NCBI GenBank assembly: GCA_000697665.1
Contig: KL197709.1
Coordinates: 1,549,791-1,613,790, forward strand
DNA: 64,000 bases
Reading direction: 5' to 3'
Origin: Jaapia argillacea MUCL 33604
Lineage: Eukaryota > Basidiomycota > Agaricomycetes > Jaapiales > Jaapiaceae
This document shows, in pieces, positions 1 to 64,000 of this stretch. A program made the position numbers and the translations under genes. Under the pieces are notes generated by a model, which was not told the DNA's origin, searched no databases, and worked only from the letters and a program-made list of their open reading frames with translations. Numbering within the stretch: the first letter of the stretch is position 1; each line of letters opens with the position of its first letter.

Positions 1-1234
1 TATTCTTCTTTCCCTTGACTGCTGAAGCATAGTATACATCATCATCGTCATCACCGTCGGGGATCGCACCGACGGTAGGTTGTGAGTCCACCTTTCTTCG
101 CTTAGCATTCCGAACAGAGTAGTCCTGCTCGACTGGCGTATGGCGTGTTTGTTCAGAGTATAATTCTTCAATCATAGAAAGTCCGATGCCAAGGATAACG
201 CCCTGCAAATTCGAGCAATGAAACAAGGGATCATCGTCTAGAACAGACGGTCGTTTGCTGGTTTCCGCGTTTATCGATTCACCGCAAGCAAGACAGAAGT
301 CTTTGGAGCAGCGTTGACACGTTTGCAGGACAATCTTGCTCAATCGCGCAGTGAATTTCGCGAAGTCCAACTCCTGCTGACAGAGTTAGCGTGGGCCACA
401 GGCAAGGGAGATGGAGACGACTCGCGGGCATGGCGAAAAAATCACTCTTCTTTCTTCGAACAGAGGCACCACATCCATGAGGGCAAGGACATTCTCCGTC
501 GCTGAGTTGCGAATAGAGGCTGAATAGAAAGCTCTGCTCCCCACCTTCTGGGCATCCCTTCATCCACTCTCCTTGCGACATGATCTTAGCCCGGCAATTC
601 CACTCTGGGATGAATAGTGAAATTGGTTCTTCCTCCACTTCAATAACTTCCTCGCGGCGATCCTTGGAGAAAAATATTCCTACGCAACTGTCAGAGAGAC
701 GTTTGAAGACCTGAAAGCCAACTCACCGGAGTATGGGTCGACATCGGCGGCAGCGTTTCCAGGGTCTGCTTTGAAATCATCATCTGAATCATAATCAACG
801 TAGTCGCCCTCTACAGCAAGCTGAGTCAGTGACATGGTATGAATGTGGGAGGCGCTTGCCAACCGTCATCATCGTCTAGGATCTCCTCGTCCTCGTCCTG
901 ATCCTCGTCCGGCGTCTAGGAAAAGTCTGGTCTCATAGCATGAAATAATGGACCTTGCCATTCACGTACTGTCATCCGATGAGCTGGGCTCGATGTTGTT
1001 TGCTGCAGTCGCGCCACAGGATCCGCTTCTTGGGGGTCTTCATCCATGACATGGTCAAACTTGCCTTCAAATATGCGTTCGGCAGCCTGCATAACATCCC
1101 GGTACTGCTTTAAAGCAGCACGCGCCTGAGCAGTCGTCGCGCCCTAATCGTCATAGAATTCGTTCAACGTCGATACCAGGCATAGTGTCGCCACACCATA
1201 CCATTTCAACGAGCTGCTGAATCTCTCCCTCCAT
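1..1234 (-). CDS. UBA and zinc-binding ubiquitin-pathway protein, N-terminal part (partial)
   Basis: The gene continues past the left edge. The chosen start is the ATG at 1234, which opens MEGEIQQLVEM. A GT-AG intron with a CTATGAC branch follows, and the frame resumes as GATTAQARAALKQYRDVM, giving a clear UBA domain. Downstream come an acidic stretch (near 780-830), an intron in 682-722, and a conserved block containing EEPISLFIPEW and a CPCPHGCG cysteine pair. A second cysteine cluster (CQRCSKDFCLACGES, near 270-330) resembles an IBR-type zinc site. This order resembles large fungal proteins that end in an E2 or PARP-like catalytic domain, which would lie outside the window, so the final activity is inference. 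The splice donor near 430-470 could not be placed in frame. Other exons upstream of 1234 are possible. Confidence 0.6.
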
Positions 1235-1768
1235 TTCGGTAACTCTTGCTTTTGGTGAGCTGGGATGAGCACAACCAACGTAGCACAGATGATATGGTGT
1301 GATGACAGTGGCACTCAGCGCTGATACCTTCCGAATGTCGATCTGATGAGGAGAGTACTTCACCTTTGGTGGCCGAGATCAGACCAAAGAAAGAACCGAA
1401 GGTGCTTCAAAGTGGTCGCCGACACTAATTTTACGTAACTGAACAATCAGGTTCGGTAAGTACATGTCACTGACATTCTTCGGGAAGTATGTAATGGGAG
1501 GCAAATGAAGAGCAAGTGTAGTTGTAATTCAAGCAGCTGCAAGACAGAAAGAGAGCGCCAAAGTAAGCCGATCCCAGCAGGCAAGATGTGGGGAGACATT
1601 GGACCGAGAACACGAAGAGGAACCCAAAGGTATCGATGAATAAAAGAGTCCAAAAGCAAAACAGAATAGAAAAGTAACAAGATGCGGTAAAGTACAATAT
1701 CGAAGCGACACATACACCTCTCATATATCGGCATCCATCGTTTCACCCAATCATGACAATTGTCCAGA
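1235..1768. other. intergenic, tandem minus-strand genes
   Basis: This stretch separates the stop of the OPY2-like gene from the UBA gene start. It should hold the OPY2 3' UTR and the promoter of the UBA gene. Short ORFs here have no recognisable motifs, and I see no repeat or RNA gene. Confidence 0.5.
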
Positions 1769-3769
1769 TCAACCTCTGGCGGAAGGCGAGAAGCTGTCCC
1801 TATCCTGATCAAAGTTGAGAGGATATGACGACAGATCACTGGTCAACGCAAGGGTGTCGAGGCTTGCACGCTGACGACCAGGGTAGGATGACGGAGGCCC
1901 GCCGGCCAGATCTTGTCCAGTGGACTGGATGTGGAATGGGAAGGAGCCCAAACCAGTCGAAGCTGTCGAGGATTGAGAAACCGTTGACAATCCTAGGGTG
2001 CGTCGATTGGGAGGGGCTGGTAAAGGAGAGTCACAATCACGGGATGACGGTGCTCCACTGTGAACTTGGGGTGCCAAAGGGGAATGAGGGGGTGTTCGAG
2101 CGGGTCTATCTGAGATGGGGGATGGGGGAACGAAAGGGAAGGATTCGAGGATGGAGTCCGCACGAGTGGATGCTCTGGACAACACGGAGGAACCGGACAC
2201 TCTTCTCGTCAACTCAACCCCTTGTGCCCGAGCATGCGCCTGCGCCTGGGAGAGAGCTAATTTTTGTTGCTCTTCGAAGGCGCCAGCGCCGTTCCTTTGT
2301 GGAGAGACCAGCCGTCCACTCGTCATCCGATACATTATCTTTGGGGATGCTAGACCGGCACTACTTGGCGCAGCGGGCTCGGTATATGAGGGGCTCAATT
2401 GACCGAACCCAACCTGAACCCTTGTGGCACTTCCTATGTCGGCGATTATTGACCCCGCCTGGGTGCCTACGCTCACAGGTCTCGGCTTACCCCATGAACC
2501 ATGGGGGTCTCTGGAATCCCAATCGTTCCCGGTAGTGGAAGGTGGATAAGATGCGCCGAATGTGGCGACAGAAGCCGATGGTGATGCGCGACTACTCTTT
2601 GGATGAGGCGAATGCTCATCACCGAAGGGGTCGCTGCGGATACTCAGATCCCGATCCTCCTCCACTTCTGAGACGACATCAGAAGGACCAAATGAGGTTG
2701 TGGCCAGGGGCGATCTGATGGACGGTCGAGACACGGATGACCCGGAAGGGGGCTGGAGACTAATTGCGCTGGTAGGCGTTGTAGGTATCGACCCCGTAGA
2801 GCCGGGTGCTTGGACGACTTCAGCTCGGACAACACCCAGAACCTGTCTAACGGCCCCTTGTGTGGGTGTGACGATCGTAGGTGCTTCGTTGAGAAAGTCG
2901 CTAGCGTAGGTGAAGCTGGACATATAAGAATTCCGATTGGCCCCCGTGGCACCAGAACGCTGAGACAAACCATCTTGAGATGTGAGTCGAAGTGAATCGG
3001 CGGAAACATTGACGTGCTCGAGATTGAGGTTGAGTTCCGGTGAGCGATTGGGACGAACAGGACTCAGGGGCCCATGCTGGCCCGAATGGCCATGAGTAAG
3101 ATGATGAGGTGACCCAGGTGTCACCAAGGCGATGGGGATGACGTTTGTCGATTGTGAACCAGTCGAAGTTGTTTGGATAGAATGGGTATCCTGGAACGGA
3201 TCAGATTGAACCGACCCACGGATGGAATAGTAGGGTGAAGAACCCGGAACTGCGGTAGCTCCATGCAGCTCGGGGTCGACATTAATTGTGGTGATTGATT
3301 GGGGCGAGTACACGCGTACAGTACCGGATTGACGGTGCACAGATGGAGGTTTTTCATTTGGATCCGGCCTGTTAAGAACGGCCTCTGCTGGAGCAGGTGT
3401 ATCCTTAACCTCATTGTCCAGAGACGACTGCCTAGCTTTTCGCATGCGTCGACGATACCAGACAAATAGCCCGATACCCAATGCAAAGAAAAGTAGAGAC
3501 CCGATAACCGCGCCAGCCAAGGCTCCTGAGCTCGGACCGCTCGAGCTCGTGGATCCAGTACCGCTCCCATTATCGAGGGGAGCGCACTTGAAGGAACTAC
3601 AAGTATTGCAACTCCTAGTGCACTCAGGTCAAATGGTGCTACGAGATCAGCGAGGAAATACACACCTATTGATCTGGAAGCACTGCTGGTTCGCCGGACA
3701 GTCACATGGAGGTGGATCTGGACAAGTGATACAAGCTTGAGACTGCCTTGGTAGGAGTATATGGTCCAT
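1769..3769 (-). CDS. OPY2: OPY2-like single-pass membrane anchor protein
   Basis: There are two exons (3769-3666 and 3614-1769, 51-nt intron), giving 649 residues in one frame. The N-terminus is a short cysteine-rich ectodomain in which CITCPDPPPCDCPANQQC is followed by SCNTCSSFKC. This spacing matches the Opy2 family domain and becomes visible only after splicing. A TM helix (AGAVIGSLLFFALGIGLFVWY) is followed by a basic stop-transfer RRRMRKAR and a long Ser/Pro-rich cytosolic tail. In yeast, Opy2 anchors Ste50 and the MAPKKK Ste11 at the plasma membrane in the HOG osmostress pathway. The same role here is inference. No cleavable signal peptide is obvious before the cysteine domain. It is divergent from the CAF16-like gene. 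Confidence 0.8.
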
Positions 3770-4123
3770 GGTAACGACAAGAAGTGAAGGAGTGTGGGGG
3801 ATCTAGAATATGAGAAATAACGCGCCCAACAGGGGCCAGCTACCCTAGAAAGGCCACCAATGTGTGAAGGTCGAAGGATTAGGCGACTTTGAGGGGAAAC
3901 GAACACTGGCCACGGCGACGACAACGACAACGACGATGAAGCCAAACCAGACTCACGATGTGCCCGAAACAGCCCAGAGCCCGCGGGAATATCCCCACGA
4001 TATGCCGTTCAGTTTTGAAACGGCCGCCGGCCTGACCCCTTGGGTTTTCTCCAAACTTTATCTCGCGACACGCAGAGCCTCCCATCACCGTCCTAGACTA
4101 GCTTGCAATCGACTACTGGAGTC
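3770..4123. promoter_or_regulatory. divergent promoter region OPY2 / CAF16
   Basis: These 354 bp lie between two divergent start codons and must carry both promoters. A short CGACGA/CAACGA-rich simple tract lies near 3912-3940. I found no TATA box placed convincingly for either gene. Confidence 0.5.
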
Positions 4124-5331
4124 ATGGATGAAGTTTCTGTTACCAAGTTGACTTTTAGTCACGGACCGGGCGTGGCACCGTCTTTGGTCGATATCTCGCT
4201 GAACTTACCGACTGGTTCGCGAACTATTCTCATAGGTGCCAACGGAGGTTAGTGGAGAATATGTCGTAGGTACTATGTAGACGGATTGGTTCAATTCACA
4301 CTCATCTTTGCTTGGTTATCACCTCTTATCAGCTGGAAAGTCTACTCTCTTGCAGATATTGGCCGGCAAACGACTTATCACCGCCAACGGAGCTGACGTC
4401 CGCATCAAGGGAAAGGATGTGTTCCGCGAATATCCCCACGGCGTCACCTTCCTTGGAACCGAGTGGTATGATTACATTTCCTCTTCCCCCAAGAATGCAT
4501 CATTAAGAGCCTCTGCGTCAAGGGCCATGAATCCTGTTGTTCGAGGCGACATTGTCGTGTCCCAGTTTCTCGACTCCGTCGGAGGTTATAGGTACAAGGA
4601 ACGAAGAGATCGCCTCCTTGACATCCTCGACGTCGATCTCGATTGGCATATGCATGCGATTTCGGACGGCGAAAGACGTAGAGTTCAACTCGTGATGGGT
4701 CTGATGCAAGCATTCGATGTACTCCTTCTGGACGAGGTGCGTGTCTACCAATTTTCTGGCTCACCTTTCCCTGACACTGCGTTTTTCCGCCTTTAGGTCA
4801 CTGTAGACCTCGATGTACTGGTTCGAGACGATTTGCTCAAATTCCTCAAAGAGGATAGTGAAAGCCGCGGGGCGACCATTATCTGTACATCTCCACCTTG
4901 ACTTCTACCAGTTTCGTTTGCTAATGCGAACCTATAGATGCCACTCACATTTACGATGGATTGAATGACTTCCCAACCCACATCGCCCATATGCGTCTTG
5001 GTGCTTTTGTTACTCAACCAACTCCGTGGTCATCGAGTCATGCCACCGCCGTCGCTACTTTCGGAGCCAGGACGTTATACGATGTTGCCCTCCAATGGTT
5101 GAAAGATGACCGCGATTTCCGCCGAAATCTGGAGAAGTCGGGTAGAAAGGCTAGAGGGGCTCGAATAGATGTGAGTCATATTGTTGCCTGGTTTCTTTGT
5201 CTGCCGCTCAGTCTCCATTTTCAGGTTGTCCCGTCGGACTCGGAGACGTTCTACAAGAAGTAAGTGTACTTTTATTGTGTCTAATGGCTGATACCTAACT
5301 TTCTGAAATAAGATATGATTATGCGCATTGA
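4124..5331 (+). CDS. CAF16: CAF16-like ABC ATPase (Ccr4-Not associated)
   Basis: Six exons (4124-4247, 4333-4736, 4797-4884, 4938-5170, 5225-5259, 5313-5331) give 300 residues. It is a stand-alone ABC ATPase without membrane segments. The Walker A motif GANGAGKST is built across intron 1, a signature-like SDGERRRVQL lies near residue 170, and Walker B LLLDE is followed by VTVDLD. The conserved C-terminal block TLYDVALQWLKDDR and the terminal KKYDYAH are typical of Caf16. The last two short exons were chosen because they restore that C-terminus; reading through instead stops at 5263. In yeast, Caf16 binds the Ccr4-Not complex and links it to transcription. The fungal and plant family is non-membrane. 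Function here is by homology. Confidence 0.85.
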
Positions 5332-5709
5332 TCACCTGGACATGAGCTCAACCTCTCGCCCATTTTGTATTGCTTCTCTTTCAAGATCCTGGAGGCATCC
5401 TCGATTTGTTTCAACAGCAATATTTGTATCCAATAGCCGCAGCCTCCGAATCGCACACTGTTGTACTCAACCATCCAACCATCTTTCCCTACACATTATA
5501 GGCTTCCATTCTTTGAAGCATCATAAATAACTGGCTTCGCATTTACAATCGCAACAATGAGTTTCGCAGTGTTGTCAGAACATAACTGTGTCATACCTCT
5601 GCGATGTGTCGAGATAGATAGATAGATAGATAGATAGGTAGATACGCGGCGTGGTCCCGTTGAAGAACTGCCGGTTTGTGTGGAAGCGCCCAGGCTCAGG
5701 AGCTAACCA
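5332..5709. other. intergenic, CAF16 3' flank
   Basis: This is non-coding sequence between the CAF16 stop and the first palindromic element. Its one feature is a GATA-type microsatellite at 5613-5644. Confidence 0.5.
5613..5644. repeat. (GATA)n microsatellite
   Basis: Seven to eight GATA units in tandem, with one GGTA interruption near the 3' end. It lies in the 3' flank of the CAF16-like gene, about 70 bp before the first palindromic element. Confidence 0.9.
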
Positions 5710-6351
5710 CACCTTAAACAGACCCGGCTGTAAAATGGTAGAATATCCTGAACATGATCCTTACCATTGCCTCAATTTGTCGAGCGGTTTGGGGTGGGAA
5801 TACAGTCGACAGCTAAGTCAAAATGTGATAACAGGTTCGACGAGACCCCATAGCCGATGCTCAAACTCTGAATTTGTCACAACCGACCAAATTTAGAATT
5901 TAGCGCTCAGATAAGTGGCTTGGCATATTCCAACACAAATGCAAAGTATTGTCACAGCAGCATAGACAAAGCAAATGCTGATCTTTTTGTTTACCTTTGC
6001 TGTGGTTGCATACCCTTCGTAACCATGACAACACACTGAAGAATAGGATATGCGGCTGCAGCAAAGGTAAACAAAAAGATCAGCTTTCACTTTGTCTATG
6101 CGACGGTGACAATACTTTGCATTTGTGTCGGAATATGCCAAGCCACTTATTCGTGCACCAAATTCCAAATTTGGTCCATTGTGGCAAATTGAGAGTTCGA
6201 GCATTGGCTGTGGGGTCTCGCCAAACCCGTTATCACATTTTGACCAAGTTGTCGACTTTATTCCCACCCCAAATCCCTCAACAAATTGAGGCAATGGTAA
6301 GGATCATATTCAGGATATTCTAACATCTCACAGTCGGGTCTGTTTAAGGTG
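5710..6351. mobile_element. palindromic foldback MITE, copy 1 (642 bp)
   Basis: The whole element is an inverted repeat with arms of about 300 bp around a central spacer at roughly 6001-6060; bases 5991-6000 pair exactly with 6061-6070. By eye the arms are about 86-88% identical. The ends read CACCTTAAACAGACCCG and its reverse complement. CCA stands just outside both ends, suggesting a 3-bp target-site duplication. Nothing inside encodes a protein: long ORFs here are translations of the palindrome. The 3-bp duplication and CACC end suggest a non-autonomous element of the CACTA/CMC type, but this is a guess. Copy 2 has the same length and related ends. Confidence 0.85.
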
Positions 6352-6405
6352 CCACACACCACAGGTGAACACTGCAAACAACATGGCCACCTTTCTAACC
6401 GTAGA
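6352..6405. other. 54-bp spacer between two palindromic elements
   Basis: Unique sequence separates the two elements. It begins CCACACACC and ends CCGTAGA. Each putative 3-bp target-site copy (CCA, AGA) lies at an edge. Confidence 0.6.
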
Positions 6406-7047
6406 CACCGTAAACAGAACCGACTTTGTCACGGTGGCAAATCCTCAATGTGAGACACCACATTGCCTCCATAAGTTGTAGAGCATGTCACGGTCACGCA
6501 GCCATCACGGAGTTTAAGTGCAGCCACAACTTTGTGAAGGGAGCAAACTTTATGCACAAATTCTAAGTTTATCGACTAGCCCAAATATAGAATGTGGGCT
6601 TTGGATAAGTGACCGAAATAAATGCAAGGCAACAAGGTAATATATTTTCTTGTCGCAAAAGTACACTTTGCAACGAGCCCTTTCTTTTTCTTTGTGGTGG
6701 GCACATACCCGCGGTAAACACTGTTTTGGGGTGGTTACCAGAGTATGTGCCCACCACAAAGGAAAAGAAAGGGCTCATAGCAAGGCGCACTTTTTGTGAC
6801 AAGAAAATATATTATCTTGTTGCCTTGCATTTATTTCGATCACTTATCCAAAGCCCACATTCTATATTTGGGCTAGTCGATAAAGTTAGAATTTGTGCCT
6901 AAAGTTTGCTCCCTTCACAAAGCTGTGGCTGCACTTAAACTCCGTGATGGCTGCGTGACTGCGACATGCTCTTGCAACTTATGGGGGCAATGTGGCGTCT
7001 CGCATTGAGGATTTGCCACCGTCACAAAGTCGGTTCTGTTTACGGTG
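6406..7047. mobile_element. palindromic foldback MITE, copy 2 (642 bp)
   Basis: A second full-length inverted repeat of exactly the same length as copy 1. The ends read CACCGTAAACAGAACCG and its reverse complement; bases 6701-6708 pair with 6743-6750 at the centre. The arms look about 93% identical, higher than in copy 1, so this copy seems younger. AGA flanks both ends (3-bp duplication). It shares the terminal CACC(T/G)TAAACAGA(C/A)CCG, an internal CCAAAT.TAGAAT followed by GATAAGTG, and a central CATACCC with copy 1, while other parts differ strongly. The right end is only 136 bp from the start codon of the AIR1/2 gene. Confidence 0.87.
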
Positions 7048-7183
7048 AGATCCACGGACGTCCCACCAGCAGCCAGAAGACAGACCATCACTCAGCCTCG
7101 AGCGTCGTCGGCAATGGCCGAATAAGGAAGCAAGACCTGAAAGTTGTTTCGCCACCGTCATCCAACTGGCAGCATACATTTTC
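7048..7183 (+). promoter_or_regulatory. AIR1/2 core promoter and 5' UTR
   Basis: Only 136 bp separate the right end of palindromic copy 2 from the ATG. The transcription start of the AIR1/2 gene must lie here or inside the element, so the element may supply promoter sequence. Confidence 0.45.
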
Positions 7184-9089
7184 ATGGCTCCTGAAATACT
7201 CGATCTGACGGCCAGCTCATCTCCCTGCATCGCAGTCATAGATCTCGATGCTGATGAGGGAACCATCACCCCTACCGGCAGCACAAAGCGCAAAGGATCT
7301 GGGAAGGAGGTGCCCAAGAAGAGGTCGAAGAAAAACAAGCAGAACAAGACTACCGGAGATGACGGAGAGGTGTTGGAGACATCCAGAGAGCAGTCGGCTG
7401 ACAGGGAAGACACTTCTCCGCTCTTCTTTGTCGATGTAGAACCTGCAGTGATACCGGGGGATGTGGCGGTAGAGGGCAAGAGCATTCAACCCCTCGTGTT
7501 GGAAACCGAGGAGACGTCCAGGTCTGAGCCAACTGGGAAGATTCTTCTTCCTGCCCACGTCTCGCTCTACGGAGAAGGGGTTGTGCCCATTGAAATCATC
7601 CCTTCCCTGGATCCAGCATCAGACGACGAGGATTATATCGAGTACCTCGACTATGATGACCGCAAGGTACGTTATGTATTCTATTTCTTTTTCACCAGCC
7701 TTCATATCTGGATACCCAGGCCCCAGGCATGTTGCGGTACTTTGAAGACCAGGCTGAAGAAGCGAAACAGACTAAAGTTGTCTGTAAGCATTGTGGAGCA
7801 GAAGGTGAACACAAGACAAAAGAGTGTCCTGTGCAAATAGTATGTCCTTTCCGAAACAGGTGTTGATGCGGTGCTTATGGCGAACGACAACCAGTGCCTT
7901 ACTTGTGGAGCCCGTGATGAACATTCAACTCGCAGTTGTCCCATTAGTAAGACGTGTTACTCCTGTGGAATGAAAGGCCATCTCAATAGGGTGTGTTCTC
8001 CTTCCCACTCTTGTCATACTGTCTCTTCAACACATCTCAGACTAGACCTGCCCAAATCGACAATCCCTTCGCCATAATGGTGACGTTGGGAATTATGATG
8101 ATTGCGACAGATGCGGTTCGTCTCGCCATAACACCAATGTTTGTTGCATCATCTTGTCTGGAGTATAATCAGTAGCTAATGCTCCAGCTTAGGAATGCCC
8201 CACATTCTGGCGCATATACGACTACGTGGCCGATCAAGACCGCGATGCGATTTTGACATTGAGGCGCACCAAACGGAAGTTAGGCATTGGAAATGGTGGC
8301 GAGGGCTACATTGCTACAGACGAGTGGTGCTATAACTGTGGCGAATGTGGTCACTGGGGAGACGTGCGTTTTGCCTGGACCTGACATGGAGAGTCAACTA
8401 ACGGACCTCTCTTCCAGGATTGTCATATGTTGCCACATCCATACGATTGCCCTAAGGAACCGTCCGCGTTCAGCTCACACAACACCATGTCGGGCCCGTT
8501 CTTTGACACGTCTCAGGACGCTTCCTCGTCACGAAGAGAACCTAGAGACTGGGAGTCTAACAACAACAAACTGCCTGATGGATGGGGTTTCGACGCGCCT
8601 ATGAATGTTGGAAAGGAGGGGAAGAAGAAGAGCAGAACACGTATGGAAGACCGGGCGAAGGTGCAGCAGGAAGAGGATGACGATCCTGATGATTGGTTTG
8701 GGAATGCACAAAATGTCAAGAATCGGGGCATGCTTCCGGGCCCATCTCGGAGTCGTGACAGAGTCAACACGACAGCTCCCAATTCCAAGAGGCCGAACTT
8801 TAACTTCAAGAAAGAACGTGGACGTGACGACAGGTCAACTGTTGCTGAGCCTCCTCACGGTGGGAGCTTGCTCAGTCGACTTCAAGACCCTCCAGGCCGT
8901 GCTCCAGACCGAGGTGACTATGGTGGATCTCGAGAAAGACCTTTGCAGGTTCGTGGAGCTGCGAAGAATCCATCGAATTCCCGGTCCCACGAACCTCCTT
9001 CGCGTAGAGCGGTTTCAGGTTCCGACCGAGACATGACAAGTCGGCGAGACGAGAGAGGCCCGAGATACAAGGGTGGTTATGCAAACTAA
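7184..9089 (+). CDS. AIR1: AIR1/AIR2-like CCHC zinc-knuckle protein (TRAMP complex)
   Basis: Six exons (7184-7666, 7720-7839, 7895-7990, 8046-8138, 8193-8363, 8418-9089) give 544 residues. Splicing assembles five zinc knuckles in a row: CKHCGAEGEHKTKECP, CLTCGARDEHSTRSCP, CYSCGMKGHLNRTCP, CDRCGSSRHNTNECP and CYNCGECGHWGDDC. Introns fall between or inside knuckles. The N-terminus is acidic with a basic nuclear-localisation-like KKRSKKNKQNK; the C-terminus is rich in Arg, Gly and Ser. In yeast, Air1/2 are the RNA-binding subunits of TRAMP, which adenylates nuclear RNA for exosome decay. The order and spacing of knuckles fit that family well. The palindromic element directly upstream may affect expression. 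Confidence 0.85.
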
Positions 9090-9295
9090 ATGTTTGATAT
9101 GCCTGCTTTCTTCTGGATATCATTATTATTCCGATCATCGATTTGTCTACCATGTGTGTTTGTTCCGCGTCCGCTGTATCTTACAAATATCATTGAATTG
9201 AGCATCCAGAGGCGGAAACCATAACCTCACCGAGCCAACCTTGCATCATGGATGCCACCAAATCTTAGAAAACGAAAGAACGCACGGCGACACAC

Positions 9296-10162
9296 ATGTC
9301 CGCGGAAATACCCTTCAGTCCAGTCGCCCGAACTGCAGTCTCCCTCGAGTATGCCTCCTTGCGACACAAAGGACATTGCCCGCTGGGCATGTATGTGACA
9401 CCCTCCACGGAGAACCTCCTGGTTTGGGACGCTGTTTTCTTCGTCCACCAAGGTGAGAAGCCAAAGGAAGCCAATCGCCCAGATGATCGTATCGAGACTC
9501 AGTCAATTTGCAGGTTATTACGCAGATGCTATTCTGAAGTTTCGGCTCCTTTTCCCCAACGAATATCCCGATCGCCAGCCTGCAGTGGAATTCGTCACCG
9601 ACATATTCCATCCGTTGATATCGCAGCAAGACGGTTCATTCTCTCTCTCTCCAAGATTCCGACCATGGAAGTATGTGGGCCACAGTGGCTCTGAACATTG
9701 AGGGGATGTTTGACTGATAGAATATAGACCCAAGGAGCATCACGTATTCGACGTACTCCATTGGATAAAGGCGTCCTTCAAGAAGCACGCGCTAGATGAG
9801 ATCAAGGAGGCGGATTGTTTGAACAAAGAGGCATTCCGGTTGGTTCCTCCTCCACATCTCACCCCGACGCCCGCTCACGCTCCGTTTCGCAGGTTGTGGG
9901 TGTACTTTCATGCGAGTAACACGTATGCCATCCTCACACTAAATAACATCACAGATACCACGATTCGACGTCTTCTTTTGCCGCCTTGGCAACACAGTCC
10001 TCAATGCTCTCTCAATCGTCATCAGCTTTATTTGATAGGGATCATCCCGCTAAGGGTGGGAAAGGTCATCATTCCCTGACCTTTCGCCAGTTGAAGCAGG
10101 AACAAATTGGCGCACTACGGTCGAACCTAGGACTCCAACAATGGGACGAAGATGCACTGTGA
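9296..10162 (+). CDS. FTS: FTS/AKTIP-like inactive E2 variant (UEV)
   Basis: Four exons (9296-9452, 9514-9670, 9728-9892, 9955-10162) give 228 residues. The UBC fold is recognisable: GMYVTPSTENLLVWDAVFFVHQG, YYADAILKFRLLFPNEYPDRQPAVEF, FHPLI and PKEHHVFDVLHWIKASF. No cysteine occurs at the catalytic position after FHPLI, so it is an E2 variant. The pattern matches Fused Toes (AKTIP), which with Hook and FHIP forms the adaptor linking dynein to early endosomes; Aspergillus FtsA is a known fungal case. The third intron could use donor GTTGTG (9893) or GTGGGT three bases on; both keep frame. The C-terminal ~70 residues are Ser-rich. Confidence 0.8.
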
Positions 10163-10269
10163 GGACAAGTGTAGTTGTCCCACCACTACTATTATGGATG
10201 GATAGATATTGATACAGATAGGATAGATATTATTGTCAACAACTTGTCTGTGATCTTCGGCGCCCGCAG

Positions 10270-13200
10270 TCAAGGGTAATCTTTTCCAGCGCATTCGTTG
10301 GCCATCGGGGTACCCAGTGCCGGAATAGTCTCGGCTTCAATCTCGCTGTCCGTGTCCTGCTCCAAAACATTATGCTTGAGTGCGCGAGAAAATGGAGTGG
10401 GACCCACCTGCTCGAGTCTCCAGAAATGTTTCGAGAGCTTCTCAATGACGAGACTATACGGCAAATGCTGGGTAAGTTTTCTGTAAATCCAAATCGTAAT
10501 GGTTGGTTTTCGGGGCGCCGCGTCGATGACACAAGAAACGCACCTTCGGGGTTGAACGTTCAACGAATGACGGGCATCCAAAGCAGAGTCTAGGACATTG
10601 GAGGAATGGGCGCCTTCGCTCAGGGACAGCTTGATGGAGTACTCCTTATCTGTCTTGGCACGGCCGTGGTTTCGTTCGTATAACTCGAAACTATGTACAA
10701 CAAGCGTTCAGGGTCGACTGTACCGCAAGGCGCACAACGAAACGCACGTAATATGAGACTATTTTGACGCAATTTGATGAGATTATGATGGTATATCGCA
10801 AATTGGATGAACTTACGCAATAGTCAAGTTCAGGTATTCGACGGTTAGCGATAGGAAGGCCGGATAAGAGAACCAAGTTGACGAGGGTGTGTATGTGGCT
10901 CTCTTTGGTGAAATATAGTGTGAGAGAACTCCCCCCATGATTGCGAGCTGCTTCCAGGTCCTCCACAACCTTCTTGAGTAACGGGAGCGAAGTGAGCCAT
11001 CCGATTTCCTCTCTTTCCCAGCAGTCAGTGTGGAACGTGAAGTCGAGAAGCTGGGGACCAACTTTTCATGAGGGTCGATACCGTACTCTTGAGGCGCAAC
11101 TAGATCAAAAAGGGCTTTGGCCCGAGCATACAGTTCATGAAGTCGCCGGTCTCTGGGAAGTCGTCCGTCCTTCCCTCCATTCTCTTCGAAGATGGCGAAT
11201 AAGAAGGTTCGATGGTGAAGCGCGCAATACTTGATGGTGTCATAAAGCTCGGACACCTTCGGGAAAAGAGATTAGCCAGTAGGTTGAGCCGTAAATGGAT
11301 GGAGCGAACCCTGGATGGATCGAATTTCTCTGGCTTGACATCACAGAAATCTTCGAATAACTTCTCCCATCGCTCTCGGAAAAGCCAAGGCTCATCGCCA
11401 CAACACCTGCACTAGTATGAGACGAAACAGCAATGAAAGCCGAAGAAATACTGACCAGCGTTCCTGGAGTTTGTCGACATCCAGCGTTTCCCAATTCCGA
11501 TGCATGATGTCTCGGAAGGAACTCAAAAGTTCGATGACTTCCTAAACTCACGCCAATAAGATATTAATAGTCAGTAGTCAGAGAAAAACACAACCGAACC
11601 TTGACGACCTGAACAGGCTCCTTTTTTAATCCCTTTGGCCAAGTCAGCTCTGGCCTCTTCTGTGGCTCCCCAGGCCGCAATAAAATCTTCAATCGCTTCT
11701 TAACATCGTCCATTAAATCCTTGGCTGCATTGGAGTCATCCAAGAGGTCTTTTCGAACGATCAGAACTGGGGGTTCTTTTGTTTTGGATCTAAGTTGTTG
11801 TAGGGAGGTCTTGGTCGAGAAACCGCTAGGTGAACCGTCGATCGAGGAACGTTGGCTTGAGGCGGAGCTCGGAGGGTAATTGGGACCGAGTGTGTCGAAG
11901 AGGGCAGAGGCAAATATCTCTGCAGAAGCTACCACCCGTCTCTCGGAGGAGGTGTAAATCTGAAGTGGCGTGAATCAGTCCAGGACGGTAAAATCGTTGA
12001 GGCGAAGAAGCGCCCACCTTCACATTGTTTAACACATCCTTGTCTGATGACCTCGTCAGTTTGGAGAAGGATCATGGAGATATATTCACATACTCATGAT
12101 TGAGATATCCTTCTTCATATTTTCCCCTAAATCTCGGGATTGGTATCTCGCCGAGTGTGTGAACTAACTGCGCGTCATAATCTGTTGCTCGGAGAAAGAA
12201 AGAAAGAACACACCTCACCACCCCACTTGAACACTAGGGTAAGCTTTGTGAGAGTCCGAATATGACCCGCCTGTTTCTTGGAATACACAGGTTTCAACTG
12301 GGCTTTCGTCCCAGGCAACTCAATCTTGCTGAATAGAGCATTATTAAGCTGGGTCAGCTTCCCGAGATCCTCTCCAACAGCACCAAGAGCCTTCGCCTCG
12401 TCGATCGCAGTTGCGATACGGCTGAGTTGCTCCTTCTCACGCAGAATGATCTCCTCTTTCTCGCCATTTAAGAGCTTCACGAAAGGTTGAGTCCACACCT
12501 CGCCAATAGGGAAGTTGAACTTGAGCTTTTGCTTTGGAGTCCGATCAGCGTGTCGAAAGACCGTCACGTTAGCTTTAAGAAGCCAAGTGGATGATTCTTG
12601 GGGAGTCAACTCTGACACTAGGTACCCGCGGCTTGGTGATGGCGAATACTGCAAGCACAAAGACCCAAGGATCTCTGCCGTTTTGTCTGCGCATCAACTG
12701 GGGAGTTAGCAAACGACAGTGGGACAACTGGAACAATGACCGGCACCATAATACGACTCATTTCCTTTGACAAAGCTCCAACCGTTGACATCGATGACTT
12801 GACTTTTTCTGCCACCATCGGATCGAAGGAGATCGAATCCGCACACTCTTTGGCCAAAACCCTCGGAGATTTTCGAAGCCCATAACTTTTCGTCGTCGCT
12901 GAGGTGTGTGATGAAACTACACAGCCATGAGCATTTGGACAAGGGAATATAGACGAACTCGTTCACCGTATCTCCTTGCCTTCAGTATTACGTCTAACGA
13001 CGCCGTCGACAACAGGGGACTTGCGAGTTTCTGCGTGGGTGAAGTCCTTTCCAACGGTGTAAACCTTGATATCCTCGGAATTGTCCACGTCAATAAATTG
13101 CTCGTAGATGTACGATCCGTCTGTCCGGGGGTGGACCAGATCGGGATCCATGTCACTAGACTTATTACCGATCTGACAGACTCCGTAAGTGTGTCTCGGA

Positions 13201-14009
13201 ACACCTGGTGCTGATATCAGTGGACACACCTTCCTAAATAAACGACGACCTTGGCCGCCTTTGAAATATATGTATACATTATGATCTTCACCGCTCACGG
13301 GTTTTTCAACGAATGGTTTTTCGAGGACTTGTCCATCTATGATTATAGCATCGCCATCCTCACGGAGAGTAACTTCCGGAGTTACTTGGAACCCGCCAAT
13401 TTCGATGCCTAGTTTGTATTTCATGAGCTCCTTGAGCTCCTGTTCGATCTTTGGTCCGCCATCCCGAGAGACTTCAAGACGCCGGGGAGTGGGGACGTTC
13501 ATGTGATCCAGCACTGCGAGAACAAGGCGACGATCCCACAGCAGGGCTTGCTGAGGGAGATCATTGATGCAAAAAGGGTTGCGAAGCTTTACGTAGGAGA
13601 TCGCCTTGTCCAGGGGAAAGTCGGTGGAGAAGAAGGAAATCAAGACGTCACAACGAGGCCAGTTTTCGACGTCTACGTAAAATGTCAACGATGGTCAGGG
13701 TATTTGCAAAGCAATGGTACCTTCATCGAGAATCACCTTATCGCCAAAGACAACGACCTCGATGGCGCCCCGTCCCCGTTCAACCAGTCGTGTGAGGATC
13801 TCCCTCATGGGTTTGGATCGAGCCTTTACGTCCATAGCACATATTCCCAGAATAACGGGGGCCCTTCCCGAATCAGTGTTGAAAGAGAAGTCGGAATGTG
13901 ATGGGGTGGGAGAGGGCGTTGATGACCTAGTTAGAATGGAGCTGGAACGGTTGGCCGGTCTTTCGGAGGGAAAGAAAAGCGAAGGAATTCTAGGTTGTCT
14001 GTCTCGCAT
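10270..14009 (-). CDS. VIP1: VIP1/PPIP5K inositol pyrophosphate synthase
   Basis: The multi-exon reading frame starts at 14009 ([13 protein letters not shown]). The N-terminal part is the ATP-grasp kinase: [36 protein letters not shown], an [16 protein letters not shown] block and [26 protein letters not shown]. The second part is the histidine acid phosphatase-like domain with [15 protein letters not shown] and a later [12 protein letters not shown]. The family (yeast Vip1, S. pombe Asp1, PPIP5K) makes and removes the 1-position diphosphate of InsP7/InsP8 and acts in phosphate sensing, cell-cycle and polarity control. Both halves look intact. The last small exon ends at CAGKDYP near 10270. 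Exact introns were not all fixed. Convergent with FTS (107 bp between stops). Confidence 0.9.
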
Positions 14010-14545
14010 ATTGTGGATGGCAAATGTGTTATCTATGTGTTGAAAAGTCGTCAGGAAATCAGAAACAAAAAAAATGCGGGGAGAAACGATGGCCGGGAGA
14101 GAAGTGGAAGTGGAGTCCAAGGCAAGGAGTGGACATCGGCCACCTCCCAAAATGGAATGCCCCTGTGTGAATTCCCCAACACCTCCCAGCGCGGACACGG
14201 GATGGCGACTGGGACCCCGCGCTCCCGCTCAAAATAGGTACCGATAAGGTTACGGGGTCTTGCACTGCTTGCTCCGGGCGCGCTTCTCGATGAGGCATTT
14301 GTGCCCACTGTGCCGTCAGCAAGTTCCACACTTGAGGCATTTTCTGGACAAGGTGTATAAGCTGCCCGAAGTACCATGCAACATTTTCTATTACCTCGTC
14401 CCACCATATTCCGAAATTCATTCGCTCATATTCGCCATCCCCTTACGTCTAATCCACGCTCGTGTGCCAAATCACTATGCCCGCACCTATATATTCTCGC
14501 CGTAGGCCATCTGGTCGCCCCCTTCATCTGGGTATCTCCTCAAGA
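14010..14545. promoter_or_regulatory. divergent promoter region VIP1 / CCC2
   Basis: This 536-bp region lies between the start codons of two divergent genes. There is no ORF with recognisable motifs and no repeat. I could not identify a copper- or phosphate-response element with confidence. Confidence 0.5.
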
Positions 14546-17500
14546 ATGGCCTCCAACCTCACCGATGAATCTGACACTGTCATCTTTATCTCCAACCTCC
14601 ATTGTAGCAGGTAAGTCGCCCCTCGTTATTGTGATTCCGATTTCTTGACCGCTCTTCGTAGCTGTGCGAAAACGATAGAAGACACACTCGCGTCCCTGGC
14701 TCCACCGCCGTCTTCCGTGCATGTCTCCATTGTCGAGCAGTCGGTGACGGTACGACATCCTACGGGATTGGCTTCCCTCGCTATCAAACAGGCCATCGAC
14801 AACGCAGGCTTCGATATTGTCGCCACACCGTCGACCACTGAGCCAGGCTTCAGTTTCTCCAGGAGTCTCTCCAGCATCCAGGGATTTCCGTTGTGGAAAA
14901 CCCAGAAGCATGTCGAGCAATGCGTCCTCTGCAAAGAAGAGCATGTTCACGGCGTGGTCCAGGAGGAAAGCCGACGATCTACCGACAATCCTGAATCACA
15001 GGGATATCACCGTTCTTTCGACACTTCGAACACCGAGTTTGCTGCGAATGTAGACCAGGGAAAGGGCTCTGTCGCATCGCAATGCACACGACCCTCGATC
15101 GACTTACCCCTGAATACGAAGTCTGCGTCTTCGGGGGGTCCTTTCCTCATCCAGCTCTCCGTGGGGGGTATGACATGCGCCTCATGCTCAAACACGGTCA
15201 CGGACGTCCTCTCGCAGATCGACGGTGTTTCCGATGCTGTGGTGAACTTGCTCGGCAACTCAGCCACCTTTACCGCTTCCAGCGAAGGCCTGGCCAGCGT
15301 GGTTGTCAGTGCCATTGAGGATGCGGGGTACGAGGCCGAGGTTATCAGCACGCAGCGAGTAAACAGCGGGGTCTCGCCGAAAACCCCCAAGTCGCCCAAC
15401 GCACGTGACGGTCCCCACCATGTCACTTTGTCTGTGGGGGGAATGACCTGTGCATCCTGTTCGAATACCATTACGGATCTCGTGTCCCAGATCCCTGGAG
15501 TAACGGACTTGGTCGTCAATGTCCTCGGAAAGTCGGCGACCGCCACTGTCGAACACAAGAAATTGGTCGCGGACATCATTACCACCATCGAAGACGCTGG
15601 ATATGAAGCCGAGGCTGTTGCTCTTCAACCAATCGACACCGAGACGGATACATTGGCTGAGCCAGGACCTCGTACCATTTCATTGCGTGTCGATGGAATG
15701 TTCTGCAAGTGAGTTAATCGCTGGCTGTCGTTGACTTGTGTGCTTACCTCGTTTTGCATTCAGGCATTGTCCAGATAAAGTTATGACGGCGCTGGCGCAA
15801 TTTGGATCACAAATAGAAGTTCATAAACCGATAGAAACATACACGGATCCTATTCTTCAACTCACCTATCAGCCCGCACCCCCGTCTTTTACTATCCGCA
15901 CCATAATCTCAACCGTTGCTAACGCCAAATCCCCTCCGTTCGTGGTTTCGATTCATCGACCAGCGACGCTGGAGGAGAAAGCTCGTAATATGCAGATTCG
16001 GGAGCAGAGAGGCCTTCTGTTACGCCTAGCGTTCGCCGTTATTGCGGCCATCCCCACCTTCATCATCGGCATCGTGTATATGACTCTTGTCCACGACGGT
16101 AATCCGACAAAGGCCTTCTTTATGGAACCAATGTGGACGGGCAACACGTCTAGAGCGGAATGGGCTCTGTTCTTTTTGTCCACGCCAGTGATGTTTTACA
16201 GCGCCGGCCTCTTCCATCGGAGGAGCTTGAAGGAGATACGAGCGTTATGGAGGCCGGGAAGTCGGACTCCTGTGTGGAAGCGATTCATCCGCTTTGGGAG
16301 TATGAACTTACTAGTACGTGTCCTTGAATACTCTGAGGCGCTGTTGGTACTAACCAATCCACGATGCAGGTGTCGGCGGGAGTGTCAGTGGCATACTTTG
16401 CCTCCATAGCATTATTGGCACTTGCCTCGACCCAACCTCGTTCGCCAGCCGGTAACGGTGACACAACCACATACTTTGACTCCGTGGTGTTCTTGACGAT
16501 GTTCTTGCTCTCCGGTACGTAATCCTCTCACCATCTCGTCAATCAAATTCTAACGACTGGGTAATCGTTAGGCCGGTATCTCGAAGCCTATAGCAAATCC
16601 CGAACTGCGGATGCAATCACGGCACTGGGCAAGTTGAGACCTACAGAGGCACTACTCCTTGTTGATAGTGCTTTCACTCCGCGAGAGCCTCAGTATTCTG
16701 AGTCTGGGGACCTGGAGAAGGGCGATCCGGTAGCAGAGAAACTCAACGAGAATGGTTTCAAGACCGAGCGAGTTGATGTGTCTCTCCTTGAGATGGGCGA
16801 CGTCGTTCGCGTACCATCGGGATCCACACCCCCAGCCGACGGCATCATACTCAGAGGGGACAGCGGCGCCTTCGACGAGAGTTCGTTGACGGGAGAGTCG
16901 CGATTGATCAAGAAGGAAGTCGGAGACAGAGTCTTCCTGGGTACCATTAACAAGGGTAGTATGGTGGATGTAAGAGTCGATACGGTTGGAGGTGAAACAA
17001 TGTGAGTAGGAGCACGTGGTCCGCGGTTCATTGCTGACAAGGTCTTGCGGCAGGCTCGATCATATTATGAAGGTTGTTCGCGAAGGACAGACTAGAAGAG
17101 CACCCATTGAACGCGTCGCCGATATTTTGACTGGTTACTTTGTGCCTATCATCACGTTACTGGCAATTTCGACCTGGATCATCTGGCTCGGGTTAGGTGA
17201 GGGCGGCGCATTACCTTCAGACTACCTCGATATTGAGGTTGGGGGATGGCGTAAGTTCTGTCTCTGTGAATACCAAGTTCGTAGCTGACGAAAGAAATCA
17301 TAGTGGTGTGGTCTCTGGAGTTCGCCATTGCCGTGTTTGTTGTCGCGTGTCCATGCGGAATCGGGTTGGCTGCGCCGACTGCTCTCCTCGTTGGTTCCGG
17401 TCTTGCTGCGAAATTTGGCATCCTGGCGCGAGGTGGAGGAGAAGCATTCCAGGAAGCTGCACAGTTGGACGTCGTCGTCTTCGACAAGACGGGGACATTG

Positions 17501-18820
17501 ACGACGGGTGGAGAACCGCAAGTCACTGATGCTGAGATTCAGTCCTTGGATGACAAGTGGAAACGGGAAGTTATCCTGGGTATCGCTGCAGAGATCGAGT
17601 CGGCGAGCTCCCACCCCTTGGCGAGTGCTATCAGACGCTACTGTGAAGCAAACGGAGCGGTGCCTACCTCGGGTTCTGCATTTGAAGAAACGGCCGGGAA
17701 GGGACTCAAGGCGACATTCGAGTCGTCTCGTTGTGCTGCGATCATAGGCAACGAAGCATGGATGCGGGATCATGGTGCGGCTGTGACCAGCGAAATGATG
17801 GACTCGATGGAGCAGTGGAAATCGGAAGCGAAGAGCGTTGTATTGATGGCTATCCAACAGCACGACGGCCCCACTCCAGAGTCAACTCCTTATCGGGTGG
17901 TGGCCATTTTTGCTGTGGCGGACGAGATTCGACCGGAGGCCCGCGACGTTATCGATCGGCTGCAAGCGCAAGGTCTGGGTACTTGGATGATCTCAGGAGA
18001 CAACGCAACGACAGCCAAAGCTGTCGCAAAGCTGGTCGGTATCCCTGAGTCCAACGTCATCGCAGGCGTCCTCCCTCATGAAAAGGTACTTCCGCTTATT
18101 CTCTATGCCGTCAAAACATGCTGATTATGTTCGAAGGCTGAAAAGATCCAGTGGCTTCAGCAAGTGGGGATGAAGAGAAAGGAGTCCAAGTGGCGCGGCC
18201 TCTTCGGTAAGCAAAGGTTGAATGAAAGGTGCATTGTCGCCATGGTGGGAGATGGAATAAATGATGCTCCCGTGCGTATTCTTCTCGTTGTTGACGATGA
18301 CGTGGATGACGAATTGTGATACAGGCCTTGACGGTTGCCGATGTTAGCATCGCGATTGGATCAGGAAGTAAGCTTCTCCAAATCTGTCTGTCTTTCAGGA
18401 GGCTTATCTGTCTTCAGGCGATGTTGCTGTTACCAGTGCATCGTTCATTCTGGTATCGTCCAACTTACGAAGTCTGCTTACCTTGGTGGACTTGTCCCGC
18501 AAAGTTTTCAATCGAGTCAAATTCAACTTTGTGAGTTCATACACACTCTATCAGATTCAAGTTTTACTGACATGGTGATTAGGTATGGGCCGTGATGTAT
18601 AACCTAGCAGCTCTGCCAATCGCGGCTGGCGTCGTATACCCTGCGGGCCACGCAAGGCTCTCCCCCGTTTGGGCATCATTGGCAATGGCGCTATCGTGAG
18701 TGGCACCAAGCTCGTCTTGAACGATGTAAAACTGATTGGAATTTGCGTAGATCTGTATCGGTGGTTTGCAGCTCTTTACTGCTGAAATTATACAAAGAAC
18801 CTCGTATCATACCTGCATAA
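14546..18820 (+). CDS. CCC2: CCC2-type copper-transporting P1B ATPase
   Basis: The start ATG at 14546 gives MASNLTDESDTVIFISNLHCSSC after splicing. Four heavy-metal-associated domains follow: CSSC (HMA1), two GGMTCASC repeats near residues 170 and 260, and MFCKHC (HMA4). The P-type core has LTGES, the transmembrane metal motif CPC (VVACPCGIGLAAPTALL), phosphorylation site DKTGT, SSHPL and GDGINDAP; the last exons add the terminal helices and end ...EPRIIPA. The family pumps Cu(I) into the secretory pathway, supplying multicopper oxidases. At least ten short introns are present; those in HMA1 and HMA4 lie between the two metal-binding cysteines. All catalytic motifs are intact. Confidence 0.93.
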
Positions 18821-18973
18821 ATCCACTGTAATTAGACATCCTCATGTATCATAGATCAAGCCGCCAAGTTGACCGAGACGCCTCGAGCGTACCTCATCCA
18901 TTATAACCACAAATTGGTATTGAATGATGTATCCAGTTCCCGGCACTGTTATCTTGAGGTTGCGACAACAACT

Positions 18974-21900
18974 TCACGATCTCTGATGGCTCTGAGCCTG
19001 ATGCTGCTCCTTCTTCGTCCTATAGAAATCGGAGAAGGACAACCTGATGCCCAAAAACCGACAATCCAAATCTGCGTGTGACTGTAAGCCTTGGACGATG
19101 GCCTGAGCTCGCTCGGAAAATGAAGCGCCATATTCCTTGATTCGGTGGAGAATTGGAGCCAGCCCCTCCAAGGAACTGGGATCGGAGCCATGTTCGAAAG
19201 TCGTATATACACCCTGGGAAAAAGCGGTCAGTCCCAAATCGAACTGAGCAAAGTCGGACATACACGTTGAGTGTCTCGCTGAGCGTCTCGTCTGGCAGAC
19301 TCCGAAAGGCAATAATTGTAGAAGTTGTCCTAAGGGAAATGAACAAAAAGCTCATGTAACGACGCCCGAAACGCACCGTTGCCTCTCTGAATTGAAGAAT
19401 AGTGGCGAATAATTCTCGCACTTGGTTAAGGAGATTTTCCTACAAGCAAGTTCTGAGTCCTCTTATATGAACAGAAGTGAATCGACAGACCTCACGCCCA
19501 ACTTTGGGACTCAGAAGCAGTACTTTCTTGACCATGCGGTCAAGATATGATCGGTGAGCTTCAATCAATGCGTCGAGATCTCCTTCCTTCTTCTCGACGA
19601 AATCTGCAAGGACTTGCCAAGAACACTCCATAACTTCCAACTCACAGTATGCCTGCATCTGTCGGATAAAGTGGATCATCTCCGCTTGGACAACACGAAT
19701 TTGGTGCCATTCATAATTGAGCTCTAAGACGACTCAATCTCAGCGCCAAGGGGAGGAGCGCTGGCAGCACTCACCGGGTACCTGGAAGAAGGACTTCGAT
19801 CCACCGGCGATTCTCATCCAGCCTTTATTCAGAGTTCTCTCAACCCGCCTCATCTTCCAAAGGTGATTGAAGAGTTTCAGATACTTCATCATCGAGTCGG
19901 GGTCTAGAACAGTGTCGATGGGAGCATCGACCTTGTATTCCAAGGTGAAAACATCCCAACCAATCTCTCCATGAGAATATTCGAGCATACGAGCGTCTAA
20001 TCGCCTCAGGACATCCACAGGATCGTTCTGAGCACTTGAAGAACGAATCGCCGTTTCCAGGGTGGCTGTGAGGTTATGTCGATAGAGGGTATTAGCTGGT
20101 CGTGCAAGACTTGGTCTGCTCAGGTATCAGTGATTATGTGGTTGCAAGACGATAACATCATCGCACCCCAATGTCTCCATAAGCTGGTCAGCAAAATCAC
20201 CATAACCAAGCAATAAGTAGTGCTTGAGGGCACGCAGGTGATCCAGTAACCTGAACTTCTCGATGAAGACGTCGAACAAGCGTTGGCTTGCGATTTGATA
20301 TGCATGGTCAATTGATCGCTCCAAGCCTGAAATGTCACTGTACTTCAACGCTGAAAGGGCATGAGCGATAGTTGACAAGACGAGGATATTTGACTCACTT
20401 CCGCCCGTGTTAGCGAGCTTCTCTCGTGTCACCACCCAATCGCTGTCGTGACAGCTGTAGCGAATAAAGTTTAAGCTCTTCCCGGTTGAAAAAATCTGCC
20501 AGGCGACATGAAGTTCAAATATCGGACAAAGGAGTTAATGAGTCAAACCTTTCTGCCAAATGCTTCTCCGACGAATGCGGGAAGCATCTCGCGCTCGAAT
20601 TTGTATTTCGCTTCCCACAAGCGAAGGCCTCCCTCTCTTTCACCGGTAATATCGTCATTGCCGCCAGCGAATCCGCCGTCTCCAGAGAGCTGGCCTCCAC
20701 CTGAGGCGACGTAGGACATGTGGGCAAGTTCCGGGTCGACGGCAACAAAGAATTCGGAGTATGGATCATATAGCTCTCCGGAGAAGATCCATCTATGCAA
20801 GGTGGCGAAAAAGGGTTTCGAGACCTTCCTGAAATGTTCAAACTCAACCAACATAAAGACGAAGGGAGGTGCGTACCTCTTCCAACAATTGATCAGTAAA
20901 ATGGCGCACAAATGGATCTCCATTATCGGTGTAACCGTGTATTAGATTGACGAGTGCCCCTCCATGGGCGTCTAATTAAGGTTTGAGCATGTAAAGAGTA
21001 TCGTGTGTGAAAGGTTCGCACCTCGAGCCCCCTCTACACATGCGCTCATCATCCTCATCCGTAGTCGCCAATCACTGATCCATACATCCAACCTTCTCAA
21101 TGTCAAGCCAGATTCTTCAACTGTTGCATTTTCAAGATTGCTAGATGGGTCATCTGAAACTGGAGAGAGGGAAGATGCCATTTGAGACTCCAGTATCGCA
21201 ATTAGTCTGTAGTATTGGGTGAGTTGAGTTTGAAGGTAGTGGCAAAGACTCTGCTCAATCATCCCTACACCCGGCCTGCCTTCGCGGTCTCGGACAAGGG
21301 CCTCAACTCTAGTATATAAATGCCCAACCTCAGAGAGTCGATGAATCAATGATTTGGTCGGGGTTGGAATGACATATTTCTGAAGTGAATGTCAAGGCAG
21401 GGGGACGACTAGATCGCGTTGGAACTTACTGGATCATCGACGAACACGATCTGCTTTTCCTTATCCGGATCCTTGGCTGGTACGAAGCGAACATATTTGC
21501 CCGATATGCCTTGTAATAGGTACAATGTATCACGAAGGAGCAAATGCTCAGGAAGCTGAGGACGGCCTTCATTCCGAATAAGTCTCGAATAGATTCGTGA
21601 TTCGGAGTTTAACTCACCTGTTCTAACGCGGTACTCTCTCAGAAGATCAGCTTTTGACTTTCCTCGAGGAGGATTGGAATCGGGTAAGGGATTTGAGGGA
21701 TTTAAGGGTGAAAGGTTCGGTCTTTGGGGAGGAGGGGGTGCGAGGGATGGGAGGAATGTGGGGGTCGTGGAAGGTTGTGATGTTGAGGCAAGTGAGTAGA
21801 GGAACAGTAAAGCAGCGTGCTTTCTTGATAACACAGGCTGGTGACGAGTGAACGTCAGCGGAGTCGAACAACAGTGTGAAGCGTGTATACTTGATCCAGA

Positions 21901-22246
21901 AGACGAGAGAGGAGGTTGGTGAACTTCAAAGACGAGGCGCCACTAGGCGAGGATTGGGAGACTAGATTCGGATGTCATGCACATTCAGGTTGAACTAGTG
22001 GGAGCGGGTTGCACGAACGGTATCGTTTAACAAGGTCTGCAAGATGCCCGATGTCTGTCTCTCGGCTCTGGCCAATATGACTTTTGAGGAGGTTAGATTT
22101 GACGAGTTGGGCGATGAAGCAGATTCGCACCTGTTAAGGATATCGATGGAATGGGCGACGAGCTGTCTCTTCAAAGATTCATCTGTCCTAGTCTTAGGAA
22201 CCAGAGAAAGGACGAGAGATTCCAGGGTTTCATTGACGGGCGGCAT
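18974..22246 (-). CDS. GCP3: gamma-tubulin complex component GCP3 (Spc98/Alp6)
   Basis: Multi-exon gene; the chosen start at 22246 gives MPPVNETLESLVLSLVP (an in-frame ATG at 22378 is also possible). Diagnostic GCP stretches are LLREYRVRTGELNSESRIYSRLI, LLLRDTLYLLQGISGKYVRF, LTLRRLDVWISDWRLRMRMMS, ATLHRWIFSGELYDPYSEFFV and, in the gamma-tubulin-binding half, LFDVFIEKFRLLDHLRALKHYLLLGYGDF and LKLFNHLWKMRRVERTLNKGW. GCP3 with GCP2 and gamma-tubulin forms the core nucleator at the spindle pole body. Order and motif content fit GCP3 rather than GCP2. The C-terminus reads through to SHQRS. It is divergent from the IQGAP gene. Confidence 0.9.
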
Positions 22247-22468
22247 AGTCGCGTCGCCCAGGTGCGTTTTGTTGATGTCCACCGCGTTTCGCAACAAGGC
22301 CCAAAAAGGAAGGCGTCTGTATTGGAGACAGTCGCCGCTCAACGACAAGTCCTTTCCTGACTCTGCTTCAGCTTTCATTGCGCCCTCTCATTCTTCCCCA
22401 CACCACAGGCGTATGCCTCGCTAGCTAGTTTTATCCACACCTTTCACGACTTTACGACTTGACACGAC
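22247..22468. promoter_or_regulatory. bidirectional promoter GCP3 / IQGAP
   Basis: 222 bp separate two divergent start codons of cytoskeletal genes. The short distance implies shared control elements. A ccacac/cacacc-rich stretch lies at 22400-22445. If GCP3 starts at the upstream ATG (22378), the gap is only 90 bp. Confidence 0.55.
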
Positions 22469-25400
22469 ATGGACCGCTCAAACTCGACATCTTCAACTTC
22501 CTCCTCCAGGTCCGCGAAGGGCTCACCAGGTCCTTTTGCTTACCAGCAGCGTCTCTTGGAAGGCAATACATCTCGGACTGGCCCAGGAACCCTTTCGCGT
22601 TCAGGATCTCTCTCCGGGAAAGAGATATTTGGCACCCCGAACCGCACAGCTCCCACACCCAATGGAACAAGGAGGTGGGTGCCGTCTCACCGCCCTGCCA
22701 GTAGTTTGGATGTGGTGCGGAGGAATTGGGAAGATCGAACAAGAGATGCCTCTGTGGAAGCCAACAACTATGACATTCCCCCATCTCCATCAAAGGATCC
22801 TGGCGGAGCGTCCCGTGGATCGGGAGATGCTGACTTTCGTCCAACCTCCCTCCATAATCCCCTATTACCCACTACATCGATACCGAAGGAAAGTCCAGAG
22901 AAGCCAACGACCCCACCATTTCTGAAGAGACATACTCTCCCCGCCCCCATTATCGCATCCCCCTTATCCCCTAACTCGACCGGTATCAGCGTCGACCTTC
23001 CCGACTCTCCTACATCTTCGACTCCCACCCCCCGTCGCATCCATTTACCATCATCGTCTCCCTGGCAATCAACGATTTCGAGCTCGAAACAATTTGGGGA
23101 TTATGCCTCTCCCCCACCGTCTGTCGAAGTTTCCCACCCATCCCCCCTATCACGTTACCGACGCTCAAATACGCTCGACACCATCCATGCTACTTCGACG
23201 GGATCGTCGACGACCTCAGACACCTCTTCACATTCTTCCGGGCCGTCGTCACGCGGAGCTTTTGCTTCACCTCCTGCTACCCCCACTAGACGGCCGACTT
23301 CATTATACGGTGCCACACCATCTACATCTTCTTTGATCGACAAATTCAACAACCGAATAGCAGCGACTACTGAACCACCTCGGTCCAGTGTGGTTGATAC
23401 ACCTTTCCATGTACCCCGAACGCCAACCTCCCCCGCTCCCATCCCATCAGTTATGTCCCCAGCTCCTTACCGCAGCCCCTCAGTTTCGAAGAGATATGGT
23501 GAAGGTCTCAGTGTTGGACGCCGCCTGGGTCCGAATCGTCACTTGCCTCGAATAGCGAGCGGAGATGGAGGGGAAGATTGGGTGGAGGAGCCGAAGAAGA
23601 AGGAGAGAGAAGAGAGACGACCTCACTGGGAACACCGTATTCGACAGACTCGTCAACGGGACGCATCCCCTGAGTCTCAGTTGTCCCCACAAGAATCAGT
23701 CTTTCCAGGCGTTGCTGATGCCGCTGATGTAGCCGGAGTGCCTGGTCGATTGAAACTCTCGCGAGATCGGAAACTCAGTGCCCCTCCTACCCCATCCACC
23801 CCGTTACCATCGTCTCGATTGCTGAGAGGGTTATGGGCCGATACCCAGAGACATCTCATCCAAGCTTACGAATATCTGTGTCATGTTGGGGAGGCGCAGC
23901 AATGGATAGAAGGGTGCCTCGGCGAGGAGCTTGGTTTCGGTGTCGTCGAGATGGAAGAAGGGTTGAGAAATGGTGTGGTCTTAGCGAAGTTAGCCCGAGT
24001 CTTTCAAGGAGAAACTATTGTTCGGAAGATCTACGATGTTGGTGGCCGACCTTTGGAGTCTATACTTCACACACTGACGCTTCAACCACAGGCTTCGAAA
24101 CTAGATTTCCGACATTCTGATAACATCAACTATTTCTTTAATTTCGTCCGCGACGTTGGTCTTCCCGAGGTAATTACTCCCCAAATTCATCCAGAACCGC
24201 TTCTCAGGCAACTTCTTGTAGTGCTTCATATTTGAACTCACAGATTTGTACGAGAAGAAGAACCTACCGAAGGTCATCTACTGTATCCATGCCCTGAGGT
24301 AAGCCTGTTTGCTCTCCAGCAATCTGATCTGATCCGATGATGAGTGCAGTCATTTGTTGGCGCGGCGCGGGTTAGCTGATCGCATCAACAACCTACTTGG
24401 CGCCCTCCAGTTTTCGGATGACCAACTGCAAAAGACGCAGAAAGGCCTGAGCGGCGTGGCTATGCCCAACTTTGGCAACATTGGGAGAGAATTGGCCAAG
24501 GAAATCAACGAAGAACCTGAAGTAGAGGTTGAGACGGATGACGAACGTAAGCGTTTCTCCTTTCGTATTGAACACAGTTTGCCGACCTGACTTCCAGGTC
24601 GTGATCGTTTACTCCTTGAGAACGAGAGTTCCATAATTGCCACGCAGTCTCTGGCGCGCGCCTTCCTTGTTCGAAAAGCCATTGCAACCCAACACGTCCG
24701 CTTACGTTTGGCCGAGCGTTATGTGCCCAAGCTTCAAGGACTCTGTCGCGGTGCACTCGCTCGCAAACATCTCCAGGCGCAGCGAACTGTCCAAATGGAT
24801 ATGAGGCCTTGGGTGGTTTCGTTACAAGCTGCCGCTCGTGGTGTTTTGGTACGGAGACGTTGGCGCGACCGACTTCAGAGGATACGTGCGTCGGTCGCCT
24901 ACGTCGTCAAGATCCAGGCGCAATCTCGGGGTGTTCTCCAGCGAAAGCGATTTGCGAAAGTCAGATCTGCTCTTCGCAAAACCGCGGTGTCCATCGTCAA
25001 ATTGCAATCTATCGCCCGAGCGCGTATCACGCAAAAGAATCAGTGCCATCTCGCGAAGACGTTTTCTCAAATAGACGTCACGCAGTCTATCACCGCGTTG
25101 CAGGCCCACGCTCGCGGTGTATTGGAGCGACGCAAAGCCTTGCAACGATATCGTCTGCTGGCACAGGCAGAACACTCCGTTGTTGGGTTGCAAGCCCATG
25201 CAAGAGGCGTTCTTATGCGGAGACGTATCCGGACTCATCTTACGAAGCTCCAGGATGTGAGCCATGTCGTCGTCCGAATCCAGGCCGCCAGTCGGACCTA
25301 TCTTGCTCGAAAGCGCCTCCTGACCCTCATTCGAGGTTTGCGCAAGGCTTCGCCGTTATTGATCGGCCTTCAAGCCCGTGCTCGTGGTAAAATTGCAAGA

Positions 25401-28400
25401 CAGGAGCGTCAGCAGGTTGTCAAACAGCTTGCCGACCGGGTTGTCATCAAATCAGTTGGCGGCTTTCAGTCGTTTGCTCGGGCGGCCTTGACTCGCCAGC
25501 GACGTGGAGAGCAAAAGAAACGCCTGGAGTTCTTCCAGCCTGATGTCACTGGTTTGCAAGCAGTCGCACGTGGTGCTCTTATCCGGCAAGATTTCTACGC
25601 TTGGCGGGATCACCTCTGGAGGAACGAACCGGTGGCTGTAATCCTACAAGCTATGCTGCGGGGTTTATTGGTCCGAAGGGCTTTCAGGGCGAAACTAGAG
25701 TACTTCCGCAGGAATCTGAGCAAAGTTGTCAAGATTCAATCTCTCTTCCGCGGCAAGGAAACCCGGGAGCAATACCGACAACTGACGCTCGGCACGAACG
25801 TCAACGTTAGCACAATCAAGAACTTCGTCCATCTTCTTGACGATTCCGAAGCTGATTTCCACGAGGAAATTAAAGTCGAACAACTACGGAAGAAAGTTGT
25901 TGAACAGATTCGCGAGAACCAAGCCTTGGAGAACGATGTAAATGAGCTCGACGTCAAGATTGCGCTCGTCGTCCAGAATGTTAAGAGTTTCGAGGAACTC
26001 ATCAAGGCTCGACGCCGACACGGCGCTGACAGCGCAGCAGCTCACGCCGCTAGAGCTTCCGTTCTCGCTGCCCACGGTGACCCGTTCGCAGGTCCGAACA
26101 CCCTCGATCGGTCTGCTAAGCGGAAGCTTGAGCTCTATCAGCAACTCTTTCACCTTTTACAGACCAGGCCGGAATACTTAAGTCGACTATTTTCTCAGCT
26201 CTCAGCAGATGAAGCTACGGAGAAAAACAGGAAACTTACCGAACGGGTCGTCCTGACTCTGTTCGGCTATGGTCAAGATCGGAGAGAGGATTACCTGTTC
26301 TTGAAGTTGTTCCAGGTGCGTTCATGTGTAGTGACCTGCTATACACCCAGCCTTATCTTCGTTTATCTTTACTTGTCGTAGCAATCGATCAAGGAGGAAG
26401 TTGAATCTGCTCCTGCTATCACGAACATCGTCCACGGTCATCCAATGTACATCAACATTGCCGTACACTACGTTCGCCCCAAGCAAATTGCATATATCCG
26501 AGAAGCACTGCAGAGCGTCATTCGTGAAGTCATCGATGCTGAAGACCTAGATCTTGAAATTGATCCGTCCATTGTAACACACTTTCGCTCTCTCAGGTTT
26601 GGACCACATAGCTCATGCTTTCGCAGATTTATCGCTCGCGTGTTGACCTAGAGGAAATGAGGTCAGGGGTTGAAAGTACCAAACCTAAGAACCTACCGTT
26701 CTACCAGGCATTGAACGACCCTGATACGAGGGCTGAGTATATTCGCCGTAGGTTACGTCCTTTACAGTCGGGCACATCTAATTTCTCGTTCCAGATCTTC
26801 AGGTTCTGCAGTGGTGGACAGAGGCATTCATCACTGCGATCGTGGAATCCACAAAGAAGATGCCATATAGTGTGCGGTACCTTGCCCGGGAAACCCTCAA
26901 TTTCTTACGAGTACAGTGCCTCCTACTCTCATAAGATCATGAGCTCACTCCATTTATCACTAGGACAGGTTCCCTGACCAGCCTGATGAGGTTTACATGG
27001 CATGTGTAGGACGACTGGTCTATTACCGATACATTAACCCCGCAATTCTGTAAGTCCCAACCCCGCGTCGCGCATTATTCATCCAGATAGTACTCACAAC
27101 TCACATATACCCAGGACACCTGAAACTTTTGACATCGTAAGCAACACCATCGACATCTCGTCCCGGAAGAATTTAGCACAAATCTCGAAAGTCCTTACCC
27201 AAGTCGCAAGCGGTATTGAATTTGGCGAGGATAGCCCCTGTTTCCTTCCCATCAATGACTTCGTCAGAAATTCTATTGCTCAGCTGTCCGCCTGGATTGT
27301 CCAAGGTTAGACAATCCCATATTCATTGCTGTCTGACTTATTTATATGAACAAAACATAGTGGCGGATGTTCCTGACGCGGAGTCGCAATATCATGCCCA
27401 CGAGTTTCTGGATGCGACGGTCCAGCCCAAACCTATCTACATCTCGCCAAATGAGGTTTACGCCATGCACGCGCTCCTGTCCCAACATCTCGACACCCTG
27501 GTCAGTAAATATCTTGTCATCTTCTGGAAGATGTTTGACATCCCTTCGATTAGTCAATTGGTGACGACCTGTTGAGGGTTCTTTTACACGAGCTCGACGG
27601 CGTTCCCCATTTCGGAAGTGACGAACTCAAGGATGCGCGAGACAATGTCATCACGCTTGAGCTCACGAATCGATTTGCGCACGTCAAAGGTCAGGAATTT
27701 GTCGCTATTCTCTCGCAAGCTCGTCGCATAACCATGAAAACGCAGATCCTCATGCCGACGAGAAAGCTTTGTGGGTTCAAGGCAAACGAGGAGTGCTGGC
27801 CATTCTCAGGGTGCAACCTGCCAAAGATCTGGTCGAAGCCCTTATGCAACCTGTTACAGAGGAGCACGAGAATATCTGGGCGGACATAGTTGACCACGAG
27901 TTGATCTCCGATCATAAACGGACACGCGCTGGACGCCAAATGCCTTCCACTACAGGTTACGAGTCTGCATATCGTCTCGAAGATATCCGATCGTGCGTCA
28001 AGTTTGTCTTTCATCACTCACTCTCTAAGCAACTCTACAGGCTCGCTTTCCGTGAGGTCAAAGCGCATGCTATCTACTACTTGCTCGAGTTGGAAAAGAT
28101 TGGGAAAATCACACGAACAGACGGGTACCAAGGAATTCTCAATGCCATTGCTGGTGACGTCCGGAGCAAGCACCGGAAGCGACTCCAGCGGCAGCAGGAG
28201 ATGACAAATATGATGGATGCTTTGAAAGACCTTCGCGAGCGCAAGAAGTTGTTTGAAGAGCAGATTGACAGCTATCACAAATACGTTGAGGCTGCCATGA
28301 ACACTATGCAGCGCGGGAAAGGGTGAGTTGACGTCCGTTCGGATGCGGTGTCGCTCTATTCGCTAACCCCCACCTAGGAAAAAGCGTTTTGTCATGCCCT

Positions 28401-28819
28401 TTACCAAGCAATACTTCCATCTGCGAGACCTCCACCGGTCTGGCAAAAGCCCCCAGTTTGGCTCGTTCAAGTACAGCGCCCAGGACCTGTACGACAAGGG
28501 AATATTGCTTTCCATCGACCAGTTCTCCCCCCGACAGTTCGACAAAATTGATCTCATCATTTCATCCAACCAAGTTGGAGTGTTCACGATCGAAGTGTTC
28601 AATCATACTTTGGGCATTACAAATCGCGTTGCTGGCCAGGATTTACGGATGGAGGATCTTCTACAAGCCCAATTCGAGAACCGAGCCTCCCTTTCTTTGT
28701 TCAATGGAATGGCGAAAGTGAACTTGAATTCGCTCTTATTCCAGCTCAACAAGAAGTATGTCGCATTCACTATCTTCCAGATCATTCAACGCTGATATTG
28801 TCATAGGTTCTACGTTTGA
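22469..28819 (+). CDS. IQG1: IQGAP family cytokinesis scaffold
   Basis: Exon 1 (22469-24169) encodes about 450 residues of Ser/Pro-rich disordered sequence and then a calponin-homology domain (WIEGCLGEELG..., completed over the next exons by FELTDLYEKKNLPKVIYCIHALS). Next is an IQ array; I count 13 units such as LQAAARGVLVRRRW and LQAHARGVLERRKA between about 24620 and 25770. A coiled coil, a RasGAP-related domain (PMYINIAVHYVR...YINPAIL) and the RasGAP_C domain follow, ending KKFYV. The arginine-finger position reads GHPMY, so it should not stimulate Ras-type GTPases, as in other IQGAPs. Known role (Rng2, Iqg1): assembling actin, myosin and formin in the contractile ring. The acceptor at 24221 was chosen because it restores CFIFELTDLYEKKN. 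Confidence 0.92.
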
Positions 28820-29070
28820 ACCGTCTCCACCGGACCTGTCTCGTTGTCTTACTCAGGAACCCTTCGACATTCTACATATCTGTGTCTTTAGATATTACAT
28901 TGATCTTGCATGATTCCCTCCGCCTTGCACTGTTCTTGAATCGCTGCCGTCGTCACCATCTGTATCAATGTTTCGTCCTATATACATTATTGCATTTTTG
29001 GTTTCAATGAATTGTACTGGTAGCTTCGTTCTTTTTATCCGATTCGTGAGACTGCCAACCCTTCCATAGT
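28820..29070. other. convergent intergenic region IQGAP / MFS
   Basis: About 250 bp between two convergent stop codons. It presumably holds both 3' UTRs and polyadenylation sites. Nothing else seen. Confidence 0.5.
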
Positions 29071-31666
29071 CTAGAGGGTGAAGAGAAACTCAGGATGGTG
29101 ATCGCCAATTGGGGCTCTGGTCTTTCCTGAGTCAAAAAGCTGCTGGTAGCGCTGAAGATTCCCTTCTCGACGACCCTGTCGGCGGGCTCTGTTCTCCCGA
29201 GCGCAGTATACACTGGGCAGAAGGTCATCAGTGCACCGTCAACCAACTCGAAGACCTGACTATGGACGCACACGTTCGCAGCAACAAATAACCAAGCGGC
29301 ACACACGAACGCCAATGCGATGCTGTGGCCTCGGATGTATCTGGGCGCTTGGTCTTAGTCGTGAAATATGTAAGTGCTGGTAGAACATATCGCGAACTAC
29401 ATAAGCGTACCAGCAGTGTACGCGAATGTCGCGATAAAACCCCTGGGTAACGAAATGTGAGTCAATGTTACAGCCTAGAACACAAAACTCGACAAGTACC
29501 CTGTGTTAGCAACGGCTAGCTGCAAGGCCGTTGTTGTGGCCTTCTTGTAATGACCGCTACTGTTATTTGGTAGAATCGTCAAGATACACGGACCAGACGG
29601 GTATCTACGAAGTCGACAACATGATCAACCTCGAGACCCACAAAGATCACTCGTTGAATTATGCTCACACCCCAGCGGCCATCAAGAAAACCGCTGCATA
29701 TCTCCCTGTATTTGTCTTGGTGGTGATGGCGACGATGTACCCTGAAAACGAATTCAATGATTGTAGTTGTTTCGGATACATCGTAACAGAGAAATTCACC
29801 TATGATAGCAAGTGGTAAACATATGAGAATCAATGGACCTCGCCATTTGAGACGGTCACTAAGATATGCGACCACAACTGTTAGAACGACAGCTGGGACG
29901 TAGGGAGGTACTGGGGGACATTGATATCGCCGCTTAGTTGTCGGCAACTCCAGAGGGAGGTTCGGACGAACCTGTGTGGATTTGAGCGCTGGCGCCTGAA
30001 TAACCCAAGCCGGCGACGATGGTTGGTCTGTGATAGGTGGTTAGTAATAGTAAGATCAAAAGCGGTGCCACTCACAGAAATAGAGAATACGAGTATAGAC
30101 TGACGATGAGCCCAAGGTATGCGAACGCGGTCAACCAAACCTGTACGTCTGTGACACCTAATCACAAAATTTAGCTTGACCACACGGGGTATCAATTGCA
30201 TCACGGTCGGAGACTCGCACCTCTGATCACTTCTCTCCACTCAAATATTTCCTCTTCCTCTTCCTCTTCGGCAAGGGCTCCACTAGTACATCTATCCGTG
30301 ACCTCGACCGTTTCCTGTTCCGCCTTCTTTTCGAAGTCAGCGTCGGAGTGAATTTGAGGGGCTTTGACATTTTGGGAAATGGTTGCTGCTTTGCCGTCAT
30401 TTCTAAACCGTGCCACTTTGTTGCAGATGTTTGAGTCCGGGAGACTGCCGACCGTGAAGAGTGAAACTTACGAGCAAATGACCTCTCCTCCTCCGTAAGA
30501 AACGTAGCGGATTGAATATTGGCTGGGAGAAATATCATTGCGATGATACCGCATATGACCGTTGCGATCCCTTCCAAAATGAAGATGTATCGCCAGCCTG
30601 CCAGACCAGCAAGGCCGCTCATTCGAACTATACCAGTGGCAAGGATGCCTGCGATATTGATTACGTTAGTGGACGGTTTGTTCAGAAAAAAGAGGCATGT
30701 ACCACCAAAGGCTCCAGAGAGAGAAGCTGATGATAAAGCTTGTCACCAACGATCACGAGATGAAGAAGTACCACGAACCTGAAGCATAGAAAATACCAAC
30801 ACTTCAGAAAAATCAGGTCAATTGATTGTCAACAAATTCGATTCCCTCACCGAAGCTGAAGTTCATGTCTCTTGTATATTGTGCTCAAATATAGGATCTG
30901 CGGAAACTATCAATACCACCCAACTACCAGCTTGAAAATTCGCCCACAATTCCCGGCAACAAGCCTCCTTCTAATAACCCCAGGATAAAACGAACAGCAA
31001 CCAGACTTCCAAAACTATTGACCAGCCCACTGAGAGTCGTCACGGTTCCCCAGGCACATACTAGGATAGGAAGCCAGCGGTTCGGCTTTACCTTTTTGAT
31101 GATCCAATTGGAGGCTGTTGGATGAATCAATAGAGAAAGGATAAGCAAATAATTTACGGGTTAGAGGGGAAGGCTCTGACGCAGTTCGACGAGGATGTAC
31201 CTTCGTTGCGGCGAACTCTTGGTTAGTTTGGAGAAACAAAATTTGTGTAGGTACCTACGATACGTAGAAAACTGGGTGCTTCTAGTGTCATCATTACTGA
31301 ACTTGGGAGTTGAGTTCCATCGCCTTACCAGAAAGTGCTGTGTTGAACTGATTGCCTTTCAAATGGGCATCCGTTTCCAGGCCGGCAATTCTTCAAAGAC
31401 GGTATGAGATTCGACAACCCACGACTGATGAAAAGTCAAGACATACCGCGCGTTACCGATGTTTGACCTATCGATAAAGTTTGCGAGCCATAGCTGAGTG
31501 GAGACAAGAGTTTCAACCAGATGCGAAAGACCAATAGATATAGGTAGTGTTATCATACAAGGGCCAAAGGTGGAAGGATATGGATGTCCAGTTTCCACAA
31601 GACTCTCTTCGTCAAGGAATCGACGGAATCCTCGCTGGGCTTTTCTCTCGGGTCCATGTCCGCCAT
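29071..31666 (-). CDS. Dal5-type MFS anion/allantoate transporter family protein
   Basis: Heavily split gene starting at 31666. The N-terminus reads MADMDPREKPSEDSVDSLTKRVLWKLDIHILPPLAL, joins LWLANFIDRSNIGNAR (signature of the Dal5/anion:cation symporter family), then LKGNQFNTALS, ASNWIIKKVKPNRWLPILVCAWGTVTTLSGLV, SLVAVRFILGLLEGGLLPGI, GWRYIFILEGIATVICGIIAMIFLP, ...PPYVPAVVLTVVVAYLSDRL and AWLFVAANV. The C-terminus is YCARENRARRQG...APIGDHHPEFLFTL. About 12 TM segments are expected. Relatives carry allantoate, nicotinate, biotin precursors, tartrate and others; the substrate here cannot be told. Several tiny exons near 31150-31450 were chained by phase and remain tentative. Confidence 0.8.
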
Positions 31667-32206
31667 AAGTGAGAATGTAATGCTGCGTCCTTGCTCAACC
31701 AACAATTTCTACGAGAGATGACTTCGAGAGACGAAGTGCCGTGATAACGGACCGGTGGCAAGGCCCCATGAGCTTTGACATGTGAGGCATAAACACCATT
31801 CCCTTGTGAGGGTCATTTGTCGCATGGCTTAAGCTCGATATTGACTGGTCGGTGTGATCTCGCGTCATCCGCAGGCGCGGAGGTGGAGAAGATTGTGAGA
31901 AGGACGACCAGGTGATGTTGTTCTCAACAGAGTTGGAGAGGGGTGGATGAGTGTGGGCGGGCCTTTACAGCAGACCAGCCAGATACCGAACATGTGCGGA
32001 AAAGAAGTCAATGTCATTCTGGTGGACCATTACTGACCGATCCAAAAGCAAGTAGTTCTTATGATACAAAGTGCGTGTTCAAGTACCCCGCAGAGTGCAT
32101 TTCAAGGGTCGGGGTTGGTCCACGGGTTGGCTCCACGGACTTCGTGGTAGACCTCGTCCAAGACCAGCCTCCCAGTAACGCTCATCAGATTCCCCATTCT
32201 ACAAAT
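31667..32206. promoter_or_regulatory. divergent promoter region MFS / TCERG1-like
   Basis: 540 bp between divergent start codons. An ORF running through it into the TCERG1-like first exon is fortuitous. I see no repeat or structured element. Confidence 0.45.
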
Positions 32207-34845
32207 ATGTCTGCACCACCGTTCATTCCATTGGGACCCCCACCTCTCCCTTCAGGATGGTCTGAGCATATATGTGAGTAAATTTCACTTCGCGGGGTTG
32301 GACATGGAACGCTGATTTTACACCATAGCCCCCACCGGTCAACCGTACTATTACAACACTGTCACGAAAGAATCTTCCTATGTTCGCCCACTCCCAACCT
32401 TTCAGCTTATGCCACAACCAGTGGCTCCTCATCCGAAGAAAAAGAAAGAAAAGCCAGTAGCAAAGACACCCATACCTGGGACAGACTGGTTGCGAGTCAA
32501 GACGACTGAAGGGAACATCTTCTATACCCACAAAGTGAAGAAAGAAAGCTTTTGGACCGTACCGGATGAGATCAAGGAAGCTGTCGAGACCCTCGAGCTA
32601 GCAGAAGAAGAGGCGAAGGAGAGAGAAGCGAAGGAGAAGGAAGAACAGTTAAAGCATGCAGCTGAGCAAGAGGCGTTGAAGGAGATTCAGCGGATTAAGG
32701 CCGAAGTTGGTGATGTTGGGAAGCGTAAAGCTGAGGAGGCTATCCCTGTTGACGAGGTCGTGATAACGAAGAAAGCGAGAGTGGAGGATGTAGAAGAGGA
32801 TGAAGATGACGGCGAGAGCGAGGAAGAAGACTGGCAGAGGGAGGCAGCCGCCCAGTTAGCTGCCGAGGCCGAGGAGGAAAAGAAGCGACAGGAAGAGGAG
32901 GCCAAAAAGCGGAAGGAGGAGGCTGAGGCTGAGGAGAAGAGGCTGAAGCAGATGAGCGCGCAATTGAAGTTGCCAGACCGAGTCGACTTGTCAATTGAAG
33001 AAGCCAAGGCATTATTCAAGGTGAGTTGCACGCTATTACCTCCTGAGCGTCACTGACAACTCTCATCTTTCATAGACCCTACTTCGAGAAAAGGACATCA
33101 ATCCCCTTACGCCCTGGGATACTGCACTCCCTATCTTCATCTCTGATCCTCGCTATGTCTTGCTACCATCTGTTTCAGCCCGTCGTGAAGCTTTCGATGA
33201 GTACTGTCGCGATCGAGCCCGTGAACTCCGTCAATCACAGGTGAAGAAGGAGAAAGAAATCGCTGATCCCAGTGAGGCGTTTGAGCGATTACTTAAGGAG
33301 GAGGTCAAGAGTACCAGGACGAGCTGGGGAGATTTCCGAAGGCAATGGAAGAAAGATAGGAGATTCTATGGATGGGGGAGGGATGATCGAGAACGGGAGA
33401 AGCGGTTCAGAGGATACCTGAAAGACTTGGGCGAGAGTAAGTGTTCGCATATTGAATACTTGGCCGGCATTGTCTCACTATCCTTCGACAGGGAAACGCG
33501 CTGCTGCACAGAAGGCTGAATCGAATTTTTTCGCTCTCCTCAAGGAACGTGGAGTTGGAACTCCCGGTTCTTCATGGAAAGAGGTTGGTATTTTTCGGTC
33601 CAATGACGGAACAACGATCTCAAACAGTCTTCTAGGTGAAACGCACCGTCTCCGATGATCCCCGTTATGATGCGGTCGGTTCTTCGACGCTGCGCGAAGA
33701 ATTATTCAACACTTTCATGAAAGCGAATACTACATCATCATCAGCACTACCTGAAACTTCTTCCGAGGAGCAGCCAGAGCCAACATTAAGCGAAGGTGAC
33801 AAGGAGCAACAAAGACGGGAACGAAAAGAACGAGCAGTCCGCGAGCGTGAAGAGCGAGTCAAGTCTGACCGTGATCGACTTGAAGCAGATATCAACCGCT
33901 CGAAGATGGGTTTAAATAAGGAGGAAGGCGAGAGGGAGTTTAGGTGCGCGCCCGGTTTTCCTCGAATGATTAGTACGCGGCTGCTGTGGCAGCGCTCATC
34001 ATGCATCTCATTTCACACAGGACAATGTTGGTAGATGCAATACGGGATCCACAGGTACGATATATCTCCGTGCTCGAATCAGTACTTACTCTTGTATAGA
34101 TGACGTGGGACGCCGCCCTTCCTGAGCTCAAAATTGACCCCCGGTTTACTCGTACTCCCCTACCGTTCAACCAACAACTCCACCTCTTCCATACTCACAT
34201 TGCCCAGCTCCGATCCAAACATCTCGATGCCCTCCATGCTCTCTTTTCATGTCATGCCCCGTCCCTTGCCACACCTTTCTCTTCGCTGCCGCTTGAGTCT
34301 ATTCTTAATTCTCTTCCTGCGAATAAGTTAGGACTTGATGATGGTCGTTTGGAGAATGAATATGATCTGTGGCAGAGGGAGAGGACGTCTGAAGCTAGGA
34401 AGGCCTTTGATGTCATGCTCCACGAGAATTCGTTTGTGGAGTTTTGGGGAAGGTTGAGAAATCTTGGTGGAGAGGGTGTTGAAGGGGGTGTCAAGGCTGA
34501 CGACGCAGGATTGGAAGAGGATGAAGGCGAGGCTGGTGGTGGAAAAGCCGATATGAAAGTTCTCGCGAAGAGTATTGACATTGGAGAGATGTTGAAGGTG
34601 CTGAGGGTGAGTCTTGATGTCCTTCTTGCGAGGCTGAAGTTGATGGGTGTCTGGTAGAACGATAAGAGGTATCTCATGTTTGATCATGCTCCCGAGCAGC
34701 GGGAGCGATGGATCAGGGTGAGTCTGGACGATTGTCGGATATCCTCTCAGGACTGACCTGATTATCATTGGAACTTCAGGATTATCTGTCTCAGCTTTCC
34801 GCTCCGAAGCTTTCTGTTCATGTTCCTCAGCAACTAGGGCGATAA
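32207..34845 (+). CDS. WW and FF domain protein, TCERG1/CA150-like
   Basis: The start gives MSAPPFIPLGPPPLPSGWSEH. A first WW domain (GWSEH...GQPYYYNTVTKESSYVRP) is completed across intron 1; a second WW-like unit (DWLRVKTTEGNIFYTHKVKKESFWTVP) follows. A Lys/Glu-rich acidic region leads to FF domains: LSIEEAKALFKTLLREKDINPLTPWDTALPIF, AFERLLKEEVKSTRTSWGDFRRQWKKDRRF, FFALLKERGVGTPGSSWKE and MTWDAALPELKIDPRF. The last exon ends APKLSVHVPQQLGR. TCERG1 (Dre4 in fission yeast) couples RNA polymerase II elongation to splicing. Prp40 is the main alternative, but WW spacing and FF sequence fit TCERG1 better. At least seven introns of 48-60 nt. Confidence 0.82.
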
Positions 34846-35152
34846 TTCCTACTCTACTTCGACCCTTGTGCTACCTCCTTCTCCTCCCTTACAGCTCTAG
34901 TTGATACTATGCCCTTAGGGCAGGTTATGGTCTTGGTTCAGATTCTGCTTGATTCCCACTTGTTTTATGCTTGTTCTGTAGTGGTCGCGTGACATCCATT
35001 TACGATCACATGGCAGTGGGAAATTGAATTTATGTGGACGCGTCTGACACGTCAGTCAATTCCCTTGAGAAAGCCCTACTTAAGTCCCCAGGCTCGGATT
35101 TCCTTTTCCCTGCCACTGGTTGTTGTCTCTCATCCTTGCCGCGTCGCAGAAA
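34846..35152 (+). promoter_or_regulatory. promoter region of ER Hsp90 gene
   Basis: 307 bp between the TCERG1-like stop and the GRP94 start. It contains a perfect 10-bp palindrome TGACACGTCA at 35045-35054 and an ACGCGT at 35038-35043, both about 100 bp before the ATG. Confidence 0.5.
35045..35054. promoter_or_regulatory. candidate unfolded-protein-response element (CACGTC core)
   Basis: TGACACGTCA lies 99 bp upstream of the GRP94 ATG. CACGTC, reverse GACGTG, is the core of Hac1/XBP1-type bZIP sites. Similar cores precede OST1 and YOS1 in this window. Function is inference. Confidence 0.35.
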
Positions 35153-38100
35153 ATGCGCCTGCTCCGGCCGCTCCTACTGACGCTCACCTTCCTTTCCTCC
35201 CATACCGTCTGGGCTCAAGGTGCGACTGAGCTAGATGGGGCCAATGTTGCCAAGGAGAAACATAGCTATCAGGTGGGTAGCGTAATTCACCACAGTACGG
35301 AGCTGTTAGCTTATTGTACGACTTGGAAAGAGCGACGTCACGCGCCTACGAAAGATCGTGATCAACAGGCTAGTTGCTCTTAGCCCTCCCTTGCGAAAGT
35401 GCTGACTCTTGATGTTGCTGGATTTGTAGTCTTTACTCTCATCGGTATGTCTTCCAGCAGTCTATGACCGGTTATGGGCTCTTATGGGTGGTCATAGCGA
35501 CGTATTTCTGCGTGAATTGATATCCAATGCCAATGACGCTTTGGAGAAGCTTCGGCTTACATCTTTGACTGATAAGCAAGTGTGGGACGGAGTCGACCCT
35601 TTGAACGTCACTATCAAGGCTGTCAAGAATGAAGATGGAGTCGGTGGAAAGCTGATTATTGCTGGTTCGTGCAGTTCCGCACTTTATTGTCCGGTTTGTA
35701 ACCCTAGTCTTTGTTCAGATACTGGTATTGGCATGACACCTGAGGAATTGACCAAAAACCTTGTATGGGTCTCGATTTCTCCCACGTTCTCATCTTTGAC
35801 TGTGTGCAGGGAACTTTGGCAAAATCCGGCACAAGCGAATTTTTGGCCCGAGCGGAGAACACGGATGCAACAAACTCTGGAAATCTTATTGGTGCCTTCG
35901 GCTTGGGATTCTACAGCAGGTTGTCCCACCTCTGCCACGCCTCTTGCACACTATTTGCTGATACGCAGTGCCAGTTTTCTTGTGGCAGATCGTGTTTACG
36001 TCTCGTCCATTCCCGCTAAAACGACGTCGAACCCTAACCCCGCGCAATATGTGTTCAGCTCATCATCCGACGAAAGCTCCTTTGACATTTATCCTGATCC
36101 TCGCGGAAATACTATTGGGCGGGGTACAGAGATTACTTTGGTCCTCAAGGAGGATGCCATGGAGCTCCTCGAAGAGTCGAAGTTGATTGAGTTGGTGTGA
36201 GTACAATTAGTTTCCTTCTATAAGTAGCAACTCAAAATGTTTTATCGCCAGGCAAAAGCATTCTTCGTTTGCCTCCTCCTTCCCAGTTTATCTTTGGACC
36301 GAACGAACGGACGAGGTGCCTATTGAGGGGTCGGAGGCAGAGATAAGCGAAGATGATCAGTCCGCGGAGGTGAAAGCCTCAGATGACGACGAAAATGAGG
36401 AAGTCGTCGTCGAAGAGGTCCTGGAGGACTCCCAAACGCCAGGCGAAGAGACGGCCCCAAAAACGAAAACGGTTCTCGTCCAAGAGTGGCTCCAACTAAA
36501 TCCTCAACAACCTCTCTGGCTCCGGTTTGTTTCCTTCTCGTGTGGTTTATTCTTGCTTGCTGAATGCTCTTGCAGCGACCCGAAAACCATTGACGAGGAC
36601 GAATATAACTTATTCTATTATTCCACATTCAAAGATTATAACAAGCCCTTAGCTTGGCATCACTTCTCTGGCGATACCGGTTCTGGCGTGTCTTTCAAGG
36701 CCATTGTCTTCGTTCCATCGAGATTGTGAGCTACATACATTGCCGTTCTTTTCCTGAGGACCTTCCCGTTGATCTTTGCTATTCAGGGAAGACCTCTTCT
36801 GGCAGCAAACTAACATCAAGAATTCCAAAGATGTCAGATTGATGGTCAAGCGTGTTTTCATCACATCTGACTTGGGTGACGAGGGACTGCCAAAATGGGC
36901 GAGCTGGGTCAAAGTTGTGATCGACGGTTAGTTTCTCTGATGGTGTACTAACAGACAGGTCATCTCTCAACTTACGACCTTGATATTAGCCGAAGACCTA
37001 CCACTCAATGTCTCCCGCGAGACCCTTCAAACTACCCAGTTCCTCAAACAGATCAAGCAAATCATCATCCGGCGTCTCATCCAACTGTTTACACGCCTAT
37101 CAACCTCCGAATCGGAAGCGGACAAAGCCAAGTGGGCGGAAATCTTGAAGGTCTATGGCTCCGCTATCAGATTGGGTGCGATCGAAGACCACAAGAACAG
37201 GGAGAAGCTGTCCACGCTAGTTAAATTCCCAACAAATCAGAGAGATGAGGCAACCTTCGATGAGGTGGGTAACGAGACCTTTCAGCTAGATTTAGCCACC
37301 TAACTCCCAACTAGTATCTGGAGAATAAGAAACAAGGCCAGAAGCAGGTTAGATATTCTACCCCTCGTTCGAGGCTGTAAATCGAGTAACTTCGTGTCCG
37401 ATAGATCTTCTATCTCGCAGACATCGGAAAGAAACCGGAGTCCTTGGCGCAGAGTGTCTTTGTGGAGAAGCTCACAGCCCGAGGATATGAGGTTTTCCTC
37501 TTCGCCGAGCCTTTGGATGAGATTTTGATTCAAAACCTTCGGATGTGGAAGTAAGCGTTGCTGTTTCTTGCCTGTCACTAACTCACTGACAATGAATACT
37601 GCAGGTCCTTCTCATTCCAGGACGTCGCCAAGGCTGGACTTCAGTTTGGTGATGAAGGTGTGTAATAACCTCACCTCGGCCCAATTCCTTATCCTGAATT
37701 ATGTCTACTAAGCCCTGGACCCGGAGGAAGAGAAAAAAGAGCAGGCGGCCTTACAAGAAAGGTTCAAGCCCTTGTTAGATTACCTCAAGGGGGAAGCAAA
37801 GGAGATTGTTCGAGATGGTGTGTTCCCGTCGTTCTCCTTCCTACTCGTCGTCCTCACAGGATCCCAGTCGTTATATCCAACCGTCTCGTCTCAAGTCCTT
37901 GCGCCATTGTGGCAGATCTTGGAGGCTACACGGCCAACGTGGAGAGAATGATGAGTATGAATTCTTTCTTAACACCGACATCGAATATCCACTGAAGATA
38001 CAACATAGATGCGGCCAACAATAAACAACGCAAAGGAGCTGCACTTGATTTCGCCAAAAAGCAGAAACTCCTGGAAATTAACCCTCGCTCTCCTCTCATT

Positions 38101-38508
38101 GAAGGCCTCCTTCGTCGAGTTGAACAACTTCCCTCTGATGAAGATGAGAGAGATCTTGAATCTGAGGAGGAGTTACGAGAGGTTACTTCCATTCTCATTG
38201 ATGGTGCCCTTGTGCGATCTGGATTCGATGTTCCAGATTCAACTTCGTCCGTCAATTGCTATTCTCGTTTTCATCGCGAGTGCTGAGCCTCCATTTTCAG
38301 GTTCTTCAACCGCGTCGACCGTGTTCTACGGCGTTCCTTGGGAGTTTCAGAGACCGCAACTGGTGATACCACCGTGAAGCCGGCACCACCTGTCGACCCC
38401 GAGCTACCCAACGTTGCTCAGGAGTACTTTGACGATGAGATGGATATCGGACAGATCCCGATTGAAATGGAGGAGACGCAGGCGAACACGGTCCACGATG
38501 AGCTGTGA
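35153..38508 (+). CDS. GRP94: ER-resident Hsp90 (GRP94/endoplasmin) ending in HDEL
   Basis: The start gives MRLLRPLLLTLTFLSSHTVWAQG, a clear signal peptide. The Hsp90 ATPase domain follows: [51 protein letters not shown] and GRGTEITLVLKEDA. The acidic linker is followed by TKTVLVQEWLQLNPQQPLWLR, the middle domain ([61 protein letters not shown]) and the C-terminal dimerisation domain. The protein ends ...ETQANTVHDEL, an HDEL ER-retrieval signal, so it is a luminal paralogue rather than cytosolic Hsp90. Many short introns (about 12) interrupt it. GRP94 folds secreted and membrane clients in animals and plants. Confidence 0.93.
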
Positions 38509-38781
38509 TCCCGTGGTACTATGTTTATGTTTTGATTGTCATACCCTGTGTATTTGTGTGCCAGAAATATCAACAGATTGCGATGAATGTTGCAGGCTGT
38601 GGGGATGAGGCCTGGAGCCAAAGTTGGATCAACGGATGAGACTGATCGGAAGTCGGACACGTGGACTTCCTTCAAGCAAACTATCTGCCACTGGACACCA
38701 TCTGCCGACTGCAGCGTTTCGCAACATATATGTTAGCTCTCTCATAAGTATACGAATTCGAAACCCTGCCAGTGATTCGCC

Positions 38782-41700
38782 ATGTCGGCCTTCTCTCGTT
38801 TGCAGCTCGCAGCTGCCCTCCTCGGTGCGGTCTCACCTATCTGCGCTTCGGTGGGAAGAGCGACTGATACACCTTGGCACAGAGTACGACAATGATCCTA
38901 CGAATCCCGACGCACCCCATCGTTCCGCACATGATAGTGCCATCTTCGCTCACCTGCGGCGCAATGCCCCTCGTCCTGCTGCGATGTCTCGGAAGAGTAC
39001 CGACTACCTTAGCGTTGCACTTCCCACCGATGCTGGGAGTGTAGTCGGTCGGGAATCAGTAGCGGAAACCAGAAGATCCAGACAGTCCCTGGATGCTTTG
39101 AGGAATCCCTTTAGTCAGACAGGAGAGGTTGAAGAACCGGAAGAAGAAGAGGAGGATGAGGATGAGAACTTGGACATAGACTTGGCCTCCTGGGGTCTTG
39201 ATGCGTTCGTACCCAAAGAGAAGGGCTCGAAGAGTTCCCGGAAATCGAAAATCGCACCTTTACCCAACCCACATCCTGCGCGCGTCCAGCCTGGTTACGC
39301 GGAGGAGGTGCATGGCCGTTCCTCCCTATCAAAACGCTCCATGAGCTTGAGCGGTTATGACAATTTCGGCGAGGGCGGCGCTTTTCTGGACGCCGGTTCC
39401 TCTCCTCCTCCTCATCCTCCTCATGACACACAACGTCGCCATTCTGTTGGCTCAGCCCTGGATGAGATGCCCATCGCGTCTCCGAGACCTATGCATGGCC
39501 GCCAATCATCTGGACATGTCCTTATCGAAAACATTCCCGTTACACCTCCTCTTCACTCGGTGCCGTTTCCCTCCAGATCGCCTCCACCCTCAGTTCTTAA
39601 TGAATTTGGCGGGCCCGGCGATGCCGATTTTTCCATTCGACCACCATCGCCAGATCGTGCGTCCCGCTTTGACCCCAAGTCTGCCGGGCATTCTCGAGTC
39701 GTATCTAATGCTACTATGGGAACCATGACCTCAAAAGCCCTTCTTGGAGATGAAAATAATCCGTTCTCTGTCCGTCCTCCTTCGACAACGCGTTCATCCC
39801 GTTTCGACCCCAAGGTCGCGAATCGTGGTCGGACTACGTCCAATGGATCTCTCGGGACGCAGATGCTCCTAGATAATGAAAGTGTGGCGGACCAAGAGTA
39901 TGGTCGAGAGCGGCGGTATTCAAAGTGGGATCTTATGAGACCCAAAGTTCTTGTTATGCCAAGTCCCCTGCAGGGAACTGTGTCAACGGCACCTCCAACA
40001 CAGGAAAAGGGCAGAGACGGCTTCATGCTTTCGACGGATGGGACACCCTTACCTCCAGGGGCTCGTTCTGCTCGACGATCGGCTGTGTTATCGACGATCC
40101 AACCCCTTGCCCCCGTTGCTTCCAATGCTTTCACTCCGAACCCTCGAGCGAGTCTCACGCTGTCCCAATTGACATTCCGCCAAACTCTTATGGTTGATGG
40201 CCAGCGAGATGTTGCTTATGCAGATATCGACGAGGACCTTCCCCGCGCCACGACAGAAGGCGAGCAGATCCGAGCGCCGTCCCCTGTTGTGGAGGAACCT
40301 CCTCCTCCTCCCGTACCTGTTGTACAAATTGTTGAGGAACCGGCCGATGATGCACCTCGCCGCCCTGCCGGGAAGTTGTTCGGGAAGAGCTTGATCGATG
40401 ACCTTGAAGCCCGCAAAGCTGAAATGCGTGGGAAACAGCGGTGAGTAGCCAATGCGGACGTTGGCTTATGTTTACTGAACCTTTGATGCAGGACGTTCAG
40501 GGGAGACGATCGACCTTCGATGATGGCCAGGAACCCGATGCAACGCTCCAGCACACTTGTTGATCCAACTGAGCTTCGTGTTCGCCCGCCGACCCAACAC
40601 GTGGATTCATTTGGTTCTCAGAAGTCTGCGCCAGAGCTTGCACGTCGGAATTCTGCCGGCCCTAAGCCACTTTTGAACTTTGACGATGATGGCAAGTTGG
40701 CGGCCAATCGTTTGGGCGTTGAAGCTCGAAGCCCGAAGAGCCGATCTGTTTTCGGAGTCGATACCATCTGGGAGAGAGAGATGGCGAGGTTAAAAGATAT
40801 CGAAGCCCGCGAACGGTTGGAGGAGGAAGTAAGGCGGAAGCGCGAGGAGGAGGAAGACGCCAGAAACCCGAGAAAAAAGAAAGGGAAGGATAAGAAGAAC
40901 CAGAAAGCGATTTCAGAACATTCTCCCTCCCCTGTCGCACCCAGTCCCAGTCCCAGTCCAATACTACCAACCGCTGCGTCGCCTCCCATGCTACCAGACA
41001 TACAAAAGGCTTCCACCCGCAGAGCACCTCCACCGCCGATGGACGATGACGACGACGAGGAAGAGAGCGGGAGTGACAGTGGTCAGGATGCCCCTGCTCC
41101 GGGGTCAAGACTCAGTGGCAAGCAGCCAAGTAATAAGGGTTGGTCCTCAGATGAAGATGAGAAGGGTCCGATCCGGACTACCGGCCGAGGCCCGAGATAT
41201 CCCAACCGCCCCCGGGGAAATCTCGGTATTGTACAGATACCTGACGGTGAAAGCAGCGATGAGGATATTCCTCTCGCCGCCGCAGTAAGCCGCCTCACCA
41301 TGAAACCACCTTCCCAGTTTGCGCCACAATCGGATTCAGAGGAAGAAGACAAACCGTTGTCCGCCTTGATCAACAACAAATCCCTTTCTCTTCCTGGTAT
41401 ACGATCCTCAACACCCCTGCTGGGTGATAATCTCGGCGTCCCTACTCGTGAAGATGACGATGACAAACCCTTGGGACTACGGGTTTCAAGGATAGCTTCG
41501 CCTTCCATCCATGGTGGTCAAGTGGACGATGACACGCCACTCGCATTCCATCCCGAGCAACAGCGTAGGACGCAGTATCAAATGATGGCACAGCAACAGC
41601 AAGCAATGATGATGCAGGCACAGATGCACAACAGCATGTTCATGGGTGGTCCCCCTTCCATGATGTCGCCTGGATTCTTTGGCGGTCCAATGACCCCTGG

Positions 41701-41818
41701 CATGATGTTGCCTCCACCCCCGATGGTCATGGCATCCCCTGCTCCGGCGAATGATTCTGCCAAGTACGGTCGAGTAGACAAATGGAGACACGATGTTGCC
41801 GTCGAGGGTGTTCCATAA
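38782..41818 (+). CDS. large disordered protein of unknown function
   Basis: Three exons (38782-38824, 38883-40440, 40492-41818) give 975 residues. I do not recognise a domain. The N-terminus MSAFSRLQLAAALLEYDNDPTNPDAPHRSAHDSAIFAHLRR was chosen because the short intron joins it in phase; reading upstream in the main frame gives no better start. The protein has an acidic patch (EEPEEEEEDEDENLDID), Ser/Pro/Arg-rich stretches, a tandemly duplicated motif around two RFDPK units (near 39640-39870), a basic helix rich in Glu/Arg with KKKGKDKKNQK near 40880, and a Met/Gln/Pro-rich C-terminus (QMMAQQQQAMMMQAQM...). Likely a cytosolic or nuclear scaffold, but function is unknown. It seems conserved-looking at the N-terminus and C-terminus only. 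Confidence 0.75.
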
Positions 41819-42076
41819 TTCATTCTTCATCGGACAACTTTTCTTTGGGCGCTCTCGCAGTGGACCATTCTCCATATCATGTATGATAGCATTACAGTAA
41901 TCCGAATTCTAATATTACGAGAATACACAAGGAAATACAGCGGTATTGCAGTGTCCGCTCGGATCTATATAGAAAATATGGGTCCTAGATGTGTGCTGGT
42001 ATATCACGAAGGTGAATCATCAGTGCCTGATTGTCCTAGTAGTAATGAAGGAAAGCTGAAATAAAATATTGAAGGT
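41819..42076. other. convergent intergenic region
   Basis: 258 bp between convergent stop codons of the disordered protein and the kelch protein genes; presumed 3' UTRs. Nothing else seen. Confidence 0.5.
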
Positions 42077-45000
42077 TCATGAGGGGTTCGTCACCCATAG
42101 CTTCCGCTTGGGCACAGTCACAATGGACACGTCTCTTCGGTTCATTTCGTCTTCAATCCTGCGCTGCCTCACCTCCTCGTCCTCGTCCTCATCCTCATCG
42201 TCAGTGATCGCGCTCCTTGGTCCCCCGCGGGAGGAAGCGACATCGTCAGGTCCGGTAGTCCAATATTGAGGCTGATGATGAACGTAAGGACCTCGCTGTT
42301 CTGTGGGGAATGGGTACTGGTCAAGGCCCAGGGTGGAAAGTGGGCGCGAAGGAGTGGGAGTGGGAGTGGGCGCAGGAGTTGGGACCGTGTATGATTCACC
42401 TCGGAGGCGACTGAAAACAACGGTCAGAGCCGATTCTCTCGGTCGACCGTACCACGCAAGAACAAACAGGGCAACATAAAATGCGATGGAACACGCCAGA
42501 AATATGGCGAAAGTGGCAATGGGTGCGCGAGCCCAGAGAGCTTGGAGAGAAAGGGCACAGAGACCGAGAAGGAAGGCATGGAACAATAATCGCAGGCAGA
42601 AAGAATATCCATGGGGCATTTCGGGCATTGGCCGTGGGACAGATGATTCTGGAGGGGGGACTAAAACTTGAGAGCTCATCATCACAGGTGTCGCAGGAGT
42701 GGACGGGCTTGGACGACTGAGCTGGCTCAATGCATAGTCGAGTTCACCCTGTGAATAAAGTAAGCGACATCCGAACACCGTAATTTGGGAAGCAGTACGT
42801 ACAACGACATTGACACTCCGCCTTCTGTCCAACCAACTGAGGTCGCCCAAACTCCGCGGGGTTACGGGAACCCGTTGATAGTGTCCCGACTCGCTTGTAA
42901 AAGCAGCGAGACTGTGTCCGCTAGGATGCCGCACTCGCGTGGGGCGATTGACAACCTCGAAGGCTTTCTGGGGACCGGTGGTACTAACGGACTCCAACGC
43001 GCTGTCACTTGACTTCCTCTCCATCTGGCTTGCGCGGAGACCAGGAAACAAGCTAGCCCCTCCCCATGAATGCAATCTTGGGCGAGGGGAAGCTGGCGGT
43101 GATGGCCCTGCAGAGCTGGGTGGAGGACTATTAGGGGGTTCTGTTTGAGTTGTTTGAACCAACTTTTCTCCAGTTTCATCAGAGTCGGTTCGAACCCTCT
43201 CCTGTGCCCGATCTACGCTATTAATGGCACCTCTCCGTCCACGAGAGTTGCGTAGGACAGAAAAGAGGGCGAGGATAGGGATGACCCCGTACAACCCGAT
43301 AAACAGGGCAAGACCTGCTCGGCCGTGTGCCGTTTGGAGGTGTTGACTGGGAGAAGCTGCCCGTTTCGACATAGTCGCGAGAGATTTAATTGAGGTGAAC
43401 GAAAAAACAAGGCCGACCAAACCCATGCCATAAGCCGCTAATCCAGCAGCGATGGAGACATAAAAGGGAATTCCATGACGACGAGAAGCTTGATTGGCGG
43501 AGGTAGAAGGGAGAGAAACACGATATAAAAGAACGGCTGCAAAAATGACCCCGATAGATAGGGGAGCTAGAAGCTTGTGAGTGAAGGAGGTGTCGAACTG
43601 CTGGGTAGGAGGATAGTATGTGGAACCGGTTTGAGTCGCACCAGGGTGGCTCGAGGAAGTCGGTGAGCTGGACGATGTCGTGAGGGCTACAGCACATCTG
43701 GTCATGTACTGCACGGTGACCCCCTGTCCGTTTGCATCCACACCAGTTTGCAAATTGCCCCCACCAAAACCAGACCAGGTGCCATTCGACTGGGTGATTG
43801 ACCCGTTGTACGCGCGTAGAAGCCAGATGTCTGATAGGTAATTACCAGAAGCATCGCGGCCACCAAATATGATGGTGTCGGAGGCGATATTGCGGGTCGT
43901 CCCCACTAATGCCGTCGAATAAGAAAAGGCAACGGCCCCTTCCCGAGGAGATGGATACGCAGGTACCCCCGTGGTTCCCGGATCTCCTGAGGGGAGAATT
44001 CGAGCCCATGCACCCGTCTGCACATTCAACACGGCCTGAGTGAAGCAAATTAGTACCAATGACAATATGCTGGACCTTCGGGACTCACTACTTCGCCATG
44101 CTCCAAACCCCCGTCGTCCTGCCAGAGGGAGTTATTGTAAGTCCCCAGCAGCAGGAAAACCTGAGTGGCATAGTTCGTGGAGAAGGTGTTGAGATTGGGG
44201 GCGACGGCAGGGCCAAACCGAGGAGCGGGGCATGATGCAGGGGAGATGTAGTTGCTCGATCCAGTATTAATTACGTATGAATCTCCCTGAGCACATGAAT
44301 CATTTGTACCGTAGGTCCCCGTACATCCGTCCACAGAAATAATCTGCTGCGAAATGACGGCAGAACCTTGGGACACCTTTCCCGGTAAACTACCGTGGAG
44401 CGACAATTGATGCCAGCTGGCATTTATGCTCGAGGGTAAATTTGGGGACAACGTTCCAGTGACATCCAACTGCCATAGGTCGGAGAGCGGATATGTTGTC
44501 GTGTTGTCGTAACCTCCCGCGATGTAAAATGAATTGTTTGGATAAGTGGATGTGGCATCTTGAGTGCTGGGGGTTCTGATGTCGATCCCACCAGAAGAAC
44601 CCGCACGAGCTCCCGGACCGCCGGGGGACAGATTGACTTGGGACCAGAACTGGTATGTATAGTCAAATTCCTGAAAAGCCTGGTCAGGTGGTACCATTCA
44701 ATTGATAACGATGTGGGCGTACCCAAACATCAGAAAGCCCGTGCCCATCTGAACCCCTTCCCCCAATGACGAGATGACCACGGCGGCTTCGGAACTCGGT
44801 CAGTGACGATACGAGGGGAAAGCATAACACACACTAGCTGGCAGCAGAATCACTCCCTCCAATTGCTGCGCTTCTGGCCGGCGGTACGCGGGTCTGACCA
44901 TATGGTGGGGTAGGTTGTTGCCAGGTTAATGTATCCAAACGCAGACTAGGGCAGAACGGGTGTCAGAGGTGAACGGTAACACAGCAGACGGGACATACAG

Positions 45001-45270
45001 ATAGGTCTCTGACTGGGGAAACCCACTCTGGGATTCGCCGCCGAAGATGAGCATTGAGCGAGTGACCTCGTCGTATCCAATGGAAGCGTCTTTGAGAGGC
45101 GGTGCTGAGGGACCCATGAGGAGGCCAGTGAGATTGATCCATTGCAGCGGTGGGACCTCAGTATTCGTTGAAATAGTTTGTGATCGTGAAACCTGGAAAT
45201 ACGAGACGACCAAGACGACAGATACGCAGCGACGGAGCAAAGGGGGGTCTGGATATTTGGACCAGTGCAT
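42077..45270 (-). CDS. kelch-repeat membrane protein
   Basis: The start MHWSKYPDPPLLRRCVSVVLVVSYFQVSRSQT gives a signal peptide (an in-frame ATG at 45297 is also possible). The ectodomain carries kelch-type blades: SMLIFGGESQSG, NSFYIAGGYDNTTTYPLSDLWQLDVTG, FLLLGTYNNSLW and TIIFGGRDASGNYLSDIWLLR, with several N-glycosylation sequons. Several TM helices follow (LLAPLSIGVIFAAVLLY, FYVSIAAGLAAYGMGLVGLVFSF, LALFIGLYGVIPILALFSVL, and a pair near 42430-42600 such as LLFHAFLLGLCALSLQAL), separated by a Ser/Pro-rich loop, and a tail ending RRDVSIVTVPKRKLWVTNPS. So the protein is multi-pass, not single-pass. Kelch ectodomains usually bind proteins or glycans; the role here is unknown. Exact splice sites around 44680-44720 are unsure. 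Confidence 0.75.
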
Positions 45271-46300
45271 GGTGGGGGACGGAGGAAACAGTGGCAAGCC
45301 AGTGCTCGCGATGAGCAGGGTGTGTGAACGGCGGCGAAACGCCAGAGAATCGATGGGCGTTGGTCAGCTTGGGTCAGACTTGCATGGTTCAGCCAAGCGT
45401 GCACACGGCAACCTTGTCCTTCACACGCTTGCCGAACTCCTTATTTCTGGACCAACTCCATCCTCGCCATTTCTGCGGGATCGAGAACGACAAATCTGTC
45501 GACAATCATCGTCCAGGAGGAGAGCGAGGTCGAATATCACGAGCCCACCTCCACCGCTCTTTGCACCACTCCCAAATCGCGACCTGCCTTTATCCAGCAA
45601 ATCGACGTCAGTCCGGCATCTTTCTCAGCCAAAGTACCTATTGAAGATCTCCAGTGGAGTAGATCGCTGCGTAACTCCGAGCTTTGCCGTTCTACTTGTG
45701 CATATATTCTCCTCGCTCATTCTGTCTGGAAACTGCCAGCCTGATTCCTGAAAGACGATCTCTCTAAAATTTTCGCTTCTCGCATCACCTGTCTCATGGT
45801 TTCCCAAGTGATCAATTCAGACTTAACAAAGCACGGCAGGAGTCTCTTCATTTGCCACACTCCGCCCGAACTATCCCATACCTCTTCCATGTCCCACCCT
45901 TGATGCTTTTCTTGTCTTCTCGTGCACGACCTGAACCCACTGTGCCCCACAACCCATGTTTTACCTAGCACCTTCAAGTTACCTGTTGACGTGTCACAGC
46001 TTCCGGAACTCTCATCGCCTTCACTTTCTCCGGCGAATACAGACCCTATAAGTGTAGGGGTTTGTGTGCATTACTCGGCAGAGGTGCAGTGCTGGCGGTA
46101 CGGTGTGTGGGAGATGGGATGCCAATTATGGCATTAGAAGTGACAACCAAGGATGTAGCTGTGCTTCCCACACAACGCTAGTTTACACCAAGATGAACTG
46201 GACGACGAGAGATATGGATTCGTCTGCAAAGCGCACCCTTACAGAAGAGGCACGCTCGTCTTTGGTTGCTTCAAATGCACCCCACAACGACCTGTGAGTC
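45271..46300. promoter_or_regulatory. long divergent intergenic region
   Basis: About 1 kb between the divergent kelch and Spd1-like genes. Several ORFs exist but none has recognisable motifs or a chain of splice-compatible exons. It may hold an upstream exon or long 5' UTR of the Spd1-like gene. Confidence 0.4.
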
Positions 46301-46989
46301 ATGTCATACGCAGCCACAAAAGTCTGCTCAGACTGGAATCGAATTAGCGTGTCGAGCGATCTTCACGCCCAGTTGCGAAATGTTGGCTCACGAGTCAGAA
46401 AGAGTACGCCAGTCATTCAGTACACTTGAAAACGCGCTTTTTGACGCGTCAAACGCGTCTCCGTTGTTTCTTAGGTGTCAACGAAGGCTACCGATACGTC
46501 CCACTTCAAAGGGCGGTGAGCGTACCTTCTTCGCCTATTCTCGCGCCACAGCAACACCAAGGGCAGCCTCCGCCGACCAATGTAATTTTCCGCTCCGCCC
46601 ATGACACGCTTCGCGATGTCCTCGGACCACCGGGCCAAATCTTGCCACCTCCCTCACCTCGCAAACGAGGCCGCGAAAACGAAGATGATTGCAAAGTTGA
46701 CGGAAGCGCGGAGGGAGATGTTGATATAGATATTTTAGGGACGATTCAGGGTTCCCCCCCTGATCGAGTTCGCGAGATGCAAGCAAGACCAACGAAGCCT
46801 TTGAGGAGGACAAGGCGTCCATTCGCGGAGTCACAGTCCTTGCCAACCAAACTCTTTGGGCTTTCCAAATCGGTGCAACCCAATCAATCACCCGTGATGA
46901 CGCCCACCGACGACAACATAGAGGAGGACTGGAGCGTTCAGAACTTTTCCCCTGAATCTGCACCGCAGTTGATTGAGGTCGACATGTAA
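46301..46989 (+). CDS. small Spd1/Dif1-like ribonucleotide reductase regulator (putative)
   Basis: Two exons (46301-46403, 46475-46989; 71-nt intron) give 205 residues. Splicing creates MSYAATKVCSDWNRISVSSDLHAQLRNVGSRVRKSVNEGYRYVP. The GxRVRKSVxEGY stretch resembles the Hug-type motif of fungal ribonucleotide reductase inhibitors and import factors (Spd1, Dif1). A conserved-looking SAHDTLRDVL, a KRGRE basic patch and an acidic C-terminal tail (EEDWSVQNFSPESAPQLIEVDM) follow. Proteins of this class hold the small RNR subunit in the nucleus or inhibit the enzyme until S phase. The assignment rests on one motif and is inference. The intron carries two ACGCGT boxes. Confidence 0.55.
46442..46458. 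promoter_or_regulatory. two MluI-box (MCB-like) motifs inside an intron
   Basis: ACGCGT occurs at 46444-46449, inside the palindrome TGACGCGTCA, and again at 46453-46458; a near copy ACGCGC is at 46432-46437. ACGCGT is the MBF site controlling G1/S genes in yeasts. They lie in the intron of the Spd1-like gene. Confidence 0.4.
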
Positions 46990-47261
46990 TTGTAGACCCG
47001 TCTTGTATGTAAATTTATGTTGTATTTTGGTAAGTCTCCCCGGGTCATATCGGATAAGTGCACCATTAACACGCCTCCTGTTTTTCATGTCAGGAGGACA
47101 ATGTCGTTCAGCCTTCTTCGACATGGACCGTGCCACCTCATTGTAACAGCGTGCTAGAAGCGATTTGTGGCCAGCCATTCCACTTTCGTAATCGGCGTTT
47201 GCCCCACAATCTGATGTGTTGCCCTAGTCGACTCGTTCATCAGCTCAACTCCCAAGTGATA

Positions 47262-47286
47262 CTTGTTCGCCACACCGGCGAACAAG
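47262..47286. repeat. short inverted repeat, 10-bp stem and 5-nt loop
   Basis: CTTGTTCGCC, the loop ACACC, then GGCGAACAAG. The stem is perfect. It lies 273 bp after the Spd1-like stop; it could be a dimeric transcription-factor site or an RNA 3' structure. Confidence 0.7.
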
Positions 47287-47489
47287 ATGAAGAAAGATTT
47301 CCCAATCTCGAGATAAAAAGAAGCGTTCGGCAAATCAAAAGTTGGAGAACCGTTGGCGGAGTTAACGGACGTTTAATTGTTTGACTTGAAATTGAATTTC
47401 AGGCGGCTGGACTGAAATCCACGTGGTTCTAAGCGCCTTGCGTTGGGTAAGGCTCACGGATAGGCTACCGACTGGTACGACTTGGACCG

Positions 47490-47511
47490 CGCCCACAATC
47501 GATTGTGGGCG
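47490..47511. repeat. 22-bp perfect palindrome
   Basis: Each half-site is CGCCCACAATC and its complement with no spacer, centred at 47500/47501. It lies 440 bp upstream of the C2H2 gene. A palindrome of this length is unlikely by chance and suggests a dimeric protein-binding site. Confidence 0.75.
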
Positions 47512-47950
47512 TCTTCGTACACGGTCGTCTCCCACGACCCACTCTTGGACAAGAAACACAGGTTCGTACCTTTCTTGCGATATTGGATCAAATTCCATCT
47601 GCGCCCATTTGTTTCAAAACTCCTGGTCTGAGTCGATATTTGGCAAGTATGGTACAAGGATGTGGATCTATGCTCCGGATTCGCATCTCCCGCGAGACTT
47701 TTGGAGGGCTCTTTGAGTGCACATACCGCAATGTGGCAGAATACTGACAGATAGAAGCAGCAACTTTGGTCCCAAGCGATATGAGACCTTCGTGATGCCA
47801 TGACAGATTCAATCACGCCGAATTTACAACTTCCCGCTGCCTGCCTCCGCAAAGACCGGTATGCCCTTCCACCTTGGCTTCATAAGTAGTCTACATTTTC
47901 AAACTTCTTTCCTCTCAACCTCCGGTTCAACGACAAACGCGGACAGCCCA

Positions 47951-49931
47951 ATGTCTCATTCCCAGTATGGTAAAGCCGCGACATCAAGCGAGCGGCAGAT
48001 CTATCGGTAAGTACGATCGGTGCATTCTTCAGGTCTCCCTTCTTGCAGGACCTGGTGTGGCGCTGTCTTCAACGAGCTTGATGCGTACTCACCAGTTCTG
48101 CGAGCGATCACATACTGGAGACGGTCTGCATATCGAGCGATCTCGTTTGAACTCGGCCATTTTCGCGATGCGCCACACGACTGGCGCTCCATATGCTGAT
48201 TCTTGCGATAGGTTGGATGTACCTCCAAACGATACTCAGGGTAACAGCAGCACACGCACACCACTTCCAAGACCAGAAAGGGGGACAGTCCGGTCCGATT
48301 ACGACTCTCGCCACACGTATTCTTCCACGGGAAATATTTCCAGCGGTTCATCGGGGAATGCATTGAATCACGCCAGAGAAGAGACACTTGCGAGAACATT
48401 AGAATCTTCACGAAGGTATCTTCCCCTCACTTCATCCAGAGACGTCCCGCTAACAGTTGGGTGGTCAAGGATGGCGCCGAGGAATAGAATCTATCATTCA
48501 TTGCCACTTGATCAACACACAAGGGTGCCACCATATGGCACGGCCAGCACAAGCAGGTTTGTATCTCGCGATGATTTCTGAGTATCGGATTGTTCAGGTG
48601 TTTTAGATCTCAACCTAACGCTGCGCCCTCCCGATATGTCGACTCTCGAACTCCCCCTCATCCCCTTCCCACCCCACCCAACTTGTCAGTATTCAACTCC
48701 CCAACAGCCACTTATATGTGGCCTGGATTCCAAGCCGCTTCACAAATGACCCAACGCCCAGTCATCTACGTTAACTACAAAGGATCCGTTCGACCTAATT
48801 CCGAAGTGTACTCACAAGCTACGGCTTCAAGAGATTTGGCCGCAGATGATTCATTGAATTCACAGTCTGTGCCAAGAAAGAGGAGGCCATCCACAGACAT
48901 TCCGTAATTAGATCTCCTCCATCTTGAGATAAGAACGTCCTTCGCTGAGCGCAGTCATAGTAACATATCCCATCCAGCTCCTGTTAGGGGGATTATCGAA
49001 CCGTTCAAGTAAGCGTTTGCCATCCTCAGTCCCTCTCGCTTCTCATATCCCCACACAGAAAGATTCATATTTCGCAACAATCGGGGTCTCGTCCAGTCTC
49101 GAGAACGTATGTTCCGCGCCACAGCGGTGATCCACCATATCCACAACCTCCATCAGGGCCACGTGTAGATTTCCATGAAATGGAGGAGAGTTCTGGCGAA
49201 GAGGAGGTCGGGTCTTACTTCCCCCCTCAGCCTCCTCATCCTGGTTTGCGCCCGGGCCTCCCGCCAGATAGTGACGAGGGCTCTTCCGAGGACGGAGAGA
49301 ACACTTCGCAAGGCACTCCTTCAGCACCCGACGATACTCCACAATACGGTCCCGACGAATGGCTACAGTACGCGCAAGCTGAAGGTGCTCAACATCGATG
49401 TACTTGGCCAACTATTAAAGATGACGTTCACACTCCCTGCGGTTACTTGTCCCGGAAACATCTCGTCAAGCGCCACATCCAAACAACTCACATGAAAATC
49501 AAGTTCGTCTCATTGTGATAACGGAAGTATTCCGTCTCTGATAACCCTGTAGACGATGGAAGTGCGAGTTTTGCGGAAAGGCTTTCCCGCAAAAAGGGTC
49601 ACTTGACAACCATAAGCATACTCAGTAGGTCCGCTCCACATTGGTAAATGGCTACCTGGCTGACTACGTTTCTAGTACCGGCGCGAAACCTCACGAGTGT
49701 CGCTTTGGATGCGGGGAGTCTTTCAATGATCCAGCAAGAAGGCATCGACATATGATTGAGAGACATGGATATATTCCAAAACGGAACCAGAAGAAGTATA
49801 GGCTTGAACCTTCTCCTCCGCAAGAGTTGTCTGAATACGAATCTGTGCAGCCTTGGCGTCTCGGAGATGGAGCCAGTACTCCCGATGCGACTTCCTCTCG
49901 TGGAACTCCCGTCCCTTCAGACGGCACATAA
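47951..49931 (+). CDS. C2H2 zinc-finger protein (putative transcription factor)
   Basis: A phase-consistent chain of seven exons (47951-48006, 48212-48556, 48598-48903, 48961-49008, 49059-49502, 49553-49624, 49676-49931) gives 508 residues. The C-terminus holds the fingers: a degenerate first finger CTWPTIKDDVHTPCGYLSRKHLVKRHIQTTH, then WKCEFCGKAFPQKGSLDNHKHTH with a TGAKPHE linker and CRFGCGESFNDPARRHRHMIERH. The order resembles a basidiomycete C2H2 group with a PARRHRH finger. The N-terminal 330 residues are Ser/Pro-rich and disordered, with a basic PRKRRPS patch. Intron 1 (205 nt) is unusually long for this region, so a missed exon there is possible. DNA target unknown. Confidence 0.7.
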
Positions 49932-50185
49932 AACCTCGGAGACCGTTTAGCTTTGCTTTCTATGGCTGTCAGTTGGGGGTCCGAGGAGCTGCATTGCATT
50001 TGTTTTTTGCACTGTTGTTTTGCCTGCCTGCTGTTCAAGAACCCTTCGTTATGTTTTCACTCCCACATGTTGCATGTATTTTACACTCATCGACCTGGAG
50101 AACGTTGTCCGGTAATCATAGTTTGTTTGATTACCGTGAAGTAACCGATACGTTGCGTGTCACATCACGCCCATTCCTCACTGGT
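49932..50185. other. intergenic, C2H2 to MIX23
   Basis: 254 bp between two plus-strand genes; contains the C2H2 3' UTR and the MIX23 promoter. Nothing distinctive seen. Confidence 0.4.
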
Positions 50186-50990
50186 ATGCCTCCGTCCAAA
50201 CGCCCACTCCTCGGCAGTCTCGCTGTACAAGCCCCTTCATTAACGCCGCAGCTGGTTCATGTATCTCCTTCAACATGCCAAGATTTATCCCTATTCAAAG
50301 GTGACTAACCCTTTGGAAATCTTTCGTCAGTCGCCAATTACAAGAGTCTGACCCACTCCGGTGTAGAGTTGTTAAAGGAATACCGCAAACTCGATGACAC
50401 CATCACTATGCGCCTAAACAGAACGAATGCCCAATTTCGAGACCGTGATCGTTTGGGAGTACATGGGACCGGGACAATACAGGATCAAGCATGTGCATAC
50501 ATCTGGAAAGACCTTGTGGGTACGTCTCCTATTGCTCACCTAGTGGCCTAGTTCATACCCGTCTATCAACAGAGAATTGGAAGAGAAGAACGGAGATAGT
50601 CGAATATTGCGTGGGTGTGGTGGACGCGTCAATGGACGAAAAACGGCAGTCGATGCAGGAACTAGAGTCAGATCCTGCAGCACAACGGAGAACTCAGGCT
50701 GCGTTATTCGCTGACGAAGTGAAGGTGGATTACCTCAATATTGTTATGGTTGCTGCACCTCGCTGAACGCCATCATTGCAGCGGACTCAAGTGCACAATG
50801 AACTGGCCGTCGAAAGAATCGTCAGACAAAGAACTCTGGATGGTTCGCATCTATTTCGTTGGTTGTATGCGCACACGCTCATGCTTAGATCGTTTCCACA
50901 GCTTTCCGATCACGCTGTCGATTCTTCGAACCTCCATTATCGGATGTGCAGGCCAGAGAGTGGTGGGACAAGGCTCGAGCGCGTCAATAG
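50186..50990 (+). CDS. MIX23: MIX23 / caffeine-induced death protein 2 (Cid2) family
   Basis: Five exons (50186-50300, 50331-50519, 50552-50724, 50782-50842, 50902-50990; total 627 nt) give 208 residues. Introns are very short (31-59 nt). The spliced protein carries the whole family pattern: LLKEYRKLDDTITMRLNRTNAQFRDRDRLG, ACAYIWKDLV, IVEYCVGVVDASMDEKR, QVHNELAVERIVRQRTLDAFRSRCRFFEPP and a REWWDKARARQ end. In yeast, Mix23 is an intermembrane-space protein with a twin CX14C-like arrangement that assists Tim17 stability and import. The last intron was placed at 50843-50901 because it restores LDAFRSRCRFFEPPLSD; reading straight through gives an unrelated tail. Confidence 0.88.
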
Positions 50991-51225
50991 AGAATGACCG
51001 TCGTCAATCCTTCCTCAGTTCCTTTCTCTGGATCTTGTCGCAATTCTGGCTGCCCAGTGCCGTACGCCCTATGGGTGCGTGGGATAGCTGTGTGCAAAGT
51101 AGGAAATCAGTCTTACGTGATCGGAATGACATCATTTGTGGACAAGATATCGTGCGCGGGCTGGATGATACATTCAACTCAAACCACTACTGCCAGAGGC
51201 TTCATCGTTGGAACACCAGACAGTC

Positions 51226-52124
51226 ATGCTTTCATCATCAACTATCCTGCTTCTCATGGTGGCTGCCAGCCTCGCTCAGGCTGCTCACTCGCCCCCATTA
51301 GTGGTCCAGGAGCCTTTCAGCACCATTAGTGATGTGAAAGTTCCCGTTGTGCTCGGTGTGATGTCGAGGTGTCCGGACGCTCTCATGTGCGAATCAGTCT
51401 TCGACCGCGTTGTTCACAGGGTTGCCGACAAGATAAACCTGACGATGACTTATCTTGGCAAGTGCGTACATCCAGCTACTTAGCGTTGTTGTCCACTTGA
51501 ACACACTCACAACATCCGTAAAACTCGATCAGGATCAACTCTTCCGAATCGACATTCGGTGTAACGTGTATGCACGGCCAAGACGAGTGCGCAGGCAATG
51601 TTCATCAGTTGTGCGTGGCGAAATACACCCAGCTATCCCAATGGTGGGAATTTGTTCAATGCAATAACTATCATGGTCGTGACAAAATCGGCACCCCCGA
51701 GGTTGCGTTGAGTTGTGCCAAGACAACCGAGATAGATTGGGAGGGGAGCGGTGCTGGTCAATGTGCTGGAATTGATGGGAGTGGGACAGGCGAAGAAGGG
51801 ATATCATTGCTGCGAGAAAGCGTCAAGAACACACAAGCTCTGAATATCACGCAAGTAGAATGGTTTGGCCCGTCTGACCAGTTCAGCTAATGATGTTGGG
51901 GCCTGACAGGAAAAGCTGCACCATAGTCATCAACGGAAATCAGGTCTGCATTCGGGACGATGGCCAATGGAAGTCATGCGAGGTGGGTTGGGCTAGTATT
52001 GTGTGGTGCATTCTGGATGCTCACTCGACAGCAGGCCGGACATGCACCCGCTGACTTCATCAAACAAATTGACGAGGAGTATAACCGGCTCAACTCAAAT
52101 GAAACTGGAGATGAGTTTGAATAA
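51226..52124 (+). CDS. GILT-like secreted thiol reductase
   Basis: Four exons (51226-51461, 51533-51850, 51910-51982, 52032-52124) give about 239 residues. A signal peptide MLSSSTILLLMVAASLAQAAHS precedes PVVLGVMSRCPDALMCESVFDRVV, INLTMTYLGK, STFGVTCMHGQDECAGNVHQLC, WWEFVQCNNY and ALSCAK, the normal GILT series. The active-site region reads C-P-D-A where animal GILT has CxxC, so the resolving cysteine is missing at the usual place (a cysteine lies three residues later). The third exon junction uses a GC-AG intron (51851-51909; donor GCAAGT). The last acceptor is a CAGCAG pair that allows one residue more or less. It is convergent with YOS1 (58 bp between stops). Confidence 0.83.
51851..51909 (+). 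other. GC-AG intron in GILT-like gene
   Basis: The donor is GCAAGT, the usual sequence of GC-type introns. A GT donor four bases on (GTAGAA) does not keep the frame. Using GC joins NIT to KSCTIVINGNQVC in phase. Confidence 0.7.
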
Positions 52125-52182
52125 TTGCCAGGTTAAAGTGACGGAGTCGCAGATGTCGAAGAAAGATGTCTCTGGCAGTACC

Positions 52183-52578
52183 CTAGCCACCCAAGATGAG
52201 CTCGTAGCATATTATGACAAGGTTGACGCCAATCAATGGTACTAGAGATATGTTTCCATATTAGCTTCGACAAATGTGAATTCATTGTAGACTTACTTCG
52301 CATGAGTGTCCGTACAGCACTGATGAGACTTATCATGCGCGCCTTTACCGGCACGTCTCCCTGAGGTCCTCCATACCCCGACTGATCGTATGGTTGGTTG
52401 AAACTGCTAGCAGGTGGTATCTGAGCTGTTGACCAGCCGACTAAGAGGAGTTAATATGTGCAACCAGGTATGGGGCAAATGAGTACACACTTCTTGCCAG
52501 GAAACGCTCTTCGTTGAGGATGGCGATGGAGTTGATGAGAAACAATGCGATGTATATAATGGACCCGAAATAAAACAT
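52183..52578 (-). CDS. YOS1: YOS1/IER3IP1 ER-Golgi protein
   Basis: Three exons (52578-52491, 52440-52297, 52241-52183) give 96 residues. The protein begins MFYFGSIIYIALFLINSIAILNEERFLARIGWS, has a short polar loop (QPYDQSGYGG), and ends VKARMISLISAVRTLMRIPLIGVNLVIICYELILGG. Both hydrophobic segments and the invariant NEERFL, VRTLMRIPLIG and YELILG blocks match Yos1. Yos1 works with Yip1 and Yif1 in COPII vesicle formation at the ER. No single ORF of this gene is long, so it is easy to miss. A GACGTGG site lies 105 bp upstream of its start. Confidence 0.92.
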
Positions 52579-52682
52579 GATGCTCTTCAGTTATCTTCTC
52601 GGGGTTGTCGAGGGTGTTTTGTGAGGCACGACGCGCTCTATGGTTTGGTGACGGTCTTCAGCAAGAGAGCAAGAGATGTTCG

Positions 52683-52689
52683 GACGTGG
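52683..52689. promoter_or_regulatory. candidate UPR-type site GACGTGG
   Basis: GACGTGG, the reverse of CCACGTC, lies between the divergent YOS1 and uL22m genes, 105 bp from the YOS1 ATG and 70 bp from the uL22m ATG. It matches sites in front of OST1. Confidence 0.3.
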
Positions 52690-52758
52690 AAGCGCGTGGC
52701 AAGCATCGGCCTGCCAAATTTGGACAACTCATTCTTCCTCCTCAAACTCTCCAGCGGG

Positions 52759-53765
52759 ATGCACTCGGGTTTGCGACTTGGTATACCTTTTATCTGCTTG
52801 GGTGTGCTAAGTTGGACACCATACTGACGAAAGAGCGATTTCTAGTTTCCTCTGCTTCTCGGAGACGGTCGTTACCTCTTCACTTAGCACCCACCTCCAC
52901 TGCGTTTGTGCAATGGCAGGCTCGCCGCCAGTACGTTCATTCTATACTCTGACCTGGAACGACGATCTGACTCTCATTCATGTCAGCGCGAGCTTGAATC
53001 CTATGAGTTGGATTCGGGAAAAGCTGTCCACTAAAATTCGAGCCAAGAATACAGAGGAGGAACTGGCCGCCGCCCGACGAAAACAAGCAGACGAGGGTAA
53101 ACTGAGCTTGTTCGAGTCCGTTCCGACAGAGGTATCGGTCGAGGAAAAAAAGGGCGTCACAGGGATACCTGAACAGACCGGTCCCAAGAAGATATACACG
53201 CAGGTACGCCGTTCGTGGCTTTGGTTGATACGGTGCTCATCCATTGTTTATTTCAGCACAAGTACTCGACTACCAACTTTAAGATCTCCCATAGGAAGCT
53301 GAACGACCTTGGGAGACAAATTTCTGGGAAGCCCATTGACTGGGCGATCCTGCAGATGACGTTTAGTGAAAAGCGGGCTAGTCGACGCGTCGAGACCATG
53401 CTGAAGACTGCCAAGGCCCATGCTGTGAACTTGAAGAGCCTCAATGAGAAGAAACTGATTGTTTGTGAGTTCTGTTTTGCCACTGCTCTCCCTTTGATAG
53501 CTGAACTAATCTCAATCCCTTCAAAGCCGAAGCCTGGGTGACCAAGGGCCCCAAACAATTGAAACGCATTGAGGTTCGGGGTCGTGCGCACCATGGTATT
53601 CGAGTCCACCCCGACTCGAAACTACATGTTGTCCTGAAGGAGGGCAAGACGTGGGATGAACGAGTGAAGGCGGAGCGTGCTCGGAAGTTGAGAAGAATCG
53701 TTTGCTCAGGGTTGGTCAGGGAGGACAGACCATTGCGAAACCCTGCGCCGATGTGGGCTTGGTAG
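52759..53765 (+). CDS. MRPL22: mitochondrial large-subunit ribosomal protein uL22m
   Basis: Five exons (52759-52780, 52846-52930, 52987-53203, 53257-53464, 53527-53765) give 256 residues. The first exon has only 22 nt; it was chosen because splicing yields MHSGLRLVSSASRRRSLPLHLAPTSTAFVQWQARRHASL, a basic, Ser-rich mitochondrial presequence. The L22 core follows: KYSTTNFKISHRKLNDLGRQISGKPIDWAILQMTFSEKRASRRVETMLKTAKAHAVN and EAWVTKGPKQLKRIEVRGRAHHGIR. uL22 lines the peptide exit tunnel. Mitochondrial rather than cytosolic, given the presequence and divergence from cytosolic L17. Confidence 0.87.
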
Positions 53766-53926
53766 TCTTTGGGTCAAGATTAATATTTCTCGGGCGTAGA
53801 GTCTGTTCATCGCATCCGTTGTCTCGTCTGGTATCGCTATTGAGAATCAAACTGGGACCTCCGGTACATGGATTTTTGAGAACTACCCCCACTGCGAGGG
53901 ACTTGGTTTAGTGCGATCAGAGAAAG

Positions 53927-53971
53927 CCACGTCGGTTCCAAAAATAGACTCGCGACTGTGAATTCCACGTC
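53927..53971. promoter_or_regulatory. two CCACGTC sites upstream of OST1
   Basis: CCACGTC occurs at 53927-53933 and 53965-53971, 92 and 54 bp before the OST1 start codon (counted from the first base of each site). The motif is the core of HAC1/XBP1-type response elements. Function is inference. Confidence 0.4.
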
Positions 53972-54018
53972 TGCACGAAAGGCTGTCTCACAGAACGCGC
54001 TCACTGCTGGTCACCTCG

Positions 54019-55780
54019 ATGAAACTGTGGCCTCCTCTTGCTGTCCTTTGCAGCCTACTAGCTGTCGATCTAGTATGGGCTGCTCATTCGTTTGAAAATA
54101 CTGCCATAGTCCGCACGGTCGAACTTGGCGGCTCTTTGGTCCACGTCACAACCACATATGCCATCAAGTCCCTCGAGGCTGGGTCAAGCAGGTATACCAT
54201 TGCTCTCGGGAGGGATGAACACCAGAAAACAAGCTGGCTAGAGGTGCGGCTGAAAGGCCAGCAGGCGGCTTTACCATTCGAAAGACATGGAACACACCTT
54301 GACAAGTGCGTATTTCGTTCTCGTCCTTGAAAGATTACTGATAAGTTGTTTTTAATAGTGAAGTATATCTATACGATGTTACTCTGCCCAAGGCTCTCGC
54401 TACCAACGGGACCGCCAATATTGTCGTGGAGACCGTCCAGACACATGCGACCTATCCTTGGCCGCAGGAGGCTGCCCAATCTGAGGATCAGGCTCTCAAA
54501 TACGAGTCAGACCTTTTCGTTTTGAGTCCCTACGAAACTTCTGTCCAAAGAACCAAACTACGGTGCGTCATTTTGCGCCTATTCCCCTCCCAAATCTGAC
54601 GTTTCCCTCACATTTCCAGTTCGTCGACTCCGAGCATCCTCTCCTTTACCCAACCCGAGGAGGTGAGCTTCGCCACTGAGAATCCCGCAACCAAGTCTGG
54701 CACCACGGTTACCTATGGTCCATACTATAATATCCCCGCTTCAGCGAGCTCGGACTTTATCGCGGCACACCAGCAACACGTCACTGTCCAGTACAACCAT
54801 GGTTTCCCCGTGTTGGAAGTGACCAAGTTGAAGCGAGCTGCTGAGGTCAGTCACTGGGGTGCGAATTTGAACATCCAGGATGAAATCATCCTACACAACG
54901 CTGGACCGAGGTAAGTAAACTATTTCTCAGGCAAAGCCTCAGGTTGACAAGATGTTCGTTTCAGATTGAAAGGTCATTTCTCTCGTCTTCAACACCAGAC
55001 CCAGTCCTATTACAACCGACCCGCTCCTCACGTCCTGTCCTGGGCAACTCTTCTCTTGCCTGCCGGTATCAGTAATGTATACTACTACGACCTCATTGGC
55101 AACGTCTCCACCTCTCGTCTTCGTACCGCACCTTCCCCGCCCAAAGGCCTCTCCCAAGCTGCTCTGAACAACCATTTCAGTACTCTCGAAATTCGTCCGA
55201 GGTACCCCTTGATGGGTGGATGGAACTACTCATTCACTCTTGGTTGGGATGCACCTTTGGGCGATTCGGCTGTGTGGGATGCGAAGACCGGGAAGTATAT
55301 CCTCGGAGTTCCGGTTATGACCTTGATCCCTGGTGCGGTTGTCGATGAAGCAGAGGTTAAGATTGTTTTGCCTGAGGGCGCTAGGTGAGCTCATTTCCCT
55401 TTCCTTCAACAGAGATAGTATTGACGTGGACGACCTCTACAGCGATATTGAATTCTTCGCTCCTTTCCCCGCTCTTTCAAACACTCTTTCGACACACATA
55501 TCATACCTCGATACAACCGGTCGTCCGGCTGTCACCTTTGAATACAAGGATTTGACTGACAAACATACCGGTACCATTTATGTGAGAGTATAATATTAAA
55601 GCAATGCGGCTCTTCGCTAATTCGGTGTGCGGCCTTTTCCTTTAGATCACTTACAAGGTGCCATTCCTCGCTCACTTGAAGAAACCAATCGCTGTCGGAA
55701 TGGCCTTCTTTGCGCTGTTCTCGTTGGCGATGGGATGGAGACGGGTGGATACTCGCATTCATACCAAACAAAAGCTGTAG
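54019..55780 (+). CDS. OST1: OST1 / ribophorin I, oligosaccharyltransferase subunit
   Basis: The start gives MKLWPPLAVLCSLLAVDLVWAAHSFENTAIVRTVELG, a signal peptide followed by the luminal domain. Further ribophorin I blocks are YLYDVTLPKALA, EVSFATENPATKSGTTVTYGPYYNIP, VQYNHGFPVLEVTKLKRAAEVSHWGANLNIQDEI, YYDLIGNVSTSRLR and EIRPRYPLMGGWNYSFTLGWD. After the last intron come the single TM helix (IAVGMAFFALFSLAMGW) and a short cytosolic tail RRVDTRIHTKQKL. It is a non-catalytic subunit of the complex that N-glycosylates nascent proteins. Six short introns. Length fits the family. Confidence 0.94.
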
Positions 55781-56056
55781 TTTACTTGTGGATCTGCTTG
55801 CTGGATGTCTGTGATTCCTTGCAAAATTTCATCATTTGTCCGATGTTTCTGGAGTGCGGCCTTGGTGTGCTCGGATCATGACTGGACGTGGTTATTTCGC
55901 ATCTCTTGTACCACAGAATTCAGAGATCACAAACGCATGTATGGTATTCAGGTGGGCGATTCAGAGGCAATGTGGGGCGGCTCGCCGTCATCGTGCGGGT
56001 AGAGTATGGGTACATTTGCTAGAACACAGTTTTCGCAACACTCTGCGTCACCTGAA

Positions 56057-56730
56057 TTCTACTATCCTCGGGTGAAACTGTGGAGTGTAACGAGGCTACA
56101 ACCGGACGGAGTGGGAGACCTGACATGCGATACATCATTAACATGCAAGGCGATTTGGTCAAATTAAAACTCACGGTTTCAAAAACATATAGACCCCAGA
56201 GTGACCCGTTTTCTCGATGCAAACGTAGTAGACGCCTTGGTTCGAGTTGGAGCCTTGTTCGTAGTACAACATCGTTCCTCGCCATCGCCAACTTCCATTC
56301 GTGATTCCCGAGCGTTTTTTGCCAACCATCAACTTCAACGGAACGTCTGCGACGCCCGTGGTGTTCACAACGTTTACGGCGAGAATCGAAGTATCGTTTG
56401 TGATTTGCCAGAGCTGGTCGTTCCTCACGAAAAAGTAGGGAGGTGAAGGGTTTGGGTAAACCGACACGTTGCCAGGGACACCTGAGAAAGTGGTGTTGAG
56501 CAGGAGAGTCCGAATTCGAAGGCAGATCACTTACCAGGAGGATTGGGTACGGAGAGATATTTGGGTGAGGGCCACTGTCCTGGGACCATCTCCCCAAGAG
56601 CCTCAATGGGGCTGGCACCTGGAACGAGGGAACCTATTGATCGTTGACTGGTTCCTTCCCATGTAGGGACGCCGAAAACGAGCGAGGTGTAGCAGAACGT
56701 CGCGATGAGGGCAAGGAAAAGCCTGGACAT
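56057..56730 (-). CDS. small secreted protein of unknown function
   Basis: The start MSRLFLALIATFCYTSLVFGVPTWEG gives a signal peptide (an in-frame ATG lies 12 nt upstream). An intron near 56480-56535 joins SVPNPPG to VPGNVSVYPNPSPPYFFVRNDQLWQITNDTSILAVNVVNTTG, with Trp and N-glycosylation sequons, then LMVGKKRSGITNGSWRWRGTMLYYEQGSNSNQGVYYVCIEKTGHSGVYMFLKP. The frame stops just after FLKP at 56171, but a donor GTGAGT there with an acceptor near 56118 would extend it to about 56057. I do not recognise a family; it resembles short secreted basidiomycete proteins. Function unknown. Confidence 0.55.
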
Positions 56731-56742
56731 CTTCACCAACAA

Positions 56743-57202
56743 AAACTCGGTAGGATAATTGGGTGAAAAGTACTGGACAATTTAGAGATGGTGACGGCTT
56801 ATGTCGTGTCGGAAAAGCATCGCTGGGACTGGTTTGCCGACGTGGAAGGCAGGCAGGAAAATCCGAGAGTTACAAAAGGCTTCGGGTTCTCATTTAGACG
56901 AGATGACGACCAGTGATAAGTTTAGCGCAGAGTTATAATCAGATGACCCACGACTTATCCTTCAATGGCCCGGAGAACAAGACGCAAGGGAAAAACTGAG
57001 GGCTTGCTTCGGAACGTGGACATGGAAGGAGAAAGAAAGATCGCATTGCCGAGAAATGTAACTGTGAGAATTTGGATACCTACTGTTACAGTAACTGTGG
57101 GAACCTTGCTTTTTTGGATTTGCAAAGTGAACTTGGGAGACGCCTTACAGTCCTCCTGAACAACTGCATCCACCAAACTAGACCACTTTCTATAGCTACT
57201 CC
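56743..57202. promoter_or_regulatory. divergent promoter region, secreted protein / PPR gene
   Basis: 460 bp between divergent genes. It contains a short run of ACTGT/ACAGT inverted units near 57083-57100, otherwise nothing distinctive. Confidence 0.4.
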
Positions 57203-59313
57203 ATGATTCGCAATGCAGGGAGCGTCCTACAAGTTGCGCGTCTTCAAATCCATGCCTTGACCTCTTTGGAACCCTCGTCGTCGCGGTCGGTGATGACCAT
57301 TGTCAAGGCCCGACCAAGACCGGATTCAGACGAGCCTCCACCTCCGAAACCCAGGGATCCCAATGGCAGGAATGGTTCAAGAAGAGAGGGCCTGAAGAGT
57401 GATGTTGCTCCCAGAGAAGAGGGCAACACCGCCAAGGGGTTTCCCTCAAAGCGCTGGGAGAAGAGGGCCTCATTTCCGAGACGAGGGGGGGTGAGGGAGG
57501 TGTCTACAGGGTCTGAAGGAGGACGGCCGGGTCCTGACCTGAACCGGAGGAGTAATGGAACGCGGCCGATGCGTTTGCTTGAGCCCCACGTCCTCTCAAG
57601 TCGGTTGAAAGCGCTGTGCGAGAGGGGCCAGGTTGACCAGGCCGTAGCCCTGCTGAAAAGTTCTCCCTTGGATGCCCAGAATCCACCGGTGTGGAATACT
57701 TTGATTTCTGAATGTCTGAAGGCGAAACGATACAAGTTATCTTATGACCTTTACACAGATGTGAGCTACTTTATTCCTTCCTCCCAATCATTCTCATCAT
57801 TCTCGCCTAGATGAAACGACGTGGTCTGAAGCCAACTACTCGAACATATCAGACCTTATTTTCCGGTTTGTCGCGGATAGAACACTGGCCTACTCACACC
57901 AAGCAACTCAGCAACGCGCATTCCCTGTACAGTTACTATCAAGCCCATGTGCAGGCGATCAAGGAGTCAGATCCCTATAGCCCAGACCTCAATGTCCTAC
58001 CTGTGGCGTCCTATCTCAGATTACTGGGAGATGCTGAAGAGTATCAGAAAATGTTCGACGTATATTTCGCGATGGACCAGGATGGACCCCTTGCTCCTAA
58101 TCACATTGTCTACACCGCCATGCTTAACGCGCTCTCGTGGAGAAGGACAGGTCAAACTGCGGAGGGGATGTCCATTCAGGCTCAGAACGCGTCTGATGCT
58201 AAACTGCTCTGGAGAAGAATGTTGAAGGCTTCCGAGAAGAAGGATGGTGGATTTCCCATCGACTCCTTTGTCGTTGCTCCCATGCTCAGGATCCTCGCTC
58301 GAGGTCGTCCCACGGACCAAACCTTAGCATTCGAGATCATTCGTGACTTCCTCGGGCTCTCTAAGCCTGGCGAAACTCCTTTGCCTCCTAGGTTCCCCCT
58401 TAGTCCTCAAACCCTCGAACCCGTGCTCGAACTTTGCAACAACCAGCAGAAACATCGACTCTGCTTACACTTCGCTCAACAGGTCATCGATCGACCCCTC
58501 AAAAATGGCGAAGAGTCCATCATCGATCGTTCACACATGGAACAAGTTCTGAAGGCATACGCAGCATTATCCGTGATGGGTGCCACGACGGAGTCAACAG
58601 AGGCGTATGAGACGCTGGAGTGGATGCTGAAACAGGAAGTGCTTGGCAGGAACGGTCCCAAGATCAGGCCTACAGCAAGCACCTACAATCTCGTATTGAT
58701 GGCCTGCTGGCCTGGGGGAGATTGGACTCATGCCCGAAAAGTTTTCGAGCTCATGACAGGCTATCGGATGCATGACTTTTCCGATGGTGCTGATCGTTCG
58801 AAGGAAATTAAGGTGGATGGAAGGTCAAAAGGGAGGATTATCATCCCTGATGCGGAGACGATGTCGTGTTTGGTTCGCACCGCGCGGGTCTCACGTGATA
58901 AGGCCAATATGCGCCAGTGTCTGCGGATAGTGGGTCACCTCGGCGCCGATGTTCTCTTTGGCTCATCCTTTGTCGACGGCAAAAAGCCGAAGGCGGTGAT
59001 GACCAGCAAGAGGCTCGAAAAACGAGCAACCTTCTACCAGGCGAAGTTGGCGGATGGGCTGGTGGACCTTGTTAAGGCGGTCACAGAGAGGAAGGGGGAT
59101 AAAAACGCGGAAGGTACCTCCCACCCTGAATGGGAAGAGGAGGTCGCAGCGTGGCGCAAGCTGAAGAAGCAAGCGGAGGATGTTCTTCAATACACTGCCG
59201 GTCTTTCAAAACGGACGCCTGAGCTGGAGGAACGCTTGCTAGGTTCAGAACGGGAGTTGGCACACCAAGGGAGGCTGGTCGAACACGATTTTGCTACTAC
59301 TAGATTTACTTAG
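57203..59313 (+). CDS. pentatricopeptide-repeat (PPR) protein, probably mitochondrial
   Basis: Two exons (57203-57760, 57811-59313) give 686 residues. The N-terminus MIRNAGSVLQVARLQIHALTSLEPSSSRSV fits a mitochondrial presequence; a basic disordered segment follows. PPR units are clearest at PPVWNTLISECLKAKRYKLSYDLYTDMKRRGLKPTTRTYQTLFSGL (which spans the intron), MFDVYFAMDQDGPLAPNHIVYTAMLNAL and STYNLVLMACWPGGDWTHARKVFELMTGYRM. Such proteins bind single organelle RNAs and control their processing, stability or translation; the RNA target cannot be told. A Glu/Arg-rich C-terminal helix ends the protein. Confidence 0.8.
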
Positions 59314-59525
59314 TGTACATCCTATGTAGCTTTGACCAATCCGAAATTCCAAGCGTGCCTCAGCAGTATGTGCAACGTCCCAAGGCTGAATATATACAGA
59401 TGCATTCAGATACTTATGAGAACAATAGTGTGATCAGAATAATGCAAGTCCATTCGTTCATGTGCGTAAAAAATCACAACCACAGCAGAGAGATCGACAA
59501 AGAAAAACAGCAACTGACGATATAC
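59314..59525. other. convergent intergenic region
   Basis: 212 bp between the convergent PPR and protease stop codons. Presumed 3' UTRs only. Confidence 0.5.
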
Positions 59526-61836
59526 CTAAGCGACCGACATGGGTCTCTGGCTACTTTCCCCGTGCATGAACGCTGGTGCTGGGGGCGCAAAGACACTATC
59601 AGCAATGGACGTTGGTCGCTGAAGGATGGATTTGGGAGCCATCATGCTATCTCGGTCGAAATCTTTGCGATACCCAGGCGACGAAGGAACGTAGGTATCC
59701 TCTGTGAGGGCCATCGAAACTGGTTGGTAGCTGTGGGTGGGTGGTAGGTTCATGTCGTCCATGGGATGCATCGGCATGGGGGTGAGACGACCGGGTGTCG
59801 ACCTCCGTGTTTTGTTAGCACCACGGCGCTTGCGTTTCTGGCACATGTACACAATCGCGATGATGGCCAGGATTAATAATACCACAGCATTGAGGCCAAT
59901 GACTGCGAGCATCGCGGGGAAATATTTCCCGATAGTATCGATCGTATTGGCGACGTCTTGTGATAACGATACGGTCGTGGTGGGGGAGCCGGTGGTAGAG
60001 TTCGAAGCGTTGTATGTGATGTTTGAGCGGGGGGTACCGCCGCGAACGCTGTGAAACTCGACGGATGCTTCGTTGGGATCGACGATGGAGAGCAGCTTGA
60101 CGTAGGGATTGCCCATCTTTCCTGACGAGTCGAAGTCCCCGAAGTCGTAGATGGAGTACACAGATCGGAGGATGTTGTCGCCCATTAACCAATCGCTGTT
60201 GGATCAACTTCAGTCTATGGCTGGATCAAATAGATGGCAAGTGGCTCACAATTGACCTGCACCAACAGCGACACTTGAGGGGACAAAGGATCCCACACAA
60301 GTTGTGGGATCCGCGAGGCCGGGTGGGGTCATATCAAGAGGATGAATAGGATAAATTTGACCGCTGGATGAGACGGTGAGTATGCAAGCCACAACACCGA
60401 ATTCACTGGATACACACCCGATCTGGATGGCGATATCGATCTCGGCGCTGCAGGGCACAACCCATTGACCAAGGCTGGTGTCGAACTGGGCGCCGGGAAC
60501 GGAGCCGTAGATTGCCTGACAAACGTCAGTCGAAGCATATCTGGTCCTAACCGTCAGTAATTGGGAATAAATCATTGAGGGGTAACAGACGTGTATGAAG
60601 TTCCGCTATCAAGGAGGACGACAGCTTTGCCACTGGGAGCACCCGGAATCGTGCTTGTGACGGGGATAGTGGTCCCACCCATGATGATCCCGTCAAGAAG
60701 GACATTCCACCGCGATGGCGAGTTTACAGGCCAGGTCGAAACCGCTGGCTGTTGTAGAACTGCAGCATACGTAGGATCGGTTTCACCTATATGAAAGAAA
60801 GGCTGAGGGTACTGCTGTCCTGAAAGTATGTTGGGCCCGTACCAATGCTAAAAGTCCCCTGCACAGGATCGTTCGGCTCTGTGCTGCGCTGCAAAGAAAA
60901 CGCAAGATAGTTGGGTTCGCTGGGATTGTCAAGGAAAGCGTTGTACAGGAGACTTCGGCCGGCTGAAGACCCTGTACCGTTGACAACAGCGTCGATAGTG
61001 GAAAGGCTGGTGAAGCCGAGACCCAGGATACCGTTGGCACCGTAAGAAAGGGCGGGATTGTTGGCGGAGGAGACATCGAGAAGGGCTTGGGTAGGAATAT
61101 GGATGCTGCGAAATGTGTGAGATATGACCTGAGAGCAAGATTGGCACGATAGAGACACACCCAGCGAAGTCAACAGAGGCGTAAGAAATGTGACCATAAG
61201 CCCATCCAATTCCATACTATAAGCCAACGGGTTGAGTACGTCAAAACGCTCCGATGTCAATAGAATCACGGACAGTAAGATTATGAGTGAGAGTCTAGGA
61301 ACAAGACCGTCAGTTGTGTCGTGTGACAAGACAAAATATCTACATACCGTTTGGTTGGTATTGGGTAAAGGAATGACAGGACCCTGGATCCACAGGTCCG
61401 ATGATCCCGTGTCCAATTGCACAGAATATTCTAAACTCAGTGTGTGAGATAGGTTCCACTGAAGGGAGGGCAAAAGACCTACGGTTGCCTCCAACGGAAA
61501 CCTAAAGTGAAAGGATGAGCGCTCTCAACAAAGACAACACAAAAGGACATACGTTGGCAATATAAATCAAATCATGCACAGTGCTGCAGACGAGCTGTAG
61601 CAAAGCGGACTACGAAAGGACTGGAGGACGCACCTTAAATCCAGTTGGGCTCCGTTCCCTGAGGCGGCGGCGGCGGCGAGTACTCCAGGTTGACTAGCAG
61701 TCACTCCCATATTACCACTGCGGCGCTGCAGAGGTGCAGACCGGGGCGAACGCTTCACCTTTGATATTGGAATATTAAGGGCCATTGAGGAAGCGGTCGT
61801 CAGAGCCAGAGTCAATATCGTTGCACATATTTTCAT
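59526..61836 (-). CDS. membrane-anchored pepsin-like aspartic protease (family A1)
   Basis: The start MKICATILTLALTTASSMALNIPISKVKRSPRSAP gives a signal peptide and a short basic propeptide. The first catalytic motif is DTGSSDLWIQG and the second LLDSGTSYT; between them lies YGANGILGLGF. Both active-site aspartates are present. After the C-lobe (FDWLMGDNILRSVYSIYDFGD) come a Ser/Thr/Asn-rich linker with sequons and a TM helix (MLAVIGLNAVVLLILAIIAIVYM), followed by KRKRRG and a tail of about 100 residues with HSYQPVS and RKDFDRDSMM. So it is type I membrane-bound, facing the cell surface or vacuole lumen. At least eight introns. Related to yapsin-like or basidiomycete membrane pepsins; the substrate is unknown. 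Confidence 0.85.
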
Positions 61837-62357
61837 GATTATATCAACAAGCCAAGTCAGTAAAGAGGGAAATAAAGAACGATGGGTGCGCCAGGGCAAA
61901 CGAGGGAGGTCAGAGAAGGTGAATTGTTGACAGAGCCTGTACGAAACACACAAGACAGCCCAGAGTTACAGACCGTCGCGACCCTTTCCTTTTCAAAAGC
62001 CAAGCGGCGCAGGGCCGTGGGAGGAATATTGACACTCAGTACCTTGTTTCCGATTCAGAATGAAACCACACACATATATATCATCCATAGCTCTAGCTGC
62101 AGTACTTAGATATGAACAGCGACTGTTGCTTTCACAGGAACCAGCGACCAGTGCCCCCCCTTGTACCAGCCGTAGCAGTACCAGTGTCAGATGTGCACGA
62201 CGAACTGTTTGTCCCATGTGGCTCGGCTATCAATACAGGAATCTCCAAATCACGTACTGGTAATGTGACCTCCTATGTGTGAAGCGGATATATAGTATAC
62301 GTACTGTGCGGGTATCCGCCTGTTCTCAACCTCGACAGTCATCCCTTCGCCGCACAG
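61837..62357. promoter_or_regulatory. divergent promoter region, protease / ADHFE1-like
   Basis: 521 bp between divergent genes. No repeat or convincing ORF. TATA-like ATATATA/TATATAG stretches occur near 62074 and 62290, the latter about 70 bp before the ADHFE1 start. Confidence 0.4.
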
Positions 62358-64000
62358 ATGCCCCCACCAGCACCCCGCAATGCGATCCTTCGCCTGATGA
62401 ACGCGTCCCGACACACTGCTTGTCCTTGTCACGGATGTTCATCTGGTCTTGGGCACGGACTGCTTGCTTTGAACCAGCTGCGAAAGTTCGCGACACCGGT
62501 TCAGACTGTGGAGAAGGAGTATGCGTTCGAGGTATTTATCCCATTCATGAAGATCCGCTTCGGTGCTCATCGACTTTTTATAGGTGGCCGCATCGAACTT
62601 GCGGTTTGGAGACGGTGTGACCGCGGAGGTCGGCATGGACTTGAAGAATATGAAGGCTACAAAGGTTTGTGGCATGTTCGCCTCCCGTCTCATGTCTGAC
62701 CAACTGGTCTACAGGTTGGAGTTTTCACGGATCCTAATGTAGCGAAGCTGCCTCCCATGAAAATGGTCCGTCCCGAGGTTGTGATCATACTTAACTGGCG
62801 CTCAGTCTGTCATTTAGGCTATCGCTTCTCTGGAAAACCAAACGGATCTTCCCTATGAAGTCTACGATCGTGTGGTCGCTGAACCTACGGAAGCTTCTTG
62901 GCGAGATGCCATCGCATGGGCTAGGGAGCATGACTTCAGCCATTTCCTTGCGTCAGTCTCTGCCCATTGAGCGGCAGAGTTGAAATGCTGATTCTATTTA
63001 ATCAGCGTGGGTGGTGGGAGTGTCATCGACACAGCCAAAGCGGCCAACCTGTTCGTACACTCCATCCCTTCAGCCTATACATAATCTTACCCGCAATCCA
63101 GCTTCACTGTGTACAAGGACTCGGACTTGATGGATTTCATCAATGCTCCCATCGGCAAAGGACTTCCCATAACACAGACCTTGAGGCCTCTCATCGCTGG
63201 TATGTCACCTTTGATCCTCCGCCTACCCCTCCCTCTGATCACTCTCTCCCGACTTTCCAGTTCCCACAACTGCAGGAACGGGTTCCGAAACTACGGGGAC
63301 AGCCATTCTGGACATTACATCCCGAAATTTCAAGACGGGCATCGCCAACCGCGCTCTAAAGCCCACACTCGGCATCGTGGATACCTACAACACCGACACT
63401 TGTCCTACCGAAGTCCATATCAGTGCTGGTCTCGATGTCCTCTTCCATAGTATGGAGAGTTTCACCGCCATTCCGTAAGTGTTCTTCGTTCCCTTATACT
63501 GTCTTCTGGAAAATTTATGATCGAGTATCTTCCCACAGATATACGGAACGCACACCGAGGCCTTCAAACCCCATCAACCGACCTGCTTACCAGGGAAGTA
63601 ACCCTGTCGCTGACGTATTTTCCCTATGGGCTTTGAGACAGACGGTGAAGTATCTTCCGAGAGTTGCGAAGGATCGGGAAGATCGAGAGGCCAAGAGGCA
63701 GATGCTGTACGGCCTATGGAGTCTTTCGAGCGTCAAATATGGACCTAATGTCATTTCTTTGTTTGTAGGTTAGCAGCTTCGTTTGCTGGCATCGGGTTTG
63801 GTAATGCCGGCGTACATCTTTGTCACGGCATGAGCTACCCAGTACGTCCAACAACTCTCCAGCCCAGTGTCAGGTCTGATCCCTTGCGAACAGATCTCTG
63901 GCTTGAACAAGCAAGGGCCCAAGTATAAGCACCCAGGCTACCTTGTGGACACCCCAATTATCCCCCATGGTATCAGGTGAGCGTATACAGTCGAAAATCT
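62358..64000 (+). CDS. ADHFE1: hydroxyacid-oxoacid transhydrogenase (iron-type ADH family), 5' part
   Basis: Partial; runs off the right edge. The N-terminus [30 protein letters not shown]...LRKFATP looks like a mitochondrial presequence. The iron-ADH fold follows: [37 protein letters not shown], the nucleotide motif [56 protein letters not shown] and [22 protein letters not shown]. The Asp and His metal ligands (D in GLDVL, H in FHSME, H in HLCHGMSYP) are present. In animals the enzyme couples gamma-hydroxybutyrate oxidation to 2-oxoglutarate reduction, giving 2-hydroxyglutarate. About ten introns. The C-terminal ~100 residues lie outside the window. Confidence 0.88.

What the first reader, a model, noticed from the sequence alone, without database searches (positions are those of the whole stretch)
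5710..7047. Two adjacent palindromic elements of identical length, one family
Seen: 5710-6351 and 6406-7047 are each complete inverted repeats and, by my count, both exactly 642 bp. Their ends share CACC(T/G)TAAACAGA(C/A)CCG, and they share a few internal blocks and a central CATACCC, yet most of the arm sequence differs between copies. Each is flanked by a 3-bp direct repeat (CCA; AGA). They sit 54 bp apart. Inference: a non-autonomous foldback DNA transposon family whose total length and symmetry are conserved while its sequence drifts, possibly CACTA/CMC-like. I know of no named fungal family with these ends.
Basis: partly seen in the sequence, partly recalled or inferred. Interest (0 to 1): 0.72.

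Follow-up and report, generated by a model that had tools for sequence, protein, structure and literature searches.

The report
Mirror-image jumping-DNA family in a fungus
Two side-by-side mirror-image DNA elements in a fungal chromosome belong to one family of small jumping elements that carry no recognisable gene, and in this family the two halves of each element have largely changed together over time instead of drifting apart.

Summary
In detail: window 5710-6351 and 6406-7047 are fold-back palindromes of 642 bp each, 54 bp apart, flanked by CCA and AGA repeats. They are transposons. The 43.7 Mb source genome yields 28 loci: five subfamilies (A, B, D, E, F) plus one odd end (list). Sixteen full-length copies are 641-666 bp. 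Exact 3-bp target duplications flank 18 of 19 elements with both flanks read; one A copy sits inside another, a natural empty-site test.

The equal 642 bp is coincidence: two other B copies are 661 and 665 bp, and B1 lost 20 bp in its loop. What is conserved is symmetry. In a tree of 32 arms, both arms of A, of B, of D+E and of F group together. In seven between-subfamily pairs 37-120 sites changed in both arms together, against 0-11 shared arm differences. The asymmetric loop is kept in D/E and B/F, which points to arm-to-arm conversion.

CAC...GTG ends and 3-bp duplications fit CMC/EnSpm (CACTA-like) transposons, but no transposase gene with these ends was found. Best reading: a non-autonomous fold-back family mobilised in trans.

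The parts
5707..5709 (.). left 3-bp target duplication CCA of element A1
5710..6016 (+). element A1, left arm
   Evidence: I1
6017..6044 (.). element A1, asymmetric loop; GTAACCATGACAAC at 6019-6032
6045..6351 (-). element A1, right arm (inverted)
   Evidence: I1
6352..6354 (.). right 3-bp target duplication CCA of element A1
6403..6405 (.). left 3-bp target duplication AGA of element B1
6406..6708 (+). element B1, left arm
   Evidence: I2, I3, I5
6709..6742 (.). element B1, loop; 20 bp present in B57 and B43 are missing here
6743..7047 (-). element B1, right arm (inverted)
   Evidence: I2, I3, I5
7048..7050 (.). right 3-bp target duplication AGA of element B1

Best explanation
Both palindromes are non-autonomous fold-back (MITE-like) cut-and-paste transposons of one family with five subfamilies. 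A transposase supplied in trans, most likely of CMC/EnSpm type, recognises the shared ends (CAC, three variable bases, AAACA, and a subterminal block with CATTGCCT) and inserts the element with a 3-bp duplication, favouring T first and A third in the target. Shown: past mobility (target duplications, nested insertion), family structure, and concerted change of the two arms. Inferred: the enzyme and its recognition of these blocks, and that arm identity is renewed by conversion between the two arms (repair of mismatches in a hairpin or cruciform, or repair of one arm from the other after breakage) while the asymmetric loop is left alone.
For: 3-bp duplications at 18 of 19 elements with both flanks read, against 0-2 of 19 at seven shifted offsets. 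A51n lies in A51h with duplication ACA, and the host copy without it is 642 bp. Subfamilies share ends and blocks along the arm; one representative each, all 10 pairs, align above shuffles (z 9.5-43). Arm tree (16 elements, 32 arms): A 100/100, B 99/98, D+E 100/100, F 99/98 each hold both arms; the left/right label is not significantly clustered (82 of 500 shuffles as low). Sites changed in both arms: E4/E40 18, D54/E40 37, A14/B43 98, A14/D54 120; after removing CpG-type transitions 13, 31, 93, 111, against a rough 0.05-0.14 expected from parallel change. Gap columns shared by both arms of one copy: 13 of 17 in A14/B43, 21 of 25 in B43/D54. Loop kept: D/E centres 0.79-0.83 identical in the better orientation against 0.60-0.61 in the other; B/F 0.64-0.70 against 0.50-0.54.
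Against: No transposase gene flanked by these ends was found (the list was cut at 100 of 164). Three of 13 Transposase_21 hits (C26, C32, C12) were read within 10 kb and showed no convincing ends; a fourth (C17) showed no family end opposite C17:129462; nine were not read. C69, C81 and the interiors on C23 and C26 could not be read. Recent copies show little or no conversion: F17/F55 0 joint sites and 57 inherited; A1/A10 0 and 25; A1/A51n 1 and 27. In D43/D54 all 4 joint sites are CpG-type, and in B1/B57 3 of 5. In E4/E40 17 of 18 joint changes are transitions. F55 has no duplication. A loops match other subfamilies only weakly.
Confidence: 0.72

Rival explanations
1. Each subfamily was founded by a fresh inverted duplication of half an element (snap-back synthesis), so arms look concerted because each palindrome is newly made, not because arms are converted.
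For: Both arms of each subfamily group together, and young copies then drift without conversion (F17/F55).
Against: D and E share the same asymmetric loop (0.79-0.83 identity in the better orientation), as do B and F (0.64-0.70), while 37-50 (two D/E pairs) and 73 (B43/F17) sites changed in both arms; a new snap-back palindrome would remake the centre. It stays open for A, whose loops match the others weakly.
Confidence: 0.2
2. Base pairing is kept by selection on a transcribed hairpin (dsRNA or small-RNA source); joint changes are compensatory mutations.
For: Very stable fold (as DNA); changes in both arms are common; E4/E40 joint changes are 17 transitions to 1 transversion.
Against: Arm mismatches are near balance between G-U and A-C types over 16 elements (222 and 218, my addition; by subfamily A 95/108, B 35/33, D 19/20, E 32/21, F 41/36; strand of a transcript unknown). 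Joint changes between subfamilies are rich in transversions (54 of 98 in A14/B43; 73 of 113 in B43/D54) and include gaps. No Rfam match in 5600-7150.
Confidence: 0.08
3. The elements are moved by a PIF/Harbinger-type transposase (3-bp duplications, T first / A third preference).
For: 3-bp duplications; T first in 12 and A third in 9 of 18 duplications (P 4e-5 against base composition); the genome has 27 DDE_Tnp_4 hits.
Against: Only 2 of 18 duplications are TWA; ends are CAC..GTG; none of the 27 hits is on contigs C23, C26, C69 or C81, where long candidates lie.
Confidence: 0.15
4. Host-derived palindromes or assembly artefacts rather than transposons.
For: None beyond palindromy, a known source of assembly error (recalled).
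Against: 28 loci on many contigs, 18 of 19 with 3-bp duplications, a nested copy, and subfamily structure.
Confidence: 0.01

Closest known systems
EnSpm/CACTA (CMC) DNA transposons of fungi, as described in PMC12730594 (passages read)
   Same: CAC..GTG termini and 3-bp target duplications
   Different: Here the whole element is a palindrome without a recognised gene; no transposase seen; terminal letters after CAC differ from the recalled CACTA/CACTG
Galileo and other Foldback-type elements (PMC3573991, passages read)
   Same: Long inverted arms; the two arms of copies within a subfamily are described as nearly identical, and the authors propose that long arms attract recombination and conversion
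   Different: Galileo has transposase-coding copies and is placed with P elements (abstract in listing); here duplications are 3 bp and the palindrome is nearly complete with a short loop
MITEs with fold-back structure (general class, recalled)
   Same: Short, no recognised gene, terminal inverted repeats, target duplications
   Different: Here the inverted repeat covers nearly the whole 641-666 bp; only 28 loci found
Plavaka (PMC12730594, passages read)
   Same: Placed in the same CMCT clade by that paper; abundant in this genome (133 domain hits)
   Different: Published ends TGT..ACA (2-bp) or CATCA..TGATG (2-3 bp), unlike these

Membership tests
Non-autonomous DNA transposon (MITE/fold-back) | Terminal inverted repeats with fixed-length target duplications at independent sites | tested here: met
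   18 of 19 with 3-bp duplications
Non-autonomous DNA transposon (MITE/fold-back) | No transposase gene inside | tested here: met
   Longest start-to-stop frame inside A1 is 133 aa and inside B1 97 aa; four frames inside the elements gave no Pfam match at E up to 1
EnSpm/CACTA (CMC) | CAC..GTG termini | tested here: met
   34 of the 38 ends begin CAC, two more (D43) CAT; exceptions A10 left (TAC) and F55 right (TAG)
EnSpm/CACTA (CMC) | 3-bp target duplication | tested here: met
   18 of 19
EnSpm/CACTA (CMC) | Related autonomous element with a CMC transposase | tested here: inconclusive
   None found with these ends; of 13 Transposase_21 hits three were searched for ends, a fourth for family ends only, nine not read
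PlavakaA / PlavakaB | TGT..ACA with 2-bp, or CATCA..TGATG with 2-3 bp duplications | tested here: not met
   ends and duplications against PMC12730594
PIF/Harbinger | 3-bp TWA target duplication (TWA recalled) | tested here: not met
   2 of 18 are TWA
Galileo / P superfamily | 7-bp target duplication (recalled) | tested here: not met
   duplications are 3 bp

The most novel reading that the evidence does not exclude
A transposon family whose full-length palindrome is actively renewed: one arm is copied onto the other at intervals (for instance when the element is single-stranded and folded during gap repair or replication), because the fold-back form itself is needed for mobility or for choosing targets next to resident relatives. 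On this view the loop with its GTAACCATGG-like core, the conserved arm blocks and the insertion of new copies 13-54 bp from, or inside, older copies are parts of one mechanism.
Probability: 0.18. Interest if true: 0.62.

Novelty: new member of a known kind. Interest (0 to 1): 0.42.

Why it matters
Long fold-back transposons are known, and conversion between their arms has been proposed (Galileo, PMC3573991, passages). Here five diverged subfamilies in one genome separate three stages: shared ancestry of the palindrome, joint change of both arms between subfamilies with the loop kept in two pairs, and independent drift of arms in young copies. That gives a countable test of arm conversion without an experiment. 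The close spacing of copies (nested, 13 bp, 54 bp) also makes preferred insertion beside resident relatives testable.

Tried and rejected
Exact length conservation: rejected, since full-length B copies are 642, 661 and 665 bp and B1 has a 20 bp loop deletion. RNA-level selection: no consistent G-U excess, no Rfam match. CpG decay as the cause of joint changes: a small part of them between subfamilies (3-9 sites in each of seven pairs with 37-120), but 3 of 5 in B1/B57 and all 4 in D43/D54. Transposase_21 gene on C17 as partner of the end at C17:129462: region read; the long inverted repeats around it end differently and no family end follows. Transposase_21 loci on C26, C32 and C12: only weak 10-of-14 end matches in C26 and C32, none at 11 of 13 in the three, and no family ends. 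Isolated 13-mer matches on C61, C25 and C5:773048: read and judged chance. Pfam scans beside single ends: six frames of L001 and four of six of L009, and stubs of the C23 and C26 insertions, gave no transposase; one sub-threshold TRM13 match in L009.

Pattern controls against me: at up to 2 mismatches the 17-mer gave 43 genome hits and its reversed control 42, and the 13-mer 164 against 216, so loose matches alone mean nothing; loci were accepted on arm similarity, paired ends or exact ends. The 24-mer gave 54 against 17 and the 14-mer 52 against 25.

Literature: eight searches (listings) showed no fungal family with these ends in the entries listed; absence from print is not claimed beyond them. 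Passages only were read of PMC12730594, PMC3573991 and PMC3411680; no supplementary files were looked at.

Weak points: 28 loci counts partial copies (C63, C10:372877, C18, C1:301205, C1:3275619, C6, C17:129462) whose second end was not found. The tree and site tables use 16 of 28 loci; dropped are the two deleted copies (B10d, F5), A5, the two interrupted E copies and the seven partial ones. The clustering simulation assumes uniform insertion, with some partial loci placed approximately. The expected joint changes come from a simple formula based on single-arm changes. An end-finding slip (16 of 19) was corrected.

Full report
Observation. Window 5710-6351 and 6406-7047 are two palindromes of 642 bp each, separated by 54 bp. 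Arms are 87% complementary with a 28 nt loop in the first and 88-96% in blocks with a 34 nt loop in the second. Their end pattern CACCKTAAACAGAMCCG is found exactly at the four ends and, without mismatch, nowhere else in the window. Each is flanked by a 3-bp direct repeat, CCA and AGA. As DNA the first folds far better than shuffled sequence. The longest start-to-stop frames inside are 133 and 97 aa, four frames tested give no Pfam match, and Rfam has no match.

Family. The window lies in a 43.7 Mb genome in 95 contigs, rich in Plavaka transposase domains (133 hits), which suggests a mushroom-forming fungus (inference). Searches with the ends and with whole elements give 28 loci: A 10, B 6, D 2, E 5, F 4 and one further end at C17:129462 (my count, listed; these searches give lower bounds). 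Sixteen full-length copies, after leaving out later insertions in two, measure A 641-643, B 642, 661, 665, D 666, E 666, F 653. Two further copies with both ends are internally deleted: B10d 247 bp and F5 443 bp. Copies within a subfamily are 87-97% identical. Between subfamilies identity over alignment columns is 0.56-0.79, with alignment scores 9.5 to 43 standard deviations above shuffles (one representative each, 10 pairs). They share terminal and internal blocks: CAC, AAACA, CATTGCCT, and a GTAACCATGG-like apex, altered in A and partial in B. So they descend from one palindromic ancestor (inference). The equal 642 bp of the two window elements is coincidence: B1 has lost 20 bp at its loop relative to B57 and B43.

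Mobility. For the 19 elements with both outer flanks read, 18 have an exact 3-bp duplication; shifted controls give 0 to 2 of 19. The exception, F55, has a decayed right end. An earlier run of the same table had the ends of E40 and F5 misplaced and gave 16 of 19. T is first in 12 and A is last in 9 of 18 duplications. On C51 one A copy is inserted in another with duplication ACA; without it the host copy is 642 bp. A22 carries another insertion with an 8-bp duplication, and A5 is interrupted too.

Clustering. A1 and B1 are 54 bp apart, B43 and D43 13 bp apart, A51n lies within A51h, and F17 is 1.5 kb from A17 (coordinates). With 28 loci placed at random, three or more pairs within 60 bp or nested occurred in 0 of 5000 simulations for the whole genome, 0 of 5000 for a tenth of it, and 9 of 5000 for a twentieth. 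The neighbours belong to different subfamilies in two of the three cases, so local duplication is not the cause there. Preferred insertion next to resident relatives is a possible reason (inference).

Concerted arms. In a maximum-likelihood tree of 32 arms from 16 elements, the arms of A (100/100), B (99/98), D+E (100/100) and F (99/98) each form one group holding both sides (bootstrap / SH-aLRT), whatever orientation is chosen. The left/right label is not clustered beyond shuffles (82 of 500 as low). Inside F, and partly inside A, left and right arms separate. Counting sites in pairs of copies: A14/B43 have 98 sites where both arms of one copy differ from both arms of the other, and 5 where an arm difference is shared; A14/D54 120 and 0; B43/D54 113 and 5; A14/F17 87 and 4; B43/F17 73 and 11; D43/E4 50 and 3; D54/E40 37 and 3. 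Removing CpG-type transitions leaves 93, 111, 108, 80, 70, 43 and 31, where a simple estimate of parallel change gives 0.05-0.45. Within subfamilies the picture is mixed: E4/E40 18 joint (13 after CpG removal, 17 of the 18 transitions), B57/B43 15 (10), B1/B43 14 (10), A14/A22 11 (8), B1/B57 5 (2), D43/D54 4 (0), F17/F55 0 joint with 57 inherited arm differences, A1/A51n 1 with 27 and A1/A10 0 with 25. Arms are therefore homogenised between amplification bursts, or in master copies, and drift apart in young copies.

How arms are kept alike. The asymmetric loop is shared by D and E (0.79-0.83 identity in the better orientation, 0.60-0.61 in the other) and by B and F (0.64-0.70 against 0.50-0.54) although their arms changed jointly. 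That favours conversion between existing arms over making a new palindrome; for A the loops match the other subfamilies only weakly. In E4/E40 the orientation that best fits the arms (0.878 against 0.863) is opposite to the one that fits the loop, as recombination between inverted arms would produce, but the margin is small. Selection on a transcript is unlikely: arm mismatches show no consistent G-U excess (222 G-U, 218 A-C over 16 elements), and joint changes between subfamilies include many transversions and shared gaps. Mismatch repair inside a hairpin or cruciform, or repair of one arm from the other after excision, are the candidate routes (inference from established repair pathways).

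Which enzyme. Kojima 2025 (PMC12730594, passages read) gives CAC..GTG ends and 3-bp duplications for fungal EnSpm and different ends for Plavaka. The present family fits EnSpm/CMC by these two features. A partner gene was not found. Transposase_21 has 13 hits. Three loci (C26, C32, C12) were read within 10 kb and searched for CA..TG ends with duplications, and a fourth (C17) for family ends; none was convincing; nine were not read. DDE_Tnp_4 has 27 hits, none on C23, C26, C69 or C81. By their query coordinates the C23 and C26 loci look like E copies interrupted by later insertions (inference).

Comparison. The nearest described behaviour is that of Galileo in Drosophila, where the authors propose that long arms attract recombination and conversion (PMC3573991, passages read). 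The difference here is the 3-bp duplication, the nearly complete palindrome and the direct site counts across five subfamilies. The family is a new, unnamed member of the fold-back/MITE kind as far as the listed searches show; interest lies in the arm record, not in a new class of element.

Noticed in passing
G000 C22:416953-417540 inside copy A22: 588 bp insertion with ends TAGTGCCGTCC..GGACAGCACTA and an 8-bp duplication ATGGTAAG, hAT-like by duplication length.
   Followed up: partly
G000 C5:1542735-1543140 inside copy A5: About 400 bp insertion with ends CAGTCATYACCCGGTC and apparent TA duplication, read; A5 also holds a run of N.
   Followed up: no
G000 C69:102232 and C81:65911: E-type 24-mer ends, identical to each other, without a matching opposite end; possible long relatives.
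   Followed up: partly
L060/L061 (G000 C17:131112-141209): Transposase_21 gene lying between two inverted repeats of about 500 bp, 69% identical, whose facing ends begin CATCGACACAAAG.
   Followed up: partly
element centres, e.g. window 6019-6032: GTAACCATGGYAAC-like motif in D54, E4, E40 and F centres, altered in A and D43 and partial in B, resembles the RFX X-box consensus (recalled).
   Followed up: no
window 5612-5643: AGAT microsatellite about 70 bp upstream of the first element.
   Followed up: no
16 full-length family copies: CpG depleted and TpG/CpA enriched against the window as a whole (CpG o/e 0.21-0.86 against 0.92), as methylation-linked decay would give.
   Followed up: partly
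window 7049-7840: Stop-to-stop open frame of 263 codons beginning right after the second element, no Pfam match; the elements may lie just upstream of a gene.
   Followed up: partly
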